Of a stretch of 64,000 nucleotides of DNA, positions 1 to 64,000 are shown one piece after another. The translations under genes were made by a program, and so were the position numbers. Numbering within the stretch: the first letter of the stretch is position 1; every line of letters begins with the position of its first letter. Origin of the DNA: Pycnococcus provasolii (lineage: Eukaryota > Chlorophyta > Pseudoscourfieldiophyceae > Pseudoscourfieldiales > Pycnococcaceae); NCBI GenBank assembly GCA_938743325.2, contig OW568881.1, positions 1 through 64,000 on the forward strand. The letters run 5' to 3'. A model generated the notes under the pieces. That model was not told the DNA's origin, did no database searches, and saw only the letters and a program-made list of their open reading frames with translations.

Positions 1-212
1 CTAACCCTAACCCTAACCCTAACCCTAACCCTAACCCTAACCCTAACCCTAACCCTAACCCTAACCCTAACCCTAACCCTAACCCTAACCCTAACCCTAA
101 CCCTAACCCTAACCATAACCCTAACCCTAACCCTAACCCTAACCCTAACCCTAACCCTAACCCTAACCCTAACCCTAACCCTAACCCTAACCCTAACCCT
201 AACCCTAACCCT
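1..212. repeat. Telomere, TTAGGG type
   Basis: The window opens with about 35 uninterrupted CCCTAA units, so the left edge is a chromosome end with the G-rich TTAGGG strand running toward the terminus on the minus strand. One unit near 114 reads CCATAA instead of CCCTAA. The array stops abruptly at about 212 and is followed by a 26-base non-repeat junction. The six-base unit differs from the seven-base TTTAGGG of land plants. Confidence 0.98.
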
Positions 213-238
213 GAAATTTTATGCTAAGGGGGGTCCGG

Positions 239-368
239 GTAACCCTAAATGTAACCCTAGATGTAACCCTAGATGTAACCCTAGATGTAACCCTAGATGT
301 AACCCTAAACGTAACCCTAAACGTAACCCTAAACGTAACCCTAAACGTAACCCTAGACCTAACCCTAT
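239..368. repeat. 12-bp telomere-derived subtelomeric satellite
   Basis: About ten tandem 12-base units of the form GTAACCCTARAY. Each unit is one telomeric TAACCC plus a six-base variant half. The variants are blocked: four units ending AGAT, then four ending AAAC, flanked by single AAAT and AGAC units. This suggests local amplification of two parental units. The long open frame across it, encoding repeated Asn/Asp-Val-Thr-Leu, is a by-product of the 12-base period and is not a gene. Confidence 0.9.
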
Positions 369-1149
369 TTGGCAGGCTGGCGCTTAGCCGCATAGAGAAA
401 AAAAAATTTCGCGCCTGCGGCGTGCGGCCGACCGTCGGCCAGCGTCGTCGCGTGCGCGCGGCTAAGGCTCAAGATGAATCGCCTTTGCCGTGCTCCGCTC
501 CTCCTTGTCCGACGGTCATTTCTAAAAATTGTTTGTTTACCAGATGATTGATGAGTTGTATAAATTTTTGATTATTTTGTGTTGAACCGTGGATGTCGTA
601 AAATATATGTATACGTAAAAGCTAAAGTCTCTAAGTAACGTGGCGATATGCAGACTTATCGTGTCAATTTTTAACGGAGGTGAAGAGCAGCATAAGTCAC
701 AACAAACGTGTAACACACTTAAAAAAAGAAAACAGATTTGGTACGAACAAATTTTTAGTACAAACCATAAAAAACTTTTTAATAATGTTGTTGCGTTGTG
801 CGCGTACCCGATTATTCCCGTATCGTGTAGGCAGAACGTCAGCCGTGTAAGCACGCACGTACGTGGCGCAACAAGTAGAGCTCGTGCAGTCGGGCTCGAA
901 TATACAATATGATGTGTATCACAATATATATATTCAACAATATTTTGTTTTTCCAAGCGAATATGCGAATAAGCGCGGCACGACGTGAGCATGCGTGGTA
1001 TTTATTTATTTGGGTCGGATACTCGGATGAGCTTGTCGAGCGGGCTTTGTTAATCGCAAAATTAACAACGTTATTATGGATTCATGACTGAGGCGCCATG
1101 TATGTACAAAAACGCGCTGCTGATGAATGAACGACGCCATTGATTGAAG
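369..1149. other. AT-rich subtelomeric spacer, no supported gene
   Basis: After about 150 bases of GC-rich sequence (to about 510) the composition drops well below that of the gene-bearing part of the window. The longest open frames (for example 537-992 on the minus strand, 151 codons) have no recognisable domain, unusual composition and no supporting context. I see no RNA gene. It is best read as degenerate subtelomeric sequence plus the 3' flank of the pseudouridine synthase gene. Confidence 0.6.
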
Positions 1150-1214
1150 AAGAATGGACGACCGTTGGACGATGTATGAAAGTAAAGTACATTATTTCAT
1201 TACTGCTGAATGAG
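1150..1214 (-). promoter_or_regulatory. Shared 3'-flank motif, copy 1
   Basis: Read on the minus strand, 25-90 bases past the stop of the pseudouridine synthase gene, this contains CTCATTCAG, TAATGAAATAATGTAC, TTTACTTTC and GTCCAACGGTCGTCCATTC. The same blocks, with small gaps, recur downstream of trehalose-phosphatase (about 9897), the RRM-FHA gene (about 44216) and the NTF2-like gene (about 57836), always in the sense orientation of the upstream gene. Its role is unknown; a 3'-UTR or 3'-end-formation element, or a dispersed-repeat remnant, are both possible. Confidence 0.5.
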
Positions 1215-1239
1215 AATGAATGGGCAATCTTATTGGCTA

Positions 1240-2775
1240 CTACGAGGTAGTAGCCCACTCAGGCAGCTCCGCTTCAAAGCTCCAACTTTCGTGAGAATAC
1301 CGATAGGCATGCAAAAACAAAGCTTCGAGCTCGCTCATGTCAAATCCATCTGGGCGGCTGAACGGACACGACGGACACCGAATCCAGGCAGCAACCTCGC
1401 CACTTTCCTCGACGCACCAATCATCGTCATCAACGCCAGCACAACTGCCTGGGCCATCTGGATCTTCGTTATTATCAACGCGTGGCGGCACCGCCGGTTT
1501 CTTCTTCCTGTTCTTCTTCCTGGCAGCCTCCTCGTCGTCGTTAACCGGCAGCAGATTTCCCGCCTCATGCAGAGACTTCCACGCGTCTCCGAAACACTCG
1601 CCGTGCGGTGCATCTCGAAGTGCGCGATGCGCTGTTTGAAAAACGCCTGGGTCGATTTGTTTGCGATTGAGAAACTCGCCTCCATACGTGACATCATTCG
1701 CGATGGGTAGTCCCGCATGCTGTAGGTGTGCGCGAATCTGGTGTGTACGTCCCGTAACTGGTTGCACATGGACGAGAAACGTGCCGTCGGCAAACGTTAT
1801 CGGCTTGCCGTCACCACCATTCCAAGGGCGCACGAGGGTCTGCGCAGTCCACAGCTGGCGCGCCTTGCCAGTCGCCTCCGCAGAGAGCACCGCGTCGTGC
1901 GTGTCAAGGGCGATGGTGCGAAGCGCGCTTGGATCATGCGCCAGCGGTGCAGTCACGAGTAACCAGCGCGTATCCTGGAGATGGGACAATTTGGGTATGT
2001 TCAACGTGGGAACATCGCCAAGGCGTACACCCGAGAGCGTTGCCGTCGACGATGTGTTGCCGTCTATCCAGTCCGCAAGGCTTTGCGGCGTTCCGCGCAC
2101 ACGCGCGATGTACTCCTTACGCACGGCACCCTTTTGGATGAGCGCAGTCAGTGCACATGCCGTGACATTGCTTCGCGCAAACAGGAGCACGCCAGAAACC
2201 TGCTTGTCAAGGCGGTGCACCGGATACAGCGCACCGATGCCCGGGTTTTCAGACGACAAACGCACGAGCGCGGTATTTCGGCGGTACTGTCCCGCGGCAT
2301 GCACCGGCACGGAGGCGGGCTTGCAAGCCGCCACGACGTCGTCGCGCACAGCAATTAGGCGCACTGGAGTGTCAAGGGACGGCGGCTCGTGTCGGTGGAC
2401 GTAGTGGTAAATCGCCTCGCCGTCTTTGAGTATGTGCGTCCCACCGCCCTCTGGCGGAGACGTTAGGGTGCGAGGACGCTTGAGCCCACTTTGAGACGAC
2501 TGTGTGCCAATTAAAATCCTGCCGTCGGTGCAAGCTTCTTCGTAGTAAGCCCGGTCTCGCGCGGCAAATTCGTTCGTCAGCACGTCGCTGATTTGCCTGC
2601 CTTGCCAACGTTGCTTTACGTGTGCACAGAACTCGAAGAGGTAAGGCTGCACAAACAGGAGTCCGCCAAGGCGTCGGTAGTGAGCGGGCGACGCTTCCAT
2701 CGTTCCGTCTTTGGACTGCTCCATGCGCACAGTCTCGAGGGCGCGCGCGAGCACGCCCCTGTTGCGTGCCGCCAT
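1240..2775 (-). CDS. RluA-family tRNA pseudouridine synthase (Pus8/Pus9/RPUSD2-like)
   Basis: 511 codons from an ATG to a stop at 1240. The catalytic motif HRLDKQVSG lies near residue 190, its Asp being the nucleophile of the RluA family. A second family signature, TGRTHQIRAHLQHAGLPI, is followed by YGGEF. The N-terminus (LFEFCAHVKQRWQGRQISDVL) and the C-terminal extension with a CPSC pair and a SWSFEAELPEWA tail match the eukaryotic Rib2/Pus9/RPUSD2 branch, which modifies U32 of tRNAs. The plant-type C-terminus is kept, but no deaminase domain is fused. There is no clear organelle presequence, so a nuclear or cytosolic site is likely. The specific tRNA target is inferred from family. Confidence 0.85.
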   Translation of the reverse strand: MAARNRGVLARALETVRMEQSKDGTMEASPAHYRRLGGLLFVQPYLFEFCAHVKQRWQGRQISDVLTNEFAARDRAYYEEACTDGRILIGTQSSQSGLKRPRTLTSPPEGGGTHILKDGEAIYHYVHRHEPPSLDTPVRLIAVRDDVVAACKPASVPVHAAGQYRRNTALVRLSSENPGIGALYPVHRLDKQVSGVLLFARSNVTACALTALIQKGAVRKEYIARVRGTPQSLADWIDGNTSSTATLSGVRLGDVPTLNIPKLSHLQDTRWLLVTAPLAHDPSALRTIALDTHDAVLSAEATGKARQLWTAQTLVRPWNGGDGKPITFADGTFLVHVQPVTGRTHQIRAHLQHAGLPIANDVTYGGEFLNRKQIDPGVFQTAHRALRDAPHGECFGDAWKSLHEAGNLLPVNDDEEAARKKNRKKKPAVPPRVDNNEDPDGPGSCAGVDDDDWCVEESGEVAAWIRCPSCPFSRPDGFDMSELEALFLHAYRYSHESWSFEAELPEWATTS

Positions 2776-2931
2776 CGCGGTGCACGTCTGTGTCCGTGCC
2801 GGGGCGAGGAGTCTTTGGCAAACCCCCGATGATTTCTTGTCTCGTTCTCTTCTCCCTCTTCCCTCTTCCCCTCAGAACTCCCCCCCTCCTCCTGCTCCCT
2901 CAGAGAAGGCTCAGGGCGGCAGACGTCGACC

Positions 2932-3627
2932 ATGGCGGTCACCACCAAAGGGGCGAAGGTGACGAAGGTGCTCAGCGGCACAACCGTGCTGCCTTGGATG
3001 CCGGGAGAGAAGGCGAAGCGACTCGACGGCACCAACCTGATCACGCTGTTGCGGCGCATGCCTCGTTATGGTGAGGGAATGGCGGTGCGCAAGCTCACGT
3101 GGGACGACGACTGCTACCTGCGCATCGCAAAGATTCACCCTAGGGACGCGGATGACAAGCGCAAACGAGCTAATGTTCAGGCGATGACGGTCTTCGGGGG
3201 TGACAGGAAGGGAGGTATACGCGACAGATCGAACGACCCAGGCGTCAATCACTTTCGACGTCCCTTGTGGGTTCCGCTGTCGCCCAACTACCTCGACGTT
3301 ACGGGAGTGAGTGGTTGGCGCAAGGGCCCTCTGTCGGCGTTCGCATTCGCGTTGGGAGAGCGTACAACTGGGCGGGGTTTCATCAAGCCGAAACAACCTC
3401 GTGGTGGTGACACGGAAGAACCGTCGGAGAGCAGCGGCGAAGGTGACGAGGGTGCCGACAACGAGGAGGCTGGAGGAGCAGACGTCGACAGCACCTCCTC
3501 CGTGGCACCTGCCGTATGGTGGAGTCACCCAGCCGAGCTAACAGTTGACCGCACATCGGTGTCTGGTTGGAAGCGAGGGAGCCTATCCTTTTCCGCCGCT
3601 GCGTTGGAGGATATCGTCGGCAGGTAA
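2932..3627 (+). CDS. MRPS34: Mitochondrial small ribosomal subunit protein mS34, candidate
   Basis: 231 codons, with the start in good context (GACCATGG). Residues about 35-75 (LITLLRRMPRYGEG, then a Trp-Asp-CYLRIAKIHPR stretch and MTVFGGDRKG) match the conserved core of mS34 in order: Leu-rich helix, Pro-x-Gly-x-Gly, Thr-x-x-Trp, Cys-Tyr-x-x-x, a Val/Ile-x-Pro strand and a GxxTFxG turn. The C-terminal half does not look like animal mS34. It holds two copies of a roughly 30-residue unit ending VSGW(R/K)(K/R)G, separated by an acidic Ser/Glu-rich linker. The gene is head-to-head with the pseudouridine synthase gene, 156 bp apart. The identification rests on one motif block; the tail is lineage-specific. 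Confidence 0.6.
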   Translation: MAVTTKGAKVTKVLSGTTVLPWMPGEKAKRLDGTNLITLLRRMPRYGEGMAVRKLTWDDDCYLRIAKIHPRDADDKRKRANVQAMTVFGGDRKGGIRDRSNDPGVNHFRRPLWVPLSPNYLDVTGVSGWRKGPLSAFAFALGERTTGRGFIKPKQPRGGDTEEPSESSGEGDEGADNEEAGGADVDSTSSVAPAVWWSHPAELTVDRTSVSGWKRGSLSFSAAALEDIVGR

Positions 3628-3672
3628 CGTTACATATATTAATTATACTACAAAATCTCGCAAGGTATGAGC

Positions 3673-3888
3673 TCACGTCCAGAGTTTCTTTAGCACCTTT
3701 TTCGTTTCTTTCTTGACGCCGCTCTTCCTCTGCTTTTCAATGCGCTTCGACGCCGTCGCGAGAGCCTTCTCCACTTTTTTTGACTTGCGCACCTTCTGCT
3801 TAGCCGAAAGTTTCCCTTGCGTTTTCCCCTTGGGCTTTGGCGCGTCACTGGTTAACGGTGCCATGCTGGTATCAGTCGTCATCGTCAT
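3673..3888 (-). CDS. Small Lys-rich basic protein (unrecognised, possibly nucleolar)
   Basis: 71 codons from the first in-frame ATG (3888); alternative ATGs lie at 3882 and 3864. After a Thr/Ser/Pro-rich start, the rest is a strongly basic helix-forming segment (KLSAKQKVRKSKKVEKAL, then KQRKSGVKKETKKVLKKLW). Such composition is typical of small ribosome-biogenesis factors, but I cannot name a family. It is tail-to-tail with the mS34-like gene (45 bp apart) and head-to-head with the GT29 gene, sharing a 188-bp promoter that contains a telobox. Confidence 0.6.
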   Translation of the reverse strand: MTMTTDTSMAPLTSDAPKPKGKTQGKLSAKQKVRKSKKVEKALATASKRIEKQRKSGVKKETKKVLKKLWT

Positions 3889-3957
3889 GTCGAACGGAAA
3901 GAATGAACGCGGGGCAACGCCGCCTGCCGCCACGCTCCACGCACTTGGCTGGACTAC

Positions 3958-3969
3958 GGGTTAGGGTTT
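3958..3969 (+). promoter_or_regulatory. Telobox-like GGGTTAGGGTTT
   Basis: A single interstitial telomeric motif in the 188-bp divergent promoter between the small basic protein and the GT29 gene, 108 bp before the latter's ATG. Plant promoters of ribosome and translation genes often carry AAACCCTAA teloboxes; a similar role here is inferred. Confidence 0.5.
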
Positions 3970-4076
3970 CCACACGACCCGATTCAAGGACTTTCCCTCA
4001 GGCGAACCCCCAACTCTTTCCATGCCTTCTCCCCGGCCCTTCCTTTCTTTCTCCCTTAGATCACCCGCTCCCTCTC

Positions 4077-6560
4077 ATGCCCGCCTCCTCGGGCGCGGCG
4101 CCGTCGCGGCCGCGCAGCCGCGTGACCAACTCCACGCTGTTCGTCGCGGTCATACTGGTAGTGGCCGCCGCGAGAATATGCACCGCGCCGAGAGAACCAT
4201 CCACGGACGAACGGAGAAGCGCGTGGGCGCAGTTCCTCGCAAAGGCGAGGCACAGGCTGCCGCTGCCACGGCGCCAGACAACCACAAGCACCACGACGGC
4301 TGCTCGAAGCGATGCAAAGGCTGGCGGCACAAATAGAAAGCAACATCAAAGAGCTGCAACCACGGCCGCTGCTGCCACTGCAGCTGCCACGACAACAACC
4401 ACCGCCAGTCAGGCGAAGGCGCAGTCGTCGTCGTCGTGGTGGTCGTTGACATCGGCGTCGCCTCCTCCTCCCGCGGGCGAGTTCCCAAACGGTGTGCACC
4501 CAAGCACGCTTCACTGGGTGAGCCGACTCAAGGGTGGCCAGTTTGCGATGCTTCTTAACATCCCGTTTCCGGAGCCTGTGCGTGCAAGCGACGACGACAC
4601 CGTGCCGGACGTCGACGGCTTTGACAGCGAGGCTGAACCAGAGGAGTTGTGGAAGGGCGACAAACTCAGGGCGGCCTTGAATGCTACTGAGAAGAACGAT
4701 TGGGAGCTGTACGTGTCCAAGACGCGTGCAAATGCAGCTTACTATGCTAAGGTACACGAGGAGCAGATGGCCAGGCAGGCTATGAAGGATGAAGCGCTTG
4801 AGAAGCACCGCTTGGAGCAGGAGGCTCGCGCGGCATCCCGCTCAAAGCGTGCGGCTAGTGGCCATTCCGGCTCATCATCAGGCAAGTCGCCGCGGCGAGG
4901 AACTAGTGGCGGTGGCGGTGGCGGCGGAGGAGGAGGTGGTGGTGGCGGCGGAGGTGGTGCAGGCGGCGGCGGAGGAGGCGGCAGCGGAGGTGGTGCAGGC
5001 GGCGGAGGAGGAGGTGGAGGCGGCGGAGGAGGTGGTGCAGGCGGGTCACATCATTCAGCCCATGCATCGTCGGCTCATGGACGAGCCCTAAGCACACCTG
5101 CAGCCAAACCTTCTGAATGGGGTGCTGCGGCTGCGGCTGCTTCGCATGCCGAGACCAAAGCACTGTCGAAAGTTGAGGAGGAACAGCGCGAGGAGGATCG
5201 AAGGAAGCGCGATCGCGAGGTGCAGGAGCGAGAAAGGGCAAAAAAAGAGCGCAGCGAAAAACAGGCTGGTGCAGCTCCTCGCCGCTCCGCCGCAGGTGCA
5301 GCTGCTACTTTACGTGCAACGCCGCGCGTGAATAGTACGGCATCGGCGAAGTCGGTTAACGTGTCCGATGTGTTTAGCAAGGCGAACACGGAACGTCGCC
5401 ACTCATCCTCCGAAGTCCGATTAGGTCTTGCAGCGCTAAAGCGTCAGGTGGACCAGCAATTTTTCGTGGGGCGGAATCCTCTGAAGAACGACGTGTCGTC
5501 GTTCGGAAAGGGAAATCTCAGAGATGGCGTGACGCGTGGCGGAGGCGTCTGCTCGCTGGACAAAGACTGTGGCATGGGCGTATGCCGTGCGGATAGCACG
5601 TGCTCGTGCACGCTGCTGTACGGCGGGCCGCACTGCGATCGGGTGCTCACCCTATCGCATCGCGTCAAACTTTTGGCATGGCAGCGTCGCTTCAATATCG
5701 ACTACGCGCTAGACTTCACGCTGAACCAGGCGTTCGTTCTCAATGACAAGTTAAAGCATCTTCTTGTGAAGCCGACGTCGACTGCCGAGGCTGCGAGCAT
5801 CGGTGACATCACTCCGGCGCTCTTCCACGTGCTTCCCGAAATTGACGCCATTCCGGGTAATCCTCCGAAGGTTTTCCAGCGCTGCGCACTTGTCGATCAC
5901 TCCGCGCTGCTCCTGCCGTTTGCGGATGGCGCGGCAATCGATGCGCACGATGCGGTACTGCGCCTTGGAAATGATCCCACGCACGGCTACGAGCGGATCG
6001 TTGGATCGAAGACAACCATGCGAATCTGCGGGCATGCGGCACCTTGCCGAGGCGAATCGGACAATGAGATGGTGTTTCGGCACTTGTACGACGACCAGGC
6101 GCTGCAGCGGTTTACCCACGATCATCGCAGCAATGTCATGACCACGGACTCCGCACGTCTGTACGCGTTCCAACCGAGCTTTACGAACTACGTTAAGCGA
6201 ATTTTGCCGTTTGAAGCAAGTCCCGCGGTGACGGCGATGCTCTTGGCGATGCACATGTGCTTTACCGTGAACCTCTACGGATTCGTTGCGCCGACAAAGT
6301 CGTCGGGATACTCTGGGCGCCCATCCTACTGGCACGTCACTGCAAAGCGAGGTGGCGGTGGCGCTGGAGGCGGCGAAGGCATCGAGCGTGAGCCGGCGAC
6401 TGATCCTCGTGAATTTGAGGTGATACAGCTTCTCGAGAAGCTCCAGGGTGTGAAGCTAACGATGACGTGTCAGAAGGAGTGTCGATGGGGCGACGACGCT
6501 TGCAAGCAATGCATCGCCGAGAATCGATGGGCGAATCGCACGGCAACCAAGCACGCGTGA
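4077..6560 (+). CDS. Sialyltransferase-like (GT29) type II membrane protein with EGF-like module
   Basis: 827 codons from ATG 4077. The frame is open further upstream but would run antisense into the neighbouring small gene. A short Arg-rich cytosolic tail, a signal-anchor (about residues 18-35) and a long Ala/Ser/Thr stem follow in order. Next come a 50-residue almost pure poly-Gly tract (about 276-325), a charged Glu/Arg helix, and an EGF-like domain with six cysteines (about 488-520, ending CSCTLLYGGPHC). The GT29 catalytic region has a sialyl L-motif (RCALVDHSALLLPF, then DAHDAVLRLGNDPT and VGSKTTMRI, about 598-645), an S-motif (SPAVTAMLLAMHMC, NLYGF, about 714-738) and a downstream WH. 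It acts in the Golgi by family. The true donor sugar is uncertain, since algae use GT29 folds without classical sialic acid. An AATAAA lies 36 bp after the stop. Confidence 0.85.
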   Translation: MPASSGAAPSRPRSRVTNSTLFVAVILVVAAARICTAPREPSTDERRSAWAQFLAKARHRLPLPRRQTTTSTTTAARSDAKAGGTNRKQHQRAATTAAAATAAATTTTTASQAKAQSSSSWWSLTSASPPPPAGEFPNGVHPSTLHWVSRLKGGQFAMLLNIPFPEPVRASDDDTVPDVDGFDSEAEPEELWKGDKLRAALNATEKNDWELYVSKTRANAAYYAKVHEEQMARQAMKDEALEKHRLEQEARAASRSKRAASGHSGSSSGKSPRRGTSGGGGGGGGGGGGGGGGGAGGGGGGGSGGGAGGGGGGGGGGGGGAGGSHHSAHASSAHGRALSTPAAKPSEWGAAAAAASHAETKALSKVEEEQREEDRRKRDREVQERERAKKERSEKQAGAAPRRSAAGAAATLRATPRVNSTASAKSVNVSDVFSKANTERRHSSSEVRLGLAALKRQVDQQFFVGRNPLKNDVSSFGKGNLRDGVTRGGGVCSLDKDCGMGVCRADSTCSCTLLYGGPHCDRVLTLSHRVKLLAWQRRFNIDYALDFTLNQAFVLNDKLKHLLVKPTSTAEAASIGDITPALFHVLPEIDAIPGNPPKVFQRCALVDHSALLLPFADGAAIDAHDAVLRLGNDPTHGYERIVGSKTTMRICGHAAPCRGESDNEMVFRHLYDDQALQRFTHDHRSNVMTTDSARLYAFQPSFTNYVKRILPFEASPAVTAMLLAMHMCFTVNLYGFVAPTKSSGYSGRPSYWHVTAKRGGGGAGGGEGIEREPATDPREFEVIQLLEKLQGVKLTMTCQKECRWGDDACKQCIAENRWANRTATKHA

Positions 6561-6790
6561 CCGTGACAAACTTGGGTACTTGTATTTCTAGAAAAAATAA
6601 AGAAAACAATCATGTGTTTGTGTACAGTGTTGTAAAGTACATGATTGCAAGCCTCAACTCCACAACGACTCTTTTCCCTACAACTGAACTCGTTTAGATA
6701 CTCTCTACGCGGAGTAGTAAGTGTGACTCTTCAGTCATTAAAAATGCGCGATCTTAGGTTACAAGTGTTCGATTCTTCTCGAAGAAGAAG

Positions 6791-8161
6791 CTATTCTTCA
6801 GAAATCGCTTGATGTTCGGCATCACTTCGACGAGCGCGCCAGTCAGCATCCGCCTCCGTTTCGTTCAGCCCGAGTGAGAAATGCGCAAGAGGGCTTTGTA
6901 GCACGTACAAGGCATGCCCTTTAACCACGCGAAGGGCGTCGTCATCCACGACAACGCGGGAAGGTAGGCGCATGCGCACGCCGCGAACGGTGGTGTTTGA
7001 CAATGTCAAGTTGTCTTCATCGCTCGCGTACCTCTCCGGAGCGCCGTGCACGCCCATGAGCATTTGTGCGATGTATCTCCTCTCATCGGCGTCGTCGACA
7101 TCCCGTTCATACGCTTCGTGACGTTCGCTCTCGAGCACGGCGCGCTCGCCCTCGAGCACGTCAACGACGCCGCGCATGCTTGCGGCAGCCAGCCGTCTGT
7201 CTTCCACGTCGCTCAGGCAGGCAGCCGCCTCGTCGACGAGAAGAATCATCTCTTGCACGTCCGTGCGAAGTTCCTCCCACCAGTCGAGGTGCTGCGCCAT
7301 CACGAAGAAGGTGGATAGGCTCGGCTCAGGAATACAGGCATCATTCTCGCCGCCGTCGTCGTCGTCGCCTTTGCCGCCACTGTCGGTGCTGCCGTACGAC
7401 GAAGTGTGAACGTACAGAGTGCAGCGCGGATGCAGCGCCTCGAATCGCCGTAACTGGCGCGCGTACTCAACGCTGTGCGCCTGCAGAGACTCGACGAACA
7501 CCGGGTTGAGGTGGTACATGCGCTCATCCTTGCGAACGGGTGGCAAGCTCTCCCACTGGTCGTGCTGCTGGCGCAGCGCGTACGTGACGGCGCGCTCCGC
7601 CTTCGCAGCCACCGCGAAGCACGCGACGGCGTCGTGCACGGCGGCGAGCACATCCGCCATGGCGACGACGCCACGGCCACGCACGTCCGCAGCGCGACGC
7701 ACGATACCTCGGAGGTATGCGTTGCGCTCACTTCGCGTGTACCCCGCGAAAAAGAGGTGGTGGAGCAGGTCGTGCGTGGTTGGCGGCGTTGACTGGTACG
7801 CGTGCCAGAGCACTTGGAAGAGAGACGAGAGAGACTCCGCGGCGGGCGTTCCGTCCTTGGCACCGGCCAGTGCGTCCCGCGCGACGCGGAGCACCTCTTC
7901 GCTGAGTTCCCCGCGGTGCAGTGCCTCTTCCGCCGCCCTGTTGACGCTCGCCCACGTCGTGCACGTAGCGACGGCAGCGAACGTGTCGACGGCCGGCGCG
8001 GACGCCTTGAGCGACGCGAGCGTTCGCGCCTCGATGAACTCGGCGGGTGGCGGCGGTGCTGACACGCAGCGTGCCGCACACGTCCGCCCTCTCGTGCGTC
8101 GGAGCAGGTTCGTGCGTTGAGTGCGTGCTCGTGTGCGCAGAGTTGCCGTGGCGTTCGCCAT
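6791..8161 (-). CDS. Unrecognised protein with probable organelle presequence
   Basis: 456 codons from the ATG in GCCATGG context at 8161; the frame is open upstream to 8254 without better support. The first 45 residues are rich in Arg, Thr and Ala with no acids (MANATATLRTRARTQRT, then RRTRGRTCAARC), as in a mitochondrial or plastid targeting peptide. The body is mostly helical, with an Asp/Gly-rich acidic insertion near the middle, and ends SDAEHQAISEE. I recognise no domain. It is divergent from trehalose-phosphatase across a 480-bp promoter and convergent with the GT29 gene. Long, evenly coding frame; a real gene is likely. Confidence 0.7.
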   Translation of the reverse strand: MANATATLRTRARTQRTNLLRRTRGRTCAARCVSAPPPPAEFIEARTLASLKASAPAVDTFAAVATCTTWASVNRAAEEALHRGELSEEVLRVARDALAGAKDGTPAAESLSSLFQVLWHAYQSTPPTTHDLLHHLFFAGYTRSERNAYLRGIVRRAADVRGRGVVAMADVLAAVHDAVACFAVAAKAERAVTYALRQQHDQWESLPPVRKDERMYHLNPVFVESLQAHSVEYARQLRRFEALHPRCTLYVHTSSYGSTDSGGKGDDDDGGENDACIPEPSLSTFFVMAQHLDWWEELRTDVQEMILLVDEAAACLSDVEDRRLAAASMRGVVDVLEGERAVLESERHEAYERDVDDADERRYIAQMLMGVHGAPERYASDEDNLTLSNTTVRGVRMRLPSRVVVDDDALRVVKGHALYVLQSPLAHFSLGLNETEADADWRARRSDAEHQAISEE

Positions 8162-8641
8162 GGCGCTTTTTCTTTTCTCGCCGCGAGGGCGGAAAAGCCT
8201 CGAGCGGTGAGGTGTTATCCGAAAACGGGGGGAGGGCGAGAAAAAAGGGAACACGGGTGGAGGGCGGCGGGTGGGCCGCCCGGGAAATTTGGCTGCGGAA
8301 TGGGGATCCGTCGCTGAACTTCAAGCATTTTGCTCGTGCACCGTGCCGTGTTCGCCCTCCCTCCCTCCCTGCCCTCGGGCAGGCGGGACCCATCGTAGTA
8401 ATTCGTCGCGTAGGCCTCCTTCCCTCGTGAGCGTGGGGGAGAACAAGGGGAGTTGTACCCTACCCTACACAGTCGGACGAACTTCACCGCTTGGACCAGC
8501 CGCCTGCCTTTTGTCGTCGCCCCTCTCCCTTCCCCTCTCTCGCCACCTGACTGGGCCACCTTACCAATACGTACCATACCATACCACAGGACCTCAACGA
8601 GTGAACGACGACCCGGTAGGTAGCTGGGCAGTCCACCACAT
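8162..8641. promoter_or_regulatory. Divergent promoter region
   Basis: 480 bp between the unknown minus-strand gene and trehalose-phosphatase. It contains pyrimidine-rich runs (8513-8545), ACC-rich short repeats just before 8590 and a GGATCCGTCG block also seen at 16406 upstream of the MAP3K gene. No open frame here has coding character. Confidence 0.5.
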
Positions 8642-9802
8642 ATGGCTATGGCGTCAAACAGACTTTCCTACGAGATGCTCCACGACGCGTCGGACAGGCA
8701 GAGGACACAAACCGAATCCTCGACGCTACTCACGACGGCATCCGTGAAGGGAATGCTCGTGAAAGCAGACGCGGGGGCGCTCAGATGTCCCGTGCACAAC
8801 GTGCCGTACGGCACCCCGTTGAAGCCTGGCGACGGCGAGGACGAAGCCGCCTTGTACGAGCGGTTCATCGAAAAACACCCGTCCGCGCGCGACTCGTTCG
8901 AACACGTCGCGGAGCACATCAAGGGAAAGCACATCGCGCTCTTCCTCGACTACGACGGAACGCTCACGCCCATCGTCAACGACCCAGACCAGGCGCTTCT
9001 GAGCGACGAAATGAGAGACACCATTCGTCGCCTCGCGTCCGTGTGCCCCGTTTCCGTCGTGAGCGGGCGAGGTCGGCGGAAAGTTGAGAGCTTCGTGTCG
9101 CTACCAGAGCTGTATTACGCCGGAAGCCACGGTATGGATATCGCTCCGCCCACGGAGGGCAGGTGGAGTTCCACGTCAGAAGGAGCAGGAGGCACGGAAG
9201 CGAATCCGGCGCTACGGGCAGCCATGCGGCATGTTGACGAGCAGCTGCGAAAGGCGCTCAAGCCCATACCCGGTGCGAGCGTCGAGGACAACACGTACTC
9301 CATCACCGCGCACTTTCGACGTTGCTCGTGCAGCGAAGATGGCGACCGTGTCAAAGCAATTGTGCACGAGGTGGTTGCAAACCTTGTCGCGAACCCGCCC
9401 GTGCTCGAGGAGGAGCTCGAGTTTCCGGAGCTGAAAGTTACATCTGGACGCAAGGTGCTCGAGGTGAAGCCCATGTTCGCGTGGAATAAGGGTCGAGCAC
9501 TGCGCCACATTGTTGGAGTTCTGAAGAAGCTCAGCGGGTACGACGACCTGTTCTGCCTGTACATTGGCGACGACCGAACGGACGAGGACGCATTTGCCGT
9601 GTTCAGCGACCAGGTTGCCGAAGCCAGCGATAGCGCGATGGAGTCGGGGCAGTCGGACGTGCTCGACGGTATTGGTATTCTCGTGACCACCATACCAAAG
9701 GCGACGCTGGGCACGCACACGTTGAAGGACCCAGATGAAGTGCGTCAATTCCTCGAAAAGCTCGCCGTTTACGGCGAACGTGATGGCAGGACATGGCAAT
9801 GA
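8642..9802 (+). CDS. Trehalose-6-phosphate phosphatase
   Basis: 386 codons. This is a HAD-superfamily phosphatase that converts trehalose-6-phosphate to trehalose. Motif I DYDGTLTPI is at about residues 102-110 (first Asp nucleophile), SGR follows near 140 and GSHG near 161. KVLEVKP then a WNKG block carries the conserved Lys, and motif III YIGDDRTDEDAF is at about 307-318. It is a stand-alone phosphatase without a trehalose-phosphate synthase domain, like plant TPP enzymes. The first 90 residues are a variable extension without an obvious targeting signal. A shared 3'-flank motif lies about 95 bp after the stop. Confidence 0.93.
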   Translation: MAMASNRLSYEMLHDASDRQRTQTESSTLLTTASVKGMLVKADAGALRCPVHNVPYGTPLKPGDGEDEAALYERFIEKHPSARDSFEHVAEHIKGKHIALFLDYDGTLTPIVNDPDQALLSDEMRDTIRRLASVCPVSVVSGRGRRKVESFVSLPELYYAGSHGMDIAPPTEGRWSSTSEGAGGTEANPALRAAMRHVDEQLRKALKPIPGASVEDNTYSITAHFRRCSCSEDGDRVKAIVHEVVANLVANPPVLEEELEFPELKVTSGRKVLEVKPMFAWNKGRALRHIVGVLKKLSGYDDLFCLYIGDDRTDEDAFAVFSDQVAEASDSAMESGQSDVLDGIGILVTTIPKATLGTHTLKDPDEVRQFLEKLAVYGERDGRTWQ

Positions 9803-9896
9803 CGTGGATTTTCTTGTGCTTATTAGACTTGGTTGTGTCTATTTCGGCTCCTGGGTCGAAATGCTCAAAGCCAAAAGAAGAAAAAATAGAATAGTT

Positions 9897-9947
9897 TGCT
9901 CATTCAGTAATGGAATGTACTTTAAATTGTCCAGCGGTCGTCCATTC
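9897..9947 (+). promoter_or_regulatory. Shared 3'-flank motif, copy 2
   Basis: Starts 95 bp after the trehalose-phosphatase stop. It reads GCTCATTCAG, TAATGGAATGTAC, TTTAAATTGTCCAGCGG, TCGTCCATTC. It is closest to copy 1: both share the terminal GGTCGTCCATTC block. The remainder of 9803-10089 is AT-rich intergenic sequence with short CCATTCAG repeats. Confidence 0.5.
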
Positions 9948-10089
9948 ACGTCCCCACCATTCAGCCCATTCAGCGGCACCATTATCTTTGTCGCTGTTTT
10001 GTTCAATAACTACTAGGGTACTCTAAAGGCATACTATTGTTTTTGGATTAAGCAATCCGAACATGAAATCATTTTACATAGTCTTGTAT

Positions 10090-11337
10090 TTAAGGCACCA
10101 CATTCGGTCCTTTCGCAACATACACGAGCACATCAGCCCTCTCGACGAAACTCACGCCTAACTTCGTCTCCGCCGCCGCTAGCGCTTTTGGGAAGTACGG
10201 CGCCGCGCCCACCGACTGCCCCTGACCCGCACCTGTAGCAAGCACAACATCCATGTACGGCGCACCGAGCGCGCTCTTTTTGATAAATCCGTCGTGCCTC
10301 CAAACACGGTATGCGGGTGACAGCGGATCGTCGAGTGTGCAGCGACTCGAATCGGCATCTTTGCCGTTTGATTCAGCATTCGCGGATGGGTCGGATTGTG
10401 GAAATGGCACTATGGCACCGGCGGCACCCTCACGCTCGAGCAGCTTTTCTCTCCAAACAGCCTCGCAAGGTGCAGGAATTGTCGTGGAACCGTCCCAAGC
10501 ACGCCACCATCCTCTCGACGGCTTCGAAGGCAGCGCCGTGGTCGGTGGAGTGGCAGTCTTCACTGTCGCGTCAACCACGGCCGCCGCCTCCGCACTCCCT
10601 TTCTCTTCCTCGTTTTCCTTGCGCTGCTTTGTCGAAGCCGCACGGAATCTGCGGGGCACGAGGCCCACGCTGCGGAGGTGCCCGTACAGCTGAGCGCGCT
10701 CCCTGCACACGTCGGCATCCTGAACGAGCTCGTAAGCGCGTTTCATGGGAAGCACGCGAGCGACGGCGTCGTCGTCACTCTTCGCCGGCGGCGAAAGCAG
10801 CGCGAGGTCGCCCTTTTCCGCCAAATGAAGCGCCTCCTCCGCAACCAGCGTGATGATTGGCGCACCCGAGCCCGTGAAACGTCGCTTTTTCTTCACCTCG
10901 CCCGTGCTTGCCCACGGCTTGCCCCTTGCGTGAAGCACATCGGCGCGGTCGTCCGCGGACCAGACTGCGAGGCTGTGCGTTTGACTCAACCGTTGAGGCT
11001 GCTTCCACACATCCATGAACCTGTCCAGTCCTTTCTCCACCTCCGACCTGTCCCCCTGCGTTGCTGCCACCGTATGCGTGTTGACATCGCCGTCGCCCAG
11101 CGCCTCGAGCTTCTGGCCACCACGTCGAAACACGCTGCGCTTCGTCGCCACAGGCGCCGCCGGGTTTACGAGCAGTTCGTCTTTGCCACCGTCGCCGGTG
11201 CGTGTGTGTTCGTTCGGCGACGCTTCGTCGTCTGCGCTATCCCTCGCCGCTGTTGCCGCCGCCGCCGCCGCCGTCACCTGCGCCACCTTCTCGGGCGGCG
11301 GCGCGGTTGCTCGCAGGAACCCGAAGAGCTCGTCCAT
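10090..11337 (-). CDS. TSEN54: tRNA-splicing endonuclease subunit Sen54/TSEN54
   Basis: 415 codons. Residues about 135-240 match the TSEN54 N-terminal domain: a KPWAS/TGEVKKKRRFTGSG strand, then EEALHLAEKGDLALLS, then a helix RAYELVQDA and LYGHLRSVGLVPRRF. The C-terminus (about 335-415) keeps the family's short domain: AYRVWRHDGFIKKS, GAPYMDVVLATGAG and a final ADVLVYVAKGPNVVP strand. The subunit is structural in the heterotetramer that cuts introns from pre-tRNAs in the nucleus, so no catalytic triad is expected. The linker between the domains is Lys/Glu- and Ala-rich. It is head-to-head with the FYR gene across 163 bp. Confidence 0.85.
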   Translation of the reverse strand: MDELFGFLRATAPPPEKVAQVTAAAAAATAARDSADDEASPNEHTRTGDGGKDELLVNPAAPVATKRSVFRRGGQKLEALGDGDVNTHTVAATQGDRSEVEKGLDRFMDVWKQPQRLSQTHSLAVWSADDRADVLHARGKPWASTGEVKKKRRFTGSGAPIITLVAEEALHLAEKGDLALLSPPAKSDDDAVARVLPMKRAYELVQDADVCRERAQLYGHLRSVGLVPRRFRAASTKQRKENEEEKGSAEAAAVVDATVKTATPPTTALPSKPSRGWWRAWDGSTTIPAPCEAVWREKLLEREGAAGAIVPFPQSDPSANAESNGKDADSSRCTLDDPLSPAYRVWRHDGFIKKSALGAPYMDVVLATGAGQGQSVGAAPYFPKALAAAETKLGVSFVERADVLVYVAKGPNVVP

Positions 11338-11403
11338 CGGGCGCGTGTGAGGGGAACCTGCGAAAGAGAGGGGCGTTGACAGAGGCGCCGCCGCCTAGGC
11401 CTC

Positions 11404-11436
11404 ACCCTAACCCCTAACCCCTAACCCCCTAACCCC
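11404..11436 (-). promoter_or_regulatory. Degenerate interstitial telomere repeat
   Basis: Four units CCCTAAC(C)(C) centred in the 163-bp divergent promoter of TSEN54 and the FYR gene, 65-67 bp from each ATG. The spacers vary by one or two C, unlike a perfect telomere. Confidence 0.6.
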
Positions 11437-11500
11437 GAAAGCACCAGTCCACGCACCCGAACTCAGCACTTTCTCATAAAGTTTACGCAAACCTCACGCC

Positions 11501-13429
11501 ATGCCCCCACGGATGGCGGGGCGAGGCACCGCGGCCGTGCAGTCGCAACCCGTCTCTGCTCCGGCAGCAAGAGCAGCGGGAGGTGGCGACGGAGCAGGCT
11601 CGCCATGCGAGACACTCCCATACGCGTCCGCGTTGCAGGACCTGGAAGATACGCCCGCGCCTTCACTGAAGGGCCTGCGTGTCGATGCGTTCCTTCGGCT
11701 CGCGCAGGCAGGACGACTTCAACCCGAACAGCTGGGCGTTGGTGAGCAGCAACTTGCGCTTGTCGCCGCCGCTGGACCGCAACCTGCGATGGTGCATCGT
11801 GCGAAAGCGTTGGCAGGCCGCATGCGTGATGCTGACTCTCTTGTCTTTGGCAATTCCCTGCGCGCGAAGGACGCAAGCCTCAGCAACCTGCTGCGCCGTG
11901 CAGCGTCACCCCTGCTCGACCTCGAGATCAACGCTGAGAAGCTTTCTGACGCGATCGAGGCTGCGGAGGCTGTACACAACGCGGCAAGGTCGGGCGGACA
12001 GCCGCTTGCCGCACAAAAGGCGCTTTGGGACGAAATCGAGTCGCTTGTGGCGGTGTGTGGCACAGCCAGCGCCGCCCACAAGACGCTAGCGGATGCGCTT
12101 CGCGTTCGCGTTGCGAGCGGCGGAATACCAAGGTTATCGACGTCAGCTGGCGCGGGTGGAGCGATGCCAAGTATGGTGCCACCACCACCCATGGATGCAC
12201 CTCCCGTGGAGATGCTTGATATGATGGACAAGGGCGACTCGTACGGGCACATCAATAAGCGCCGACGCGTGGAGGAGGTGCCGTACGACTCGAACGGCAA
12301 CGTTTTGATGCCTATTCTTCTCGGCCCGAGCCTATCAGTGCTCTCGCTTGGCACGGTCGTCCCAGAACATGCAGCTTACCACGCTTCAAACACCATCTAT
12401 CCAGTTGGGTACCGCGCCATTCGCATGTTTCAGAGTCTACATGCCCCCGTCATGCCTGGTACAACGGCAACTGGCGGTAAGCGCGTGGCGTACACTTGCT
12501 GCGTGCTTTCGAATGGCGCTGCACCTTACTTTGTGCTCGTTCCGCACGACGCGCCAGACCATCCCATCACAGGCCCGAGTCCTACGAGTGTGTGGAGCTA
12601 CGTCGTGCAGACATGTGCACAGAGGAGGGGCGTCACGACGCATGATCCAGAGACGGGCAAGGCGATTGTGAACGTAAGTGGGCCAGAGTACTTCGGGCTG
12701 TCCAATCCCACGATTCTTAGGCTGCTGCAGCGCATGCCCGGATCGACGGATTTGGTCAATTACAAGCACCAGGACCTCGTGCCGAACGTACCAATGGGAT
12801 ATCAGGCAGCTACGGGCAAGGTGGCGCAGGAGCACGTTGCTCGCAGCGAAGAGCTCGTGGCGAAGATGTTTGGCACCGAATTTCGATACCAAGGTCTCGC
12901 GAGCGGTGACGCGATGGACACGACGCTCGCATGGTGGAAGGGCGAGCATCACACAGGACCGATATCAGCACCCGAGAAAAAAGCGGCGTCTGCGTCCAAG
13001 TCGGCGAATAAGGCGCCGCCGCCGCCACCGCCGAAGTTGAAGTCGCCGTCGTCGTCGTCGCGTGCTCCACCTCCACCACCTCCGCCATCTGGTTCTGCAA
13101 TCGACGAATCCAACGCTGAAAGGTCAAATGCCAAGGCTGATCCGTCTGACGCGCTGGCGCTTCCTTTGGCAACGGCGAGCGATCTTGATGCGGTGGAGAT
13201 GCAATTTCTCACCGAACGTGGCTTGTCGAGCTCGTCAAAACACGAGGATGTGGCAGGAGGGGAAGATGCGGCTGTGCATCGACGTGCCCAGAAGAGAGCG
13301 CGCGAATCGACAGAAGGCGTTTTCGATGACGACGTCGGCGGCACGTGCTTGCTGCCACCTCGGTTCGAGCAGGCGTCGTCTCTCTCGTTCTTCCGTGCTT
13401 GGTTTCGAGCGGCTTGTAGTCCTCTGTAA
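11501..13429 (+). CDS. FYRN/FYRC-domain nuclear protein (TBRG1-like)
   Basis: 642 codons. After an Ala/Gly-rich start and a helical region there is a basic nuclear-localisation patch (KRRRVEE, about 250). The FYRN domain follows (about 275-325: LSLGTVVPEHAAYH, IYPVGYRAIRMFQSLH) and then FYRC (about 335-440: YTCCVLSNG, PYFVLVPHD, SPTSVWSYVVQTC, VSGPEYFGLSNPTILRLLQR). The pair folds into one unit found in MLL/KMT2, TBRG1 and plant FYR proteins and is associated with chromatin. There is no SET, PHD or JmjC domain, so TBRG1-like is the nearest architecture. The C-terminus has two poly-Pro blocks and a Ser-rich low-complexity tail. Precise function unknown. Confidence 0.82.
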   Translation: MPPRMAGRGTAAVQSQPVSAPAARAAGGGDGAGSPCETLPYASALQDLEDTPAPSLKGLRVDAFLRLAQAGRLQPEQLGVGEQQLALVAAAGPQPAMVHRAKALAGRMRDADSLVFGNSLRAKDASLSNLLRRAASPLLDLEINAEKLSDAIEAAEAVHNAARSGGQPLAAQKALWDEIESLVAVCGTASAAHKTLADALRVRVASGGIPRLSTSAGAGGAMPSMVPPPPMDAPPVEMLDMMDKGDSYGHINKRRRVEEVPYDSNGNVLMPILLGPSLSVLSLGTVVPEHAAYHASNTIYPVGYRAIRMFQSLHAPVMPGTTATGGKRVAYTCCVLSNGAAPYFVLVPHDAPDHPITGPSPTSVWSYVVQTCAQRRGVTTHDPETGKAIVNVSGPEYFGLSNPTILRLLQRMPGSTDLVNYKHQDLVPNVPMGYQAATGKVAQEHVARSEELVAKMFGTEFRYQGLASGDAMDTTLAWWKGEHHTGPISAPEKKAASASKSANKAPPPPPPKLKSPSSSSRAPPPPPPPSGSAIDESNAERSNAKADPSDALALPLATASDLDAVEMQFLTERGLSSSSKHEDVAGGEDAAVHRRAQKRARESTEGVFDDDVGGTCLLPPRFEQASSLSFFRAWFRAACSPL

Positions 13430-13768
13430 TAGACCTGTATAGTATTTCCCTGTCACACTTCCTGTCATTTTACTGTCATACAGTATTTCCCGTTGCATGC
13501 GCGGTTGTTTATGCGCGGTAGAAAGTGCGCGGTGTGGCAACAGATGGGTTTGGGGGTTTGGCGTCCTTTTTTCCGATGATTGCCCCGTGCAGACCGGTGC
13601 ATGCGAGGTGGTTGAATATCTCCGCTCCTTCCCCCCAGCCAGCGCGATATTTCAAGGCTTGCGTTGCATGCGCCCGTCCGACGTGGGCGGGGGGGAAAAG
13701 CGCAGCCCGGCAGTCCGGCACCACCCCGCTGCTCGACGCCGGCCGCGCCGTTACACAAGTAAGTCGCA
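13430..13768. other. Intergenic region
   Basis: 339 bp between the FYR gene and the small membrane-protein gene, both on the plus strand. The first 80 bp repeat a CTGTCA/TACTGTCATAC theme just after the stop; the rest is GC-rich promoter. No separate gene is supported. Confidence 0.4.
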
Positions 13769-14197
13769 ATGGCCAACAATACGGCGGCGGCCACGGTGGT
13801 TCTGGCTTGTGTGCTCACGTGCACCCTCGCCACTCTCGCCGAACCTCTTGCGCAGACGACGAGCGCACCAGCTGGACTTGACATGCCTGCGTCGCAGAAC
13901 CGAAGCTCGACGAAAGCAGACAACCACCAAGCACAGAGAGAGTCCACAGCGTGCCACACTTCGCCATCGCACGCGTCTCCTAGTCCCTTACAGGTGGCCG
14001 TGCTCGCAATATTACTCCAAACAGTCGTGTCGGCGCTTCTTGCCATCGTGACCTACAAGCGAGTTTGGGTGTGGGCGGCCGAGTCAAGAGATTGGAACAT
14101 CAAGCGCTTCAAGGACGTGCTGTTGGGAATGACGAGTGTGGTTATGGTCGCGAATGGTGAATGCAAAGATGACGACCGCGAACGAGGACTGAACTAA
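13769..14197 (+). CDS. Small secreted/membrane protein, unrecognised
   Basis: 142 codons from an ATG in CAATGG context. The N-terminus resembles a signal peptide (MANNTAAATVVLACVLTCTL, then LAEPLAQ). A Ser/Thr/Asn-rich lumenal stretch with a possible N-glycosylation site (NRSS) follows, then one hydrophobic span (LQVAVLAILLQTVVSALLAI) and a basic/acidic tail. This predicts a type I single-pass protein with a C-terminal cytosolic tail of about 55 residues. I cannot place it in a family. The opposite strand is also open over much of this stretch, so it could be wrong. Confidence 0.45.
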   Translation: MANNTAAATVVLACVLTCTLATLAEPLAQTTSAPAGLDMPASQNRSSTKADNHQAQRESTACHTSPSHASPSPLQVAVLAILLQTVVSALLAIVTYKRVWVWAAESRDWNIKRFKDVLLGMTSVVMVANGECKDDDRERGLN

Positions 14198-14203
14198 CGC
14201 TAC

Positions 14204-14257
14204 GTTAGTACAGTCTTCGTACCGTTCACGAAGAACGTGTCCCGTACTGTAACTATT
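14204..14257. other. Nested inverted repeats between convergent genes
   Basis: An inner hairpin CTTCGT...ACGAAG (7-nt loop, 14213-14231) sits within an outer TACAGT...ACTGTA pair. It occupies most of the 96-bp tail-to-tail gap between the small membrane protein and the MAP3K gene. A role in 3'-end formation is possible but not shown. Confidence 0.35.
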
Positions 14258-14293
14258 TATATAACGATTTTTTATATTAATATTACTACAACT

Positions 14294-16084
14294 TCATCTC
14301 GGAGCAAGCAAGCTCGTGCCGTGACGAAAGCTGCCGTCGTTCAGCGCGGCTGGCGGGGGTGCTCTCGCAAGCACGTCGCCGGCATGCGCCAAAGGCAGCT
14401 TGGCGAGGCGACGCGGCGGTCGAAGCTCGTCAATGGTAAGCGACGCCAGCGTATCGGCATCGTCTGCGCGTGCAAAGCTCGACTCGCTACCCAGCTGCCC
14501 GCTGGGCTCTCGCCACAGCGAAGGCTCGAGCTTAAACATATTCGAGCCGATGCTGTCAAACCTGAACGAGTCATCCAGCTCGGTTGGTGGGGCGGGAGGT
14601 TGTGGAGATGACGACGAAGACGAGCTGGTTCGCCGATGAACAGGCGCGAACGGCTGCTCTGCGCCTTCGCTAGAAGATGCCTTCGCCTTAGGCTTCGGCG
14701 ACATGGCAGCACGCGCAGCTGCAGCTGCACTCTTAACGTTGGTTAGGGAGTTGTTGTTCGTCACGCGCAACGCGGGAGGCGGGACGACGCGGTCGGAAAG
14801 GCGCCTCGATTCCTGGTGCGGCATGGCTGTCGTTCTTCCTCCCGTCGCTCCGTTGCCGTTCGGAGTCACCGCGCCCACGACGAACGGGTGCGCCAGGCAC
14901 TCCTTGCAGCTTGGCCTTTCGGTGGGCGTTCTTTGAAAGCACTTGAGAAGCAGATCCTTCGCATCCGCACCCATGTGCTCTGGCAACGTCGGCGGCTCCG
15001 TGCTGCTCGCGATGTGAAAAAGAACGCTGACGTGCGTGTTGAACTCCGACCAAGGAGGCTTGCCAGTTGCCATTTCGACGATCGTGCAAGCCACCGACCA
15101 TATGTCCGCCTGCCAGCCGTGGCCCGTCTGCTTGATCACCTCGGGCGCCATCCAGTACGGCGTGCCGCGTATGCTCTTCTGCACCGTTGAGAGCGTCTCG
15201 GAAACCTTCTTGCTGGCGCCAAAGTCGGCAAGCTTCACGACGCCGTTCATGTCCACGAGCAGGTTGGCGCCTTTTATGTCTCTGTGGATGACGCGGTTGT
15301 CGTGCAGGAAGCCAAGTCCGCAGAACACCTGCTTGACGTAAATAGAAATCACAGGGTCGGCGAATGGCCCAAACTTTGCCAGGAGACTTGCGATGGAGCC
15401 ACCAGGGACATACTCGAGAAAAATGTGCAGCGCTTCAGCCGTCCTCTCCGTGCCGAGATACTGCACCACGTTGGGGTGCACAAGGTTGCTTATAAGAGCC
15501 ACCTCTCTTTCAAGCACACCCGCCATCTCCTCCGCCTCGTTTGGCCGGTGCGACGTCCTTGGCGGGAAGAGAATCTGCTTCGCGGCTATTAGCTCGCCCG
15601 TGTCGTATCGCATTCCCACGTAGACGCGCCCGAACGCGCCCGCGCCTATGAGTTCCCCACGCTTCCACCGGAACGGAATGTCAGGCGAGGCGAGGTGTGC
15701 AGGGTGTGGCGGTGGTGACGGCGACTCTGACGACTGTCTTGGAGGAGGCGGAGGTGGACTTGACGGCGGCCTCGACGTTGCTTCGTCGGCGGCATCCGAC
15801 AACGAAGGCTTCGAAGCTGCTCCTTCGTTTGCGGTGACCGCCGAGCTCGTCGTGACCGCGGTGAGCCTGAGCGAGTTCGGCGTATCGTTCTCCGCGGCCG
15901 CTGCGAGCGAGAGCTCCTTCAGCTCCGATGACGTCGGCGACCCGGGCCCCTTGACCCGCGTGAGCGCAACCCCGTCGCCGTCCGCGTCCCTCTGTTCGTC
16001 GGTGGGGAATGCGTCCGCGACGAGCACGAGCGGCGGCGTTTCTGCGACCGCCGCGGGCGAGGACGTCGAGCAGCCGGCGCCCAT
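14294..16084 (-). CDS. MAP kinase kinase kinase (STE11/MEKK, NPK1-like) with N-terminal lipidation motif
   Basis: 596 codons from ATG 16084. The frame runs open a further 125 codons upstream, but this Met starts MGAGCSTSS, a consensus for N-myristoylation at Gly2 with palmitoylation at Cys5, which decides the start. A Ser/Pro-rich linker is followed by a full kinase domain (about 135-395): glycine loop GAGAFGRVYVG, VAIK-type IAAKQI, HRDIKGANLL, DFG in LADFGASKKV, activation loop SIRGTPYWMAPEV. The HRDIKGAN/GTPYWMAPEV pairing is typical of STE11-class MAP3Ks. The C-terminal tail is Ser/Ala/Pro-rich. It would phosphorylate MAP2Ks at membranes; the upstream signal is not visible. Confidence 0.88.
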   Translation of the reverse strand: MGAGCSTSSPAAVAETPPLVLVADAFPTDEQRDADGDGVALTRVKGPGSPTSSELKELSLAAAAENDTPNSLRLTAVTTSSAVTANEGAASKPSLSDAADEATSRPPSSPPPPPPRQSSESPSPPPHPAHLASPDIPFRWKRGELIGAGAFGRVYVGMRYDTGELIAAKQILFPPRTSHRPNEAEEMAGVLEREVALISNLVHPNVVQYLGTERTAEALHIFLEYVPGGSIASLLAKFGPFADPVISIYVKQVFCGLGFLHDNRVIHRDIKGANLLVDMNGVVKLADFGASKKVSETLSTVQKSIRGTPYWMAPEVIKQTGHGWQADIWSVACTIVEMATGKPPWSEFNTHVSVLFHIASSTEPPTLPEHMGADAKDLLLKCFQRTPTERPSCKECLAHPFVVGAVTPNGNGATGGRTTAMPHQESRRLSDRVVPPPALRVTNNNSLTNVKSAAAAARAAMSPKPKAKASSSEGAEQPFAPVHRRTSSSSSSSPQPPAPPTELDDSFRFDSIGSNMFKLEPSLWREPSGQLGSESSFARADDADTLASLTIDELRPPRRLAKLPLAHAGDVLARAPPPAALNDGSFRHGTSLLAPR

Positions 16085-16526
16085 CGCAGAGGAGGTGCTC
16101 CGGTGGGATGTATGCGGGGAGTGTGCAGGGTGCGAGAGGGAAAGGGCCTTGGGAAGGGGGGGCGGAGGGAAAGGAAAAGAGGCGACGGATCGCGAGAACC
16201 AGGTGCCACTCCGGCTGACCGGAGGAGGGGACACAAAGGGCGTCAAAGGGCCAAAGGGGACGGAGCTTTCGACATCCAACACACCCCCCCCGGGGAGTTC
16301 CATTCGGCATTCGGCATCACCGTGCACCCGACCTGGTTTCTCCACCTGGCCACCTGGGGGGGGGGGTGCTGGAAGTACGGCACAGTGTTGATCCGGCTTT
16401 CCGGGGATCCGTCGTAGGTGTGACTTGGGATTCACCGAGCGGGCTACGTGCAGGAACATTTGTTTGGACAGAATGATGAAAATATAATTTAATGTGAAAA
16501 ATTCGATTTAATTTAATTTGTACAGT
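16085..16526. promoter_or_regulatory. Upstream region of the MAP3K gene
   Basis: 442 bp holding the MAP3K promoter/5' UTR (minus strand) and the 3' flank of the docking-complex gene. It contains G-runs of eight or more near 16160 and 16350, and a GGATCCGTCG block at 16406 also present at 8304. The last 70 bp are AT-rich. The long upstream in-frame extension of the MAP3K reading frame is not supported as coding. Confidence 0.45.
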
Positions 16527-18068
16527 TTATATTGCCTTTGCACCGCCGCGACTCTCACGCCTCCTGTGCATTTCCTCGTCACGCTTTGCCAGCGACTTGA
16601 GCGCGCGCTCGCGAAGTTTGTCGCGACTAAGCGGCATCTGGTCGCTTTCCTCACCGTCGCTCATCCCCTCCTCGTCGTCGCTGTCAGCATTCTTCGTCGG
16701 GTTCGTGCTCGGCGGCTCAACAAGCACGTGGCCTGAGCCAAGCGGCGCCGCCGGACCTTGGCCTGGCAACGCGAGTGGTCCCTGCAACGCTTCAACGGCA
16801 CTCGGGGCACCAACGCCGGCTGCATTAGGCTGCGACGCGAGATATTGCTGCAGAATCGTGTTCGTGCGCATCTCGATGAGGCCGAGGTATGTCATCATGT
16901 TTTGCTCCGTCACACCCTCTGTCGGGTCGAGCATGTCGCCCAACGATCCCGCCGAGCATCCGAGGTTCGTGTATAGGCTTTGGATTCCCGTCCGAAGCGC
17001 GTTCATGGACTTCTGCGCATCCGCGTACTTTGCCTCGTACTCAGCCGTCTGTGCCTTCGTCTGCGCGAGCTTCTGCTCAAGTCCCTCGAGAATCTTCTTG
17101 CGCTGGCTTTCGGTGCTGACGCTTTGCGATCGAAAGCGCGCCGTCTCCGCCTTCACCTCCCTGATGCGATCGTCGAGGTTCTCAATCTCCATGTTCAGTT
17201 CATTCACGTAGCTGAACAACGTGAAATTCTCATCCTCGCTGTTCAAAAAGTTGTCCACGAGCTCGTCAATGTCCTCCACGCCCGTCGCCTGCTTAATTTT
17301 CTCGAAAGCCTGCTTGTACGAGTTCACCTTCTCAAGGCTGGCCATCTGGTTCGCACGGTCCTTGGCAATGTTCCACGTCGACTTGTTGATCTTAGACTTG
17401 AGCTGCTTCTCCTCCTCCATCGTCAATTCGCCCACCTTGCCACCCTCCTGCTCGCGCTTGTTCGCCGCCACCTCGTTCTTCTTGCGCTCCGCCTCTATCA
17501 ACTTGCCGAGCTCTCGCCACTCATTTTCGTACGACTGCTGCTCGCGCTCCGCGCTCAGTTTCAGCTCCTCAATCTCCTTGACAGCAGCGTCGCGTGCGCG
17601 ATACGCCACAGAAGACACCTCCATAAGATTCGTCAGCTCTCGGCGCTTATCGGCGAGCTCATCCTCAAGCTTCTGGTAGATGTTCTGGAACACCATGCGT
17701 TCCTGTCGCAGGTTGTCAATCTTCTCGCGCAGCTTGCGGTTTTCGCTGATGGTCTGGTTATACTTGGACCGCGTCGCGTCCAGCCGACTTTCGAGAACCT
17801 TCACCTGCTTCGTCACCTGGTCGATGTTCTCCTTGGCGGCGTTCACGCCGCCCATGCGACGCCTCTGCTCGAGCAGCCGCGAGCCAAGCGTGGAAATCTG
17901 CTTGTCCATTTCCTCGCCTCGGCGCTTTTCAATCTCGAGTTTGCGCGTGAAGACGTCCGCCTGGTCCTGCAGCTTCTGGATCTTCTCCGATACCGCCGCC
18001 GCCTGCGGGTTTGCGGCGTCCGCGGCTGTGGCCGCCTGGCGCCCTGCGCGTCCGGCGGTGGAGGCCAT
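16527..18068 (-). CDS. ODA1: Outer dynein arm docking complex subunit (ODA1/DC2, CCDC63/CCDC114-like)
   Basis: 513 codons, almost entirely coiled coil from residue about 25 to 400. Family hallmarks are the block around GGVNAAKENIDQVTKQVKVL, then DNLRQERMVFQNIYQKLEDE, and the later DENFTLFSYVNELNMEIENL. The C-terminus is low complexity, acidic and then basic. Chlamydomonas ODA1/DC2 and human ODAD1 have the same layout. The protein docks outer dynein arms to axonemal doublets, so the organism assembles motile flagella at some stage. One of its own-strand neighbours is the ABC1 kinase, 533 bp upstream. The exact paralogue (ODAD1 versus CCDC63) is not resolvable here. Confidence 0.88.
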   Translation of the reverse strand: MASTAGRAGRQAATAADAANPQAAAVSEKIQKLQDQADVFTRKLEIEKRRGEEMDKQISTLGSRLLEQRRRMGGVNAAKENIDQVTKQVKVLESRLDATRSKYNQTISENRKLREKIDNLRQERMVFQNIYQKLEDELADKRRELTNLMEVSSVAYRARDAAVKEIEELKLSAEREQQSYENEWRELGKLIEAERKKNEVAANKREQEGGKVGELTMEEEKQLKSKINKSTWNIAKDRANQMASLEKVNSYKQAFEKIKQATGVEDIDELVDNFLNSEDENFTLFSYVNELNMEIENLDDRIREVKAETARFRSQSVSTESQRKKILEGLEQKLAQTKAQTAEYEAKYADAQKSMNALRTGIQSLYTNLGCSAGSLGDMLDPTEGVTEQNMMTYLGLIEMRTNTILQQYLASQPNAAGVGAPSAVEALQGPLALPGQGPAAPLGSGHVLVEPPSTNPTKNADSDDEEGMSDGEESDQMPLSRDKLRERALKSLAKRDEEMHRRRESRGGAKAI

Positions 18069-18601
18069 ACGGTGCTGTTCCTTTTGTGCGAGGTTGCAGG
18101 CGGACGGAGGAGGGGGGAAGAGGAGGGGAGAGGAGGGGAGAGGCGGAAGAAGAAGAAGAAGAAGAAGAATTAAGGCTCAACCCCTTCGAGGGAAGGGAAG
18201 GGAAAGGGGAAGGGAAAAGTGGGGCTCCTCGGAGGGCGGAATTGAGGCAATACCTCCTCCCTTCCCTTCCCTTGTCGCCAACCTCAGCCTCCTCCTCCTC
18301 CTCCTCGGCAATGCCAGACTGCGGCTGGCAGACTGGTGGTGGCCGTCCGTTAACGGCGGGCAAGGAGGGGCGGGCAATGGGTTAGGGGTTCAGGTTTTTC
18401 CTGCACGGCCTCAGGGACACACCCTCGAACGACGTCATGGGACGCTGCAGGTGAGCGTGACAACTTAATTAGACTATGTAAGAGAGACTTTCTCTGTCAC
18501 TTACCTACCTACCACAGTAACGGAAATTCACCTCACAACATAGCAAAGAATAATAAAATTAAATAAAAACGAATGAAATTTGTTTTTTTTTATTTGGTCC
18601 A
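18069..18601. promoter_or_regulatory. Promoter with purine inverted repeat and telomere-like motif
   Basis: 533 bp upstream of the docking-complex gene (minus strand). It has an AGA tract (18147-18168), a GGGAA-rich polypurine arm (18189-18217) facing a CCCTT-rich arm (18254-18274), and a CTC triplet run (18290-18304). One GGGTTAGGGGTTC is at 18379-18391. The last 130 bp are the AT-rich 3' flank of the ABC1 kinase gene. A similar purine/pyrimidine arm pair is at 42192-42297. Confidence 0.5.
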
Positions 18602-20884
18602 TCACTTATTAGCGACCTTCGGCCTCGATCCGCAACCGCACATCCAAATGGATGAACGAGTCGGCTCATCATCAGGCCACGAGCCGATGGGGGAACCAAC
18701 GGGCCGTGCCGTGTCAACGTCCGGCTTTTCCATATCTTCTGCCGCCTTCGCCTTCTTTGACTGCGCTTGCGAAAGCGCCTTGGACACAGCTGACTCTAGC
18801 TCCACTAACTTCGCATCGCTCCACCCTCCTCCCTCCTCGTTCAGCCTCGCCTTCAAGTGATGAAACGTCGACGCCTTCTTCATGCGCTTCATCGTTTCAA
18901 CGTCTTCGATGCCGGCAAGGTAGATCGACTTCATCGCTTCACGGTCGTTCGGGAGATTCATCTGACCAAGCCACCTCGCAAGCCGAACAAGCCTCGCCTT
19001 CTGCGTCATGGTGGGTGCCTTGCGAGATCCCACCGGTGCCGGCATTGGGCCCGCGGAGCTGCCATTCGCAGGCGCAGGTGTCCCAGCGGTCGCCGACGCA
19101 TCAGTCGTCGACTCATCAGCCGCCGGCTCGTCGTCGTCGTCATGCAATTTATCAAGCACAGCCTGCGCGAATGGATGCCAGATTTCAACGGCACTAACAT
19201 TGTCGATTCCAAAGTCGTGGAACATGCCGCGCAGAAGCAGGATGAGACGAACGATCATCCACAGGTTGCTGTTGAATGTGATGTCGGTGTCGGACGTCAG
19301 GCTGTCGTCGCCAAATGGGTTGAGCTGAGCTTCCGCGATGTACCGCGTGTCGAAAAGAGAGTACGCAATCTTAATCACCGTGTCCTTGTCGGCGTCGCCA
19401 CCACCCTTCTTCATCGTCGACAGAGCCTCGTCCATCATGTTGCAAATCTCGTCCTTGTCCCCAACAGCAAGAAGGTCTACGAGCTGAGCAAGCATAATTT
19501 TGCTCTCGTCATCGAGCACCTTCGTCTGACCAAAGTCGAGCATGATCACAGACCCGTCGTCGCGCATCATGAGATTGCCGGCATGCGGGTCGGCGTGGAA
19601 CTTTCCGTCAACGAACATCATGTGGCCGTAGGCCAGCAGCAGCTTCTGGAATGCGCCAGGCACGAGACCGCGAAGCTTCATCAGTCTCGCGTCGTGCGCC
19701 ACTTGCTCCTCCTTCAGCAGCTTGCTGAACGGCACGCCCTCCATGAACTCCATCACGAGAAGGCGTGTCGTGGACAGGTCGCGGTACGCCAACGGAATGT
19801 ACACGTGAGGTTCCCCGTACTCGCTGTTGTTCAGGCTCGCACGAATTTCCATCTGCATGCGCGACTCGCGTTCAAAGTCAAACTCCTTTGGAATCTGCTT
19901 GATCGACTCGTCGGCAATAGGTGTGATGTCAAACGGGAGGTACGGACGCAAGAATCGCGCCACAAGCTTCATGTTCGCCAGGTCCGACTTAATCAGGCCG
20001 TCGACGCCGAGCTTTTGAACCTTGACCACGACACTTGTGCCATCCGCTAGCGTCGCGCGGTGCACCTGCCCGATGGACGCCGCGGCGAGAGCTTCTGGCT
20101 CGAAGGTATCGAAAACGAGCTCGCGAAGCGTCGTGCTCCCCTTGATCTTTTTCACAGGGAGCAGCTCCCTTCCACGCTCTGTAAGGGACAAGTAGCGCTC
20201 CACCGCCCTGGCAACCACGTGAAAGCGGCGCTCTGGCGGGTGGTCGTCGAACAGAGGACGAAGGCGTTTCGTCCACTGCTCGGGCATGAAGTCCGCCTTG
20301 CTTCCCAGGATTTGAGCAGACTTGACGTAAAACCCGCTCATCGTCAGCACGAGGTTGTACACCTTCGCTCCTCCCCACTCGTGCCTTACGGCCCACACTT
20401 CGTCGCGCTTATCCTGCGAGAGTTTGCGTGTGGACTGCTTCGTGCGCACGTACGACGTGAATATGGGCATCATAAATCTCCAAAACCGCAGTGCGCGGTA
20501 TTGCGTGGGTATCAGCAGCCGAAGGCCGAGGCTTGCGCCCTCGAACACCACCACCGCGGGGAAGAACGTCTCAAGCATGGACGTCGCGTCAAGCACTGAG
20601 AGCGCAAACGACACGACGGCGGGCGCGCTGTCGTCGTCGCCACCGCCCGCTTTCCCTTTCCGTTCGCCCTTGCGCTTCAGCAGTTTCGCGATCGGCGGGG
20701 CGTGCAGGAGCGTGGACAGTCGCAGCGCTCTCCACACTCTCGGCGCGTACGTCTGCACAGCGAGTATTCCAACGATCTGCAGGGGCACGGGCAGAGCGCT
20801 CGCGCCCTTGCTGGTCGGAGGCGGCGGGGGCGGAGGCGGCGGAGGCTTCTGCCACGGCAGCTTGAAGGCCGGCAGGTCGGGCAT
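18602..20884 (-). CDS. ABC1/ADCK/UbiB-family atypical kinase
   Basis: 760 codons from ATG 20884; the longer open frame begins at a non-ATG codon. A Pro-rich start and a hydrophobic region precede the ABC1 domain. Visible motifs are the KxGQ region as YVKSAQILGS (near 191; Gly replaced by Ala), the Ala-rich loop ALAAASIGQVHRA (near 270), VVVKVQ, ELD-type FDFERESRMQMEI, catalytic HADPHAGNLMM (near 430) and DFGQT (near 448). This family modulates prenyl-lipid (ubiquinone/plastoquinone) synthesis in mitochondria or plastids through an unusual ATPase/kinase fold. The C-terminal 200 residues are a lineage-specific helical/low-complexity tail. Organelle is not determinable from the N-terminus. Confidence 0.88.
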   Translation of the reverse strand: MPDLPAFKLPWQKPPPPPPPPPPTSKGASALPVPLQIVGILAVQTYAPRVWRALRLSTLLHAPPIAKLLKRKGERKGKAGGGDDDSAPAVVSFALSVLDATSMLETFFPAVVVFEGASLGLRLLIPTQYRALRFWRFMMPIFTSYVRTKQSTRKLSQDKRDEVWAVRHEWGGAKVYNLVLTMSGFYVKSAQILGSKADFMPEQWTKRLRPLFDDHPPERRFHVVARAVERYLSLTERGRELLPVKKIKGSTTLRELVFDTFEPEALAAASIGQVHRATLADGTSVVVKVQKLGVDGLIKSDLANMKLVARFLRPYLPFDITPIADESIKQIPKEFDFERESRMQMEIRASLNNSEYGEPHVYIPLAYRDLSTTRLLVMEFMEGVPFSKLLKEEQVAHDARLMKLRGLVPGAFQKLLLAYGHMMFVDGKFHADPHAGNLMMRDDGSVIMLDFGQTKVLDDESKIMLAQLVDLLAVGDKDEICNMMDEALSTMKKGGGDADKDTVIKIAYSLFDTRYIAEAQLNPFGDDSLTSDTDITFNSNLWMIVRLILLLRGMFHDFGIDNVSAVEIWHPFAQAVLDKLHDDDDEPAADESTTDASATAGTPAPANGSSAGPMPAPVGSRKAPTMTQKARLVRLARWLGQMNLPNDREAMKSIYLAGIEDVETMKRMKKASTFHHLKARLNEEGGGWSDAKLVELESAVSKALSQAQSKKAKAAEDMEKPDVDTARPVGSPIGSWPDDEPTRSSIWMCGCGSRPKVANK

Positions 20885-21143
20885 GGCGCGTAGTTTGTTG
20901 AGGGAGGCGTGCTGGAAGGAGGGGGAAGGGAAGGGAAGGGAGGGAGGGAACGGGAGGGGCGCGAGAGGGGCCGGCAAATTTGCAAGCACAGATTCCACCG
21001 CTCATAATATCTGTTCAAGTACGAATCCCCAAAGCACGCATTCCTAGGTCGGGAAGGCCCTCCCCTCTTCCCGCTCTCCTCTCCCCCCGGTTTGAGATTC
21101 AAATACCCCTCGCCTGCGCAGAGACCACCTTGGCACGCACGCG

Positions 21144-24100
21144 ATGGACGGCGCAGTCGCAGCGGCGGCTCGCATGGCGGCAGACTACGACGAACCCGGC
21201 GCCACGCACGTGCACGACGGGGCAGGCGACGTGATGTCGCCCTCGAGACCGCAGAACCAGCAGCACGCGGGCTCGCACAAGCAGGACGCAGAAGCGCACA
21301 TCGACCTCGAGCTTTTGCTCAGTCTCGCGAACGGACTCGGGCAGACGAGCAAAGAAACGGGCGCATACGAGAAGAGCGAAGATTGCGTCGAGTGCCTCAG
21401 GGATATACAGAGGTTCCTCAGAAGAGACGACCCGGCAAACAGACCGGCATTCTGCAGGCTCGCGAGCTGGCACACCGTGCGCGCGGACATCTTGCCCATC
21501 CTCAGCACCTACCCGCGTGATGCCGCGCTCGTGTACGAGTGCCTCAAAGTGCTCGTGTTCATGACGATGCCCATTTTGGAGGACGACGATGCCGTCGAGA
21601 GGGCGGGTCAGACAGAGGAGAAGTGCCAGCAGCTGCTCTTGGACACGGTGCGCGACCTGCTTTCCACGGACAGCGGGAACACGAGAACAGCCATCGCCAT
21701 GGTTGCAAGCCTTGTCGCGGAGCCGCTCGCGAGCCACCCCGACATGGAGGAGACGGACGTGCTCACCGTTCAACTCGTGCTCACATTCTTTCGCAACGTA
21801 CTGCACGCAGCTACTCTGCCCACGCACGCGACCAGTGCGCCGGAATCGGCGTCCACGCTTAAGGAGCGGCTGCTATCGGACCTATTTCACGAAAATGTGC
21901 TTGAGCTGATGCTCCTGCTCACACAGTACACCGACACGGAGCCGTTTGACAGGGAGGCGGGCTTGATCCTCGAGATTATTAGTCTCGTTCTTGACGGAAT
22001 TGTTCCGGAAGATCTCAGTGCACAGCCTGTGTCGGTGGCAAAGGCCAAAGGGACGGCGGCGCTGCCACAAGCCTCCAAACACAACGGAAGCATGGGGGCA
22101 GAGAAGGCGGCGCCCAAGAAAACCTCGAAGAGTTTCGGACTTCGGGAGGCTCTTCAGGAGGAGCAACGAACGGCACGAGTGGCGATCGCCGCCAGGCACG
22201 GAACGCGACACACGAAATTCACTGGCGCATTCGCTAAGAGGCACGTCGATGGAGGCAACGCGAGCGTGCGGCGCACCGCGCTGCCCAAGGAGAAAGTTGC
22301 CATGGCCACGGCGATGATGAACTCCCGCATGATGCAAAGCAAGCTCGACGACGTGTATGTGAAAACGGAGCGCACGATGGGAGGTGGCGTTCCGGTGAGA
22401 AGGCTGAAGAGCGACCATCTGAGGAGAAAGCTTCGTGAGTGGTGCGGGAATCTGCTCGACGCGGACTGCTACAATGTCTTCATGGAGAATCTTCGCGATG
22501 ACGTGAGAATGGGAGCTGGCATCAGCCAGCTCAACTCTAACGACTTTGAGAGGTTTCTGCGAGTCACTCGATTCTTCACGAGGTTTTCCTCTCTGAGGCT
22601 GAGAGATTGTGAGCGAAAGCTTGCCGAAGATCGACGGAGTGCCACGGGAAGTGGCAAGGAAAATGCCGCCACTGTGGATGCAAGGGAGGAGAACGCTGAC
22701 GGCGCTGCCCTTGTTGACGTTGGTGACGGCACGTCGGAACAGCCAAGTCACATTCCCTCGCCGTTTGCGGGCGTTCGCGTCACGCTTGATATGAAGACCT
22801 TTCACGCTGTAATGGGCCTGTGGCATGGCGAGATTGACAAACCGTCGACGGCTGACGAGAAGAACTGGGCTATCCAGGGACAGTGCCAGAGCCTGCTGTA
22901 CACGATGCTCGATGCGCTGCGCTCGATCGAGGCGTCGTCTCTCGACGAGGCAAGTGCAAAACGACTGAAGCTCGAGTTCAGCATCAGCCGCAAGGACAAG
23001 AATGCCGCCGAGCACATCACGCGAGCCTTGCTGTACAACGACAATGCAGAGTTGGGCTTGCTTCCAACACTTGGGCGACTGTGCAAATCTTTCTCGCTGC
23101 GACACCAGACGCGTGGCGATGCTTGCATGATTGCACTGTGTGCTGATGCGACGGTGAGCATGTACGAGAAACTTGTCGATGCGGAGAGAGGCAAGCTGCT
23201 CGTGCAGAGGCGTCAAAAAAGGCGCGCGAAGCGCAAGCAGCAGCAGCAGCAGCAGGGGGAAGGCGAGGACGCGATGGTGCCTGATGCGGCGGACGCGCAG
23301 GAGGATGAGCAGGAGGATGAGGAGGACGAGCGCAGGTTTGTTGAGGAGACGTTTGACCTGAAGAAGCGATTCATGCAGGAATTTGCGCATCCCGCCGCTG
23401 TGCAGACACTCATGTGGCTGCTTGATCCGGACGTCATGCGTGGTGGCGGCCTGCGTGCGAATGCGCCGGAGGCGACGGAGGCAACCGTGGCTCTTCTGAG
23501 GAGGCTGATGGCTTTTGACATGACGCCCATGCTGCAGCAGCTTGGGCATTTGCAGGTGGCGAATCGACTGCTATTCGACCGTTCGCTAGCGGGCGTTCCT
23601 GGTGCGAGTGGAGCGGTGCGCCTTGCACGACGCCTTGCGGCGGACACCGTGAAGTCTCTGCTCGAGGACGACGAGGCGGCAAGGCTAGGCTTCGTGGAGC
23701 TGCTCTTTCACAAATCCAAGTTTGAGGCACTTCAGGTGGGGCGCAAGTACGCGCCGTTGGAGGATGTTCCCAAAAAGTCGCGCGAGCCGCGCGAGAGGAA
23801 GGAAAAAGATGGAACGTCGACTCGGAGGCGAAAGCGCGGCGGAGATCATGATGACGACGACGACGACTTTGGAAACGCTAGCGGCGGCAGCAAGATCAAC
23901 GCGGAACGTTTCTTTTTCGCCGAGGAGCGCGATGGCGAGATGGACGGCGACGACGCTGCCGCGGCTGAGGCCACCACGACCGAAGGTGTCACCGCTGACG
24001 CAACCACTTCGGAGACTTCCGTGGAGGAGCGTGCTGCACTTCTGCGCAGCGTGCCGTCTACCGCAGCATGGCTTCGGCACATTCTCGATGCCACAACCTC

Positions 24101-24806
24101 GGACACCACATATGGCGCGTGTGTGGCGGAGCTGCGAGCACACGTCGAGGCTGCATCTGAGCAGGACCAGCCAGGTCTTCGCCGACGTCGCACTCGACTG
24201 GACATTCCTCTGGTTCCTCTAAGTGAGGTACACTGGCGCATCCTCGAGGGTGAGGAGGAGGAGGCCATGGCTGACGCACTCACCGCGGCAGGTCTCCGGA
24301 AGCCACGCGAAGAGGGTGGATTTTGGGAAATCGCCGCATTGAAGTTGTCGGAGGTTGGCTCGGTGGTGGAAGCCGCGGGCTTCCCGCCTGCGCTCCCGGC
24401 ACCAGAACCACCATCTGCGCCAGAGCCTGTTGAAGAGGAGGAGGATGACGACTTTGACGAGAAGCGCGAAGAGCAGGAGGAGGTGGAGGAGGTGGAGGAG
24501 GTGGAGGAGATGGAGGAGATGGAGGATCTACCACCACCTCCAACACCGCCACCGGCAGATCTCGATGAAGACGAGGAGGATCTACCGCCCCCTCCGCCGC
24601 TACTTGACGACAACGACGAGTTGGAGGAGGAGCCGGTGGAGATGGCAGTTGATGAACTCTGGGACGCCATGGTGGCGGAGCGCGCCGTGCGCGCCGGCAG
24701 ACCAAGTTCTGCCGGCGACCGGCAGAACCGTACAGTTGCTGCAGGAAGCACACAGCAGAGGAGACGCGTCATCATTGACGACGACGACGACGATGACGAC
24801 GAGTAA
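21144..24806 (+). CDS. TIMELESS: Timeless/Tof1/Swi1 replication fork protection factor
   Basis: 1220 codons. The N-terminal Timeless domain (about 60-330) is recognisable by CLRDIQRFLRRDDP, RLASWHTVRADILPIL, ALVYECLKVLVFMTMPI and the later FHENVLELMLLLTQY. A middle conserved stretch (MMNSRMMQSKLDDVY, then RKLREWCGNLLDADCYNVFM, FLRVTRFFTRFSSLR) also fits. The last 400 residues are acidic low complexity with an Asp/Glu-rich end and a poly-Asp terminus. In the family it pairs with Tipin to stabilise stalled replication forks and signal to the checkpoint. I see no sign that it is the circadian insect paralogue. Its stop is only 21 bp from the stop of the convergent sulfotransferase gene. Confidence 0.9.
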   Translation: MDGAVAAAARMAADYDEPGATHVHDGAGDVMSPSRPQNQQHAGSHKQDAEAHIDLELLLSLANGLGQTSKETGAYEKSEDCVECLRDIQRFLRRDDPANRPAFCRLASWHTVRADILPILSTYPRDAALVYECLKVLVFMTMPILEDDDAVERAGQTEEKCQQLLLDTVRDLLSTDSGNTRTAIAMVASLVAEPLASHPDMEETDVLTVQLVLTFFRNVLHAATLPTHATSAPESASTLKERLLSDLFHENVLELMLLLTQYTDTEPFDREAGLILEIISLVLDGIVPEDLSAQPVSVAKAKGTAALPQASKHNGSMGAEKAAPKKTSKSFGLREALQEEQRTARVAIAARHGTRHTKFTGAFAKRHVDGGNASVRRTALPKEKVAMATAMMNSRMMQSKLDDVYVKTERTMGGGVPVRRLKSDHLRRKLREWCGNLLDADCYNVFMENLRDDVRMGAGISQLNSNDFERFLRVTRFFTRFSSLRLRDCERKLAEDRRSATGSGKENAATVDAREENADGAALVDVGDGTSEQPSHIPSPFAGVRVTLDMKTFHAVMGLWHGEIDKPSTADEKNWAIQGQCQSLLYTMLDALRSIEASSLDEASAKRLKLEFSISRKDKNAAEHITRALLYNDNAELGLLPTLGRLCKSFSLRHQTRGDACMIALCADATVSMYEKLVDAERGKLLVQRRQKRRAKRKQQQQQQGEGEDAMVPDAADAQEDEQEDEEDERRFVEETFDLKKRFMQEFAHPAAVQTLMWLLDPDVMRGGGLRANAPEATEATVALLRRLMAFDMTPMLQQLGHLQVANRLLFDRSLAGVPGASGAVRLARRLAADTVKSLLEDDEAARLGFVELLFHKSKFEALQVGRKYAPLEDVPKKSREPRERKEKDGTSTRRRKRGGDHDDDDDDFGNASGGSKINAERFFFAEERDGEMDGDDAAAAEATTTEGVTADATTSETSVEERAALLRSVPSTAAWLRHILDATTSDTTYGACVAELRAHVEAASEQDQPGLRRRRTRLDIPLVPLSEVHWRILEGEEEEAMADALTAAGLRKPREEGGFWEIAALKLSEVGSVVEAAGFPPALPAPEPPSAPEPVEEEEDDDFDEKREEQEEVEEVEEVEEMEEMEDLPPPPTPPPADLDEDEEDLPPPPPLLDDNDELEEEPVEMAVDELWDAMVAERAVRAGRPSSAGDRQNRTVAAGSTQQRRRVIIDDDDDDDDE

Positions 24807-24827
24807 CGAAAAGTCTTGGTGTTGTTC

Positions 24828-25961
24828 TTACAGCAGTTGACGCGCGTACGCATACAGCTCTGCATCTAGAGATGTCTTTTCGCGCAAAATGTTTTCCTCC
24901 TCAGGACTCAGTGGATCGTCGTGTAGTTGCTGCTGACCTTCACGTTCTGCAGCATTCACAACTGGTGCTGTAACAGTCGTCGTCGTCGTCGTGTTTATGT
25001 TTGTGTCTGGGAACCAAACTGCGAGCAGGTTGGAAAGCTTTCGCATGCTTTCGTCCATGCGTGCCACGTCATAGATAAAGTCAAATCGTGAGAGAATCTT
25101 TTTCGCGCAAAGCAGAGCTTGCCTATTCAATGGTTTGCCGGGTACAGACATGGATGGGCAAAACGTGCGCGTCATGTAGTTGTCGCACATCTCGCTTAAG
25201 TATTCGAGCCGTGTCACGTTGCACTTCGCTTGCATGCATCCGCACTGGTCCACCTGTGTGACAGTATTAGGATTAGGAATGTCGCCGTCATCGCCATACA
25301 ACATTTCGACTCGTCGTTGCAGGTGCGTCTCTTCGCATCGAAAGCTCTTGAACCACCTGTATTCGCTCAGCTGGCGAGCGACGGGCTCACGTAAGCCTGT
25401 GATCCACGCGACATGGACGGAGTCATTCGTCTCGTCGCCGCCGCCGCCGATTCGGGCTGGAAGCGTCGTCGTTACTAGCTTTGGTAGGTACTGGTGCAGG
25501 TGTGGAAGAGGGCCTTCGCTTGCCAACACGCGAACGTCGCGGCGATGGTAGTGTGCCCATGCCTCTTCCAGGTGTTCATGGTTTGCGTTAGCAAGCCAGC
25601 ATACGTCGTAACCACGATAGCAGAACTGACTGTTCGTTCCATTGAAGTCGCACTCTGTCGCGCGCCGAGCACCTCCTGGATTGCAATCGTGAAAGCCAGT
25701 AGTTCCGCCATCATTTGGTGTGTATCCACCGTCCTGCATCATCTTGCAGACTGACGATCCTGCCGCCTTGTGCACGTGAACAAACTGCACGATGTCCGGC
25801 GTCGTGCGTGTGAACGTATTGGCGTGGTACGTCGTCGTCGTCGTCGTCGTCATCTGCGTGCTGATTAGGATGAAGGTGATAAGTACGACCGTGGTGGCAG
25901 CAAGGATTGACCACCACGCCATCGCAAGGTCGCGAGCGCACGACGCGTGGTCACGCGCCAT
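24828..25961 (-). CDS. Golgi-type membrane sulfotransferase
   Basis: 377 codons from ATG 25961; the frame extends upstream only from a non-ATG codon. A short cytosolic tail is followed by a signal anchor (AWWSILAATTVVLITFILIS, about residues 15-34), so a type II Golgi protein. The 5'-phosphosulfate binding loop is FVHVHKAAGSSVCKMM and the 3'-phosphate motif is GLREPVARQLSEYRWF, the two PAPS-binding elements of Sulfotransfer_2-like carbohydrate sulfotransferases. Several NxS/T sites and Cys pairs fit a lumenal enzyme. The acceptor glycan is unknown. With the GT29 enzyme at 4-6.5 kb it implies decorated extracellular glycans or scales. Confidence 0.8.
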   Translation of the reverse strand: MARDHASCARDLAMAWWSILAATTVVLITFILISTQMTTTTTTTYHANTFTRTTPDIVQFVHVHKAAGSSVCKMMQDGGYTPNDGGTTGFHDCNPGGARRATECDFNGTNSQFCYRGYDVCWLANANHEHLEEAWAHYHRRDVRVLASEGPLPHLHQYLPKLVTTTLPARIGGGGDETNDSVHVAWITGLREPVARQLSEYRWFKSFRCEETHLQRRVEMLYGDDGDIPNPNTVTQVDQCGCMQAKCNVTRLEYLSEMCDNYMTRTFCPSMSVPGKPLNRQALLCAKKILSRFDFIYDVARMDESMRKLSNLLAVWFPDTNINTTTTTTVTAPVVNAAEREGQQQLHDDPLSPEEENILREKTSLDAELYAYARQLL

Positions 25962-26178
25962 GGTTGTTGCACCGCCCAAGACGGCGAGTTCGTCGCACAC
26001 ACGGCGTTTTGTTGTGTGACACTCCCATGGCGAGGGTCATGGCGAGGGGGGGGTGAGGCCCTCGACCCTCGCTCGCGTCGAACCCCCAGGTCGAACCCCC
26101 GGGCCACTCCCTAACCCCCAAACTCCTCCGCCAACCCCGAAGTATTCCCTCCCGACCAGAATTCCCCTTCACAGTTTC

Positions 26179-27090
26179 ATGTCCCCTCTCGTCGTGCGCG
26201 CATCCAGCTGGGAGCACGCGCGCGCGCCGCACGCGCAGCTCCTCGCGGAACACGCGTTCGTGCGTGCCGTGGAGGTGTGCGCACCCGCGGTCGAAGGCTC
26301 GTCGATCGACGTCGACGTGCCCGGAGCAGCGCAACACACCTGCTGGCTCTGCGACGCGTCTCCCGTCGACGTCGCGCACGCCGCGAAGGATGGCGTGCGG
26401 GCGGCGATTCGTGTCGACAGCGATGGTGGCGCAACGCGGCCACCTGACGACGAAATTGCGTGTGCGCTCTTGCCATCTGCCCAGCTGCTCGTCTCTCTCG
26501 GCGAACGCGCGCGCAAACGAACGTGCCTGCGTGGCAGACGTGTCGCAGATGACTGCTACGACGTAACGCTGGAAGCCGACAAGGTGGAGGAGTGCGCCGC
26601 ACGCTCTCCCGTGCTTCACGAATTGGCGCACTTTGCAATCGTCGCACCAACGTCTGGATGGACACCACCAGGCGGTGCTGAGAAGTGCGTGCCCAGCACA
26701 CGAAGGCGAGAGGTGAGGCTACGCGAAGTTCCTCCCTGGGATGAAGTGCACGCCGGCGACGCCGAGGCGGCGGCAGAGGCATTCGAGGCGATAGGTGTCG
26801 CCTCCGCCGGTGGTGAGGCTGACGGCGACGTCGTACTTGAGACTTGGCGAGCGGACTCGCCTCTGCTTTCTCCCGATGCGCTCGAGAGTGCAATTGGTTG
26901 GATACGCCGAGCCGTGAAAGAACACAAGAGAAGTTGGTCGTGCGCGACTTTCTGGTGCGTGGTCAATGCGCCGCTTCCCACCAGTGGTGCATTTGCACGA
27001 CCCACTTGTACTTCGGGGGAAGAGTGCACAAGGCGTTGCTTTACGCTTGTTGCGCTGCCCGACGAAGCTTGTATTGCATTCTGCGTGTAA
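26179..27090 (+). CDS. Unrecognised protein
   Basis: 303 codons from ATG 26179; the preceding 42 codons are open but start at a non-ATG codon in a GC/Pro-rich promoter. The sequence is acidic, rich in Ala, Val, Glu and Cys (14 Cys). A C-terminal stretch, SAIGWIRRAVKEHKRSWSCA, is followed by CFTLVALPDEACIAFCV. There is no signal peptide, membrane span or coiled coil. I know no family with this pattern. The gene is divergent from the sulfotransferase (217 bp) and tail-to-tail (30 bp) with the next unknown gene. Codon use is typical of the neighbours, so it is probably real. Confidence 0.6.
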   Translation: MSPLVVRASSWEHARAPHAQLLAEHAFVRAVEVCAPAVEGSSIDVDVPGAAQHTCWLCDASPVDVAHAAKDGVRAAIRVDSDGGATRPPDDEIACALLPSAQLLVSLGERARKRTCLRGRRVADDCYDVTLEADKVEECAARSPVLHELAHFAIVAPTSGWTPPGGAEKCVPSTRRREVRLREVPPWDEVHAGDAEAAAEAFEAIGVASAGGEADGDVVLETWRADSPLLSPDALESAIGWIRRAVKEHKRSWSCATFWCVVNAPLPTSGAFARPTCTSGEECTRRCFTLVALPDEACIAFCV

Positions 27091-27120
27091 AAGAAGAACT
27101 TTTGATTTCATCTACAAAAC

Positions 27121-27900
27121 TTACAGGTGTCGTGAAATCTCGCACGCGAAGCGAAGAACACGCGCGTCGTCGTCGTCGTCGCCACTGCCCGTGGACGGCG
27201 GTGGCGGCGTTGGTCCAAGCCTCGCATCTCGCAAAGCTCTTCCCATCGCCTCCAGCGCCTCAGCCGCCTCAGCCGCCAAGCTCGGGTTTGTGACGTTGGT
27301 CGACGCACGTGCCGCCGCCGCAAGCACAGCCGCACGTGACGACGCGTCTTTGAGATTGCAAGCGACGAGCGGGGCGGCTCGCCAGCCTCCGCGCGAAACG
27401 ACATCCTCCACAGCCGTCGCGGCATCCTCTCCTCGCAGCACCGCACACAGCGTGGTGGCGGCGACGGCGTTGACATCGTTGTCCCCAGCAAGCACTCGCG
27501 ACACGCGCCTTGCCACGCGCCACGCGTCGTCGTGCGCATCCTCGAGCACGCGCGCTACGAACGACGGCAGCGTTTTCGGGTCATTCGCGCGAAGTGCGAG
27601 CGTCACCGCCTCGAGCGTCGGCCACGCGATGGCGCTGGTGGAAGAGTCGACGACAACATCTTCCTCTCGAGACAGCGCCGACTTGGCGAGCGCGGCGACG
27701 TGCTGTGACATGAGCGTGTCGACGTCGCCCGGCCACGCGGGAAGTCCGTGGAGGCGCGCAGCCGCCTCTGCCTGCATCATCCACGGCTGTCGCGCGGACT
27801 CGAGAAGCGCATCGACGGTCACGTGCGGCATCGACCGTCGCGGCGATGGCGGGGGCGACGACCCGCCGCCGTCGCCGTCGTCGTCGTCGTCGTCGCCCAT
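27121..27900 (-). CDS. Unrecognised Ala-rich helical protein
   Basis: 259 codons. A poly-Asp/Gly and Pro N-terminus (MGDDDDDDGDGGG) precedes an all-helical body with repeating amphipathic Ala/Val/Leu segments and a short acidic linker before the last helix. The helices (for example TLEAVTLALRANDPKTLPSF, then DAWRVARRVSRVLAG) look like ARM/HEAT-type repeats, but I cannot fix a period or a family. No targeting signal. The 676 bp upstream separate it from eS6. Confidence 0.55.
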   Translation of the reverse strand: MGDDDDDDGDGGGSSPPPSPRRSMPHVTVDALLESARQPWMMQAEAAARLHGLPAWPGDVDTLMSQHVAALAKSALSREEDVVVDSSTSAIAWPTLEAVTLALRANDPKTLPSFVARVLEDAHDDAWRVARRVSRVLAGDNDVNAVAATTLCAVLRGEDAATAVEDVVSRGGWRAAPLVACNLKDASSRAAVLAAAARASTNVTNPSLAAEAAEALEAMGRALRDARLGPTPPPPSTGSGDDDDDARVLRFACEISRHL

Positions 27901-28576
27901 CCACGACGGAGTTGGAGATTGAGGAGACGGGAAAACAGCCGAAGGAGGGATAAAAAGTTAAAAACCCGAACTTCGTGACAAAAAACGCAAACCCCAAACG
28001 ACATAAACAATGGGGGTTGGGATGCTGGCATGAAGGATGAATGGAAGGAATGAAAACGTGAAACCCCGAACCATCTAGTCCCCGTAGTCCTCGGGGACTA
28101 GAGGGCGAGGATACCTCTTCCTCCTCTCCCTTTGCAGCGCCGCCGTCTGCCTTCTCCCCCCCCTCCGGCGCCTCCCTCCCTCCCGGCGCTCGCCAGCACC
28201 TCCATTGCCAGCACAACTCCTTGTGGACGGCAGCGCAACTGGTACGTAACGACTCCTCGCACTGGGAGCTTTTGAGGGGAGGAGTGCACTTCGCCTTAGT
28301 CTTCGTCTTCTGCTGCACTGCTTTCTTTCCAAACGCGTTCGGTCCGGCCTTTCGCTGTCGTCGTAAGCGGACTGCTTGTCCTGTCGCGATCGTTCGTTCG
28401 TCGTCGGGTGTGCCTCGTGAATACAAAGGCGCTGGAACCAAAGCGGTGGTCGTGGTGGTGGCAATGGTCTGGAGGGGGCGCGAAGCGGACGGGCGTGCTC
28501 TGCAAAAGAACTCAACGACAAAAAATCAACCTAACACGACCCCATTTTCCCAACCCAACAAACAAACAGAACCAAT
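27901..28576. promoter_or_regulatory. Divergent promoter of eS6, with a perfect hairpin and possible 5'-UTR intron
   Basis: 676 bp. At 28075-28101 a perfect 10-bp stem CTAGTCCCCG...CGGGGACTAG encloses a 7-base loop. At 28241 on the plus strand CTGGTACGT resembles the GTACGT donors of the confirmed introns, and an AACAAACAG acceptor-like site ends at 28570, six bases before the eS6 ATG. A roughly 330-nt 5'-UTR intron is therefore possible. Several overlapping open frames occur on both strands (for example 28075-28521 minus), none with an ATG or a recognisable product. Confidence 0.45.
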
Positions 28577-29323
28577 ATGAAAATCAACATCGCATGCCCG
28601 ACGACGGGTTGCCAGAAAAAGATCTTGATTGACGATGAGTCCAAGCTCATGCACCTGTACGATAAGCGCTTGGCGGCGGAGATCGAGGGTGAAGTGCTCG
28701 GCGACGAGTTTAAGGGATACGTCTTCAAGGTGACGGGTGGCAACGACAAGGACGGCTTCGGCATGAAGCAGGGTGTTCTCGTGCCGGGACGCGTTAAGCT
28801 GCTCATGTCGCCTGGTGACCAGGGCATGCGCGGATACGGTCGCAAAAATGGTGAGAGGCGCCGCAAGGCTTGCCGTGGCTGCATCATCAGCAGCGACATC
28901 GCAGTGCTGAACGTGATCATCGTCAAGCAGGGCGACGCGGACATCCCCGGACTCACCGATACCGAAAAGCCCCGTATGCGCGGACCGAAGCGTGCGAGCA
29001 AGATTCGCAAGCTCTTTAACCTCGGCAAGGAGGACGACGTGCGCAAGTACGTCAACACCTACCGTCGCGAGTTTGAGTCGAAGTCGGGAAAGAAGAAGAG
29101 CGTGGCGCCGAAGATCCAGCGTCTCGTCACGCCGCAGGTGGTTCAGCGCAAGCGTCACATCCGCTCGGAGAAGAAGCAAAAGATTGCTAAGGCGAAGGCT
29201 GAGGGAGCGGAGTACCACAAGCTGCTGCAGCTGCGCATGAAGGAGCAGCGCGAGCGAAGGAGCGAGTCGCTCGCCAAGCGGCGCGCGGAGCGATCGCAGA
29301 GCCAGGAGGTGCAGCGCAAGTAG
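28577..29323 (+). CDS. RPS6: 40S ribosomal protein eS6
   Basis: 248 codons, matching eS6 over its full length (human 249). It begins [20 protein letters not shown] and contains [20 protein letters not shown] and [19 protein letters not shown]. The C-terminal helix with RRSES and RSQSQ keeps Ser sites in basic context, as in the S6-kinase targets of the family, though the usual terminal cluster is altered. The coding part is a single exon. It is tail-to-tail with GCP4. Confidence 0.98.
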
Positions 29324-29455
29324 AAGAGTTTACCAACTTTGTGTAACGTGCCCCCCCTAACCTCGTAAAAAAAAAATGACATATTGAGAGACGGCAAAAG
29401 GATCGTATGGAAAAAGTGGAGCGGAACGGAGGTTTCAGTCGTTGTCACTTACACA

Positions 29456-31723
29456 TCAATCCTCCTCCTCCTTCGAAGAGGAACCACCTGCTGCTGTTGT
29501 ACTCCCAATGCCCACGCCGAAGAAGCCGTTGTAGTCAAGCCTTGTCAAGAACCGTCTTAAGCTGGGTGCCCTTGCTCCGCCAAGAAGCTTGCCACCCTGC
29601 AAGAATGCAAGCAGTTTCTTCACCGTGTCATGAAAATCAGCTTGCAGGCTGTTCACCGCAGAGGCATCGAGACCACTCGAGCGCGCTCGCGATGCTCCGA
29701 GACTCTGCGCAAGACTCGAAGGTCCACCCGCCCTCGTGAAGATGATGGCGGATAGGCGGCGCTCGAGCGAAAGCACTTCCTCGTACACCGCGACAATCGC
29801 GGGCACGTCGAGGAAGCTCTGTGCAGCCAAGTCCGCGAGCATACGCGTGTGCAACCTCTCAACATTTATGTAGTCCGCATCCGGCGCCTCCAGGCTAGCA
29901 AGCATGCGACGGAAGCTGGGCTCGACGACGTCCACCATGACGTAAACGAGAAGATTGGTGACGACGTGAGACAGCGCGTGGCGAAGCTGCAGCACCTGGT
30001 GAAGCACCGCGCCGCCGGAGCGGGCGCCCGCGAGCGTGCTTCGCGGCTCAAGCTGCGACTGCGACGACGATGGGCGCCCCGTGTCAAAGCTTGTCACGAA
30101 ATTGCCACCCACGACGTCCAGGCGTCGGAGTGCCGCCCAGCACTTGTCAAGCTCGCGCGAGCATCGTCTCATGCGCAGCAAAAATTGAAACATGGTGCCG
30201 TACGTTCGCACGACGGGAGGCGTGAGCATCAGGCCAATCGGCCATGGTGGCTCGTAGCTCATGCCGACGCCGTCCCATCCGTCGTAGCTCGGCGCGCGGA
30301 TCCTCGACATTCCCTTGGCGGACGAACGCTCCTTTGCACGCGCCTCCAGCTCGCTGCCTCGAGCTAAGGTTAGAGAAAACAGCCGAGCAAGTGGATGCGG
30401 AGTGAGTGATCCGTGAGCGGATGCCATCGCCGCATCCCAGGCGGCGCGCAGAGATGCCTCCGAAGCGGATCGGCCTCTGGGAGGTAGCGACAGCAGGCTG
30501 TCTGTCTCGGCGAGGAAGCTCTCGAAGAGGTGGCCGTCGGCAAGTAGGAAGAGGTCTCGACACAGGCGCAGGTGCTGAGGCAGTCGGCTATTCACAACCA
30601 CCGTTTGGTGAAGCGCCTTGGCAGCAGCACTTTGCAGCTGCGTCGCAGCACGCTCGAAGTCGAGAGTGGGAAAAGATCCGGTGTGCCCCGCCCATCGGCG
30701 TACGTGCGATGCCGCAGACTGAGCAACTTCCCCCGCGTCGCCGTCGCCGTCGCCGTCGCCGACACGTCGACCCTGAGCCACATTCACTCGCTGCTGGTGT
30801 CGCAGAACGCGGATGGCGCGTCCGGCGAAGGAGACGGCGGACGCCGCGCGCGTGCTGACAAACGGCGGAACGAGCGACGCCTTCAGGTCGAAGCCGCTGT
30901 GCCACTCCGCCGTCGCGCGCGCGGATGCGCCCGCGCTCGCGTCGAGCAGCTCGAGCGACTTGGCGCTCCCGTCGCTCGGCGCGACGAAAAAGGCACCGCC
31001 TAGAAGTTCGCCGTGCGCGACCCACGCGTACGTCTGCCTGAGGAACACCTGCGTGAGGTGCCACAGGAGGCGCGACGCGACATCCTTCCATGGCGGTGCA
31101 GCAGTGCAGCTCGCCTCGTGCAGTTCCATTAATAGCTGGCTCGCCGCTGGCAGTCGCTCGTCTTCGTCGTCGTCGTCGCCGGCGTGCTGTGCGGCCGTTG
31201 TCGTCGCGTCGGCGTACCTTGCCGCAAGTCGGTGCAGTGCAGGCAGCACAGTCCCGTACCTTGCGAGCCTCGCCTGCGCGCCAGCCAGTGATACGGACGA
31301 CGCGTCGTGCGCGACGATGTTGTCCGCAAAGTCCGCCTCGACGTCAAGCACGTCGTCCGTGTATTCCTGCAGTACCTCCTCGATGCCCGCGCACAGCGCA
31401 CGCACGTACGGGTCTACTGGGGCGTCGTTCGTTGCCGCATCGCACGTCTCTGCGAACGAGCTGAGCTCAGCGAAGTGGAAGCCTAGTTTGACGAGCGTGT
31501 TCATCTGCTGCCTTTCCGGCATGGATGCGAGGTGCACGTCGTTCGAGAGTGCGAAAGACGACATGTACGGCGATGCGATGGACATGGCCAAAGCTTTCTT
31601 CTCTGAGTTACTCCCTCCTCCTCCTCGAACGACGGCAGAGGTGTCATCCGCCGTGGATACGAAAGCGTCGCCCGTTGTTCCCAGTAAGGCGAGCACGAGG
31701 TCAGACGCGAGCAGGTGCGACAT
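29456..31723 (-). CDS. TUBGCP4: Gamma-tubulin complex component 4
   Basis: 755 codons from ATG 31723; the open frame continues 158 codons upstream into low-complexity promoter, which I reject. GCP-family landmarks are the helical N-terminal GRIP1 region, LRLCRDLFLLADGHLFESFL (about 400), and the GRIP2 start YEPPWPIGLMLTPPVVRTYG followed by FQFLLRMRRCSRELDKCW. Further along are QLRHALSHVVTNLLVYVMVD and SLERRLSAIIF. GCP4 in human is 667 residues; the excess is Ala/Ser/Asp-rich insertions. It belongs to the gamma-tubulin ring complex that nucleates microtubules at basal bodies or spindle poles. GCP4 is favoured over GCP5/6 by length and the absence of large insertions. Confidence 0.85.
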   Translation of the reverse strand: MSHLLASDLVLALLGTTGDAFVSTADDTSAVVRGGGGSNSEKKALAMSIASPYMSSFALSNDVHLASMPERQQMNTLVKLGFHFAELSSFAETCDAATNDAPVDPYVRALCAGIEEVLQEYTDDVLDVEADFADNIVAHDASSVSLAGAQARLARYGTVLPALHRLAARYADATTTAAQHAGDDDDEDERLPAASQLLMELHEASCTAAPPWKDVASRLLWHLTQVFLRQTYAWVAHGELLGGAFFVAPSDGSAKSLELLDASAGASARATAEWHSGFDLKASLVPPFVSTRAASAVSFAGRAIRVLRHQQRVNVAQGRRVGDGDGDGDAGEVAQSAASHVRRWAGHTGSFPTLDFERAATQLQSAAAKALHQTVVVNSRLPQHLRLCRDLFLLADGHLFESFLAETDSLLSLPPRGRSASEASLRAAWDAAMASAHGSLTPHPLARLFSLTLARGSELEARAKERSSAKGMSRIRAPSYDGWDGVGMSYEPPWPIGLMLTPPVVRTYGTMFQFLLRMRRCSRELDKCWAALRRLDVVGGNFVTSFDTGRPSSSQSQLEPRSTLAGARSGGAVLHQVLQLRHALSHVVTNLLVYVMVDVVEPSFRRMLASLEAPDADYINVERLHTRMLADLAAQSFLDVPAIVAVYEEVLSLERRLSAIIFTRAGGPSSLAQSLGASRARSSGLDASAVNSLQADFHDTVKKLLAFLQGGKLLGGARAPSLRRFLTRLDYNGFFGVGIGSTTAAGGSSSKEEED

Positions 31724-32164
31724 GGCGAGGTATCCTATGGGGGTACAAAAGAGGGAAGAGAGAAGAGAGGGGGGGGAAAGGACAGAAGGAAGGGCGCCAA
31801 AATCAATCGGAAAAAGGTTGAACGTACAACGAGGGATCCCCAGCAGTAGTGCTAGGGAAAGGCCGTCCGCCGAACCCTTTCTCCGCCCCCCTCCCCCGGT
31901 GCTCCCCCTGTCTGCCTGTGGGCGCATCTGAACGTGCCGCCGCGTCGCATTGCGTTGCGTTGCGTTGCGTTGCTTGCGTTGCGCTCGTGCCAGGGGGTGT
32001 CGTTCCGTGTCGGGTGTATGGCGCGGTTCCTGCACGAGTGTAACCTGCTTGGACCCTCGACAACGACAACAACAACAACAACTGCACCAGCAGCACCATC
32101 CACCTCGGAGAGCTCCTTCGGTACCACGGCGTTGGCAGGGAATAGTGCACAATACAAGGCGTCG
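31724..32164. promoter_or_regulatory. Divergent GCP4/PP4 promoter with CGTTG minisatellite
   Basis: 441 bp. A 5-bp tandem repeat (GCGTT, about six units with one slip) spans 31944-31983, and a CAA triplet run lies at 32061-32084. Both flanking frames run open through this stretch, giving spurious N-terminal extensions on each strand. An alternative PP4 start ATG is at 32018. Confidence 0.5.
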
Positions 32165-33175
32165 ATGGCGCTCGCTCCAACAGCTTCGGTGCAGCAAATA
32201 ACAAACTCATCTTTATTAACCACAACCGGGGGAGGAGACAGGGGCTCGAGCGACTTGGACGTCTGGATTGAAAAACTAAGAAAGTGCGAAACGCTCAAGG
32301 AAAGTGAAGTCAAGTCGCTATGTCACAAGGCGATGGAAATACTCGTCGAGGAAAGCAACGTGCAGCGAGTCGACGGACCTGTCACCATATGCGGGGACAT
32401 TCACGGACAGTTCCACGACCTCATGGAGCTATTCGCCGTAGGTGGGGAGTGCCCGCAGACAAATTACCTCTTCATGGGAGACTTCGTTGACCGAGGGTTC
32501 TATTCCGTTGAGACGTTCTTGCTCCTGCTCGCGCTCAAGGTGCGGTATCCCGACCGCATCACGCTCATACGAGGGAACCACGAAAGCAGGCAAATCACGC
32601 AGGTTTATGGATTCTACGACGAGTGCCTGCGCAAGTACGGAAGCGTCAACGTCTGGAGATACTGCACCGAACTGTTCGACTACCTCTCGCTGGCCGCGCT
32701 CGTCGACAACCGCGTCTTCTGCGTCCACGGTGGACTGTCGCCGAGCATCACGACGCTCGACCAGATTAGAACGCTGGACCGCAAGCAGGAGGTTCCTCAC
32801 GACGGCCCGATGTGCGACCTTCTGTGGAGCGACCCGGAGGACATTGAAGGCTGGGGCTTGAGCCCGCGAGGTGCCGGTTACCTGTTTGGCGGCGACGTGT
32901 GCGCGCAGTTCAACCAGGGGAACAAGGTGGAGCTGATTGCGCGCGCACACCAGCTCGTGATGGAGGGGTACAAGACGATGTTCGACGATCGCCTCGTGAC
33001 GGTCTGGAGCGCGCCCAACTACTGCTACCGCTGCGGCAACGTTGCCGCTATCCTGGAGCTTGACGAGCACCTCGCTCGCAACTACAAGGTGTTCTGCGCC
33101 GCGCCTCAGGAGGATCGCAGCTCCGGCGCGAGTCCGTTCGCCAAGCACAACGCGCCGCCGCAGTACTTTCTGTAA
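32165..33175 (+). CDS. PPP4C: Serine/threonine protein phosphatase 4 catalytic subunit
   Basis: 336 codons from ATG 32165 (human PP4c is 307; an upstream ATG at 32018 would add 49 low-complexity residues). All PPP-family metal-site motifs are present: GDIHG, GDFVDRG, GNHES, the HGGLSPS loop and the final QYFL whose Leu is carboxymethylated. The segment [19 protein letters not shown] and [10 protein letters not shown] single out PP4 from PP2A and PP6. PP4 works with R2/R3 subunits in DNA-damage recovery, centrosome function and splicing-factor dephosphorylation. Very conserved; the identity is secure and only the start is open. Confidence 0.96.
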
Positions 33176-33359
33176 ACTAACTTTTCACCACAACCATAGG
33201 GCTATAGGGAGGGAGGGAGGACTGGGAGGTGCCTTTTTCGTGCTTACTATCGTAGTCCATACTCCCCTTAGCCAACCCAACCCCGAATTCGATCCGCAAA
33301 GACTTTTCGAACGCATCCTTCGACCCCGTCCCCTTCCTTCCACCTTTCCGCCCCCCAGC

Positions 33360-34910
33360 ATGCCCAGCAGCAGTGGTGGCGCCGGAGAGCGCAACCGCCT
33401 CCTCGACGCGGGCGCGACGTCCGAGGCAACACTCAACTCGCTGCAGCTGCCGTCCGCGCTCGACGTATGCCTCGACGCGTGCGGCACGTTCGGCGCATGC
33501 CAGCAGCGTGCCGTGCTGTGGACGTCGTCCGTATTCATGACGACCGCTATGAGCATCATCATCACCGTCTTCACGGCGCGCGAGCCGAACTTCGAGTGCC
33601 GAAACGGCGCGAGATCGACATGGCAGAGCTGCGACATGAAAGCGGCGTGCGCGCTGCCCGAGGTGGACTGGAGGTACGCCGAGGGTGAAATGGAGCAGAC
33701 GCTTGCGGCGTCGTTCAACCTCGTTTGTGATAGATACTACATCGTCGGCGGCATAGGAACGGCTTACTTTGTCGGATTCATGGCGGGTGCGGCAGTGTTT
33801 GGGTACTTATCGGACGTGTGCGGTCGTCGAACCACAACGAAACTCGCCATGTCCCTGTTCATCACGAGCGCGATGTTGGAGGGTACGAGCCCGAGTGCGA
33901 TCGTGTACGCGCTACTCCGCTTCGTTACCGGAACAGCCGTCTCCGGGTTCGGGCTTGTTGCATTCACGCTGACGAGTGAAATGATCGCCAACGAAAAGCG
34001 CTCGCTGTATGGAGTTTCAACCAACGCGTGCTTTGCACTGGGGGAGATGTCGCTTGCCCTTCCACTGGCGTACTACGTTCGCAACTGGCGCACGCTCAGC
34101 ATGTGCGTGGGCGCCATCAACGCGCTGCATCTACTTCGTTGGAATTCCATGATTGAGTCGCCACGGTGGTTGATGACCATGCGCAGGCCTCGGCTGGCTT
34201 ACGACGCGCTGCTGTCCATCGCTCGGGTGAACGGACGATCGAGCGACGCGGAGAATCACTCGATGCTCGAGAAGCTGAATGCGGACGTTGGCATCACCGA
34301 CGAAGAGCAGCGGGAGAGCGAGGGTACGACATCCACCGTGGATTCGCCAGGATTCATGAGCTTATTCGCGCACAAGCCTGTCGCTGTCTTTGCGATGATG
34401 TTCGCGTGGACCGTCAGCTCGATGGTCTTCTACGGCCTGAGCTTTGCGGCGGGGAACATACCAGGAAGCAGCATTTACACGAATTCGTTTGCGCTATCCT
34501 TCTTCGAAATTCCGGGAGTCGTCTCAACGTTGTGGATGCTGGAAAGTCCGATGGGACGAAAGGGTACCACGGTCGCGTCGATGCTCGTCGCTGGTGTCAG
34601 CTGTGTCGCGGTATTCTTCGCGTCGAGTGCAGATCACACCAAGCTCATTTTGTCGGTGATGGGCAAGCTGGGCATTTCCGCAGCCTTTTCGACGGTGTAC
34701 ATGTATGCTTCTGAACTTTTTCCCACGTCGAATCGAACGAAGGGCATGGCTCTGTGCAGCCTCAGCGCTCGTGTGGGAACGTTCATCGCACCTCAAATTG
34801 TCAACATGGGAGGTGGGATTCCATTCTTAATTTTCGGTGCGCTCGGGTGCTTGGGTGCGTGCACGTCGATGCTGCTTCCAGAGACGAGAGGACAGCGTCT
34901 GAAAGACTGA
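33360..34910 (+). CDS. MFS organic cation/anion transporter (SLC22/OCT-like)
   Basis: 516 codons from ATG 33360. This is a major facilitator with about 12 membrane spans. The first span follows a 55-residue tail (VFMTTAMSIIITVFTA). A cysteine-containing extracellular loop (FECRNG, SCDMKAACALPEVDW, then FNLVCDRYYIVGGIGTAYFV) is the OCT/SLC22 hallmark. The loop 2-3 signature is GYLSDVCGRRTTTKLAM, and ESPRWLM follows span 6. The end, LFPTSNRTKGMALCS and LLPETRG, also matches. It is likely a plasma-membrane uniporter/exchanger of small organic ions; substrate unknown. It follows PP4 on the same strand by 184 bp. Confidence 0.88.
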   Translation: MPSSSGGAGERNRLLDAGATSEATLNSLQLPSALDVCLDACGTFGACQQRAVLWTSSVFMTTAMSIIITVFTAREPNFECRNGARSTWQSCDMKAACALPEVDWRYAEGEMEQTLAASFNLVCDRYYIVGGIGTAYFVGFMAGAAVFGYLSDVCGRRTTTKLAMSLFITSAMLEGTSPSAIVYALLRFVTGTAVSGFGLVAFTLTSEMIANEKRSLYGVSTNACFALGEMSLALPLAYYVRNWRTLSMCVGAINALHLLRWNSMIESPRWLMTMRRPRLAYDALLSIARVNGRSSDAENHSMLEKLNADVGITDEEQRESEGTTSTVDSPGFMSLFAHKPVAVFAMMFAWTVSSMVFYGLSFAAGNIPGSSIYTNSFALSFFEIPGVVSTLWMLESPMGRKGTTVASMLVAGVSCVAVFFASSADHTKLILSVMGKLGISAAFSTVYMYASELFPTSNRTKGMALCSLSARVGTFIAPQIVNMGGGIPFLIFGALGCLGACTSMLLPETRGQRLKD

Positions 34911-34970
34911 AAATGTTATTGTTATTATTATGTCTGCATTCGTTACACACGTCACCAGCACGCGCCCACC

Positions 34971-34990
34971 AACACACACACACACACACC
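34971..34990. repeat. CA dinucleotide microsatellite
   Basis: Short (AC)n run in the 3' flank of the transporter gene, within the 209-bp convergent gap to bL21. Confidence 0.8.
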
Positions 34991-35119
34991 AACACCATCA
35001 CTACCACCAACATCGCCGCCATCCCGTTTCCCTATTTTGCCGTTTCACCACAGCAGCATAGTTTTTCGTATCGTTCTGCTCTCTGCTGTGATGTTTCTGC
35101 CTGCCGCCACACCATCGCT

Positions 35120-35941
35120 CTACTCCTCGTCAAACAGGTCGAAGAGCGTTCGTCCAGCTCCGGTGGGGAACTCAATCTTAGTCACCAAGAACTTTGTCAG
35201 CTTGGCACGGCTTCCCGTCTTTTTGCGGTAGTGCTTCTTGGGAAGCATTTTGAACGTGATAACCTTCGGCCCCCTCTCCTCGGACAGAATCGTCGCGTGA
35301 ACAGTTGCCTTCTCCAGGTACGGCTGACCGAAGTAGAAGTCGTCGCCGTTTCGCGCGGCGAGAACGCGCTCAAACTTCACCTCCGTTCCTGGCTCGAGCT
35401 TGAGATTGTTCGTCGTGTAGAAGCGACCTTCGCTGACAATCTTCTGACTCCCACCCACCTCAATAATTGCGTAGTCCGCGATCGGCGCGTCGTTCACCGC
35501 GCCAGCCTCGGCGGAGGATGTTGATGCTGATGCTGTGCACCATCATATTGATGTGAATATTGTTTGTTTTGGGTGTGTTGGTGGTTCGTGCGTTAGCCAG
35601 AAGTCCTCTCTCGGAGCAAACATCTCCCACAGATGACAAGAGTGTCAGCCAAAGGCACTCCTCGAACGAAAGAGCGAGTCAAAGCGCGCGAAAAGCGAAA
35701 GAGCGAGCAGCACACTCCGCCGCTCACAACCACCATCAAACGTACCTTCCGTGGACGCCATGCACACCCAGCTGTTAGCGGCACCACAGGCACCCACAAC
35801 GGGAGTAAAGACACGAGCAAACGCAGGGGGGGCACGAGGGGGGCAACGGCCCAAAGGCGCACGAGGAGCCGAAGGGGGACGAGGCTGCGCTACAGGCCGA
35901 GCAGACGTAGAGGAGGACAGCGACATCACAGTAGGCGCCAT
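35120..35941 (-). CDS. RPL21: Plastid-type ribosomal protein bL21, two exons with transit peptide
   Basis: The conserved body (YAIIEVGGSQ, EGRFYTTNNLKL, FYFGQPYLEKATVHATI, FKMLPKKHYRKKTGSR) has no ATG in its own frame, which shows a 5' exon is missing. Exon 1 is 35941-35746. It encodes 65 residues rich in Ser, Ala, Arg and Pro with one acid, containing FARVF and ending SWVCMASTE, like a plastid transit peptide. It ends at GAAG|GTACGT. Exon 2 starts at 35532 (CACAG) or 35526 (ATCAG); both keep the frame, so 202 or 200 residues. The intron is 213 (or 219) nt. The body resembles cyanobacterial/plastid L21 more than mitochondrial. There is no hydrophobic signal sequence, arguing for a primary plastid. 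Confidence 0.82.
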
Positions 35942-36242
35942 GGCAGAACAACAAGTGGGACCGAGTGGAGAGAGGAGAGGAGAGCGCAGGGCGGCCGGTG
36001 TAGTTAGGTTATCCACAGGCAACCCCTTGCGTCCCGTAGAAGCAAGGTTGTGGTGGGCGCTTTTGGGAGACCTCCTCCGGGGGAAAAACGAGAGCCAGAA
36101 AACACGCCCAAAAGTCCCCATCAATGTGTGGATAAGCCTAAGCTTGGTCGAGGGAAACCCCCAAACCACATTCGTTTCGGGGTTTGGTGTAGGTGTGCCC
36201 TTCCTCGCCTTGGTTATTACAACAGCCAGAATGAGCAGAGCT
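35942..36242. promoter_or_regulatory. Promoter of bL21 / 3' flank of PEX22
   Basis: 301 bp between two minus-strand genes. GC-rich next to bL21, with a run of A/G and CCAAAC-type sequence nearer PEX22. An upstream extension of the bL21 exon-1 frame is open here but unsupported. Confidence 0.4.
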
Positions 36243-37135
36243 TCATGACGTGAGCAGCAGCTCGGCCAAGCCCGCGCAGCTCGTCACGTTCTTACCCACC
36301 GTCGAGCTCGCGCTGCCCGTGCTCACGACGTGCGCCACCCTAGGCAGGAAACGAGCGAGCTCAGTCACGCTCGCCAAGCCGGCGTCCACGTGGACATCAG
36401 GCTCGAGCTGACGAACCAGCGCCGTGCGACCGACGTCGGTGTCGCAGAAGAGACAGCGGTGAGGAGGAATCGCCGTGCCACTGATGCCGCTACTCTTGAG
36501 CGACTTCTGTGCACTCTCCTGCGCGGCATCTGAGTCCACCTGAATAGTTGTTGTTTTTTTGTTGTGGTTTGTAAGAAAGTCTGTCTGTGTCAACATGCCA
36601 CAGAAAGGAAACAAAAAGACGTACGTGAGTGATGAGGAACAGCTCTAAACCTTGCGCAGCTGCTGCTCGTATCGCCCGTTCCGCGGCTGGGATGAGGCTC
36701 GCGCCGTCTCGCGCGTTGAGCGGCTTGCTCGCGTCAGCTCGGAACAGCACGCCGACGGTTGCGACCGTCATGCGGCGCACGCGCCCCACCGCCGTCTCCA
36801 CGCCTCCGGCAGCTTGTCTCGCGTCTTGCGTCGTCGCCCCGGCGTTCGTCGTCGCCGCCGCCTCCATCTCCCTGCGCTCTCTGTCCGCGCCGCCCTGTCT
36901 ATCTCTCTGCGCTCGGTGAGCGGCATCTGGCGGATGATGGAGGTGAGTGAGGAGAGTGGGAAGCAAGGGTGAGCACGGATTCTTTTTGACTGAGACGTTG
37001 AGCCGTACTCCACGTACCGTTGTTGTTGTTTCCGTTTCCTCCTCCCATGTAGTATAGCGCAAACACCAGCGCGGCGAATCCGAGCAAGCCGGACCACTCT
37101 CCGAGCGCGTCGGAGAGCCACGCGGAGGAAGACAT
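36243..37135 (-). CDS. PEX22: Peroxisome biogenesis protein PEX22-like, three exons
   Basis: No single frame covers this gene. Exon 1 37135-37018 (MSSSAWLSDALGEWSG, one span GFAALVFALYYM); intron 1 37017-36927 (91 nt, ACG|GTACGT...CCAG). Exon 2 36926-36625; intron 2 36624-36540 (85 nt, CAC|GTACGT...TTCAG). Exon 3 36539-36243. Phases agree at both junctions, giving 238 residues. Exon 3 holds the diagnostic CLFCDTDVGRTALVRQLEPD and HVDAGLASVTELARFL, matching the plant PEX22 C-terminus. PEX22 anchors the ubiquitin-conjugating enzyme PEX4 to the peroxisome membrane for receptor (PEX5) recycling. The single N-terminal span and about 190-residue cytosolic domain fit. Short open frames on both strands are shadows. 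Confidence 0.82.
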
Positions 37136-37295
37136 GTTTCTGTTCCTTTGGAAGGCCCGAAATGGAAAAGGGGGGGGAGAGAGGGGAAACAACAGGGGGC
37201 GACCCCTAGGAAGCCTACCGCCTGCGACGACACGACAGAGGACAGAGGGCAGAGGGCAGAGCACCGACTGTCCGAGGAAGGGAAGGAAAAGACTA

Positions 37296-37529
37296 GAGGG
37301 AGCTCCTGGGTATAAGAAATGACATTTCGTGGGTATAGCGAACTTTTGGTCGAGACATTTGGTCGAGACAACTTTCAGATTAGGGTTTAACTTGGCCTCG
37401 ACCATTTTACTGTTATAAACCTAACCCTAACCCTAACCCTAACCCTAACCTAACCTAACCCTCCCGACCAAATTTGTCCAGAATCGCTATACCCACGAAA
37501 TGTCATTTCTTATACCCAGGAGCTCCTTC
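37296..37529. mobile_element. MITE-like element: 46-bp terminal inverted repeats, TA flanks, telomeric core
   Basis: The left arm 37296-37341 (GAGGGAGCTCCTGGGTATAA, then GAAATGACATTTCGTGGGTA, TAGCGA) and right arm 37484-37529 are inverted copies differing at one base. Each arm is flanked by TA (37294-37295 and 37530-37531), as expected for a TA target-site duplication of the Tc1/mariner type. The 142-bp interior has a tandem TTGGTCGAGACA pair and an inner TTGGTCG echo, one TTAGGGTTT, and a CCCTAA array with about six units (37421-37462). No coding capacity. Non-autonomous by inference. It sits in the 571-bp divergent PEX22/SMG7 promoter; the rest of that promoter is GC-rich with nothing else seen. 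Confidence 0.7.
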
Positions 37530-37706
37530 TAATAAGGAAAAGCAGGGAAGGGGAGCAGATCAGACCACAACAGCCTTGCTGGAGGAGGGAAAGCTAACCC
37601 CTAATAACTCAGTCACGTGTGGTTTTCGTGTTTTTTCCAAACCCCCAAACGGATCCTCCTCCTCATAGTATTTTCGTGCTCCCTCGTCCCCCCTCGTCTC
37701 ACTGAG

Positions 37707-40397
37707 ATGGCCGCGCACCCCGGGCATGGTGGGCATGGTGGGCATGGCACCCACGCCGCCGCGCACAACCACACCTCCTCGCTCACGTTCGGCGAACTCA
37801 AGGCGGCCGCCCAGGAGGTGGAGAAGGCGGTCAAGGAGTCCGCGCGCGAGTGCCGCAACGAGGTGCTCAGCACGACCGTCGACGCGGAGGAGGTGGCGGA
37901 AAAGGCGCGAAAGCACAAAACGCTCTTGACCAAGCTGCGCATGCTCTACGAGAACATGATGTTCGCGGATTACAACGCCGCGCAGGTGTACGACGTCGAA
38001 ACCAAGCTGTGGAAGGGCATCTTTCACCCCAAAATCAACGAACACCGCAAAAAGCTAGCCGCAAAGGCGAAGGAGCTCGACGAAAGCCGGCCTACGCCAA
38101 CGCGACAAGCCACAAAGGCTGACCCCAGTCAAACAACGACGCAGCACTCCGAGAAGCGATTTGAAAAGGCGCTCAAGGATTACCAGAAGACGGGAACGAC
38201 GTTCAGGTCGTACCTGAACGAGACGGCGATGTTCTACCAGCGCGTCGTCATCAAGCTGCAGGAAGCGTTCGGCGACCGCGGCGTTTACGTCACCAGGCCG
38301 TCCAACTTCGCCTCCAACTCGAACGTGCAGCTCCTGCCGCACCAGAGAAATGTTCCTAACGTCGACGCCACGAAAAGCCTTTTTCGAAGCCTCGTGAGCC
38401 TTGGCGACCTCGCGCGATACGTCGAAACGTGCACAGCCGAGGCGAGCGCGGCGGCCGCCGCCACGAAAGAGACGTCGCCGTCGGCGATGGTGGCTGCACA
38501 CGCGCGATGCGACTACAGGCGCGCGGAGCAGTACTACGTGCAGGCGCTCGCTCTGTGCCCTGGTCAGGGAAGTCCGCACAACCAGCTCGCCGTGCTTTCG
38601 ACGTACTCCGGCGATCCGCTCAGCGCGGCATACCGGTACGTCGTTTGCATGCGAGCGCCGAAGCCATTCACCACGGCTCCGGACAATCTCAAGGCGCTTC
38701 TCGGGCATGCCACGTCGAAAGGCGCCGCGATGGCCAAAAGGGATAATGGAGCTTCGAGCGAGCAGGCGAGCGTGCAGCGCAGCCGAATCAGGCAGAGACT
38801 GCTGGTGCTCATGGGGTCACTTGTCGCAGGCCGAGGCGAGAATCCGCTCGGCGGCGGGCCGCTCGGATCGTTCGATGCCGACATGATCGCGCTCAGGGCT
38901 GACTTTCAGAAACTGATGGGCGACGACAAAATGAAGGCGGCGAGGCGCCTCGAGGCATTCGCCGCGCCCACGCTAAGCAGCCTGACGGGACCGTCCGTGC
39001 TGACGATGATGGTCGCCGTGGCACTGCTCGAGATTGAATCGCCTGGCGAGGTGATTGCGAAGACGAGGAGCGGCGCGTCGCAGACGACGCAGGAGGACGA
39101 CCACTTCGCGAGAGAGGCACGATCGAGCGCCGCCGCGCTGCTCAGCTTGATCGTCTCGCTCTGCGCGTCGAGCGCGATTGCGAGCGCTGGCGGTGACGCC
39201 GATCGGCTCAGTCGCTCGTCATTCGGCGCGCCGCTGCTTCTGGTGCTTCGGTGGCTGGCAACGCCGGCTGCTGGCTCCACCACGCCCGAGGGGCTGAGAA
39301 TACGTCACGAGATCGCGGCTCGGATGCTGGACCGCGAAGTTGCCTGGAAGCCTCTCGCGCAGTACCTGGAGGCGCTCCGTGCGTCGCGCAGCCTTGCGGC
39401 GCCGCGCTGGGCGGTGCCGGAGGACCTTCACCTGCCTTACGGGCTTGTGGCGCAGACGACGGCGTCGTCAGCGTCGAGCACCAGCGGCAGCACAGGAGGC
39501 AGTGGATTCGATGTCAACGATGCCGCCGTTTCACGATTGGACGAGGATGACGCTCGTGCCGCGCGCGTCTGGCTCGCACTCCGATCCGCACGCTACGTCG
39601 CGCAGTCGCTTCGACGAGCTGCGGTGGCGGCGGGCGTGCGATCCGCGACGGCACCTATTCCGCTGAGGTACGATGCGGCACGCGGTGCGTGGAGCCTGCG
39701 TGAGAATGAGCATGCAAGCGAGGATGGATTTGAGCTGGAGGCGGACTGGGACGAGGAGGTGGATGCGATGATGGACGAGGAGATGGAGGCGGCGCCCGCA
39801 GACTCGCCAGCACCACCGCAGGCGGCCACGGCGTGGGCATCGGGTGGCGCGACGTATCTCGACGACGACGACGACGACGAGGAGGAGGAGGAGGAGGATA
39901 TCGACGACGTGATTGTGTACACAGGACGTGTCGCGCATCCTGCTGCCAACGGCGCCGCCGCCGCCGCCACCGCCGCCGCCGCGCCATTTCCCTCCCTTCC
40001 TGAGCCTCAGCATTCGCCTCACATGTTGGGTGCCACGCCGTCGCTTTGGGCGCCGCAGCAGCCTACTAGCGTGCAAGCGTCACCTGCAGCGGCGGCACCG
40101 TTCGGCGATCTCGTGCTACCGCGAACGGCTGTGCAGCAGCAGCCGCAGCTGCAGCAGCCGCATTCACCATCACCCGGCTGGCTAACGACTATGCCTGCTA
40201 ACGCGGCGAGCGACGCGAGTGCCTTGATGGCTTGGCTAGGCCATGCAACAGCACAGCAGCCAGCTGCCGCCGCGCCACCACCAACGCCGCCACCGCCAGT
40301 GTACACAACGCCACCACCGCCAACACCGCCGCCGGAACTCCAGCAACAGCTGCAGCAAAACGCAAGCCCGTGGGGCACGAAAAACCCGTTCTTGTAA
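37707..40397 (+). CDS. SMG7: SMG7/EST1-family protein (nonsense-mediated decay; telomerase-associated family)
   Basis: 896 codons from ATG 37707; the upstream extension starts at a non-ATG codon. After a Gly/His-rich start the 14-3-3-like/TPR helical domain (about 40-360) is clear: LYENMMFADYNAAQVYDVET, LFRSLVSLGDLARYVE, then YRRAEQYYVQALALCPGQGS and HNQLAVLSTYSGDPLSAAYR, ending RAPKPFTTAPDNL. These are invariant in EST1/SMG5/6/7. There is no PIN domain at the C-terminus; it is Ala/Pro/Gln-rich, so SMG7 is favoured over SMG5/SMG6. SMG7 binds phospho-UPF1 and promotes decay of aberrant mRNA. The family also includes the yeast telomerase recruiter Est1. Confidence 0.83.
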   Translation: MAAHPGHGGHGGHGTHAAAHNHTSSLTFGELKAAAQEVEKAVKESARECRNEVLSTTVDAEEVAEKARKHKTLLTKLRMLYENMMFADYNAAQVYDVETKLWKGIFHPKINEHRKKLAAKAKELDESRPTPTRQATKADPSQTTTQHSEKRFEKALKDYQKTGTTFRSYLNETAMFYQRVVIKLQEAFGDRGVYVTRPSNFASNSNVQLLPHQRNVPNVDATKSLFRSLVSLGDLARYVETCTAEASAAAAATKETSPSAMVAAHARCDYRRAEQYYVQALALCPGQGSPHNQLAVLSTYSGDPLSAAYRYVVCMRAPKPFTTAPDNLKALLGHATSKGAAMAKRDNGASSEQASVQRSRIRQRLLVLMGSLVAGRGENPLGGGPLGSFDADMIALRADFQKLMGDDKMKAARRLEAFAAPTLSSLTGPSVLTMMVAVALLEIESPGEVIAKTRSGASQTTQEDDHFAREARSSAAALLSLIVSLCASSAIASAGGDADRLSRSSFGAPLLLVLRWLATPAAGSTTPEGLRIRHEIAARMLDREVAWKPLAQYLEALRASRSLAAPRWAVPEDLHLPYGLVAQTTASSASSTSGSTGGSGFDVNDAAVSRLDEDDARAARVWLALRSARYVAQSLRRAAVAAGVRSATAPIPLRYDAARGAWSLRENEHASEDGFELEADWDEEVDAMMDEEMEAAPADSPAPPQAATAWASGGATYLDDDDDDEEEEEEDIDDVIVYTGRVAHPAANGAAAAATAAAAPFPSLPEPQHSPHMLGATPSLWAPQQPTSVQASPAAAAPFGDLVLPRTAVQQQPQLQQPHSPSPGWLTTMPANAASDASALMAWLGHATAQQPAAAAPPPTPPPPVYTTPPPPTPPPELQQQLQQNASPWGTKNPFL

Positions 40398-40446
40398 CAA
40401 GAGGAGTTTGTTGTTCAAACAAAAGAGTTGAAAGGAAGAAAGGAAC

Positions 40447-40447
<1 letters not shown>

Positions 40448-40491
<44 letters not shown>
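40448..40491. repeat. TTG trinucleotide microsatellite
   Basis: About 15 perfect TTG/GTT units followed by poly-T, in the 175-bp gap between the convergent SMG7 and GSK3 genes. Confidence 0.9.
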
Positions 40492-40494
<3 letters not shown>

Positions 40495-40572
40495 TTAATT
40501 TTTTTTTAAACTGCTGTCGCCATCGCCACCACCACCACCACCACATCCCACGACATTATGTTCTATTATGCG

Positions 40573-41856
40573 TCAGTTGTTCACGGCAAGTTTCCTTCGA
40601 ACCTCCTCATTCATTCCATCAGGAAGCTCGCCTGGCCTCCAGTCGTATAGAGGTGGGAGAGACTTTCCGTTTGGTAGTGATGCTCCAGGTACCCTCAGAG
40701 GGTCGAAGAATGTGTCAGCACAAGCGTCGAAAACGCCGATGCGATTCTCCGGCGCGTACACGAGCAATCGTGCCACCAAGTCAAGCGCGTCGGTGGGCAT
40801 GCGTCGATGGAACACCTTGCTCCACGGATGAGCGCGGATGCTCGGGAACTTGAACTCCGTGTAGTTGGGGTTCATCGCGTGAATCTCCTCGCGGCTTGGC
40901 GTGCCAAGCACCTTGATGATCTCCACGAGCTGGTCAACGCCGCTGTCGCCAGGGAACAGAGGCTGGCCGAGAAGAAGCTCGGCAAGGACGCACCCGACAC
41001 TCCACACGTCGATCGCCGTCGTGTAGTGCTGTGCGCCAAAAATCAGCTCCGGTGCGCGGTAATACCTGCTGCAGATGTAGCTGATGTTTGGCTCGCCGCG
41101 CACGAGCCTCTTCGCGGAGCCAAAGTCGCACAGCTTGAGCTGGTGCGTGGAGATGTCCACTAGCAAGTTCTGCGGCTTGATGTCTCTGTGCGTGACGCCC
41201 TGCGCGTGCAGGTGCCCGAGTGCGCGGAAAGTCTGGTACACGTACAGCTGCACGTACTGCAGCGGCATGCGCTGGTGCGCCTTGGCGTAGTGCTTGGCGA
41301 TGCGATACACCGTCTCTGGCACGTACTCGAGCACGAGGTGAAGGTACACCTCGTCCTTTTCCGTCTTGCTGTAGAAGCAGTGCCGAAGCTGCACGACGTT
41401 CGGGTGGTCTGGCGCAAGGCTTCGCATGATGGCGAGCTCGCGGTTCTTAAACCGCTTGTCCTGCAGAACCTTTTTGATGGCGACGATGTCGCCCGTCTCG
41501 TTGCACTTCGCCTGGAAGACGACGCCGAAGCTTCCGTGCCCGACGACGCACTCTGCGGTGTACCGCAGCACGCGCGGAACGTCCGCGGCGAGCTGCCTAC
41601 CGCTTGCCGACGCGGCGGTGGTTGTGATGACGTGCCCAGCGTCGTTGGGGTCTCCCTCGTACGTGCCGTGGTAGACGATGTCGTCGTCCATCGGCGCGAT
41701 TGCGCCCAGCCTCCAGTTGCTGGACCCACCTGCCCCCGCGCCGGCTGAGGAGGCGTGCCCCCTTCCCGACGAGGATGCGTGCCCGTCGCTCAGACGCAAG
41801 TCGCTCATTCCCTGAGGCAAACCGTCCATGCCCCTTTCTCCCACTCTGTTCGACAT
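40573..41856 (-). CDS. GSK3: Glycogen synthase kinase 3 (shaggy-like)
   Basis: 427 codons. A Ser/Gly-rich N-terminus precedes a complete kinase domain: [62 protein letters not shown] with the autophosphorylated Tyr, [12 protein letters not shown], and [20 protein letters not shown]. These are GSK3/shaggy hallmarks. The enzyme phosphorylates primed Ser/Thr substrates in signalling and flagellar-length control (known in Chlamydomonas). The usual N-terminal Ser9 inhibitory site context is not obvious. Single exon; convergent with SMG7. Confidence 0.96.
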
Positions 41857-42688
41857 GGTAATATGCTAACTTTTTTTATGGTTATGGCTATAGCCTGTAG
41901 CCTGTAGCCTATATCCTGTCTGTTGTTTCTTACTTGCTTCCTGCTCCTATTTACTCCCTCTGAACTCTGAGGTACTGTATGCAGTATCAACGAGGAGTAG
42001 AACAAGGAGTAGTCTACGAGGAACGACACTCACTAATGAAAGCGCAAAAGCAAAAGCACAGACAAGCCCAAACAAGCAGGAGTCTATCTATGAGACCTAC
42101 TTATGCGGTGAGGCTGACGCTAGCTACCTCGAGGAGAGAAGCAAGACTAAGAATAAGAGTGAAATGGCGGACACGGAAGGGAAGGCGAGAGGAGGGAAAG
42201 GGAAGGGGAAGGGAAGGGCGGAAACCGAGGTTGCGTCTAATAACCCTCCCTCTTGAGCTTGGGGGACCCGGAAAACCTCCTTTCCCTTCCCTTCCCAGTT
42301 CTCGTTCCGCCTTCTCTGCTGGCAACAAACAGGCAAGGCGACAAGGCGAAAAAGAGGGGTGCCGCCCGTTGGGAGAGAAAGGAAAGGAGGTGCTTTTGTT
42401 TCTTTTGGTTCGGACAAAAGCGCGCGTGTGTTTCTTTTTTTCCCTCCCTCGTCCCCACCCAAAACGGCCCCTTGACCCTTGTCAGCTTGTGCTTTGTCTT
42501 GGCACTTGGGGAAGAAGGAATCAGGATCCGTTTGGCTGATCTTACTCCCCGCCATGCCATATTGCCATGTATCCCCTATGTCGTCAGCGGGCGCCAAGCG
42601 GCCCGTTCGACAAATTGCCTCTTCTACTCTGCAGTGGTGGGAATGGGGCGGGGTTTCCTTCAGGAGTTCGGGGTTTTTTCGTGTCGCT
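41857..42688. promoter_or_regulatory. Long divergent promoter of GSK3 and the RRM-FHA gene
   Basis: The longest non-coding gap in the window (with the next entry, 958 bp). A triplicated TAGCCTGTAGCC/TATAGCCTGT stretch lies at 41890-41917. A GGGAA-rich arm (42192-42218) faces a TTCCC-rich arm (42278-42297), like the pair at 18.2 kb. Open frames across this stretch are not coding in character. Confidence 0.5.
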
Positions 42689-42729
42689 CGGGTTAGGGTT
42701 AGGGTTAGGGTTAGGGAAGGGTTAGGGTT
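42689..42729 (+). repeat. Interstitial telomere repeat
   Basis: Four perfect GGGTTA units, a one-unit disruption (GGGAAGGGTTAGGG) and a partial unit, 86 bp before the RRM-FHA ATG, with TTAGGG on the coding strand. Confidence 0.85.
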
Positions 42730-42814
42730 CCTGCGCCCCTCCCTCCCTCCCTCCCTTCTCTCGCCCAGTGCCCGCCGCCATTCTGCTGCTGTTGCGAAGC
42801 GCACGCGACTACCC

Positions 42815-44212
42815 ATGACGACACAGTCCCACGAAGACGTGGACAAGCTGGACGAGTTTGGACGAGCACGACCACGCACTTCTCGGCGGTCGCGGAGTCG
42901 ATCCCCTCCACGTGGCGATCGTTGGGAACGAAGGAGGGAACCGGCCAAAGAGAGGGCGAGAGGGGGATGGGACGAACTCAGAGCAGCGCGAACGCGTGCT
43001 TTTCCAAACGCGCAGATGAACGAACAAACAAGAGAGAGACCTCCTCCTCAGGCTCAGGAACCGGTTTTCACGGTGTTCGTGCGAGGATTTACCACGCACG
43101 AAGGACCGCAGGAGGCGGAACGTGCGCTCGAGGTGCTGTTCAGAGATGTGGCACCCGATAAAATACGTGTTGCGGTTGACCGATTATCTGGACAGTGCAA
43201 GGGATTCGCACACATCGACTTCAAAACCGAGGATGGCGCAAACCAGGCGGTGCAAACGTTGAACGGCACGGCGACGGCGAACGGCGAGCTGTCCGTGGAA
43301 ATGTCAAACAGCTGGCAGTCGCGCCAACGGGGAGGAGGAGGAGGGGGAGGAGGAGGACCTGCGTCAACGAAACCCAGAGAGCAGTGGACGAGCGTTTTCG
43401 TGCGTGGACTCTGTGCAGACGACGGCGTACCAAGGATCGAGGAGTGGCTCAGGGCGGCGTTGGAAGTCACGCCGGCACGTGTGCGTGTCGGCGTGGACCG
43501 CAGCACGGGGCTGGCGAAGAACTGGGCTCACGTGCACTTCGTCAAGCACGCAGACGCCATGAGGGCAATCGACGAGCTGAGTGGCATGAAAACGCCATCT
43601 GGCACGGAAGTGAAGGCAGAAATTTCAATCCCACGGGATCAGATGCGTGACCGAAAGATGGGTGGCGACGCGCGTCCACCTGCCCCGTACGGCGGCAGCG
43701 CACCTCCACAGGTTGGTGAGGCTGGCGATGCGCCTGGTGCGCCGCCACCACCACCCGCCGAGCCAACGTTCGGTTTGAGCGGGCTCCTTGCTCAGGAGGC
43801 GAACACAACCGCGAAAGGTGTGAGCCTGAAGTACGCGGAGCCAGCAGACAAGGCGATGCCTAGACGGAACTTCAGACTATACGTGTTCAAAAATAACGAG
43901 ATGCTCAAGGGCAATAATGGCGTGCTGCATCTTCATCGACAAAGCATGTACTTATTCGGCCGCGACACAGACGCCGCTGACATTCCCACCGAGCACGCGT
44001 CGTGCTCGAAGCAGCATGCCGTCCTTCAATTCCGCGTGAGAGAGGGGTCGACGGAGGTGCACCCGTACGTGATAGACCTGGAGAGCACGAATGGCACGCG
44101 CCTGAACGGCGATCGCATCGACAGTGCCTGTTACGTTCAGCTCAAGGACAAGGACGTGGTGAGCTTTGGCAAGAGCCAGCGCGAGTACGTGTTGATTGAG
44201 GAGGATGATTGA
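42815..44212 (+). CDS. RRM-RRM-FHA protein (SNIP1/DDL/Pml1-type FHA fused to two RRMs)
   Basis: 465 codons from ATG 42815. An Arg/Ser-rich start (SRRSRSRSPPRGDRWERR) is followed by RRM1 (about 85-165: VFTVFVRGFTTHEG, RNP1-like CKGFAHIDF). A poly-Gly linker leads to RRM2 (about 192-270: TSVFVRGLCADDG, AKNWAHVHF). The C-terminal third matches SNIP1/Pml1: FGLSGLLAQEANT, KGVSLKYAEP, FRLYVFKNNEMLKG, then the FHA core LFGRD, HASCSKQHAVLQFR, DLESTNGTRLNG and SFGKSQREYVLI. SNIP1/Pml1 is a subunit of the spliceosomal RES complex, where the RRM subunit (Snu17/RBMX2) is normally a separate protein. The fusion is one continuous frame, so it is not a frameshift artefact. Confidence 0.85.
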   Translation: MTTQSHEDVDKLDEFGRARPRTSRRSRSRSPPRGDRWERRREPAKERARGGWDELRAARTRAFPNAQMNEQTRERPPPQAQEPVFTVFVRGFTTHEGPQEAERALEVLFRDVAPDKIRVAVDRLSGQCKGFAHIDFKTEDGANQAVQTLNGTATANGELSVEMSNSWQSRQRGGGGGGGGGPASTKPREQWTSVFVRGLCADDGVPRIEEWLRAALEVTPARVRVGVDRSTGLAKNWAHVHFVKHADAMRAIDELSGMKTPSGTEVKAEISIPRDQMRDRKMGGDARPPAPYGGSAPPQVGEAGDAPGAPPPPPAEPTFGLSGLLAQEANTTAKGVSLKYAEPADKAMPRRNFRLYVFKNNEMLKGNNGVLHLHRQSMYLFGRDTDAADIPTEHASCSKQHAVLQFRVREGSTEVHPYVIDLESTNGTRLNGDRIDSACYVQLKDKDVVSFGKSQREYVLIEEDD

Positions 44213-44215
44213 CGG

Positions 44216-44252
44216 AGTAGTAATGGAATGTAGTTTTACTTTGTCCAACGGT
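44216..44252 (+). promoter_or_regulatory. Shared 3'-flank motif, copy 3
   Basis: Begins 4 bp after the RRM-FHA stop: AGTAGTAATGGAATGTAG, TTTTACTTTGTCCAACGG. The 5' CATTCAG block is missing in this copy. Confidence 0.5.
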
Positions 44253-44936
44253 ATCTTGGTCGGCGGGTCTTTCGCCTTCCCCACATGGGCTGCATTCGAG
44301 TGGGCTGCATTCGCGAGCTTGAGGTTTATGTGCGCCTCCTTGACGGTCGAGATTTGCATTCGCATCGCAGCGGCGTAAGTTAGATTCTGATCAGTCGACG
44401 TAAGCCGCGTGAGCTCGGACTCGATGCCGTCGATCAGATGGAAAATCTGCTCGGCGGTTATCCCGCATTCCTTGGTCTTACGCAGCGCATCGCTCATCGA
44501 CGTCGCGGCATCCAGGGTCAGCATCACGTGCTGGCCTCCCGGGAGGCGGCTGGACGCCATCCCGAGGCGTCCGCAATCCTCCGGCAATGGGTAAGCCGCT
44601 GAGAGCAGGATGATTGGCATCTGTTTACGATGGAAACAGTCCACGATGTCGTCGATCTTGGCGCCTTCCACCTCCAAGATTTCTCCCTCGCGTTTCTGGA
44701 ACTCGGCTTCATTGTTTGCGCCGCGTCCGAGATGCATCGTCGCGATCGGTGCAGTGGTCGACATCGTCGCCAACATGCATCGTTCCAATCTGCGTCGGGT
44801 ATGAGTACCACGTGACCAGCCATCTTTTGTAAAACGGTGTCCCTCGCACGCTCGATCGATTCCACGCCGCACGGACTGTAGATTTTCACGCATCCTCCAG
44901 ACGACTCTTGACTCTACTACTGTTTTCCGCACTAAG
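44253..44936 (-). CDS. Unrecognised minus-strand gene, incomplete model (intron-bearing or decayed)
   Basis: Two minus-strand frames have protein-like sequence here but no single ATG-to-stop reading joins them. About 44930-44790 reads GGCVKIYSPCGVESIERARD then TVLQKMAGHVVLIPDADW, resembling the end of a KH domain. From about 44780 a different frame reads EFQKREGEILEVEGAKIDD, HRKQMPIILLSAAYPLPEDC, TKECGITAEQIFHLIDGIES. That second frame runs on without a stop into the antisense of the RRM-FHA gene. An unseen intron, a frameshifted pseudogene or a sequence error could each explain it. I cannot name a function and do not trust either end. Confidence 0.35.
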
Positions 44937-45025
44937 TAGTACATACTCTTAGCTTTGCTCACAAAAAAAAAACAGTCCCTAACTGCATGCTGATCCATCG
45001 CTCACGACTGCCAAGTATAACTCAG

Positions 45026-45082
45026 TGGGCGGTGGCCGCCTGGCCGGCCGGTGGCGGTGGCGGTGGCGGCGGCGGGCGGCGG

Positions 45083-45114
<32 letters not shown>

Positions 45115-45124
45115 GTGGTGGTTC
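45026..45124. repeat. GGC/GGT minisatellite
   Basis: About 100 bp of GGCGGT and GGCGGC units in the promoter of the CIA30 gene; the 338-bp gap 44931-45268 holds nothing else I can support. Confidence 0.8.
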
Positions 45125-45268
45125 TGGCGATTGTGCGGGACGCCATGCTACTAATTAATAAAACTACGCTCGGTGTCCCGAGCGGGATCCCAAAAATCCC
45201 CCCCTCCAAAACCTCCGAAGTTCTTGGCGCCCACCTGCATCCCCCCTTCATCAACACTGTCCGCCGCG

Positions 45269-46108
45269 ATGGCCACGTCGTTCCCGGCGTACGTCGCCTC
45301 CTTCGTCACGCCGTACAGACGCGCGCTCGGGGCAATGTGGCGCCGCGGACCATTCGCACACCTGCAACCTCTACCTGCCGCGGACACCTTCCTCTTCCAG
45401 GAACACGAACCAACCGCGTGGTCAGCCTTCAGCGACTACGACGCGGGCGGAGCGTCAACGGCAGCCGTCTCCTTGTCACCGCTGTCATCGTCACCCTCGG
45501 ATTCGCCGCCACCCCCACCTGTTCCATCGGACACCCGGCCTTCTTCCACTTCCCAACCACACGTCGTACGCCTCTCCGGCACATACTCGCAATCCATACG
45601 CGACTCGCAGACACTCAACGCAATCAGAAGATCGGGATACGCGGGCATGACGTACGACTTTCTACAAAATGACGGAGAGATGGGAAAAATGGCTGGATAC
45701 GACGCGATCCAGCTGTGCGTGCGCACGGACGGCAGGCCATACGTTGTCAGCATACGAACGGATGACTGGGTGGCGCCCGTCGGTGCGGCAAAGCTGCTCG
45801 ACGCACACCAGGCGTTTCTGTTCTCCCCCCCGAACAGGTGGCACGTCGGCGTCGTTCCGCTCGACCGGTTCCGAAGGACGCACAGAGGACGACTCATAGA
45901 AGAAAGCACGGAGACCATGAACGAAGATCGAATCCTGTCATTGAGTATTGGCGTCGGTGGTGCCGCACCTGACGTCGACGCCCTGTCCAGCGCGGAGGAG
46001 GCGTACGAAAGTGCCGTCGCACCTGAGGCGATTGCCAAGCAACAAGACACGCCGTACTCGTTCGAGCTCGCTTGGATACGCAAAGTGCGCCTGGCCGAAA
46101 TAAGATAA
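45269..46108 (+). CDS. NDUFAF1: CIA30/NDUFAF1 complex I assembly factor
   Basis: 279 codons from ATG 45269. The first 60 residues include Tyr/Arg/Phe-rich presequence-like sequence (MATSFPAYVASFVTPYRRAL). The CIA30 fold follows: RRSGYAGMTYDFLQND, DAIQLCVRTDGRPYVVSIRT, RWHVGVVPLDRFRRTHRG, DRILSLSIGVGG and the terminal strand YSFELAWIRKVRLAEI. A Ser/Pro insertion (about residues 65-100) splits the domain's first strands. NDUFAF1 helps build the membrane arm of mitochondrial NADH dehydrogenase; in plants CIA30-like proteins also occur in plastids, so the compartment is an inference. Confidence 0.8.
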   Translation: MATSFPAYVASFVTPYRRALGAMWRRGPFAHLQPLPAADTFLFQEHEPTAWSAFSDYDAGGASTAAVSLSPLSSSPSDSPPPPPVPSDTRPSSTSQPHVVRLSGTYSQSIRDSQTLNAIRRSGYAGMTYDFLQNDGEMGKMAGYDAIQLCVRTDGRPYVVSIRTDDWVAPVGAAKLLDAHQAFLFSPPNRWHVGVVPLDRFRRTHRGRLIEESTETMNEDRILSLSIGVGGAAPDVDALSSAEEAYESAVAPEAIAKQQDTPYSFELAWIRKVRLAEIR

Positions 46109-46176
46109 AGGTAGTAAAGTAAGTAAGATACTTGTCTAAAATTTGTTTTTTTCTTTTCTGTTGGTCTCATTCGCTT

Positions 46177-49100
46177 TTACATGTCCTCCTCGTCCTCTTC
46201 CTCCTCCTCCTCCTCCTCCAACTCGGAGAAAAACGCGAACGAGTCCGTCACAGCCTCCTGGCTTGTGCCATCCTTCCATCTCAACAGCGCCGAGGCACTC
46301 ACGCAACCACTGGCATGAGCGCCTCTCAACAGCGCTGTCATCAAACCTCGCGGACAGCCCTTGGCGTGGTACGCAGCTTGCATTTCCCCCAAGCCGCGAA
46401 CCGCGAGCGCCGGGGTCGTCGCCGTCTCCTTCAGAACGCCGTAGTACGCGCTCAGCTCGTCGCTTGCCAATGCCTTGGCACCGGCGCTGCCGGCCGACCA
46501 ACCGCCGCCGTCGTCCGCCTTGGCGACGAGCGCCGTGACGACAGCCTTCCAGACGCACGCAACCACCTCGTCGGAAGCACGCACGGACGCGTCTGGGCAA
46601 GCCTTTTCAATCGCATCCATCGCCGCCGAAGACGATGACAGCGAACCACCTGACAACACCTTGTCCAGCGCCTCAACGACGGGACCAGATGGGAACAGGT
46701 TCGCACAACCGCCAAGCTTCGCAGCCGCAAGCTCGTCCTTCGCGTCGTCCTTCTCGTGCTTGCTGACGAGGTCGCGAAGCGGCGATCCAGCCGCCGCGTA
46801 CTGCGCCTTGGCCTCGCCAAGGCTCGTCTTGCTCACGAGAGCTACGAGCGTCTTGCCGAACACCTTGATGGCAAAGCCGCCATCGAGAAGGCCATCCTCG
46901 TCGGGAAGCGCCTCCGGATGCTTCGACTCCTTCAGCACGGGAACGTACGACGCGAGCTGGCATGCACCCATCGCCGTTAGACTTGCCATCACGCCGCCAG
47001 CCTTCGCATCAGCCTTCGGGTTGTCGATGACAATGTCCTCGAATTCGTCGAAAAACGAACGCAAGCCCGCAAGCAGCATCGCCGATGTCAGCGGACCGGC
47101 GGACGCAGCACCGCCAGCCTCTCCAGGGGCACACCATCTCACGCCACCGCCGCTCGATGGCGCGCGGTATCCCATCGCGTGCGCAAGCAGGCGAGCAAGG
47201 ACGTCCTCGTCGCGGTTGCGTCCCTCGAGAAGGTCCATCAGAGCAGCCTTGACGAAAACGCTGTCGTGCTGCCGAGTTCCAAACTCTTCGATGCAGCTCA
47301 GAGCCTCCTTCAGATCGAGGATGGAGTGGTACTCCTCCAACAAAGCCTTCGACTTCGTCTCCACCGCCTCCTCGGAAACGGCTGCCGACGGCGTGCGAGA
47401 GGCAGTCTCCACGGGTGCAGGTGCTGCCGCCGCCGGAGGTGGCGTTGCCTGGGACGATGACGATTTGCCACCCTGCGACTCGGCAGTCTCGCTGCTACGC
47501 GGACTCGCGCCGGCGGCATCGGGACGCGGGCCGCCGCGCCTCTCGTCGCTGCCGCCGCCGCCACCGCCGCCGCCGCCGCGCCTCTCGTCGCCGCCGCCGC
47601 CGCCGCCGCGCCCGCCCGGCCCTCGGCCACCGCCGCCACGACCACCCTGAGGGGCCATCGGGCTCATGCCACGCCCACCCGCAGGGCCAGCTCCCCGCCC
47701 CATCATCATACCCCCCGCTGGTCCAAAACGTCCTGGCGAGTGGTCGCCGCTGACATCGCGCATCGCGCGCTGCGGAACCTCCTCAAATGTGCCACGTCCA
47801 TGACCACGTCCAGGTGTACCACCCCCTCGCGGAAAGTCCATCGGTGGGCCGCCACCTCGCCGGTCGCCGCCGCCTCGCCGATCGCCGCCGGGGGGGCCGC
47901 CGCGCCGATCGCCTCCGCGGTTCGCCGTCTCCATCATCGCGTCGCGGTGCACGTCGTCGATCTTCTTCGGGCCCTCCGTCTTTCGGCGCTCGCGCCATCC
48001 CGCCGCGCGCATCTCGATGACGTCCTTGACCATGAAGCGAAGTCGGCTGTCGAGCTCCTTGTTGTTCGTCAGCTTGTTCATTCCGTCGAAATAATTCTTC
48101 ATGTTCTCCTTCATCTGCGGACGGTCGAGCTGCTTTCCGATCGTCGTCAGGAGGCGGCAGAGCGACTCAACATCCTCGGGGTCGGGGTGCACCACATCGC
48201 CGAGCAGAGTCTTGATGCACTCGTGCATGATACGCTCCGTTAGCATCGCCACCTTGAACAGCTCGCCAATGAAGCGAATGTTGCCGAGCATGCGACGACG
48301 TTCTTGTCGCTGCAAATCCTCCTTCATTTGCTGCCGCCTCTGCTTTCGCGTGTACCACTCTTGTATCTTCTGCTTGCGCTGCTCATGGTTCAGGCCCTGC
48401 GCGATCATCTCCTCCTCGTCCGGCTTCTGCTCATCCTCGTCCGTCTCGTCGCCGCCCTCGCTCGCGTCGGCGTCGTCCTTCTTCTTCTTTTCCTCCTCGC
48501 CGCCATCCTCCTTCTTGGTAGAGTCCGCAGCCTCCTGCCGTTTCTTAGCCTTGGAGGCGTTGTCGCTGTTGATGGCGGAAATCCCGCGTTCGAATTCCTC
48601 CTGGCACTTGTTCAGCAGCAGGCGCTTGAATGTCAGCTTCTGCGGCTTGCCGTCAGTCTCTATCTCGAATTCTGGCGCGGCTGCCGACGCCTTGACACAC
48701 AGATTCGCGTACAGCTCGCAAAATGTGGGCTCCGCCAGAGCTTTCTCGAACACGAGCTCGATGATGTTCGCGAGCATGCTGGGCGTGTCGATCCCCACGT
48801 CGATAATCTGCTGCGTCAGCTTTTCGAAGTTGTCAGGCGTGAGCTTGTTGAGGATACTGCGCACAGAGCGTTTCTTTTTCTCGTCCTCCTCCACATCCGT
48901 ATTGATCGTGTACTTGTTCTCCGACTTGTGCAGCTTGGGAACCTCGATGTGCATCATGCCCGGGGGCATGTTCATCGGCGGGAGGCTCTTCTTTCCCCAC
49001 TTGTCGTTGTTGATGCCCGAGCCCTGGCGTCCGCCGTGCGCGCCGCCCATCGGACCGCCGAGGCCAGGAGGCACGCCACGCCCGCCCATGCCAGGGGGCA

Positions 49101-51280
49101 TGCCGGGCATGTTGCCCATCAGCCGGCTCGGACCGTGTCCCATGCCACGTGCGTCGAATCCGCCGCCGCCAGCTGGCATCGGACGACGCTCCCATCTACC
49201 GTCGGTACCGGGTGGGCCGCCGCCGCCACCTGCGCCACGCATGCCCATGCCTCCACGACCGCCGCCCATGCCACCGCTCATCGAGCGTCCTAGGCCAAGA
49301 CCGCCGCCAATCTGCAGGTACTCTCCATCCTCAAGGTCGGTTGGTTTGTCCTTGAACACGTCGCGCAGAGTCAGCAGGAAGTCTTTCGAGTACACCTTTC
49401 GCTCACCCTCCGCGAACACCGGCGCGGCCATTGTGGGTGCCGCGGGGGATGCGGGCTCCGTCGACGCGTTCGATGAAGGAGGGCCAGCGGTTTCCCAGTC
49501 GTCCTCCTCGGCAGGTGTTGCCGATGCCGTTGGCGCGGACGCGGGCGCCGGAGCTGGAGCTGGGGTGGGGGCAGGCGCTGGAGCTGGGGCGGGAGCTGCA
49601 GTGGCGGCGGCAGCTGCCGCCGCCGCTGCAGCCGCCGGGGCTGGCGGCGCCGTTGTTGCAGCAGGCGGCGCTGGTTCCTTTGCAGCAGCAGCAGCAGCAG
49701 CAGCAGCAGGCTGCCCAGGCGGCGCCGACTTCGATTCTGCGGCAGCTTGCGCAGGAGCATCCGACGATGCGGCAGCAGCCGTGTCGCTCGATTCCGTGGA
49801 TGCCGTTGCAGGCACCGGATCCTTCGGCTTAACCTTCACCTCCTCGCCACTCTTTGCACTGACGATAGCGATTGCCTTGCTCTTCGGCTTCTGCGGCACG
49901 ATCGGTGTTCTGATTGCCGCACCGCCCGCGCCACCACCCGCGCCACCCTGGGCGCCTGCAGCACCACCCATCGCGCCCATCGCTCCCGGCGGTCCTTGCA
50001 TCGGCGGTGGCATGCCCATGGCACCCATGGCGCCGTACGGATGGCCGTACTGCGGCGCGTAAGGCATACCAGGCATCATGCCGGGCATCATACCAGGCTG
50101 CGGAGGCATGCCAGGCATGCCCGGCGATCCTGGCTTGCCGTACGGCCCGGGTGCGCCCGCGCGGTACGCCGCCATCGCCTGCATCTGCATCGCCGCGAAG
50201 TGCTGCGGCGATGCCGCCATCGCGCCGGGCGAAACGCCGGGAGGCATGCCAGCCATGGGAACGCCGTGAGGGGGAACGCCGGGTGGTCCCTGTCCAGGGA
50301 ATTGGCCAGGTGGGAAGCCGGCAGCCGTGGGCGGCGCGGCGGAGCCTGCTGGACCTTTTCCGCCCGGCGTTCCGCTCGCGGTTCCGGCAGCTGCCGTTCC
50401 GCCAGAGGCGGGTGGGCCACCAGCACCTGCGGCGGAATTTCCAGACGCCGGCGGAGGTCGCTGCGCGTAAGCGACTTTGGAGGCATCGCCGCCACCGCCA
50501 CCCGCGGGTCCACCAGCTGGTCGCTGCGCGCCCGACGCGGCAGGTGCGGCAGGCGTGCCGCTGAGGATGTTGTGATTGATGGATCCAAACTGGATATTCG
50601 GCATCGCGCCTCCCGCCGCCGCGGCAGCTGCCGTTTCTGCAGGAGCAGACGACGGAACGAGGCCTGGAGGTGCGCCTGCGTGGCGCGCCGCCTCCTCGGC
50701 GGTGGACGTTCCCGCGACGATAGCCGCTGCTGTGCCCGCGGGCGGAGGGCGTGGTGCACTTACCGTCGCACCCCCTCCACCACCGACCGCCTTGGCCATG
50801 GTCATCGTCGTCGTCATCGTCTCAGGGTCGCCCCTTCCACGTCCCCGTCCTCCACCCATGGCTCGTGAGTCGCCCTTCGAGCCGCTGCGAATGAGTCGTG
50901 ATATGTATAGTGATTGTCGTGATTGTGTGATATTTGTACGTTAGCTGAACTGTGAAATGATTTGCCTGCCTATTGATGATGGGGCAAAAGGTGGTGTGTG
51001 TGTGTGCATGTGCATTTGAATCTGACACGTACCGTCCTCCATCACCGCGACCGCCACCGCCACCGCGTCCTCCTGCGGATTCCTTCGCGTGCGTCGCCGA
51101 TCCCCCTCCCCCGCGCCCTCCCCCAGCAGCCGCCGCCGCCATCGAGACTCCCGGCCGCACCGCCGACGACCCGGCGGGTCGTCCTCCCGCAGGCGTCGAC
51201 GAAGCCTGCCCCGCCGCCGCCGCCGCCCCTCCCGCCGCCGCCGCCGCCGTCCCCTTCGAGCCCGAATCCTTGGACGCCAT
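46177..51280 (-). CDS. EIF4G: Translation initiation factor eIF4G, two exons
   Basis: Exon 1 51280-51033 (MASKDSGSKGTAAAAAGG) ends GACG|GTACGT; a 148-nt intron follows; exon 2 50884-46177 starts after CGCAG in the matching phase, giving 1651 residues. The ATG at 50859 is therefore internal. The N-terminal half is Gly/Pro/Ala-rich. An eIF4E-binding motif YSKDFLL is near 581. MIF4G (about 760-1010) contains RSILNKLTPDNFEKLTQQI and VFEKALAEPTFCELYANLCV. A Gly/Arg-rich spacer leads to MA3 (about 1255-1400: EEYHSILDLKEALSCIEEF). A C-terminal W2 domain ends in poly-Glu. It scaffolds eIF4E, eIF4A and eIF3 for cap-dependent initiation. Having the full MIF4G-MA3-W2 set is animal-like; plant eIF4G lacks W2. 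Confidence 0.9.
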
Positions 51281-51826
51281 AGGATTACCCTAAGAAGAAG
51301 CCTGAGACTGGGCTGATGCTATATATGCTGATGAGTCGTTGAAGTGTTGAAGTGTTGAAGTAGAGAGAGGAGAATGACGACGAGGAGGGGGGAGGAGGCG
51401 CACGCAGCAGGCCCCCAAGCCCAAGGGGGAAGTCGCCGGGGACGACGACGGAAGTCCCTGGGCGGCGGCGCTGATTCCGGAGGGCGGAGTGCGGAGTGCG
51501 GGAACGTCCCCTCAAAGCTCAAGCAGATCAATCGCGAAAGAAATTAGAAATGGCCCCACCTCACGCCTCGGCTTGTCCGGGCGGGGAGGCGGGGAACACT
51601 CGCAAAATGGCTACATGGGGGGAAACGTCCTTGAATGGGTTTTCCTAGACTTATTTTAGGAGAAATTTTTAGGTTTTAGGGCTCCGATTCTTCGGAAGGT
51701 GTTGGAACCATGGATGGCGGGTTAGGATTAGGGTTAGGGTTAGGGGGAGAAGGGCAGGAGAAACGGTTTACGTGACACATTTTTAAGAAGGGTACTTCTA
51801 CTTCTAACACGTTTACTAAGGTAACG
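51281..51826. promoter_or_regulatory. eIF4G promoter with interstitial telomere repeat
   Basis: 546 bp. GGGTTAGGATTAGGGTTAGG with a following TTAGGG unit lies at 51719-51747, 439 bp from the eIF4G ATG and 80 bp from the stop of the coiled-coil gene. Two tandem AGTGTTGA units occur near 51345. No gene seen. Confidence 0.55.
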
Positions 51827-54800
51827 TTAGTGCAGCTTCACAACCCTCTGCCCGTACGCAGACAACGGCCTGTCACGTCGCGCGGACACCGCGCGGCGTT
51901 CCGACGACGACGACTCGACGACAACCGCGGCAGCCTTCGCGCCGCTCGTCACCGTCGGACGGCGATGGCCGCCGACAACGTGCTGCTGTGACTTCGCGTC
52001 GAGCGCCGCAATCACCTTCAGCGCAACCTCAACCACGTCGGCACCGTCCACCTCCTCCTCCGCAGATTTCCATGCACTTTTGAGCTTGCGCACGCCAAGG
52101 CTGTGCACCTTGTCGATGCGCATCAGCTGCTGAGCAAGCTGCGCGAGTTCGCGGGGTCCCAATGTCACGCCCCCAGATCCTTCGTCGTCCTCGCCGCTTG
52201 AGTGCGACGGCGGTGGCGAGAGCGCGCTTTCTGGCGAAGTCGCCTGCGCACGCTTCGGCGGTGTTGCCGCCGTCGCCTCCGTCGTCGCGCGGCTCGACAC
52301 GCTCAGGGCGGCGGAGCTCGACGCCTCCTCAGCCTCCGCAAGCCGCCTCCTCAGCTCCTGCTCCTTCGCTCGACGACCCTCCGAGGCACGGCGGTAACCC
52401 TCCGACAGACCGCGAATCGCCTCCACCTCGTCGCGAAGCCTCTCGCTCTCGTCCTCCGCATCACGCGTCGACTGCTCGAGCTCTGCCACGCGACCTCGCA
52501 ACGTCGACGCCTCCGCAGCACGTCGCGTCGAATCCTCGCGAGCTGCTGCCGCCTCCTTCGTCGCAGATTCCGCCTCCGCCGCACGTCGCGTAGCCTCCTC
52601 GCGCGCCTCCTCAGCCTCCCTCGACGACACCTCGTCGCGCGTCTCCAACTCCGCCGCGCGGTCAGAGAGGCGCTGCTTGCCAGCCCTTGCCGCCTCGAGC
52701 TGCGACTCGACGTGCGAAAGTACGCGCAACTTCGCATCCAGGCTCGTCTCCACGTCGAGCAGGCGACCTTGGCTCTCCGCGTAGCTGGCCAGAAGCGTTT
52801 CGTGCGCGCCCTTCAGCGTCGACAGCTCACTCGACAGACTCTCCGCACGCTTCGACGCGAGGCGAGCCTCGTCGCGCAGGTCACGCACGCGCTCGTGACT
52901 TCCCTCCTCCTGCCGACTTCGCAGGTTCGCCTTCAGCTCCTCGCACTCTGCCGCCTTCGCCTGCGCGTGCCGGCGGCTGCTCGCCACCTCCGCGCTCAGC
53001 GCGTCCACCCTCGCCTGCAGTGCACCCGTTGCCTCCGCCGCTTCGGCCGCCTGCCTCGACGCCGCGGCCACGTCGCGGCGGCTTGCATCGATCGCACTGT
53101 CGTGCTCGCGCTGCGCGTCGGCACGCTGCACCTCTGCCACGCGCAGCTGCGCCTCCAGCTCCGCGCATCGATTCTCTGCGGCGTCGCGTGCCGACACGGC
53201 GGATCCCAGCTCCGTGCGGAGAGCCGCCGCCGCAGATCCCTCGCGCCTCGAGTCCACGAGTGCACGCGAAAGCTCCGTGCGCTCGCTCTCGCGCTCCGAA
53301 ATCACCTTCTGGAGTCGTTCCGCCGTCGCCTTGGCTGCCATCAGCTCCTCGCGCTCGGCGAGCAGCTCCGCGATGCGATCGCCCTGCGCCGTCTGCCGTC
53401 GCAGCTCGTCTGCGGTGCTGGCGGCGTTCTCAGCCACGCGCTTGACTTCGGCGCGCGCCGTAGCGAGCTCGGATCTGCATGACGTCAGCTCCGCCGCCGA
53501 CTTGTCTCGCTCCTGCACGAGCACGTCCGCCTCGAGGCGAAGGCGTCTCGCCTCCGCCTCCGCCTTCTCCGTTGCCTTGCGTGCGTCGGCAAACTCCCTT
53601 GACAGCCGGTCGCGCGTATGCTCGAGCGTGAACATTGCCGCCTTGGCACCGTCGAGCGCGTCGCGCAGCGTGGAGGCATCATGCGCGCCGTTTTCCGCGA
53701 GCGTTGCGGCCCTTCTCGCTTCGGCGAGCTCGGCCGTCAGGCTGGAGACGCGTCCCTCGAGCGTCGCATTCACCTCTCTCGCGCTCTTGAGCTCCGCGGT
53801 CACGGCACGTTCGGATCGCGCCTGGATGTCGGAGACTTCGCGCAGCGTTTCCTTGGCTTTTTTCACTTCAGCCTGCAGCTGCTCCTGCCTTGCGACCGCG
53901 CTGTCCGCACGTTGTACCTCCTCGTCGAATCTCTGCCTGTAGCTGGCAACCTCCGCGCGTGCCGTCTCGAGCTCTGCACCCTGCGCGCGCTGCGCCTCGG
54001 CCGTTTCTGCTATGCGTGCGGACGCGGCGTTGCGCAGCGAGCTCGCCTCCGCTCGCAGCTGGTCGATCGTGCCTTCCTTGTTGACAAGCTCCGCGTACGT
54101 CGCGTCGAGCTGAGCTTGCGTATTCGCAACTCTCTCAGCGGCGTCCTGCGCCGTTGCCTCCGCGCGCTGCACTTCCTCGACGAGTTCGTCGATGCGGCGT
54201 TCGTACGTTTTCACTTGCTCTTGCTGCTGCTGAAGCTGAAGCTGAAGCTGCTGCTCCTGCTGCTGCTGCTGCGAGGAGTCGTTCTTCTTGCCTGTGTCGT
54301 CGTTGTCTTCGCGCGGCGACTCGTCAGGCACGGACGACATGCTGTCGCCGTCCCCCACGTCGTCGTTATTGTCTTGTTTGGACGACGCGATGACTGTGCT
54401 CTTTCCCTCCGCGCCTTGCAGCCACGTTCTGCACTTGAAGTCGTTCTCAAGTTTTCTCAAGTCAGCGAGTTCTCTTGCTGACCGCACGTACTCCTCCTCC
54501 ATTTCCGCGTTTTGTTCTCTGAGTGCATAGTTTTCCTTTTCTAGTTTTTGCATCGTCGCCTTAAGTTTGTCGTACTCCTTCGCTCTTCTTTCCGACTCGA
54601 CTTGCAGTTGTTCCATGGTCGCGAGCAGGTGCTGCAAGTCGCCCCCACCACCACCTGAGCTTGCCCCTGAGCCAGCAGCAGAGGAAGTGCGGCCCGACGC
54701 AGGTTTTGCAGACCTTCCAGGCCGTCGGGAGGCCTCGGAACCCTCATGACCACTACCATTACCAGCAGGAGAGTGTGATGCTGAGAACGGCGAGCGCTTT

Positions 54801-54844
54801 AACCGCGACTTCATTGCCACGGATGTGGAAGGAACCAGGGGCAT
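51827..54844 (-). CDS. Long coiled-coil protein, unrecognised
   Basis: 1005 codons; an alternative ATG lies 10 codons in. After a 70-residue basic Ser/Gly-rich head, residues about 70-860 are almost continuous coiled coil, rich in Ala, Glu, Arg and Ser, interrupted once by an acidic Asp/Gln-rich stretch (about 150-210). A Thr/Ser/Pro-rich linker precedes a short conserved-looking helix pair (LAQLAQQLMRIDKVHSLGVR, LKSAWKSAEEEVDG) and a basic Ser tail. Such proteins often act at basal bodies, centrosomes or Golgi, but coiled coil alone cannot identify it. High Ala/Arg reflects GC-rich codons. Real by length and codon pattern. Confidence 0.75.
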   Translation of the reverse strand: MPLVPSTSVAMKSRLKRSPFSASHSPAGNGSGHEGSEASRRPGRSAKPASGRTSSAAGSGASSGGGGGDLQHLLATMEQLQVESERRAKEYDKLKATMQKLEKENYALREQNAEMEEEYVRSARELADLRKLENDFKCRTWLQGAEGKSTVIASSKQDNNDDVGDGDSMSSVPDESPREDNDDTGKKNDSSQQQQQEQQLQLQLQQQQEQVKTYERRIDELVEEVQRAEATAQDAAERVANTQAQLDATYAELVNKEGTIDQLRAEASSLRNAASARIAETAEAQRAQGAELETARAEVASYRQRFDEEVQRADSAVARQEQLQAEVKKAKETLREVSDIQARSERAVTAELKSAREVNATLEGRVSSLTAELAEARRAATLAENGAHDASTLRDALDGAKAAMFTLEHTRDRLSREFADARKATEKAEAEARRLRLEADVLVQERDKSAAELTSCRSELATARAEVKRVAENAASTADELRRQTAQGDRIAELLAEREELMAAKATAERLQKVISERESERTELSRALVDSRREGSAAAALRTELGSAVSARDAAENRCAELEAQLRVAEVQRADAQREHDSAIDASRRDVAAASRQAAEAAEATGALQARVDALSAEVASSRRHAQAKAAECEELKANLRSRQEEGSHERVRDLRDEARLASKRAESLSSELSTLKGAHETLLASYAESQGRLLDVETSLDAKLRVLSHVESQLEAARAGKQRLSDRAAELETRDEVSSREAEEAREEATRRAAEAESATKEAAAAREDSTRRAAEASTLRGRVAELEQSTRDAEDESERLRDEVEAIRGLSEGYRRASEGRRAKEQELRRRLAEAEEASSSAALSVSSRATTEATAATPPKRAQATSPESALSPPPSHSSGEDDEGSGGVTLGPRELAQLAQQLMRIDKVHSLGVRKLKSAWKSAEEEVDGADVVEVALKVIAALDAKSQQHVVGGHRRPTVTSGAKAAAVVVESSSSERRAVSARRDRPLSAYGQRVVKLH

Positions 54845-55233
54845 GGCACTACACTAATGAGTGCGAGACCAAGAGGGAGGGGGAAGGGAGTCAAAGGCCG
54901 TGTTCAAACGGGTAACAGGGATCCCTGGGTCCCGCGGCCTGCTTCCCGTCGGGCCTAGCACAACCAGGCCTTCCCTGTTCACTCAGGGGTCTCACTTCTC
55001 ACTCCGGGTGACCCAGGGCCTGGGGCAGCAGCACAGCAGGTCAGCAGGTGTGGCCCCTTCCCTTCATTTTCATTTTGGCCTACGGGTTAGGGTTTAGTTC
55101 CCCTTCCTCCCGGTTCGGGTTTTAGTTGGTAGGGTCTTGGTGATTTTCTGCTGTGTGATGGTGATAGAGCCTCTCTGGTGATAGATTATCGTAGCTGTTT
55201 GGTGTACAAGTGTAGTTTAGTTTACAAAGTTGT
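54845..55233. promoter_or_regulatory. Promoter of the coiled-coil gene with telobox
   Basis: 389 bp. Palindromic GGGATCCCTGGGTCCC near 54919 and a single GGGTTAGGGTTT at 55084-55095, 240 bp from the coiled-coil ATG. No gene seen. Confidence 0.5.
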
Positions 55234-55851
55234 TCAAGGCTCAAGTTGAGCCTTGAGTTGGTTCCTCGAGAGACCAAAGCCAGCCAACGCCGCGGAGAAC
55301 GCGACGCCAACCACCAGTGTTGCGCGAGTTAGACGCACGCGCGACAGCGACTGCAACTGGGACGCAGGCGCGGCGCCCTGGCGTGCGTGGCGCGGCGCCG
55401 CACGTTCCTGAGAGTGTGCCTCCGCGTGCGCCTGCGCCTTCTTCATTCTCCACCTCGCCGCGGCGTTTCTTCGTGCAGCCATCAGAGGCCCGTCGTTCAT
55501 TGGCGCGGCTGACGTGTGCGACCCACTTGAACTCAGTTTTCCCTGCGCGATGGCGAGACACTTCTCGTACGCTTGTACGAGCGCAGCAAACGTCTCGTCC
55601 GGGTTACCGCCTTCGACGTGTGGCGTGTGAGCGACGTCGGGGTGTGTCTGTTTCGCGCGTTCTCGAAAGGCTCGTTTCACTTCTTCTTCTGAGGCGTCGG
55701 CGGGGATGCGGAGCAGGTCGTGCTCGGGCAGACGCGTCGCGTACCCGCGCACCTCCAAAATGGGCCGGAGAGAGAAGGAAGCTTGACTCCATCGTTGTGA
55801 GTTGCTGACCAAATAAGCCCGCTCTTCAGCCGACGATAACGGCATTATCAT
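55234..55851 (-). CDS. J-domain (DnaJ-like) tail-anchored protein
   Basis: 205 codons from ATG 55851 (a second ATG at 55845). The J domain (about 42-95) has DLLRIPADASEEEVKRAF, the HPD triad in AKQTHPDVAH, and ETFAALVQAYEKCL. A basic helical linker follows, then one hydrophobic span near the C-terminus (RATLVVGVAFSAALAGFGL) with a short tail. This predicts a C-terminal membrane anchor with the J domain in the cytosol or an organelle matrix, where it would stimulate an Hsp70. There is no Gly/Phe or zinc domain, so it is type III (class C). Which membrane is not clear. Confidence 0.8.
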   Translation of the reverse strand: MIMPLSSAEERAYLVSNSQRWSQASFSLRPILEVRGYATRLPEHDLLRIPADASEEEVKRAFRERAKQTHPDVAHTPHVEGGNPDETFAALVQAYEKCLAIAQGKLSSSGSHTSAAPMNDGPLMAARRNAAARWRMKKAQAHAEAHSQERAAPRHARQGAAPASQLQSLSRVRLTRATLVVGVAFSAALAGFGLSRNQLKAQLEP

Positions 55852-56556
55852 TTGTCTCGAGAAGACACAACACACTACGATAAGACAGCAACGACACGGA
55901 CCCAATTCAACCGACAAAGACGCAGGGCAGGAGGATGGGACCAACCACCACAAAAAGACAAAGACCAAAGGGAGGGAGGAAAGGAATGGGGGTTAGAAAG
56001 GAATGGACGGAATGCACTGGGAGGCATTCGAACTAATTAGGGGTTGGGGAGCCTCGACCACCACGTAGTTAGTTGGTAACGGCGTTACGGTCGGTGTGTG
56101 TGACTCTTTCCTCTTTCCGGTCTCCGTTTCAGTTCCGACGACTTTACGAGTAACTTTGCACTTGCTTGCTTGGCGACTGTGATCAATGGCTTGTAGCATG
56201 TCGTTAGTTTACTTATTCATATTGTGACTAGCTAGCTTAGTATAGCTCAGGCTCACCACCACTACTCTGCCACTCTGATCCTCGCTCACCATCTGCCACT
56301 TCTCGCCATCCTTGCGATACTTTCCGGTGCTGCGCTTTGCTGGTGGAGGATGTTCAAGTAAGTGTTGCCCTGGAGACCGTTTCGTTCATTCATTCTCGTG
56401 AATTCATACATCAAAGACCAGTGGCTTGAAGTACTTCACGCAGTCAGTCAGCATCGATCGGGTCGCTCAGATTATTATCACTCAAAGAGCGAGCGAGCGA
56501 GCGAGCGAGAGCCGAGAGCCTGGCAGAGAGAGAGAGAGAGAGAGAGAGAGATCGTC
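55852..56556. promoter_or_regulatory. Divergent promoter region with GAGC/GA repeats
   Basis: 705 bp between the J-domain and NTF2-like genes. It has a GAGC tandem (56487-56510) and a GA run (56525-56551) immediately before the NTF2-like ATG. ATGTTCAAGTAAGTG at 56350 resembles a short upstream reading frame or a 5'-UTR splice donor. No other gene is supported. Confidence 0.45.
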
Positions 56557-57774
56557 ATGGGGTGCACTTGGTGCTGCTGCATTGGCGGTAAACAACAACA
56601 AGAGCAGCAACAACAACAAGAGCAACAACAACAAACATTTACGCGGGGGGCGTGGTGCTGCGGCAGCCCGACTCTATGCCTCTGGTGCTGCTGCTTTGGT
56701 CGAGGAGGAGGATCTCGCGACGAGCCGTGGAATGACAAACAACATACGGTTACCATAGAGCTAGCGTCGACGTCGTCACCAAGCAGCAGCAAAAACAAAA
56801 AGAAGAAAACAAACAAATCCATCCTGATGAAGTCGGCATCCATAGCTGGACACCTTGCGACGATGTCGCCAGAGCCGGCACCCAACAGTGAAGATAGCTC
56901 ACTCGAGCCTCCGACGACAATCACCACGAGTCGAAGTGCACATGACCTTCCACAACGACAGCACGAAAAAGTGCTCATGACCGCGAGGTCGGCAACGGAG
57001 ATGCCAACGGAACGCGCTGAGCGACCGACAAATCCACTTCTCGAAATCTGCGGAGACTTCAATCAGCCTGCGCAAAGCCTGCTCGAAGCAAGCGCACGGC
57101 GCCTTGTGCAGCATCAACAACGAAACAAACAGCTCGTTGCAGCGCTCGGCGGCGCCAGCGGATTGGGAGGCGGTTCCGAACGCACAAACACAGCCAAAGC
57201 CACGGCGGAGAAGTCGGAGGCGATTCGAAAGCTTATGCTGTCGAAGAGCCTTTCGGATCGACCAGCCTTGAAAAACGACGAAGACATTCTGTCCAGCATC
57301 AACACGCAGACAGCACAGACGTTTGTCAACTACTTCCTGCAAGCTCTGCAGCTCGGCGACATCACATGGGCGCTCGGCTACGACGTGGGGCTACTGTTTG
57401 CTACGAACGTCACTCTGCAGGCGCCGGACGGTATGCGGTACACGGGAAAGGCTGCTGTGGTGAAGCGACTCAACAATGGCGTCGAGCGTCTGCTCAAATT
57501 CACCGGGCCGAGGGCGACGTGCGCAAAACCTTCGACAGACGAAGATGCCGACGTCGACGTCAAGGATGTCGACAAGCTGCGCGAAAAATTCGAGGTGAAT
57601 GGCCCGACGATGACGCGGGCTGATGGTGCCGAGTGGGGGCCGCATCGTGGCACATGGGTGGTCACATTCACGTACAAATTCAAGGTAAACCGCATGCTGT
57701 CGTACGCCTTTGAGGATCGCTTCGCGATGCGCGGGAAGCATATTGCCGCGATTGTACGCAAGCGTCTCAAGTGA
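56557..57774 (+). CDS. NTF2-like fold protein with lipid-anchor N-terminus
   Basis: 405 codons from ATG 56557; the open frame upstream is Arg/Glu repeat from the GA microsatellite. MGCTWCCCIGG gives Gly2 for myristoylation and a Cys cluster for palmitoylation; a second CCC cluster follows at about residue 49. Then come Gln-rich, Ser/Lys-rich and helical segments. The C-terminal 150 residues resemble an NTF2/SnoaL fold: TAQTFVNYFLQALQLGDITW, LFATNVTLQAPDGMRYTGKA, then GTWVVTFTYKFKVNRMLSYA and EDRFAMRGKHIAAIVRKRL, an alpha-beta cone pattern. The fold has many functions, so role and ligand remain unknown. A shared 3'-flank motif lies about 60 bp after the stop. Confidence 0.7.
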   Translation: MGCTWCCCIGGKQQQEQQQQQEQQQQTFTRGAWCCGSPTLCLWCCCFGRGGGSRDEPWNDKQHTVTIELASTSSPSSSKNKKKKTNKSILMKSASIAGHLATMSPEPAPNSEDSSLEPPTTITTSRSAHDLPQRQHEKVLMTARSATEMPTERAERPTNPLLEICGDFNQPAQSLLEASARRLVQHQQRNKQLVAALGGASGLGGGSERTNTAKATAEKSEAIRKLMLSKSLSDRPALKNDEDILSSINTQTAQTFVNYFLQALQLGDITWALGYDVGLLFATNVTLQAPDGMRYTGKAAVVKRLNNGVERLLKFTGPRATCAKPSTDEDADVDVKDVDKLREKFEVNGPTMTRADGAEWGPHRGTWVVTFTYKFKVNRMLSYAFEDRFAMRGKHIAAIVRKRLK

Positions 57775-57835
57775 GGCGGAAAGACTTCAGGGCGCGCTTT
57801 TGGTTCGTTCGGGGAGGTGCTGATGATGAGCTAAG

Positions 57836-57872
57836 ATCGCTCGTTCAGAAATGGAACTGGGTTTACTTTGTC
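57836..57872 (+). promoter_or_regulatory. Shared 3'-flank motif, copy 4
   Basis: Starts 61 bp after the NTF2-like stop: CGCTCGTTCAG, AAATGGAACTGGG, TTTACTTTGTCCAACC. The downstream GGTCGTCCATTC block is not present. Confidence 0.5.
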
Positions 57873-57963
57873 CAACCAGCCCGTGCATCACCGTAAACGT
57901 GGGTAAATGATGAGAAGTGTGAGTTACAGAAATAAGAAATAGAACATTCATGCGTGCGACTTT

Positions 57964-59745
57964 TTAATTCTTCGTCGTCGTCCCTCCAGTAAAAGGCTCG
58001 CGCACGAATGCATGCGCGAGCGCCTCATTCGGCGTGAGTCGCTTCTCTGGGTCAACCTGAAGCGCACGCTCGAGCAGAGTCGCGAGTTGCTCGCACTTGC
58101 GCTTGTCGGCGCTCGCACCGGCACCCCCGCGCACCTCGCGAGACAGGTCGCGCACGGCGCGCATGTCGTGCACAGGCTTTGCTGACCCGGAGTCATCGCG
58201 GCGTAGGAAGTGAAACTGCTCCATGTCGAAGTGCTGGTCGGTAAACATGCCTCGCTTCAGCATCTTGCGCGGAATGGCGCCGCGAAGCTCGATCGTTCGA
58301 CGAAGCATGTCGTTGTTGCTCTTGCCGGGCAAGAGCATGCGTCCCGTGAAGAGCTCGTAGAGCGTCACGCCGACGCTCCACATGTCGACGGGGTAATCGT
58401 AAGGTAGGCCCAGCATAATTTCCGGTGCACGGTAGAAGCGGCTCACAAGATACGGCGTGATTTCGTTCTTCACATCCCTCGGTGCGGGCACGGTGCCACC
58501 GGATGTCTCCGCCGCGCTGTTCGCCGCACGAGACGCGGGCGTATTTTCGTGCTGCAAGCTCTCGCTGTACATCGCGGATCCAAGATCGCACAGCGTGACA
58601 GCGCTGAGCCTTTCGTTGACGAGAATATTATCAGGCTTGATGTCCGCGTGAATCACGCCACAGCTGCGCAGGTGACGCAGCGCGACGAACAGCTGCGCAC
58701 CGTACGCGCGCACAGCCTGTATCGACAACCCGATATTTCGCCCAAACTTTTTCAAAATCTCGCGCAGATTCATCGAGTGAGCCTCGGATACGATGCACAG
58801 ATGCTTGCGGTACTCGAGCCACGCAAGCATGCGAATGACGTGCCGCTTGTTCTCCGGATCAGCCGCCGCGAGTGTGTGTAGGATGTGAATCTCCTGCATA
58901 CCCGCCTTTCGCATCACGTCGTTTGCACGTATCATCTTCAGAGCGACGGCACTCTTAGGCGTGGTGCTGTGCGTGTCGCGGCCGAGAAGCACGCTGCTGA
59001 ACACGCCACGCCCAAGGCTGCGGCTCACTTCATACCGATTGGCGACGAGCTCACCTACAGCAAATCGGTAGTATCCCTCTGCGTCGTCCCAGCTATCGGT
59101 GAGTGCTGTTGCGGCAGCAGCAGTTGTTGCTCGGTTAGCTCGTGCACTGTCTTCGTTGTCGTCAAGCTCTACGTCGGATTCGTCGGAGTCTGAGCAGAAC
59201 ATGTCCACGACGCCCTTTTTTTTCTGTTTCTTCTTCTCTGGAGGCGCATCCATCTGCTGGTGTGGTTGTAGCTGTTGTTGTTGCTGCTGCTGCTGCTGCT
59301 GTTCTGTAGGCTCTGCTTCTTGCGTGTCAAGTCTTCTGAGTGTATCTCTTTCCCGTTCTGATTTAATCTCCGCCTCGATCATATCCGCCGCCGCCTCTCC
59401 TTCCGGAAAGTCGTCGACGTGCCTTGCTCCATTCGTGTTAACGAGCGCTTGATCGTCCTTGACGTTGATTGCCATGGCCGCTTCGAGCACAAGGTCATCA
59501 TCATTGTACGAGGCGTGCTTCTGCGTGGTCAAAGATGACGCGGCGTGTGCGCCCTGAACTTGAGGTGTGACTGCAGGCTCTACGTGAGAGGGGGTTTCTT
59601 GAACGTGTGCATACTTCGCAAGAATGAGCGCCCGTCGTGCTCTACGTGCTTTGAGTAAGACGTCATCGGCATCGTCGACAGCTTCTTCTTCTGCTGCTGC
59701 TGCTGCTGCCTCCTCTGCGGTGTTGGCCACGTCCGCCGCCGCCAT
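57964..59745 (-). CDS. PRPF4B: PRP4-type pre-mRNA splicing kinase
   Basis: 593 codons. An acidic/Gln-rich N-terminus is followed by FCSDSDESDVELDDNED and SWDDAEGYYRFAVGELVANR, the block just before the PRP4 kinase domain in all eukaryotes. Kinase motifs (about 235-585): GRGVFSSVLLGRD, VALKMIRANDVMRKAG, SMNLREILKKFGR, HADIKPDNILVNE, ITPYLVSRFYRAPEIMLG. The catalytic DFG is DLG here (LCDLGSA). PRP4K phosphorylates PRP6/PRP31 to activate the spliceosome B complex. The N-terminus is shorter than the roughly 650-residue human Lys/Arg-rich region. A Ser/Ala insertion lies between DLG and the activation loop. Confidence 0.9.
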   Translation of the reverse strand: MAAADVANTAEEAAAAAAEEEAVDDADDVLLKARRARRALILAKYAHVQETPSHVEPAVTPQVQGAHAASSLTTQKHASYNDDDLVLEAAMAINVKDDQALVNTNGARHVDDFPEGEAAADMIEAEIKSERERDTLRRLDTQEAEPTEQQQQQQQQQQLQPHQQMDAPPEKKKQKKKGVVDMFCSDSDESDVELDDNEDSARANRATTAAAATALTDSWDDAEGYYRFAVGELVANRYEVSRSLGRGVFSSVLLGRDTHSTTPKSAVALKMIRANDVMRKAGMQEIHILHTLAAADPENKRHVIRMLAWLEYRKHLCIVSEAHSMNLREILKKFGRNIGLSIQAVRAYGAQLFVALRHLRSCGVIHADIKPDNILVNERLSAVTLCDLGSAMYSESLQHENTPASRAANSAAETSGGTVPAPRDVKNEITPYLVSRFYRAPEIMLGLPYDYPVDMWSVGVTLYELFTGRMLLPGKSNNDMLRRTIELRGAIPRKMLKRGMFTDQHFDMEQFHFLRRDDSGSAKPVHDMRAVRDLSREVRGGAGASADKRKCEQLATLLERALQVDPEKRLTPNEALAHAFVREPFTGGTTTKN

Positions 59746-59852
59746 ATCTTCCGGAACCAGGTTCTTCGATGCGAGAAATCCGATACCGGGTAGTCTATGG
59801 AACGCCCTCAGCGAGCTTGTTCTCCGTCAGAACTCAAATTAGGACGTGGCTG

Positions 59853-59896
59853 GGTTAGGGTTAGGGTTATCTGTGAGGGTTAGGGTTAGGGTTAGC
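59853..59896 (+). repeat. Interstitial telomere repeat, two blocks
   Basis: GGGTTAGGGTTAGGGTTA (59853-59870) and a similar block (59878-59896), separated by TCTGTGA. They lie in the divergent gap, 108 bp from the PRP4 kinase ATG and 75 bp from the next plus-strand ATG. Confidence 0.8.
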
Positions 59897-59970
59897 GCCT
59901 CCCCCGGCTTCATCTCCTCCCCCCGTATCTTATCGTCAAACGTATCTACGTCACCACCCTACGGTTAGTC

Positions 59971-60309
59971 ATGCTGTCCGCGTCTTCGTCTCGCGTCCTT
60001 CGTCCTCGCTCGTGTTCTCGCTCCGTCAGGGGCTCTTCGCGCACTCCTGCCACCACCTGCGCAGTCCGCGACGGCAAGAACCAAAACGTCGCCTGACGCA
60101 TACGAAACAGCGTCGCCGCGGCGGACGACTTGCGCAAATTCGCGGCGGGGCAAATCGACCGCGTCATTTTCAGATACGGGTACGCCATGCCGTCGTGGTC
60201 AGCGGCGAAAGGGAAGGTTGCCGGCGCCCAGAAAGGCGACACCATCACGCTCACACGCGCTCGCGACGGGAGCGAAGTTTGGAAAGTTGACAACAGCGTC
60301 AAATTCTAA
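59971..60309 (+). CDS. Small protein candidate with in-frame TGA at codon 42
   Basis: From ATG 59971 to TAA 60309 one frame reads 112 codons, interrupted only by TGA at 60094-60096. The N-terminus (MLSASSSRVLRPRSCSRSVR) looks like an organelle presequence. After the TGA the sequence is protein-like: DDLRKFAAGQIDRVIFRYGY, then AQKGDTITLTRARDGSEVWK and a VDNSVKF end. GC at third positions stays high across the TGA. Options: selenocysteine, a missed 5' exon, a pseudogene, a sequencing error, or a shadow of the antisense frame (99 codons from ATG 60245 minus). No CxxU redox motif is present, which weakens the selenoprotein reading. I do not recognise a family. Confidence 0.35.
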
Positions 60310-60354
60310 GCTAAAAGAACAACAATAAAAATAGGAGAAGAAATGAAAAACAAA

Positions 60355-60439
60355 GAGAGAGCGATTTATCGTGTGACGCACCCCGCGAAAAACGTTCTAC
60401 ATGACGACGCGGGTGAGCCGACTTCATATCAGCTCTTTC
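60355..60439 (+). other. Hairpin downstream of the TGA-containing frame
   Basis: Outer arms GAGAGAGC (60355-60362) and GCTCTTTC (60432-60439) pair, with GAT/ATC extending past a one-base bulge. An inner stem pairs CCC.GCG (60381-60387) with CGCGGG (60408-60413) around a 20-nt loop that opens AAAAA. A TGA precedes the inner 5' arm by five bases and GA follows the 3' arm. These are SECIS-like features, but two unpaired bases separate the TGA from the stem, so the fit is imperfect. Confidence 0.3.
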
Positions 60440-60510
60440 ATTTTGTTTCGCGCACTCCTATCGTGTAAACAACTAAAGAACTCTGCTCAACAAAAAAACT
60501 ACTCTACTTC

Positions 60511-62334
60511 TTACAGTCTAAAGGGTCCAAACTTGCTACGTGTCACCCCTGAAGTATGCGCAGCCGAAACGCGCGTGCCGTTCAGCGCCGCCTGGAGCGC
60601 GAGGCTTAGCACGCGACGCGTGTCTCGCGGATCAATCACGCCGTCGTCCCATAGATTGGAGGAGGCGAACAGTGCTGTGCTGTGCGCGTCAAACTCGTCG
60701 ACGAGCCGCTCGGCATTGCTCCCTCCGAGCTGCTCAAGCACGCTCTTCGCCTGCTCACCGCCCATCACCGCGATTCGGCTGTTAGGCCAGCTGAATGCAA
60801 AGTGAGGTTCGTACGCGCGACCGCACATGCCGTAGTTGCCCGCACCGTAGCTGCGGTTCACAAAGAGTGTCAGCTTAGGTACTGTCGCGCAGCTCACGGC
60901 GCGAACCATGCACGCGCCGTCCTTCGCGAGTCCATTCGCCTCGTGCTTGGATCCAACCATGAATCCCGTCACATCTTGCAGGAAAATCAGAGGAATGCCT
61001 CGCTGATCGCACAGCTGAATGAAGCTCGCGCCCTTTTTGGCGGACGCCTCAAAGAGAACTGGGCTGGCGTTGCCAACCACGCCAACGAGCTCGCCGTTAA
61101 GGTGCGCGTACCCGCAAAGCATGCTCGTGCCATATCTCGGCTTGTACTCGTGCATGCGCCCGCCGTCGAAAATACGGCTGGCAATGAAGCGCATGTCAAG
61201 CTGCGCCGTGCTCCCCGGCGCGGGTATGCACTCAAGCAGCTCGTCCGGCGATCCGAGCGGCGGCTCCACGTCCGACTTGAGATTATGGTGCGGCGTGACG
61301 TCCTCGGCGTCAACGTCAAACAGGTCGTACGCGGATTCGCCGCCATCTAGCTGCGTGGATGACGGCGTCGAATGCGGCTTCGGCGATGACGTCTGCGCTG
61401 TTATCTCATGGCTCGTGCCATGGCTGGCTGCGAGGGCACGGCGTCCGAAGCGCAGCGCCGCGAGCTCGTCTCGCGCGTATCCATCCGTGAGTCCGCTCGA
61501 CGCGCAGTGCACGTCCGCGCCTCCAAGCTGTTCTGACGTCACCTCTTCTCCGGTTGCAGCCTTCACAAGCGGAGGTCCGGCGAGGTAGATGGCGCCGTTT
61601 CCCTTGACAATGCACGCCTCGTCCGCCATAGCAGGCACGTACGCGCCTCCGGCGGTGCACGACCCGACGACGAGCGCAATCTGAGGCAGGCCAAGTGCGG
61701 ACATGCGCGCCATGTTGTAGAAGATTCGCCCAAAGTGCTCACGGTCTGGGAACACTTCGTGCTGCTTTGGCAGGTTCGCGCCTCCGCTGTCGACTATGTA
61801 GACGCACGGCAGACGGCACTTCTCCGCGATGGTTTGCATGCGCACCTGTTTTTTGCACGTGATTGGGTGGTACGTGCCCCCCTTGACGGTCGCGTCGTTC
61901 GCGACGACGGCGGTGAGACGTCCGTGCACGAGTCCAAGTCCCGTGACGAGTGCGGCGGACGGTATGCCTTCGTGGTGTCCCGCGAGCATGCCAATTTCCA
62001 GGAACGGCGATCCGGGGTCGAGCAGGCGTGCGACGCGGTCTCGCGCGGTAAGTTTCGCGCGGGCGATATGTTTGTCGTAGTACTTGCCCGTTCCTCCCTT
62101 GGCTGCAAAGTTCGCGGCTTGCAAGAAGTCTTGCATGCACGTTTGCATGTGTTCGCCGTTCGCCTTGAGAGCATCGCGCGAGGGGAGGGGTGCGGAGGGG
62201 AGCAGGGCGAAGTGAGGGGACGACGACGACGACGACGACGACGACAGTGCGGCGCATGGAAACCAAAGAGGGGAACGCGCAAGTGCACGTGAGAAAGAAG
62301 GGCATCCGAGGCGGAAGAGCGAGGGAAGCGCCAT
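60511..62334 (-). CDS. MCCC2: 3-methylcrotonyl-CoA carboxylase beta subunit
   Basis: 607 codons. A mitochondrial presequence-like start (LFRLGCPSFSRALARSPLW, then a poly-Ser run) precedes the two carboxyltransferase domains. Family markers are KYYDKHIARAKLTARDRVA, GLVHGRLTAVVANDATVKGG, then the acyl-CoA site VDSGGANLPKQHEVFPDREH and the oxyanion stretch TAGGAYVPAMADEA. GGADVHCASSGLTDGYA, QDVTGFMVGSKHEANGLAKD and SYGAGNYGMCGRAY also match. An acidic/Ser linker separates the halves. With a biotinylated alpha subunit (not in this window) it carboxylates 3-methylcrotonyl-CoA in leucine breakdown. MCC rather than propionyl-CoA carboxylase is indicated by the KQHEVFPD block. Confidence 0.94.
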   Translation of the reverse strand: MALPSLFRLGCPSFSRALARSPLWFPCAALSSSSSSSSSPHFALLPSAPLPSRDALKANGEHMQTCMQDFLQAANFAAKGGTGKYYDKHIARAKLTARDRVARLLDPGSPFLEIGMLAGHHEGIPSAALVTGLGLVHGRLTAVVANDATVKGGTYHPITCKKQVRMQTIAEKCRLPCVYIVDSGGANLPKQHEVFPDREHFGRIFYNMARMSALGLPQIALVVGSCTAGGAYVPAMADEACIVKGNGAIYLAGPPLVKAATGEEVTSEQLGGADVHCASSGLTDGYARDELAALRFGRRALAASHGTSHEITAQTSSPKPHSTPSSTQLDGGESAYDLFDVDAEDVTPHHNLKSDVEPPLGSPDELLECIPAPGSTAQLDMRFIASRIFDGGRMHEYKPRYGTSMLCGYAHLNGELVGVVGNASPVLFEASAKKGASFIQLCDQRGIPLIFLQDVTGFMVGSKHEANGLAKDGACMVRAVSCATVPKLTLFVNRSYGAGNYGMCGRAYEPHFAFSWPNSRIAVMGGEQAKSVLEQLGGSNAERLVDEFDAHSTALFASSNLWDDGVIDPRDTRRVLSLALQAALNGTRVSAAHTSGVTRSKFGPFRL

Positions 62335-63149
62335 GGCTCACAAGTGATTGCGTGCGTTTCTAAAAAATTGACACGTTGGCAAAACGGCTAACGGAAAACG
62401 AGTTCCAGTTGGGGGTTTCAGATGGAAAACCGGAAGTTCGGGGTTGCGAGGAAGGTGGCCGGTGAGGTCGGCACTCGAGATGTCAGATGTGATGCCCCCC
62501 CTTGCAAGGCAAGAGGCCCCTTCCCTTGTGCGTTGCAAGAGGCCGGAGACGACGAAACAAACGTCTCAGAGACTCAGACCAAAGAACAAAAGAAAAGAGA
62601 AATCAGAAGAGAGGCCCCAGTAGAAGGCCCCAGTCCTGCCCAGTTGATTTGTCCACTCGCTGCCAAACCCGTCCAGCACAGCAGCAGTGCACAGTGAACG
62701 GCCATGCAGGACGGGTTATGAACCGCCTGGGGCCACCCCCACCATGCGGAGGAAAGGGAGGAAAGACGTGGAGGAGGAGGGGAAATGTTAATCCGTCGCG
62801 AAGAAGACAACACCCTCTGCAAGACTCACCTTGACCATCCTGGTGGCTCATTTGCGGAGTCCTTGTTTGGGCCCATGAACCATCCTCCTCCGCCTTTCTG
62901 CAGGCCTGTGCCTCGAGCTGGTCTCCTTCCCACCCTGCTCACCCTCCTGGGACCCGCCCCTGGTGCCTGGGAACCCGCCCTGTCTGTCCTCTCGACGCGC
63001 ACACCAACTTCGTCTCGTTCTCGGTTTGGTTCTTTGCTTAAGGTTTCCCTGCGCTTAGCTTAACAAGCACTCACCTTAAGCTCTTACTTTACTTTACTCT
63101 CTCTCTCTCTCTACCTTAAGCTCTCAGCTCTCAGTTTAAGTCAGTTAAT
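62335..63149. promoter_or_regulatory. Divergent promoter of MCCC2 and DRC10
   Basis: 815 bp without a supported gene. It has paired GAGGCCCC.AGTAGAAGGCCCC units near 62612, CCTGGGACCC/CCTGGGAACCC units near 62950, and a direct repeat CTTAAGCTCT (63076 and 63116) flanking a TACTT/CT run just before the DRC10 start. Only weak, short open frames. Confidence 0.45.
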
Positions 63150-64000
63150 ATGAACATCGCCGAGGCTGCGCGCATTAACACCGTGCTCGGCGAAACGCTG
63201 GACGGGCTGCAGACGATGAAGTTCGTCACGCCGTACGTCCTCGAACACGCGGAGCATATGGCACGAGACACCTCCGAGGAACTCGCGTCGAAACTCGTCG
63301 CGCACAGGGCAGCGCTGCAGACGGCGAACGAAGACGTCACGGACGACGTGCTCGCAGACTCAGCCATGAGCCTGTACAGATGTCTCGGACAAAACCCGGA
63401 CTTTGTCGAACACATCAAACACATCTACGACGAAACCCAACAAGCAAGCGCCGCCTCACCCACGGCGTCAGGACGAGGAGTGCTCTCTCTTGAAGACTCG
63501 CTCAGGTCCATCGCCGCCGCGGACGCGCAAGGAGCAGCCATGGACGGGGTCATCACGTACTTCGCGCAGCTCAAGGCTATCGTGCAGCGAAAACTCGCCA
63601 CGACCGTTGAGGAGGAGGCGTCGACGCGCGCGCACTTCGAGGAGGTGAGGCAGCGAGAGGAAAAGGCTGCCAAGGAGAGGCAGGCGCTCGAGCAGCAGCT
63701 GAGACTCGAGCGCAAGGAACGAGAGAAGCAGCTTGCGCAGGCGAACGAGCGCGAGGCGCGCGCAAACTACGAGCTCGAGGCACTCAGGGCGTCCACCGAT
63801 GCAAGGTTGAAGGCTCTCGAGGAGGAGGCCGGCTACCAGCGAGCAAGCGACAAGGCGAGCTTCGAGGAACACGAGGCGGCGCTAATCAAGGAGGTGGAGC
63901 AGCTGACCAAGGAGCTTGAGGACCTCTCGAAGAACGACAGAGACGAGGAGGCGGTGCTTCGGAAGAAGAAGAACAAGTCGGAGCAGGAGGTGTCCACTTG
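63150..64000 (+). CDS. DRC10: Dynein regulatory complex subunit 10 (IQCD-like), 3' end outside window
   Basis: 283 codons visible from ATG 63150; the frame is open at the right edge. The N-terminus (EAARINTVLGETLDGLQTMK, then VTPYVLEHAEHMARD) and the block ending the visible part (DEEAVLRKKKNKSEQEVST) match DRC10/IQCD, where an RKKKYKxE segment precedes the final coiled coil and IQ motif. Between them is an almost continuous Glu/Arg/Ala coiled coil. DRC10 lies in the nexin-dynein regulatory complex of axonemes, consistent with the docking subunit at 16.5 kb. The paralogue DRC9 is the main alternative. Confidence 0.72.
   Translation, partial: MNIAEAARINTVLGETLDGLQTMKFVTPYVLEHAEHMARDTSEELASKLVAHRAALQTANEDVTDDVLADSAMSLYRCLGQNPDFVEHIKHIYDETQQASAASPTASGRGVLSLEDSLRSIAAADAQGAAMDGVITYFAQLKAIVQRKLATTVEEEASTRAHFEEVRQREEKAAKERQALEQQLRLERKEREKQLAQANEREARANYELEALRASTDARLKALEEEAGYQRASDKASFEEHEAALIKEVEQLTKELEDLSKNDRDEEAVLRKKKNKSEQEVST

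Follow-up and report, generated by a model that had tools for sequence, protein, structure and literature searches.

The window, the 64,000-nucleotide stretch of Pycnococcus provasolii DNA that was analysed, carries a 242-bp inverted-repeat element at 37292-37533, upstream of a gene of the EST1/SMG7 family (Table 1). The ends of the element were fixed by alignment of its 12 genomic copies together with their flanks. A repeat search of the window gave arms of 48 nt (37294-37341 and 37484-37531), 98% complementary and separated by 142 nt, and the outermost bases were added from the multi-copy alignment to give 50-bp arms that are complementary at 48 of 50 positions. A preliminary description of this DNA had reported an inverted repeat with near-identical 46-bp arms enclosing a CCCTAA array and a tandem TTTGGTCGAGACA pair. 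All three features were recovered, with arms of 50 bp rather than 46 bp, the array at 37416-37462 comprising 8.2 copies with 92% matches and the tandem pair lying at 37345-37370. Folded as one RNA strand, the element has an energy of -122 kcal/mol, where 200 shuffles average -48 (z -17.3), and the inverted repeat is not a product of chance. The element has no coding capacity, its longest stop-free stretch being 43 codons.

Table 1. Features of the element and its surroundings (positions in the window).
Feature	Position	Strand	Basis
Left target-site duplication, AAGGAAAAG	37283..37291	.	9-mer identical on both sides of the element; other copies have different 9-mers
Left terminal inverted repeat, 50 bp; begins ACTAGAGGGAGCTCC; two TGGGTATA subterminal motifs	37292..37341	+	Repeat search, copy alignment
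Tandem pair TTTGGTCGAGACA, continuing the inverted repeat inward, imperfectly	37345..37370	+	Repeat search; related TTTGGTCGAGA stretch in diverged copies
Telomeric tract, (CCCTAA)n on the + strand; TTAGGG inward from the right end	37416..37462	+	In 12 full and 4 diverged copies
Right terminal inverted repeat, 50 bp; begins ATTAGAAGGAGCTCC on the - strand	37484..37533	-	Repeat search, copy alignment
Right target-site duplication, AAGGAAAAG	37534..37542	.	Copy alignment
EST1/SMG7-family gene, neighbour, outside the element	37707..40397	+	Pfam EST1_DNA_bind and EST1 over cut-off; start by coding model

The family of the neighbouring gene, named in the preliminary description, is borne out by matches to PF10373 (EST1_DNA_bind, 3.3e-16) and PF10374 (EST1, 1.4e-9). 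Its likely ATG at 37707 was placed by the coding model; with the element end corrected, the distance between them is 173 bp, in place of the earlier figure of 178 bp. The same description had cautioned that proximity to a gene of this family may be coincidence. Nothing supports a link, this being one case among 12 copies, and there is no evidence for more than coincidence.

Copies and target-site duplications

The element's own genome (32.3 Mb in 46 contigs) was searched with 234 bases of the element, which gave 12 full copies and four diverged partial copies. Four of the 12 are identical across all 234 bases used as query. Between them the 12 copies show 10 substitutions in 2902 sites, a mean divergence of 0.34%, counted without indels; the four diverged partial copies and a degenerate end on contig C6 are outside this set, and the replaced left end of copy L039 (12 columns) and the first three columns of copy L040 were not scored as changes, though kept in the 2902 sites. 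The family is recently active and was amplified in a recent burst. The preliminary description had asked for a search with the arm: allowing up to three mismatches, the arm pattern has 22 matches genome-wide, all within the 12 copies, of which 10 match in both arms and two in a single arm, so the arm is not single-copy. The reversed control gave 0 matches, and the viral contigs contain no exact match to a 31-base arm pattern.

Exact 9-bp target-site duplications were found at the ends of eight of the 12 copies, and their sequence varies among the copies: ACCCCGGGC, AAGGAAAAG (the window copy), GTTAGGGGA, GGGAAGGAT, GCTGAGCTG, GAGACTGCT, GGAATTCGG and ACCCCGACA. In L040 an exact 9-mer, GCAAAAAAG, lies outside a terminal rearrangement of about 10 bp, and the duplication of L041 matches at eight of nine bases. 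L036 and L039 have no target-site duplication; the left flank of L039 is similar to many other places in the genome.

These duplications bear directly on the class of the transposon. The preliminary description had noted TA on both sides of the arms and proposed a Tc1/mariner-type MITE, for which TA duplications were to be sought in aligned flanks. In the window, TA does lie beyond the ends of the 46-bp arms, as that proposal would have it. Similarity among the 12 aligned copies extends further, however, reaching ACTAGA at the left end and TCTAAT at the right end, which places TA inside the shared termini: CTAGA is present at the left in 11 of 12 copies, missing only from L039, whose left end is replaced, and TCTAAT at the right in all 12. 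The TA is thus real but part of the element, the duplication lies further out, and the flank alignment shows 9-mers instead of TA duplications.

Empty sites were sought with the joined flanks of the 12 copies, 40 of the 110 candidates being scored. The join of copy L035 is spanned by six paralogous sequences (95-99%), each with a single GCTGAGCTG and no extra bases at the join; the one on contig C8 has a 5-bp difference eight bases beyond it. For L042 there is one empty site, on C17, which matches at 94% and is interrupted by a 7-bp gap close to the join. None was found for the remaining 10 copies among the 40 of 110 candidates scored. The empty sites are paralogous, not allelic. Judging from three of the six that were fetched at full length, L035 sits inside a gene-less repeat of about 630 bp with imperfect arms of about 75 bp, CAAGGGG ends and 7-bp flanking repeats. 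This host element was at one stage regarded as hAT-like, an assignment that was dropped, its flanking repeats being best read as 7 bp. Examples of the host repeat lie at L079:20-649 and L092:109-739, in L079 about 45 bp from a telomeric array.

Since the TA flanks are element sequence, the true duplications are 9-mers and each of the six L035 empty sites has one 9-mer, Tc1/mariner was rejected; its chance of being correct is negligible. The one mariner-type family tried, PF01498 (HTH_Tnp_Tc3_2), has no match over its cut-off of 31.5 genome-wide and one 24-bit match below it. What stands of the earlier proposal is that the locus holds a MITE-like transposon copy; its 9-bp duplications and ends resemble those of Mutator-like elements.

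Relationship to resident Mutator-like transposons

Duplications made by Mutator-like elements (MULEs) are 8-11 bp long, typically 9 bp. The MULE transposase domain has 18 matches in the genome, 13 over the cut-off, and 16 of the 18 lie in open frames of at least 733 codons. Four of the resident families have long arms: family A (67 bp) has perfect 10-bp duplications in four of four copies, B (96 bp) has perfect 10-bp duplications in three of three, D (126 bp) has a 9-bp duplication, and E (at least 113 bp) has the 9-bp duplication AAAAATCAA in the single copy read. Copies of A, B and E (L052-L055, L056-L058 and L061-L063) are 98.9-100% identical with intact long ORFs, and these families are apparently recently active. 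A second group consists of families G, H and I, whose proteins are 36-44% identical, and a remnant, J. Family H, found at C14:291300-296300 and on C23, has an 813-aa ORF, the ends ATTAGAAGGG...CCCTTCTAAT and the 9-bp duplications GATGAGTTC (C14) and GTCACGGGG (C23). Exact 9-bp duplications also flank I (TAGTATGAT) and J (TCAAAACAT), and that of G matches at eight of nine bases.

The ends of the MITE resemble those of the second group. Its right end begins ATTAGAAGGA and H begins ATTAGAAGGG, nine terminal bases, ATTAGAAGG, being common to both. The consensus of the MITE ends is A-[CT]-T-A-G-A-[AG]-G-G, followed by two TGGGTATA subterminal motifs per arm; by eye, a motif near positions 16-25 recurs near 38-48 in the MITE and likewise in G, H, I and J. 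Over the first 25 bp the right end of the MITE matches H at 16 positions, a value reached by 0 of 20000 shuffles, and matches G, I and J at 13, 14 and 12 (P 0.0008-0.009). The left end gives 14 matches with H (P 0.0012) and 12, 13 and 13 with G, I and J, the four values spanning P 0.001-0.026. Either MITE end against A, B, D or E gives 3-7 matches (P 0.46-0.97). The MITE and family H have the outermost 9-10 bases and the length of the duplication in common, and the spacing of their paired motifs is similar. They differ in the rest of the arm, where H has a GGGGTCCAC motif rather than TGGGTATA, and H has its long ORF and no telomeric tract.

The assignment to MULEs was made because of the 9-bp duplications and the terminal likeness to elements with intact MULE-like ORFs. 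The proteins of H, G and I score 19.7, 20.0 and 15.1 bits against PF10551, below the cut-off of 27.6, and this is the only domain matched by H and G at E 0.01 or better (I, 0.031). Family C, which scores 32.1 bits and so exceeds the cut-off, has a blastp match to G at 6e-10 and thereby bridges G, H and I to the MULE domain; comparison of H, G and I with A, B, D and E by hhalign gave no match.

The sub-threshold scores of the nearest resident clade leave some room for a different superfamily, one whose duplications measure 8-9 bp, such as Merlin (8-9 bp) or an atypical hAT (8 bp). The likeness of the ends to family H and duplications of 9 bp rather than 8 make this very unlikely. Merlin was rejected on a search with DDE_Tnp_IS1595, which had no match in the genome at E 0.01, and the duplications of the MITE are 9 bp long where those of hAT elements are 8 bp.

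A transposase-bearing element with complete 50-bp MITE arms was not found by an end search of the genome with a diverged 80-base end; its best-scoring candidates were at least the 12 copies, the four diverged ends and one further degenerate end. The partner was also sought with PF10551 and the H and I proteins. Ends were read for families A, B, D, E, G, H, I and J, and none has the arms in full. L075 and L076, two fragments with relatives in families I and G, have ends unlike those of the MITE; L075 showed no arms, and in L076 the right arm continues up to the limit of the sequence retrieved. No MULE remnant was found around the diverged copies, with nothing at E 0.001 in L047-L050, L069 and L073 (tblastn, nine proteins against nine loci). 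We infer which transposase may mobilise the MITE: the G/H/I clade is the likely partner, and the exact partner may have been lost.

In plants and other eukaryotes MULE MITEs have, like the element described here, a short gene-less form, long arms and 9-bp duplications, and occur as near-identical dispersed copies mostly beside genes. The present element differs from those known in having a telomeric core in all copies and 50-bp arms that match no resident autonomous element fully. We hold with high confidence that it is a non-autonomous Mutator-like MITE, the core of which is a passenger acquired once, before amplification, and followed by a recent burst.

Genomic setting of the copies

Coding calls were made with a codon-usage model trained on ten ORFs of the window, six of which have Pfam matches. 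By this model six of the 12 copies lie between divergent gene starts and 10 have at least one nearby gene start facing away. No confidently scored ORF is split by any of the 12; the edge of L036 is overlapped by a weak 80-codon ORF, and some joins are crossed by stop-free frames of up to 412 codons that were not scored as coding. A preference for divergent promoters was not apparent when the six of 12 copies were compared with the 41% of non-coding bases of the window so placed (P 0.36).

Origin of the telomeric core

The preliminary description had left it open whether the cores are always telomeric, and had offered capture of telomere sequence by a MITE as one option. The tract is present in all 12 full copies, and in the four diverged partial copies it adjoins a similar right arm; capture is supported by this occurrence in both sets. 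Three of the diverged copies lie in shared subtelomeric DNA, about 8 kb or less from a contig end. The contig ends L047, L048 and L049 have in common a subtelomeric block containing a half-deleted MITE relative, and near the telomeric tract the left breakpoints differ.

The tract occurs in both subfamilies and must therefore have been acquired before the family split. A single capture, preceding both the split into two subfamilies and the amplification, is thus supported by the sequences. In the mechanism we propose, a transposase from the G/H/I clade of resident MULEs would recognise the ends of the MITE and excise it, and insertion at a 9-bp staggered cut would generate the 9-bp duplication. 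The progenitor would have gained its core once, before the two subfamilies separated, in a genome rich in short interstitial arrays, and the burst would have come after the capture. The core may have been supplied by an interstitial array adjoining an arm of the progenitor, or by telomerase acting on an abortively repaired break.

Interstitial telomeric arrays in the genome

Telomeric sequence is abundant away from the MITE. There are 2626 and 2591 overlapping matches to TTAGGGTTAGGGTTAGGG, chromosome ends included, whereas the reversed control has 0 and 2. On contig C1, which has no MITE copy, the 100 places listed comprise 38 separate plus-strand arrays in the first 1.29 Mb. Extrapolated on the assumption that the other strand and contigs are alike, the density is about one array per 17 kb, or about 1,900 genome-wide. 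In the samples read the arrays are mostly outside scored ORFs. Besides the MITE the window has three clusters of at least 18 bases, examples of its arrays lie at 42690, 51728 and 59852, and no other array of the window lies in a recognisable MITE copy by a search that skips simple repeats. Positions 1-367 of the window are a chromosome end, a near-perfect CTAACC array followed by degenerate telomere-derived repeat. In a genome so dense in arrays the progenitor could pick the tract up from its neighbourhood.

The other option in the preliminary description was that such elements seed the interstitial repeats. Each copy does carry an array. Set against this, there are 12 copies to some 1,900 arrays (the extrapolated figure), and the 38 arrays of C1 lie on a contig without a copy, therefore the element cannot be a general seed; we regard this origin as extremely improbable.

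Telomeric repeats in other MULEs

Capture of a passenger has a competitor in a functional tract, ie one in which MULEs use TTAGGG/CCCTAA near their ends as a binding site, promoter element or targeting signal. Three (A, B and E) of eight non-MITE families have a telomeric score of at least 40 in the terminal 200 bp, as do 8.4% of non-coding 400-bp windows (P 0.024). This background comprises 83 such windows, all taken from a single 64-kb window that has few arrays, and the score cut is one of six tabulated. The MITE was left out of this test since its telomeric core had prompted its choice (with it, four of nine, P 0.0045), and families C and F, for which no arms were found, are not among the eight. 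Scrambled control units score at most 21 in B and E; in A, which has a degenerate array, they reach 44. B and E have telomeric repeat in both arms, and three of the 12 MITE copies are within 100 bp of another array of at least 12 bases (P 0.008-0.017 with a background of 3-4 clusters). The both-arm repeats lie at L057:364-459 (B) and L062:1-113 (E) and are of opposite polarity.

Against a function, families D, G, H, I and J, which include the MITE's own clade, lack a telomeric tract, and polarity is mixed, TTAGGG reading inward in B and the MITE and CCCTAA inward in A and E. Nor is the orientation of arrays relative to genes consistent: arrays in the window are CCCTAA-sense, and a sample of 14 from C1 is mixed (six TTAGGG-sense, one CCCTAA-sense, two at divergent starts and five without a clear gene start). 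A promoter box had been suggested by the uniform CCCTAA sense of the window arrays toward the downstream gene; it was not upheld in the C1 sample and was dropped. A functional tract is accordingly considered improbable, and the weak enrichment at the ends of other MULEs is a lead. Telomeric arrays also lie near two other MULE ORFs for which no arms were detected, at L064:4068-4109 and L059:679-734, within about 420 and 90 bp of the ORF.

One place to which the lead may point is repeated gain of telomeric repeat at the ends of MULEs of this lineage, by telomerase acting on 3' ends exposed in excision and abortive gap repair, which we think improbable. A published model has telomerase add repeats at breaks in 5' regions (the parts available of PMC3022908). 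Applied to a MULE gap, the model predicts TTAGGG inward from the arm, which fits the MITE and B and does not fit A and E. If it held, the MITE, in which TTAGGG reads inward from the right arm and a single unit does so from the left, would have arisen in this way and then been frozen and amplified. Some of the dense interstitial arrays would be traces of old transposon breaks.

Comparison with known elements and implications

The element has partial parallels. The telomere-bearing elements (TBEs) of Oxytricha, reportedly described by Herrick in 1985, are said to be bounded by C4A4 telomeric repeats. The TBE is a Tc1/mariner DNA transposon carrying telomeric repeat, according to the portion available of PMC4724952. 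Both it and the present element are thus DNA transposons with a telomeric repeat; the TBE is of the Tc1/mariner type and bounded by the repeat, whereas the element here has an internal tract and a 9-bp duplication. Like telo boxes, for which an origin by telomerase at breaks has been modelled, the element places telomeric motifs in 5' flanking DNA; as far as the available parts of that source go (PMC3022908), telo boxes are single repeat units, in contrast to the multi-unit arrays found here, one of them mobile, which have no consistent orientation.

Among the papers found that link Mutator elements, MULEs or MITEs to interstitial telomeric repeats, none has a title or abstract opening that describes a MULE MITE with a telomeric core. 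Nor is one described in the available portions of papers on telomeric Penelope-like elements (PMC4522978), ciliate MITEs of another superfamily (PMC9942856) and a poplar telomeric tract (PMC7465354). The element represents a new MULE-MITE family with an unusual telomeric core.

Its class is corrected from mariner to Mutator-like, and it provides a family that was active recently, whose copies can be dated and whose empty sites are built in. Through it a transposon brings a ready-made telomeric array into gene-flanking DNA, and the origin of interstitial telomere repeats becomes testable in one small genome.
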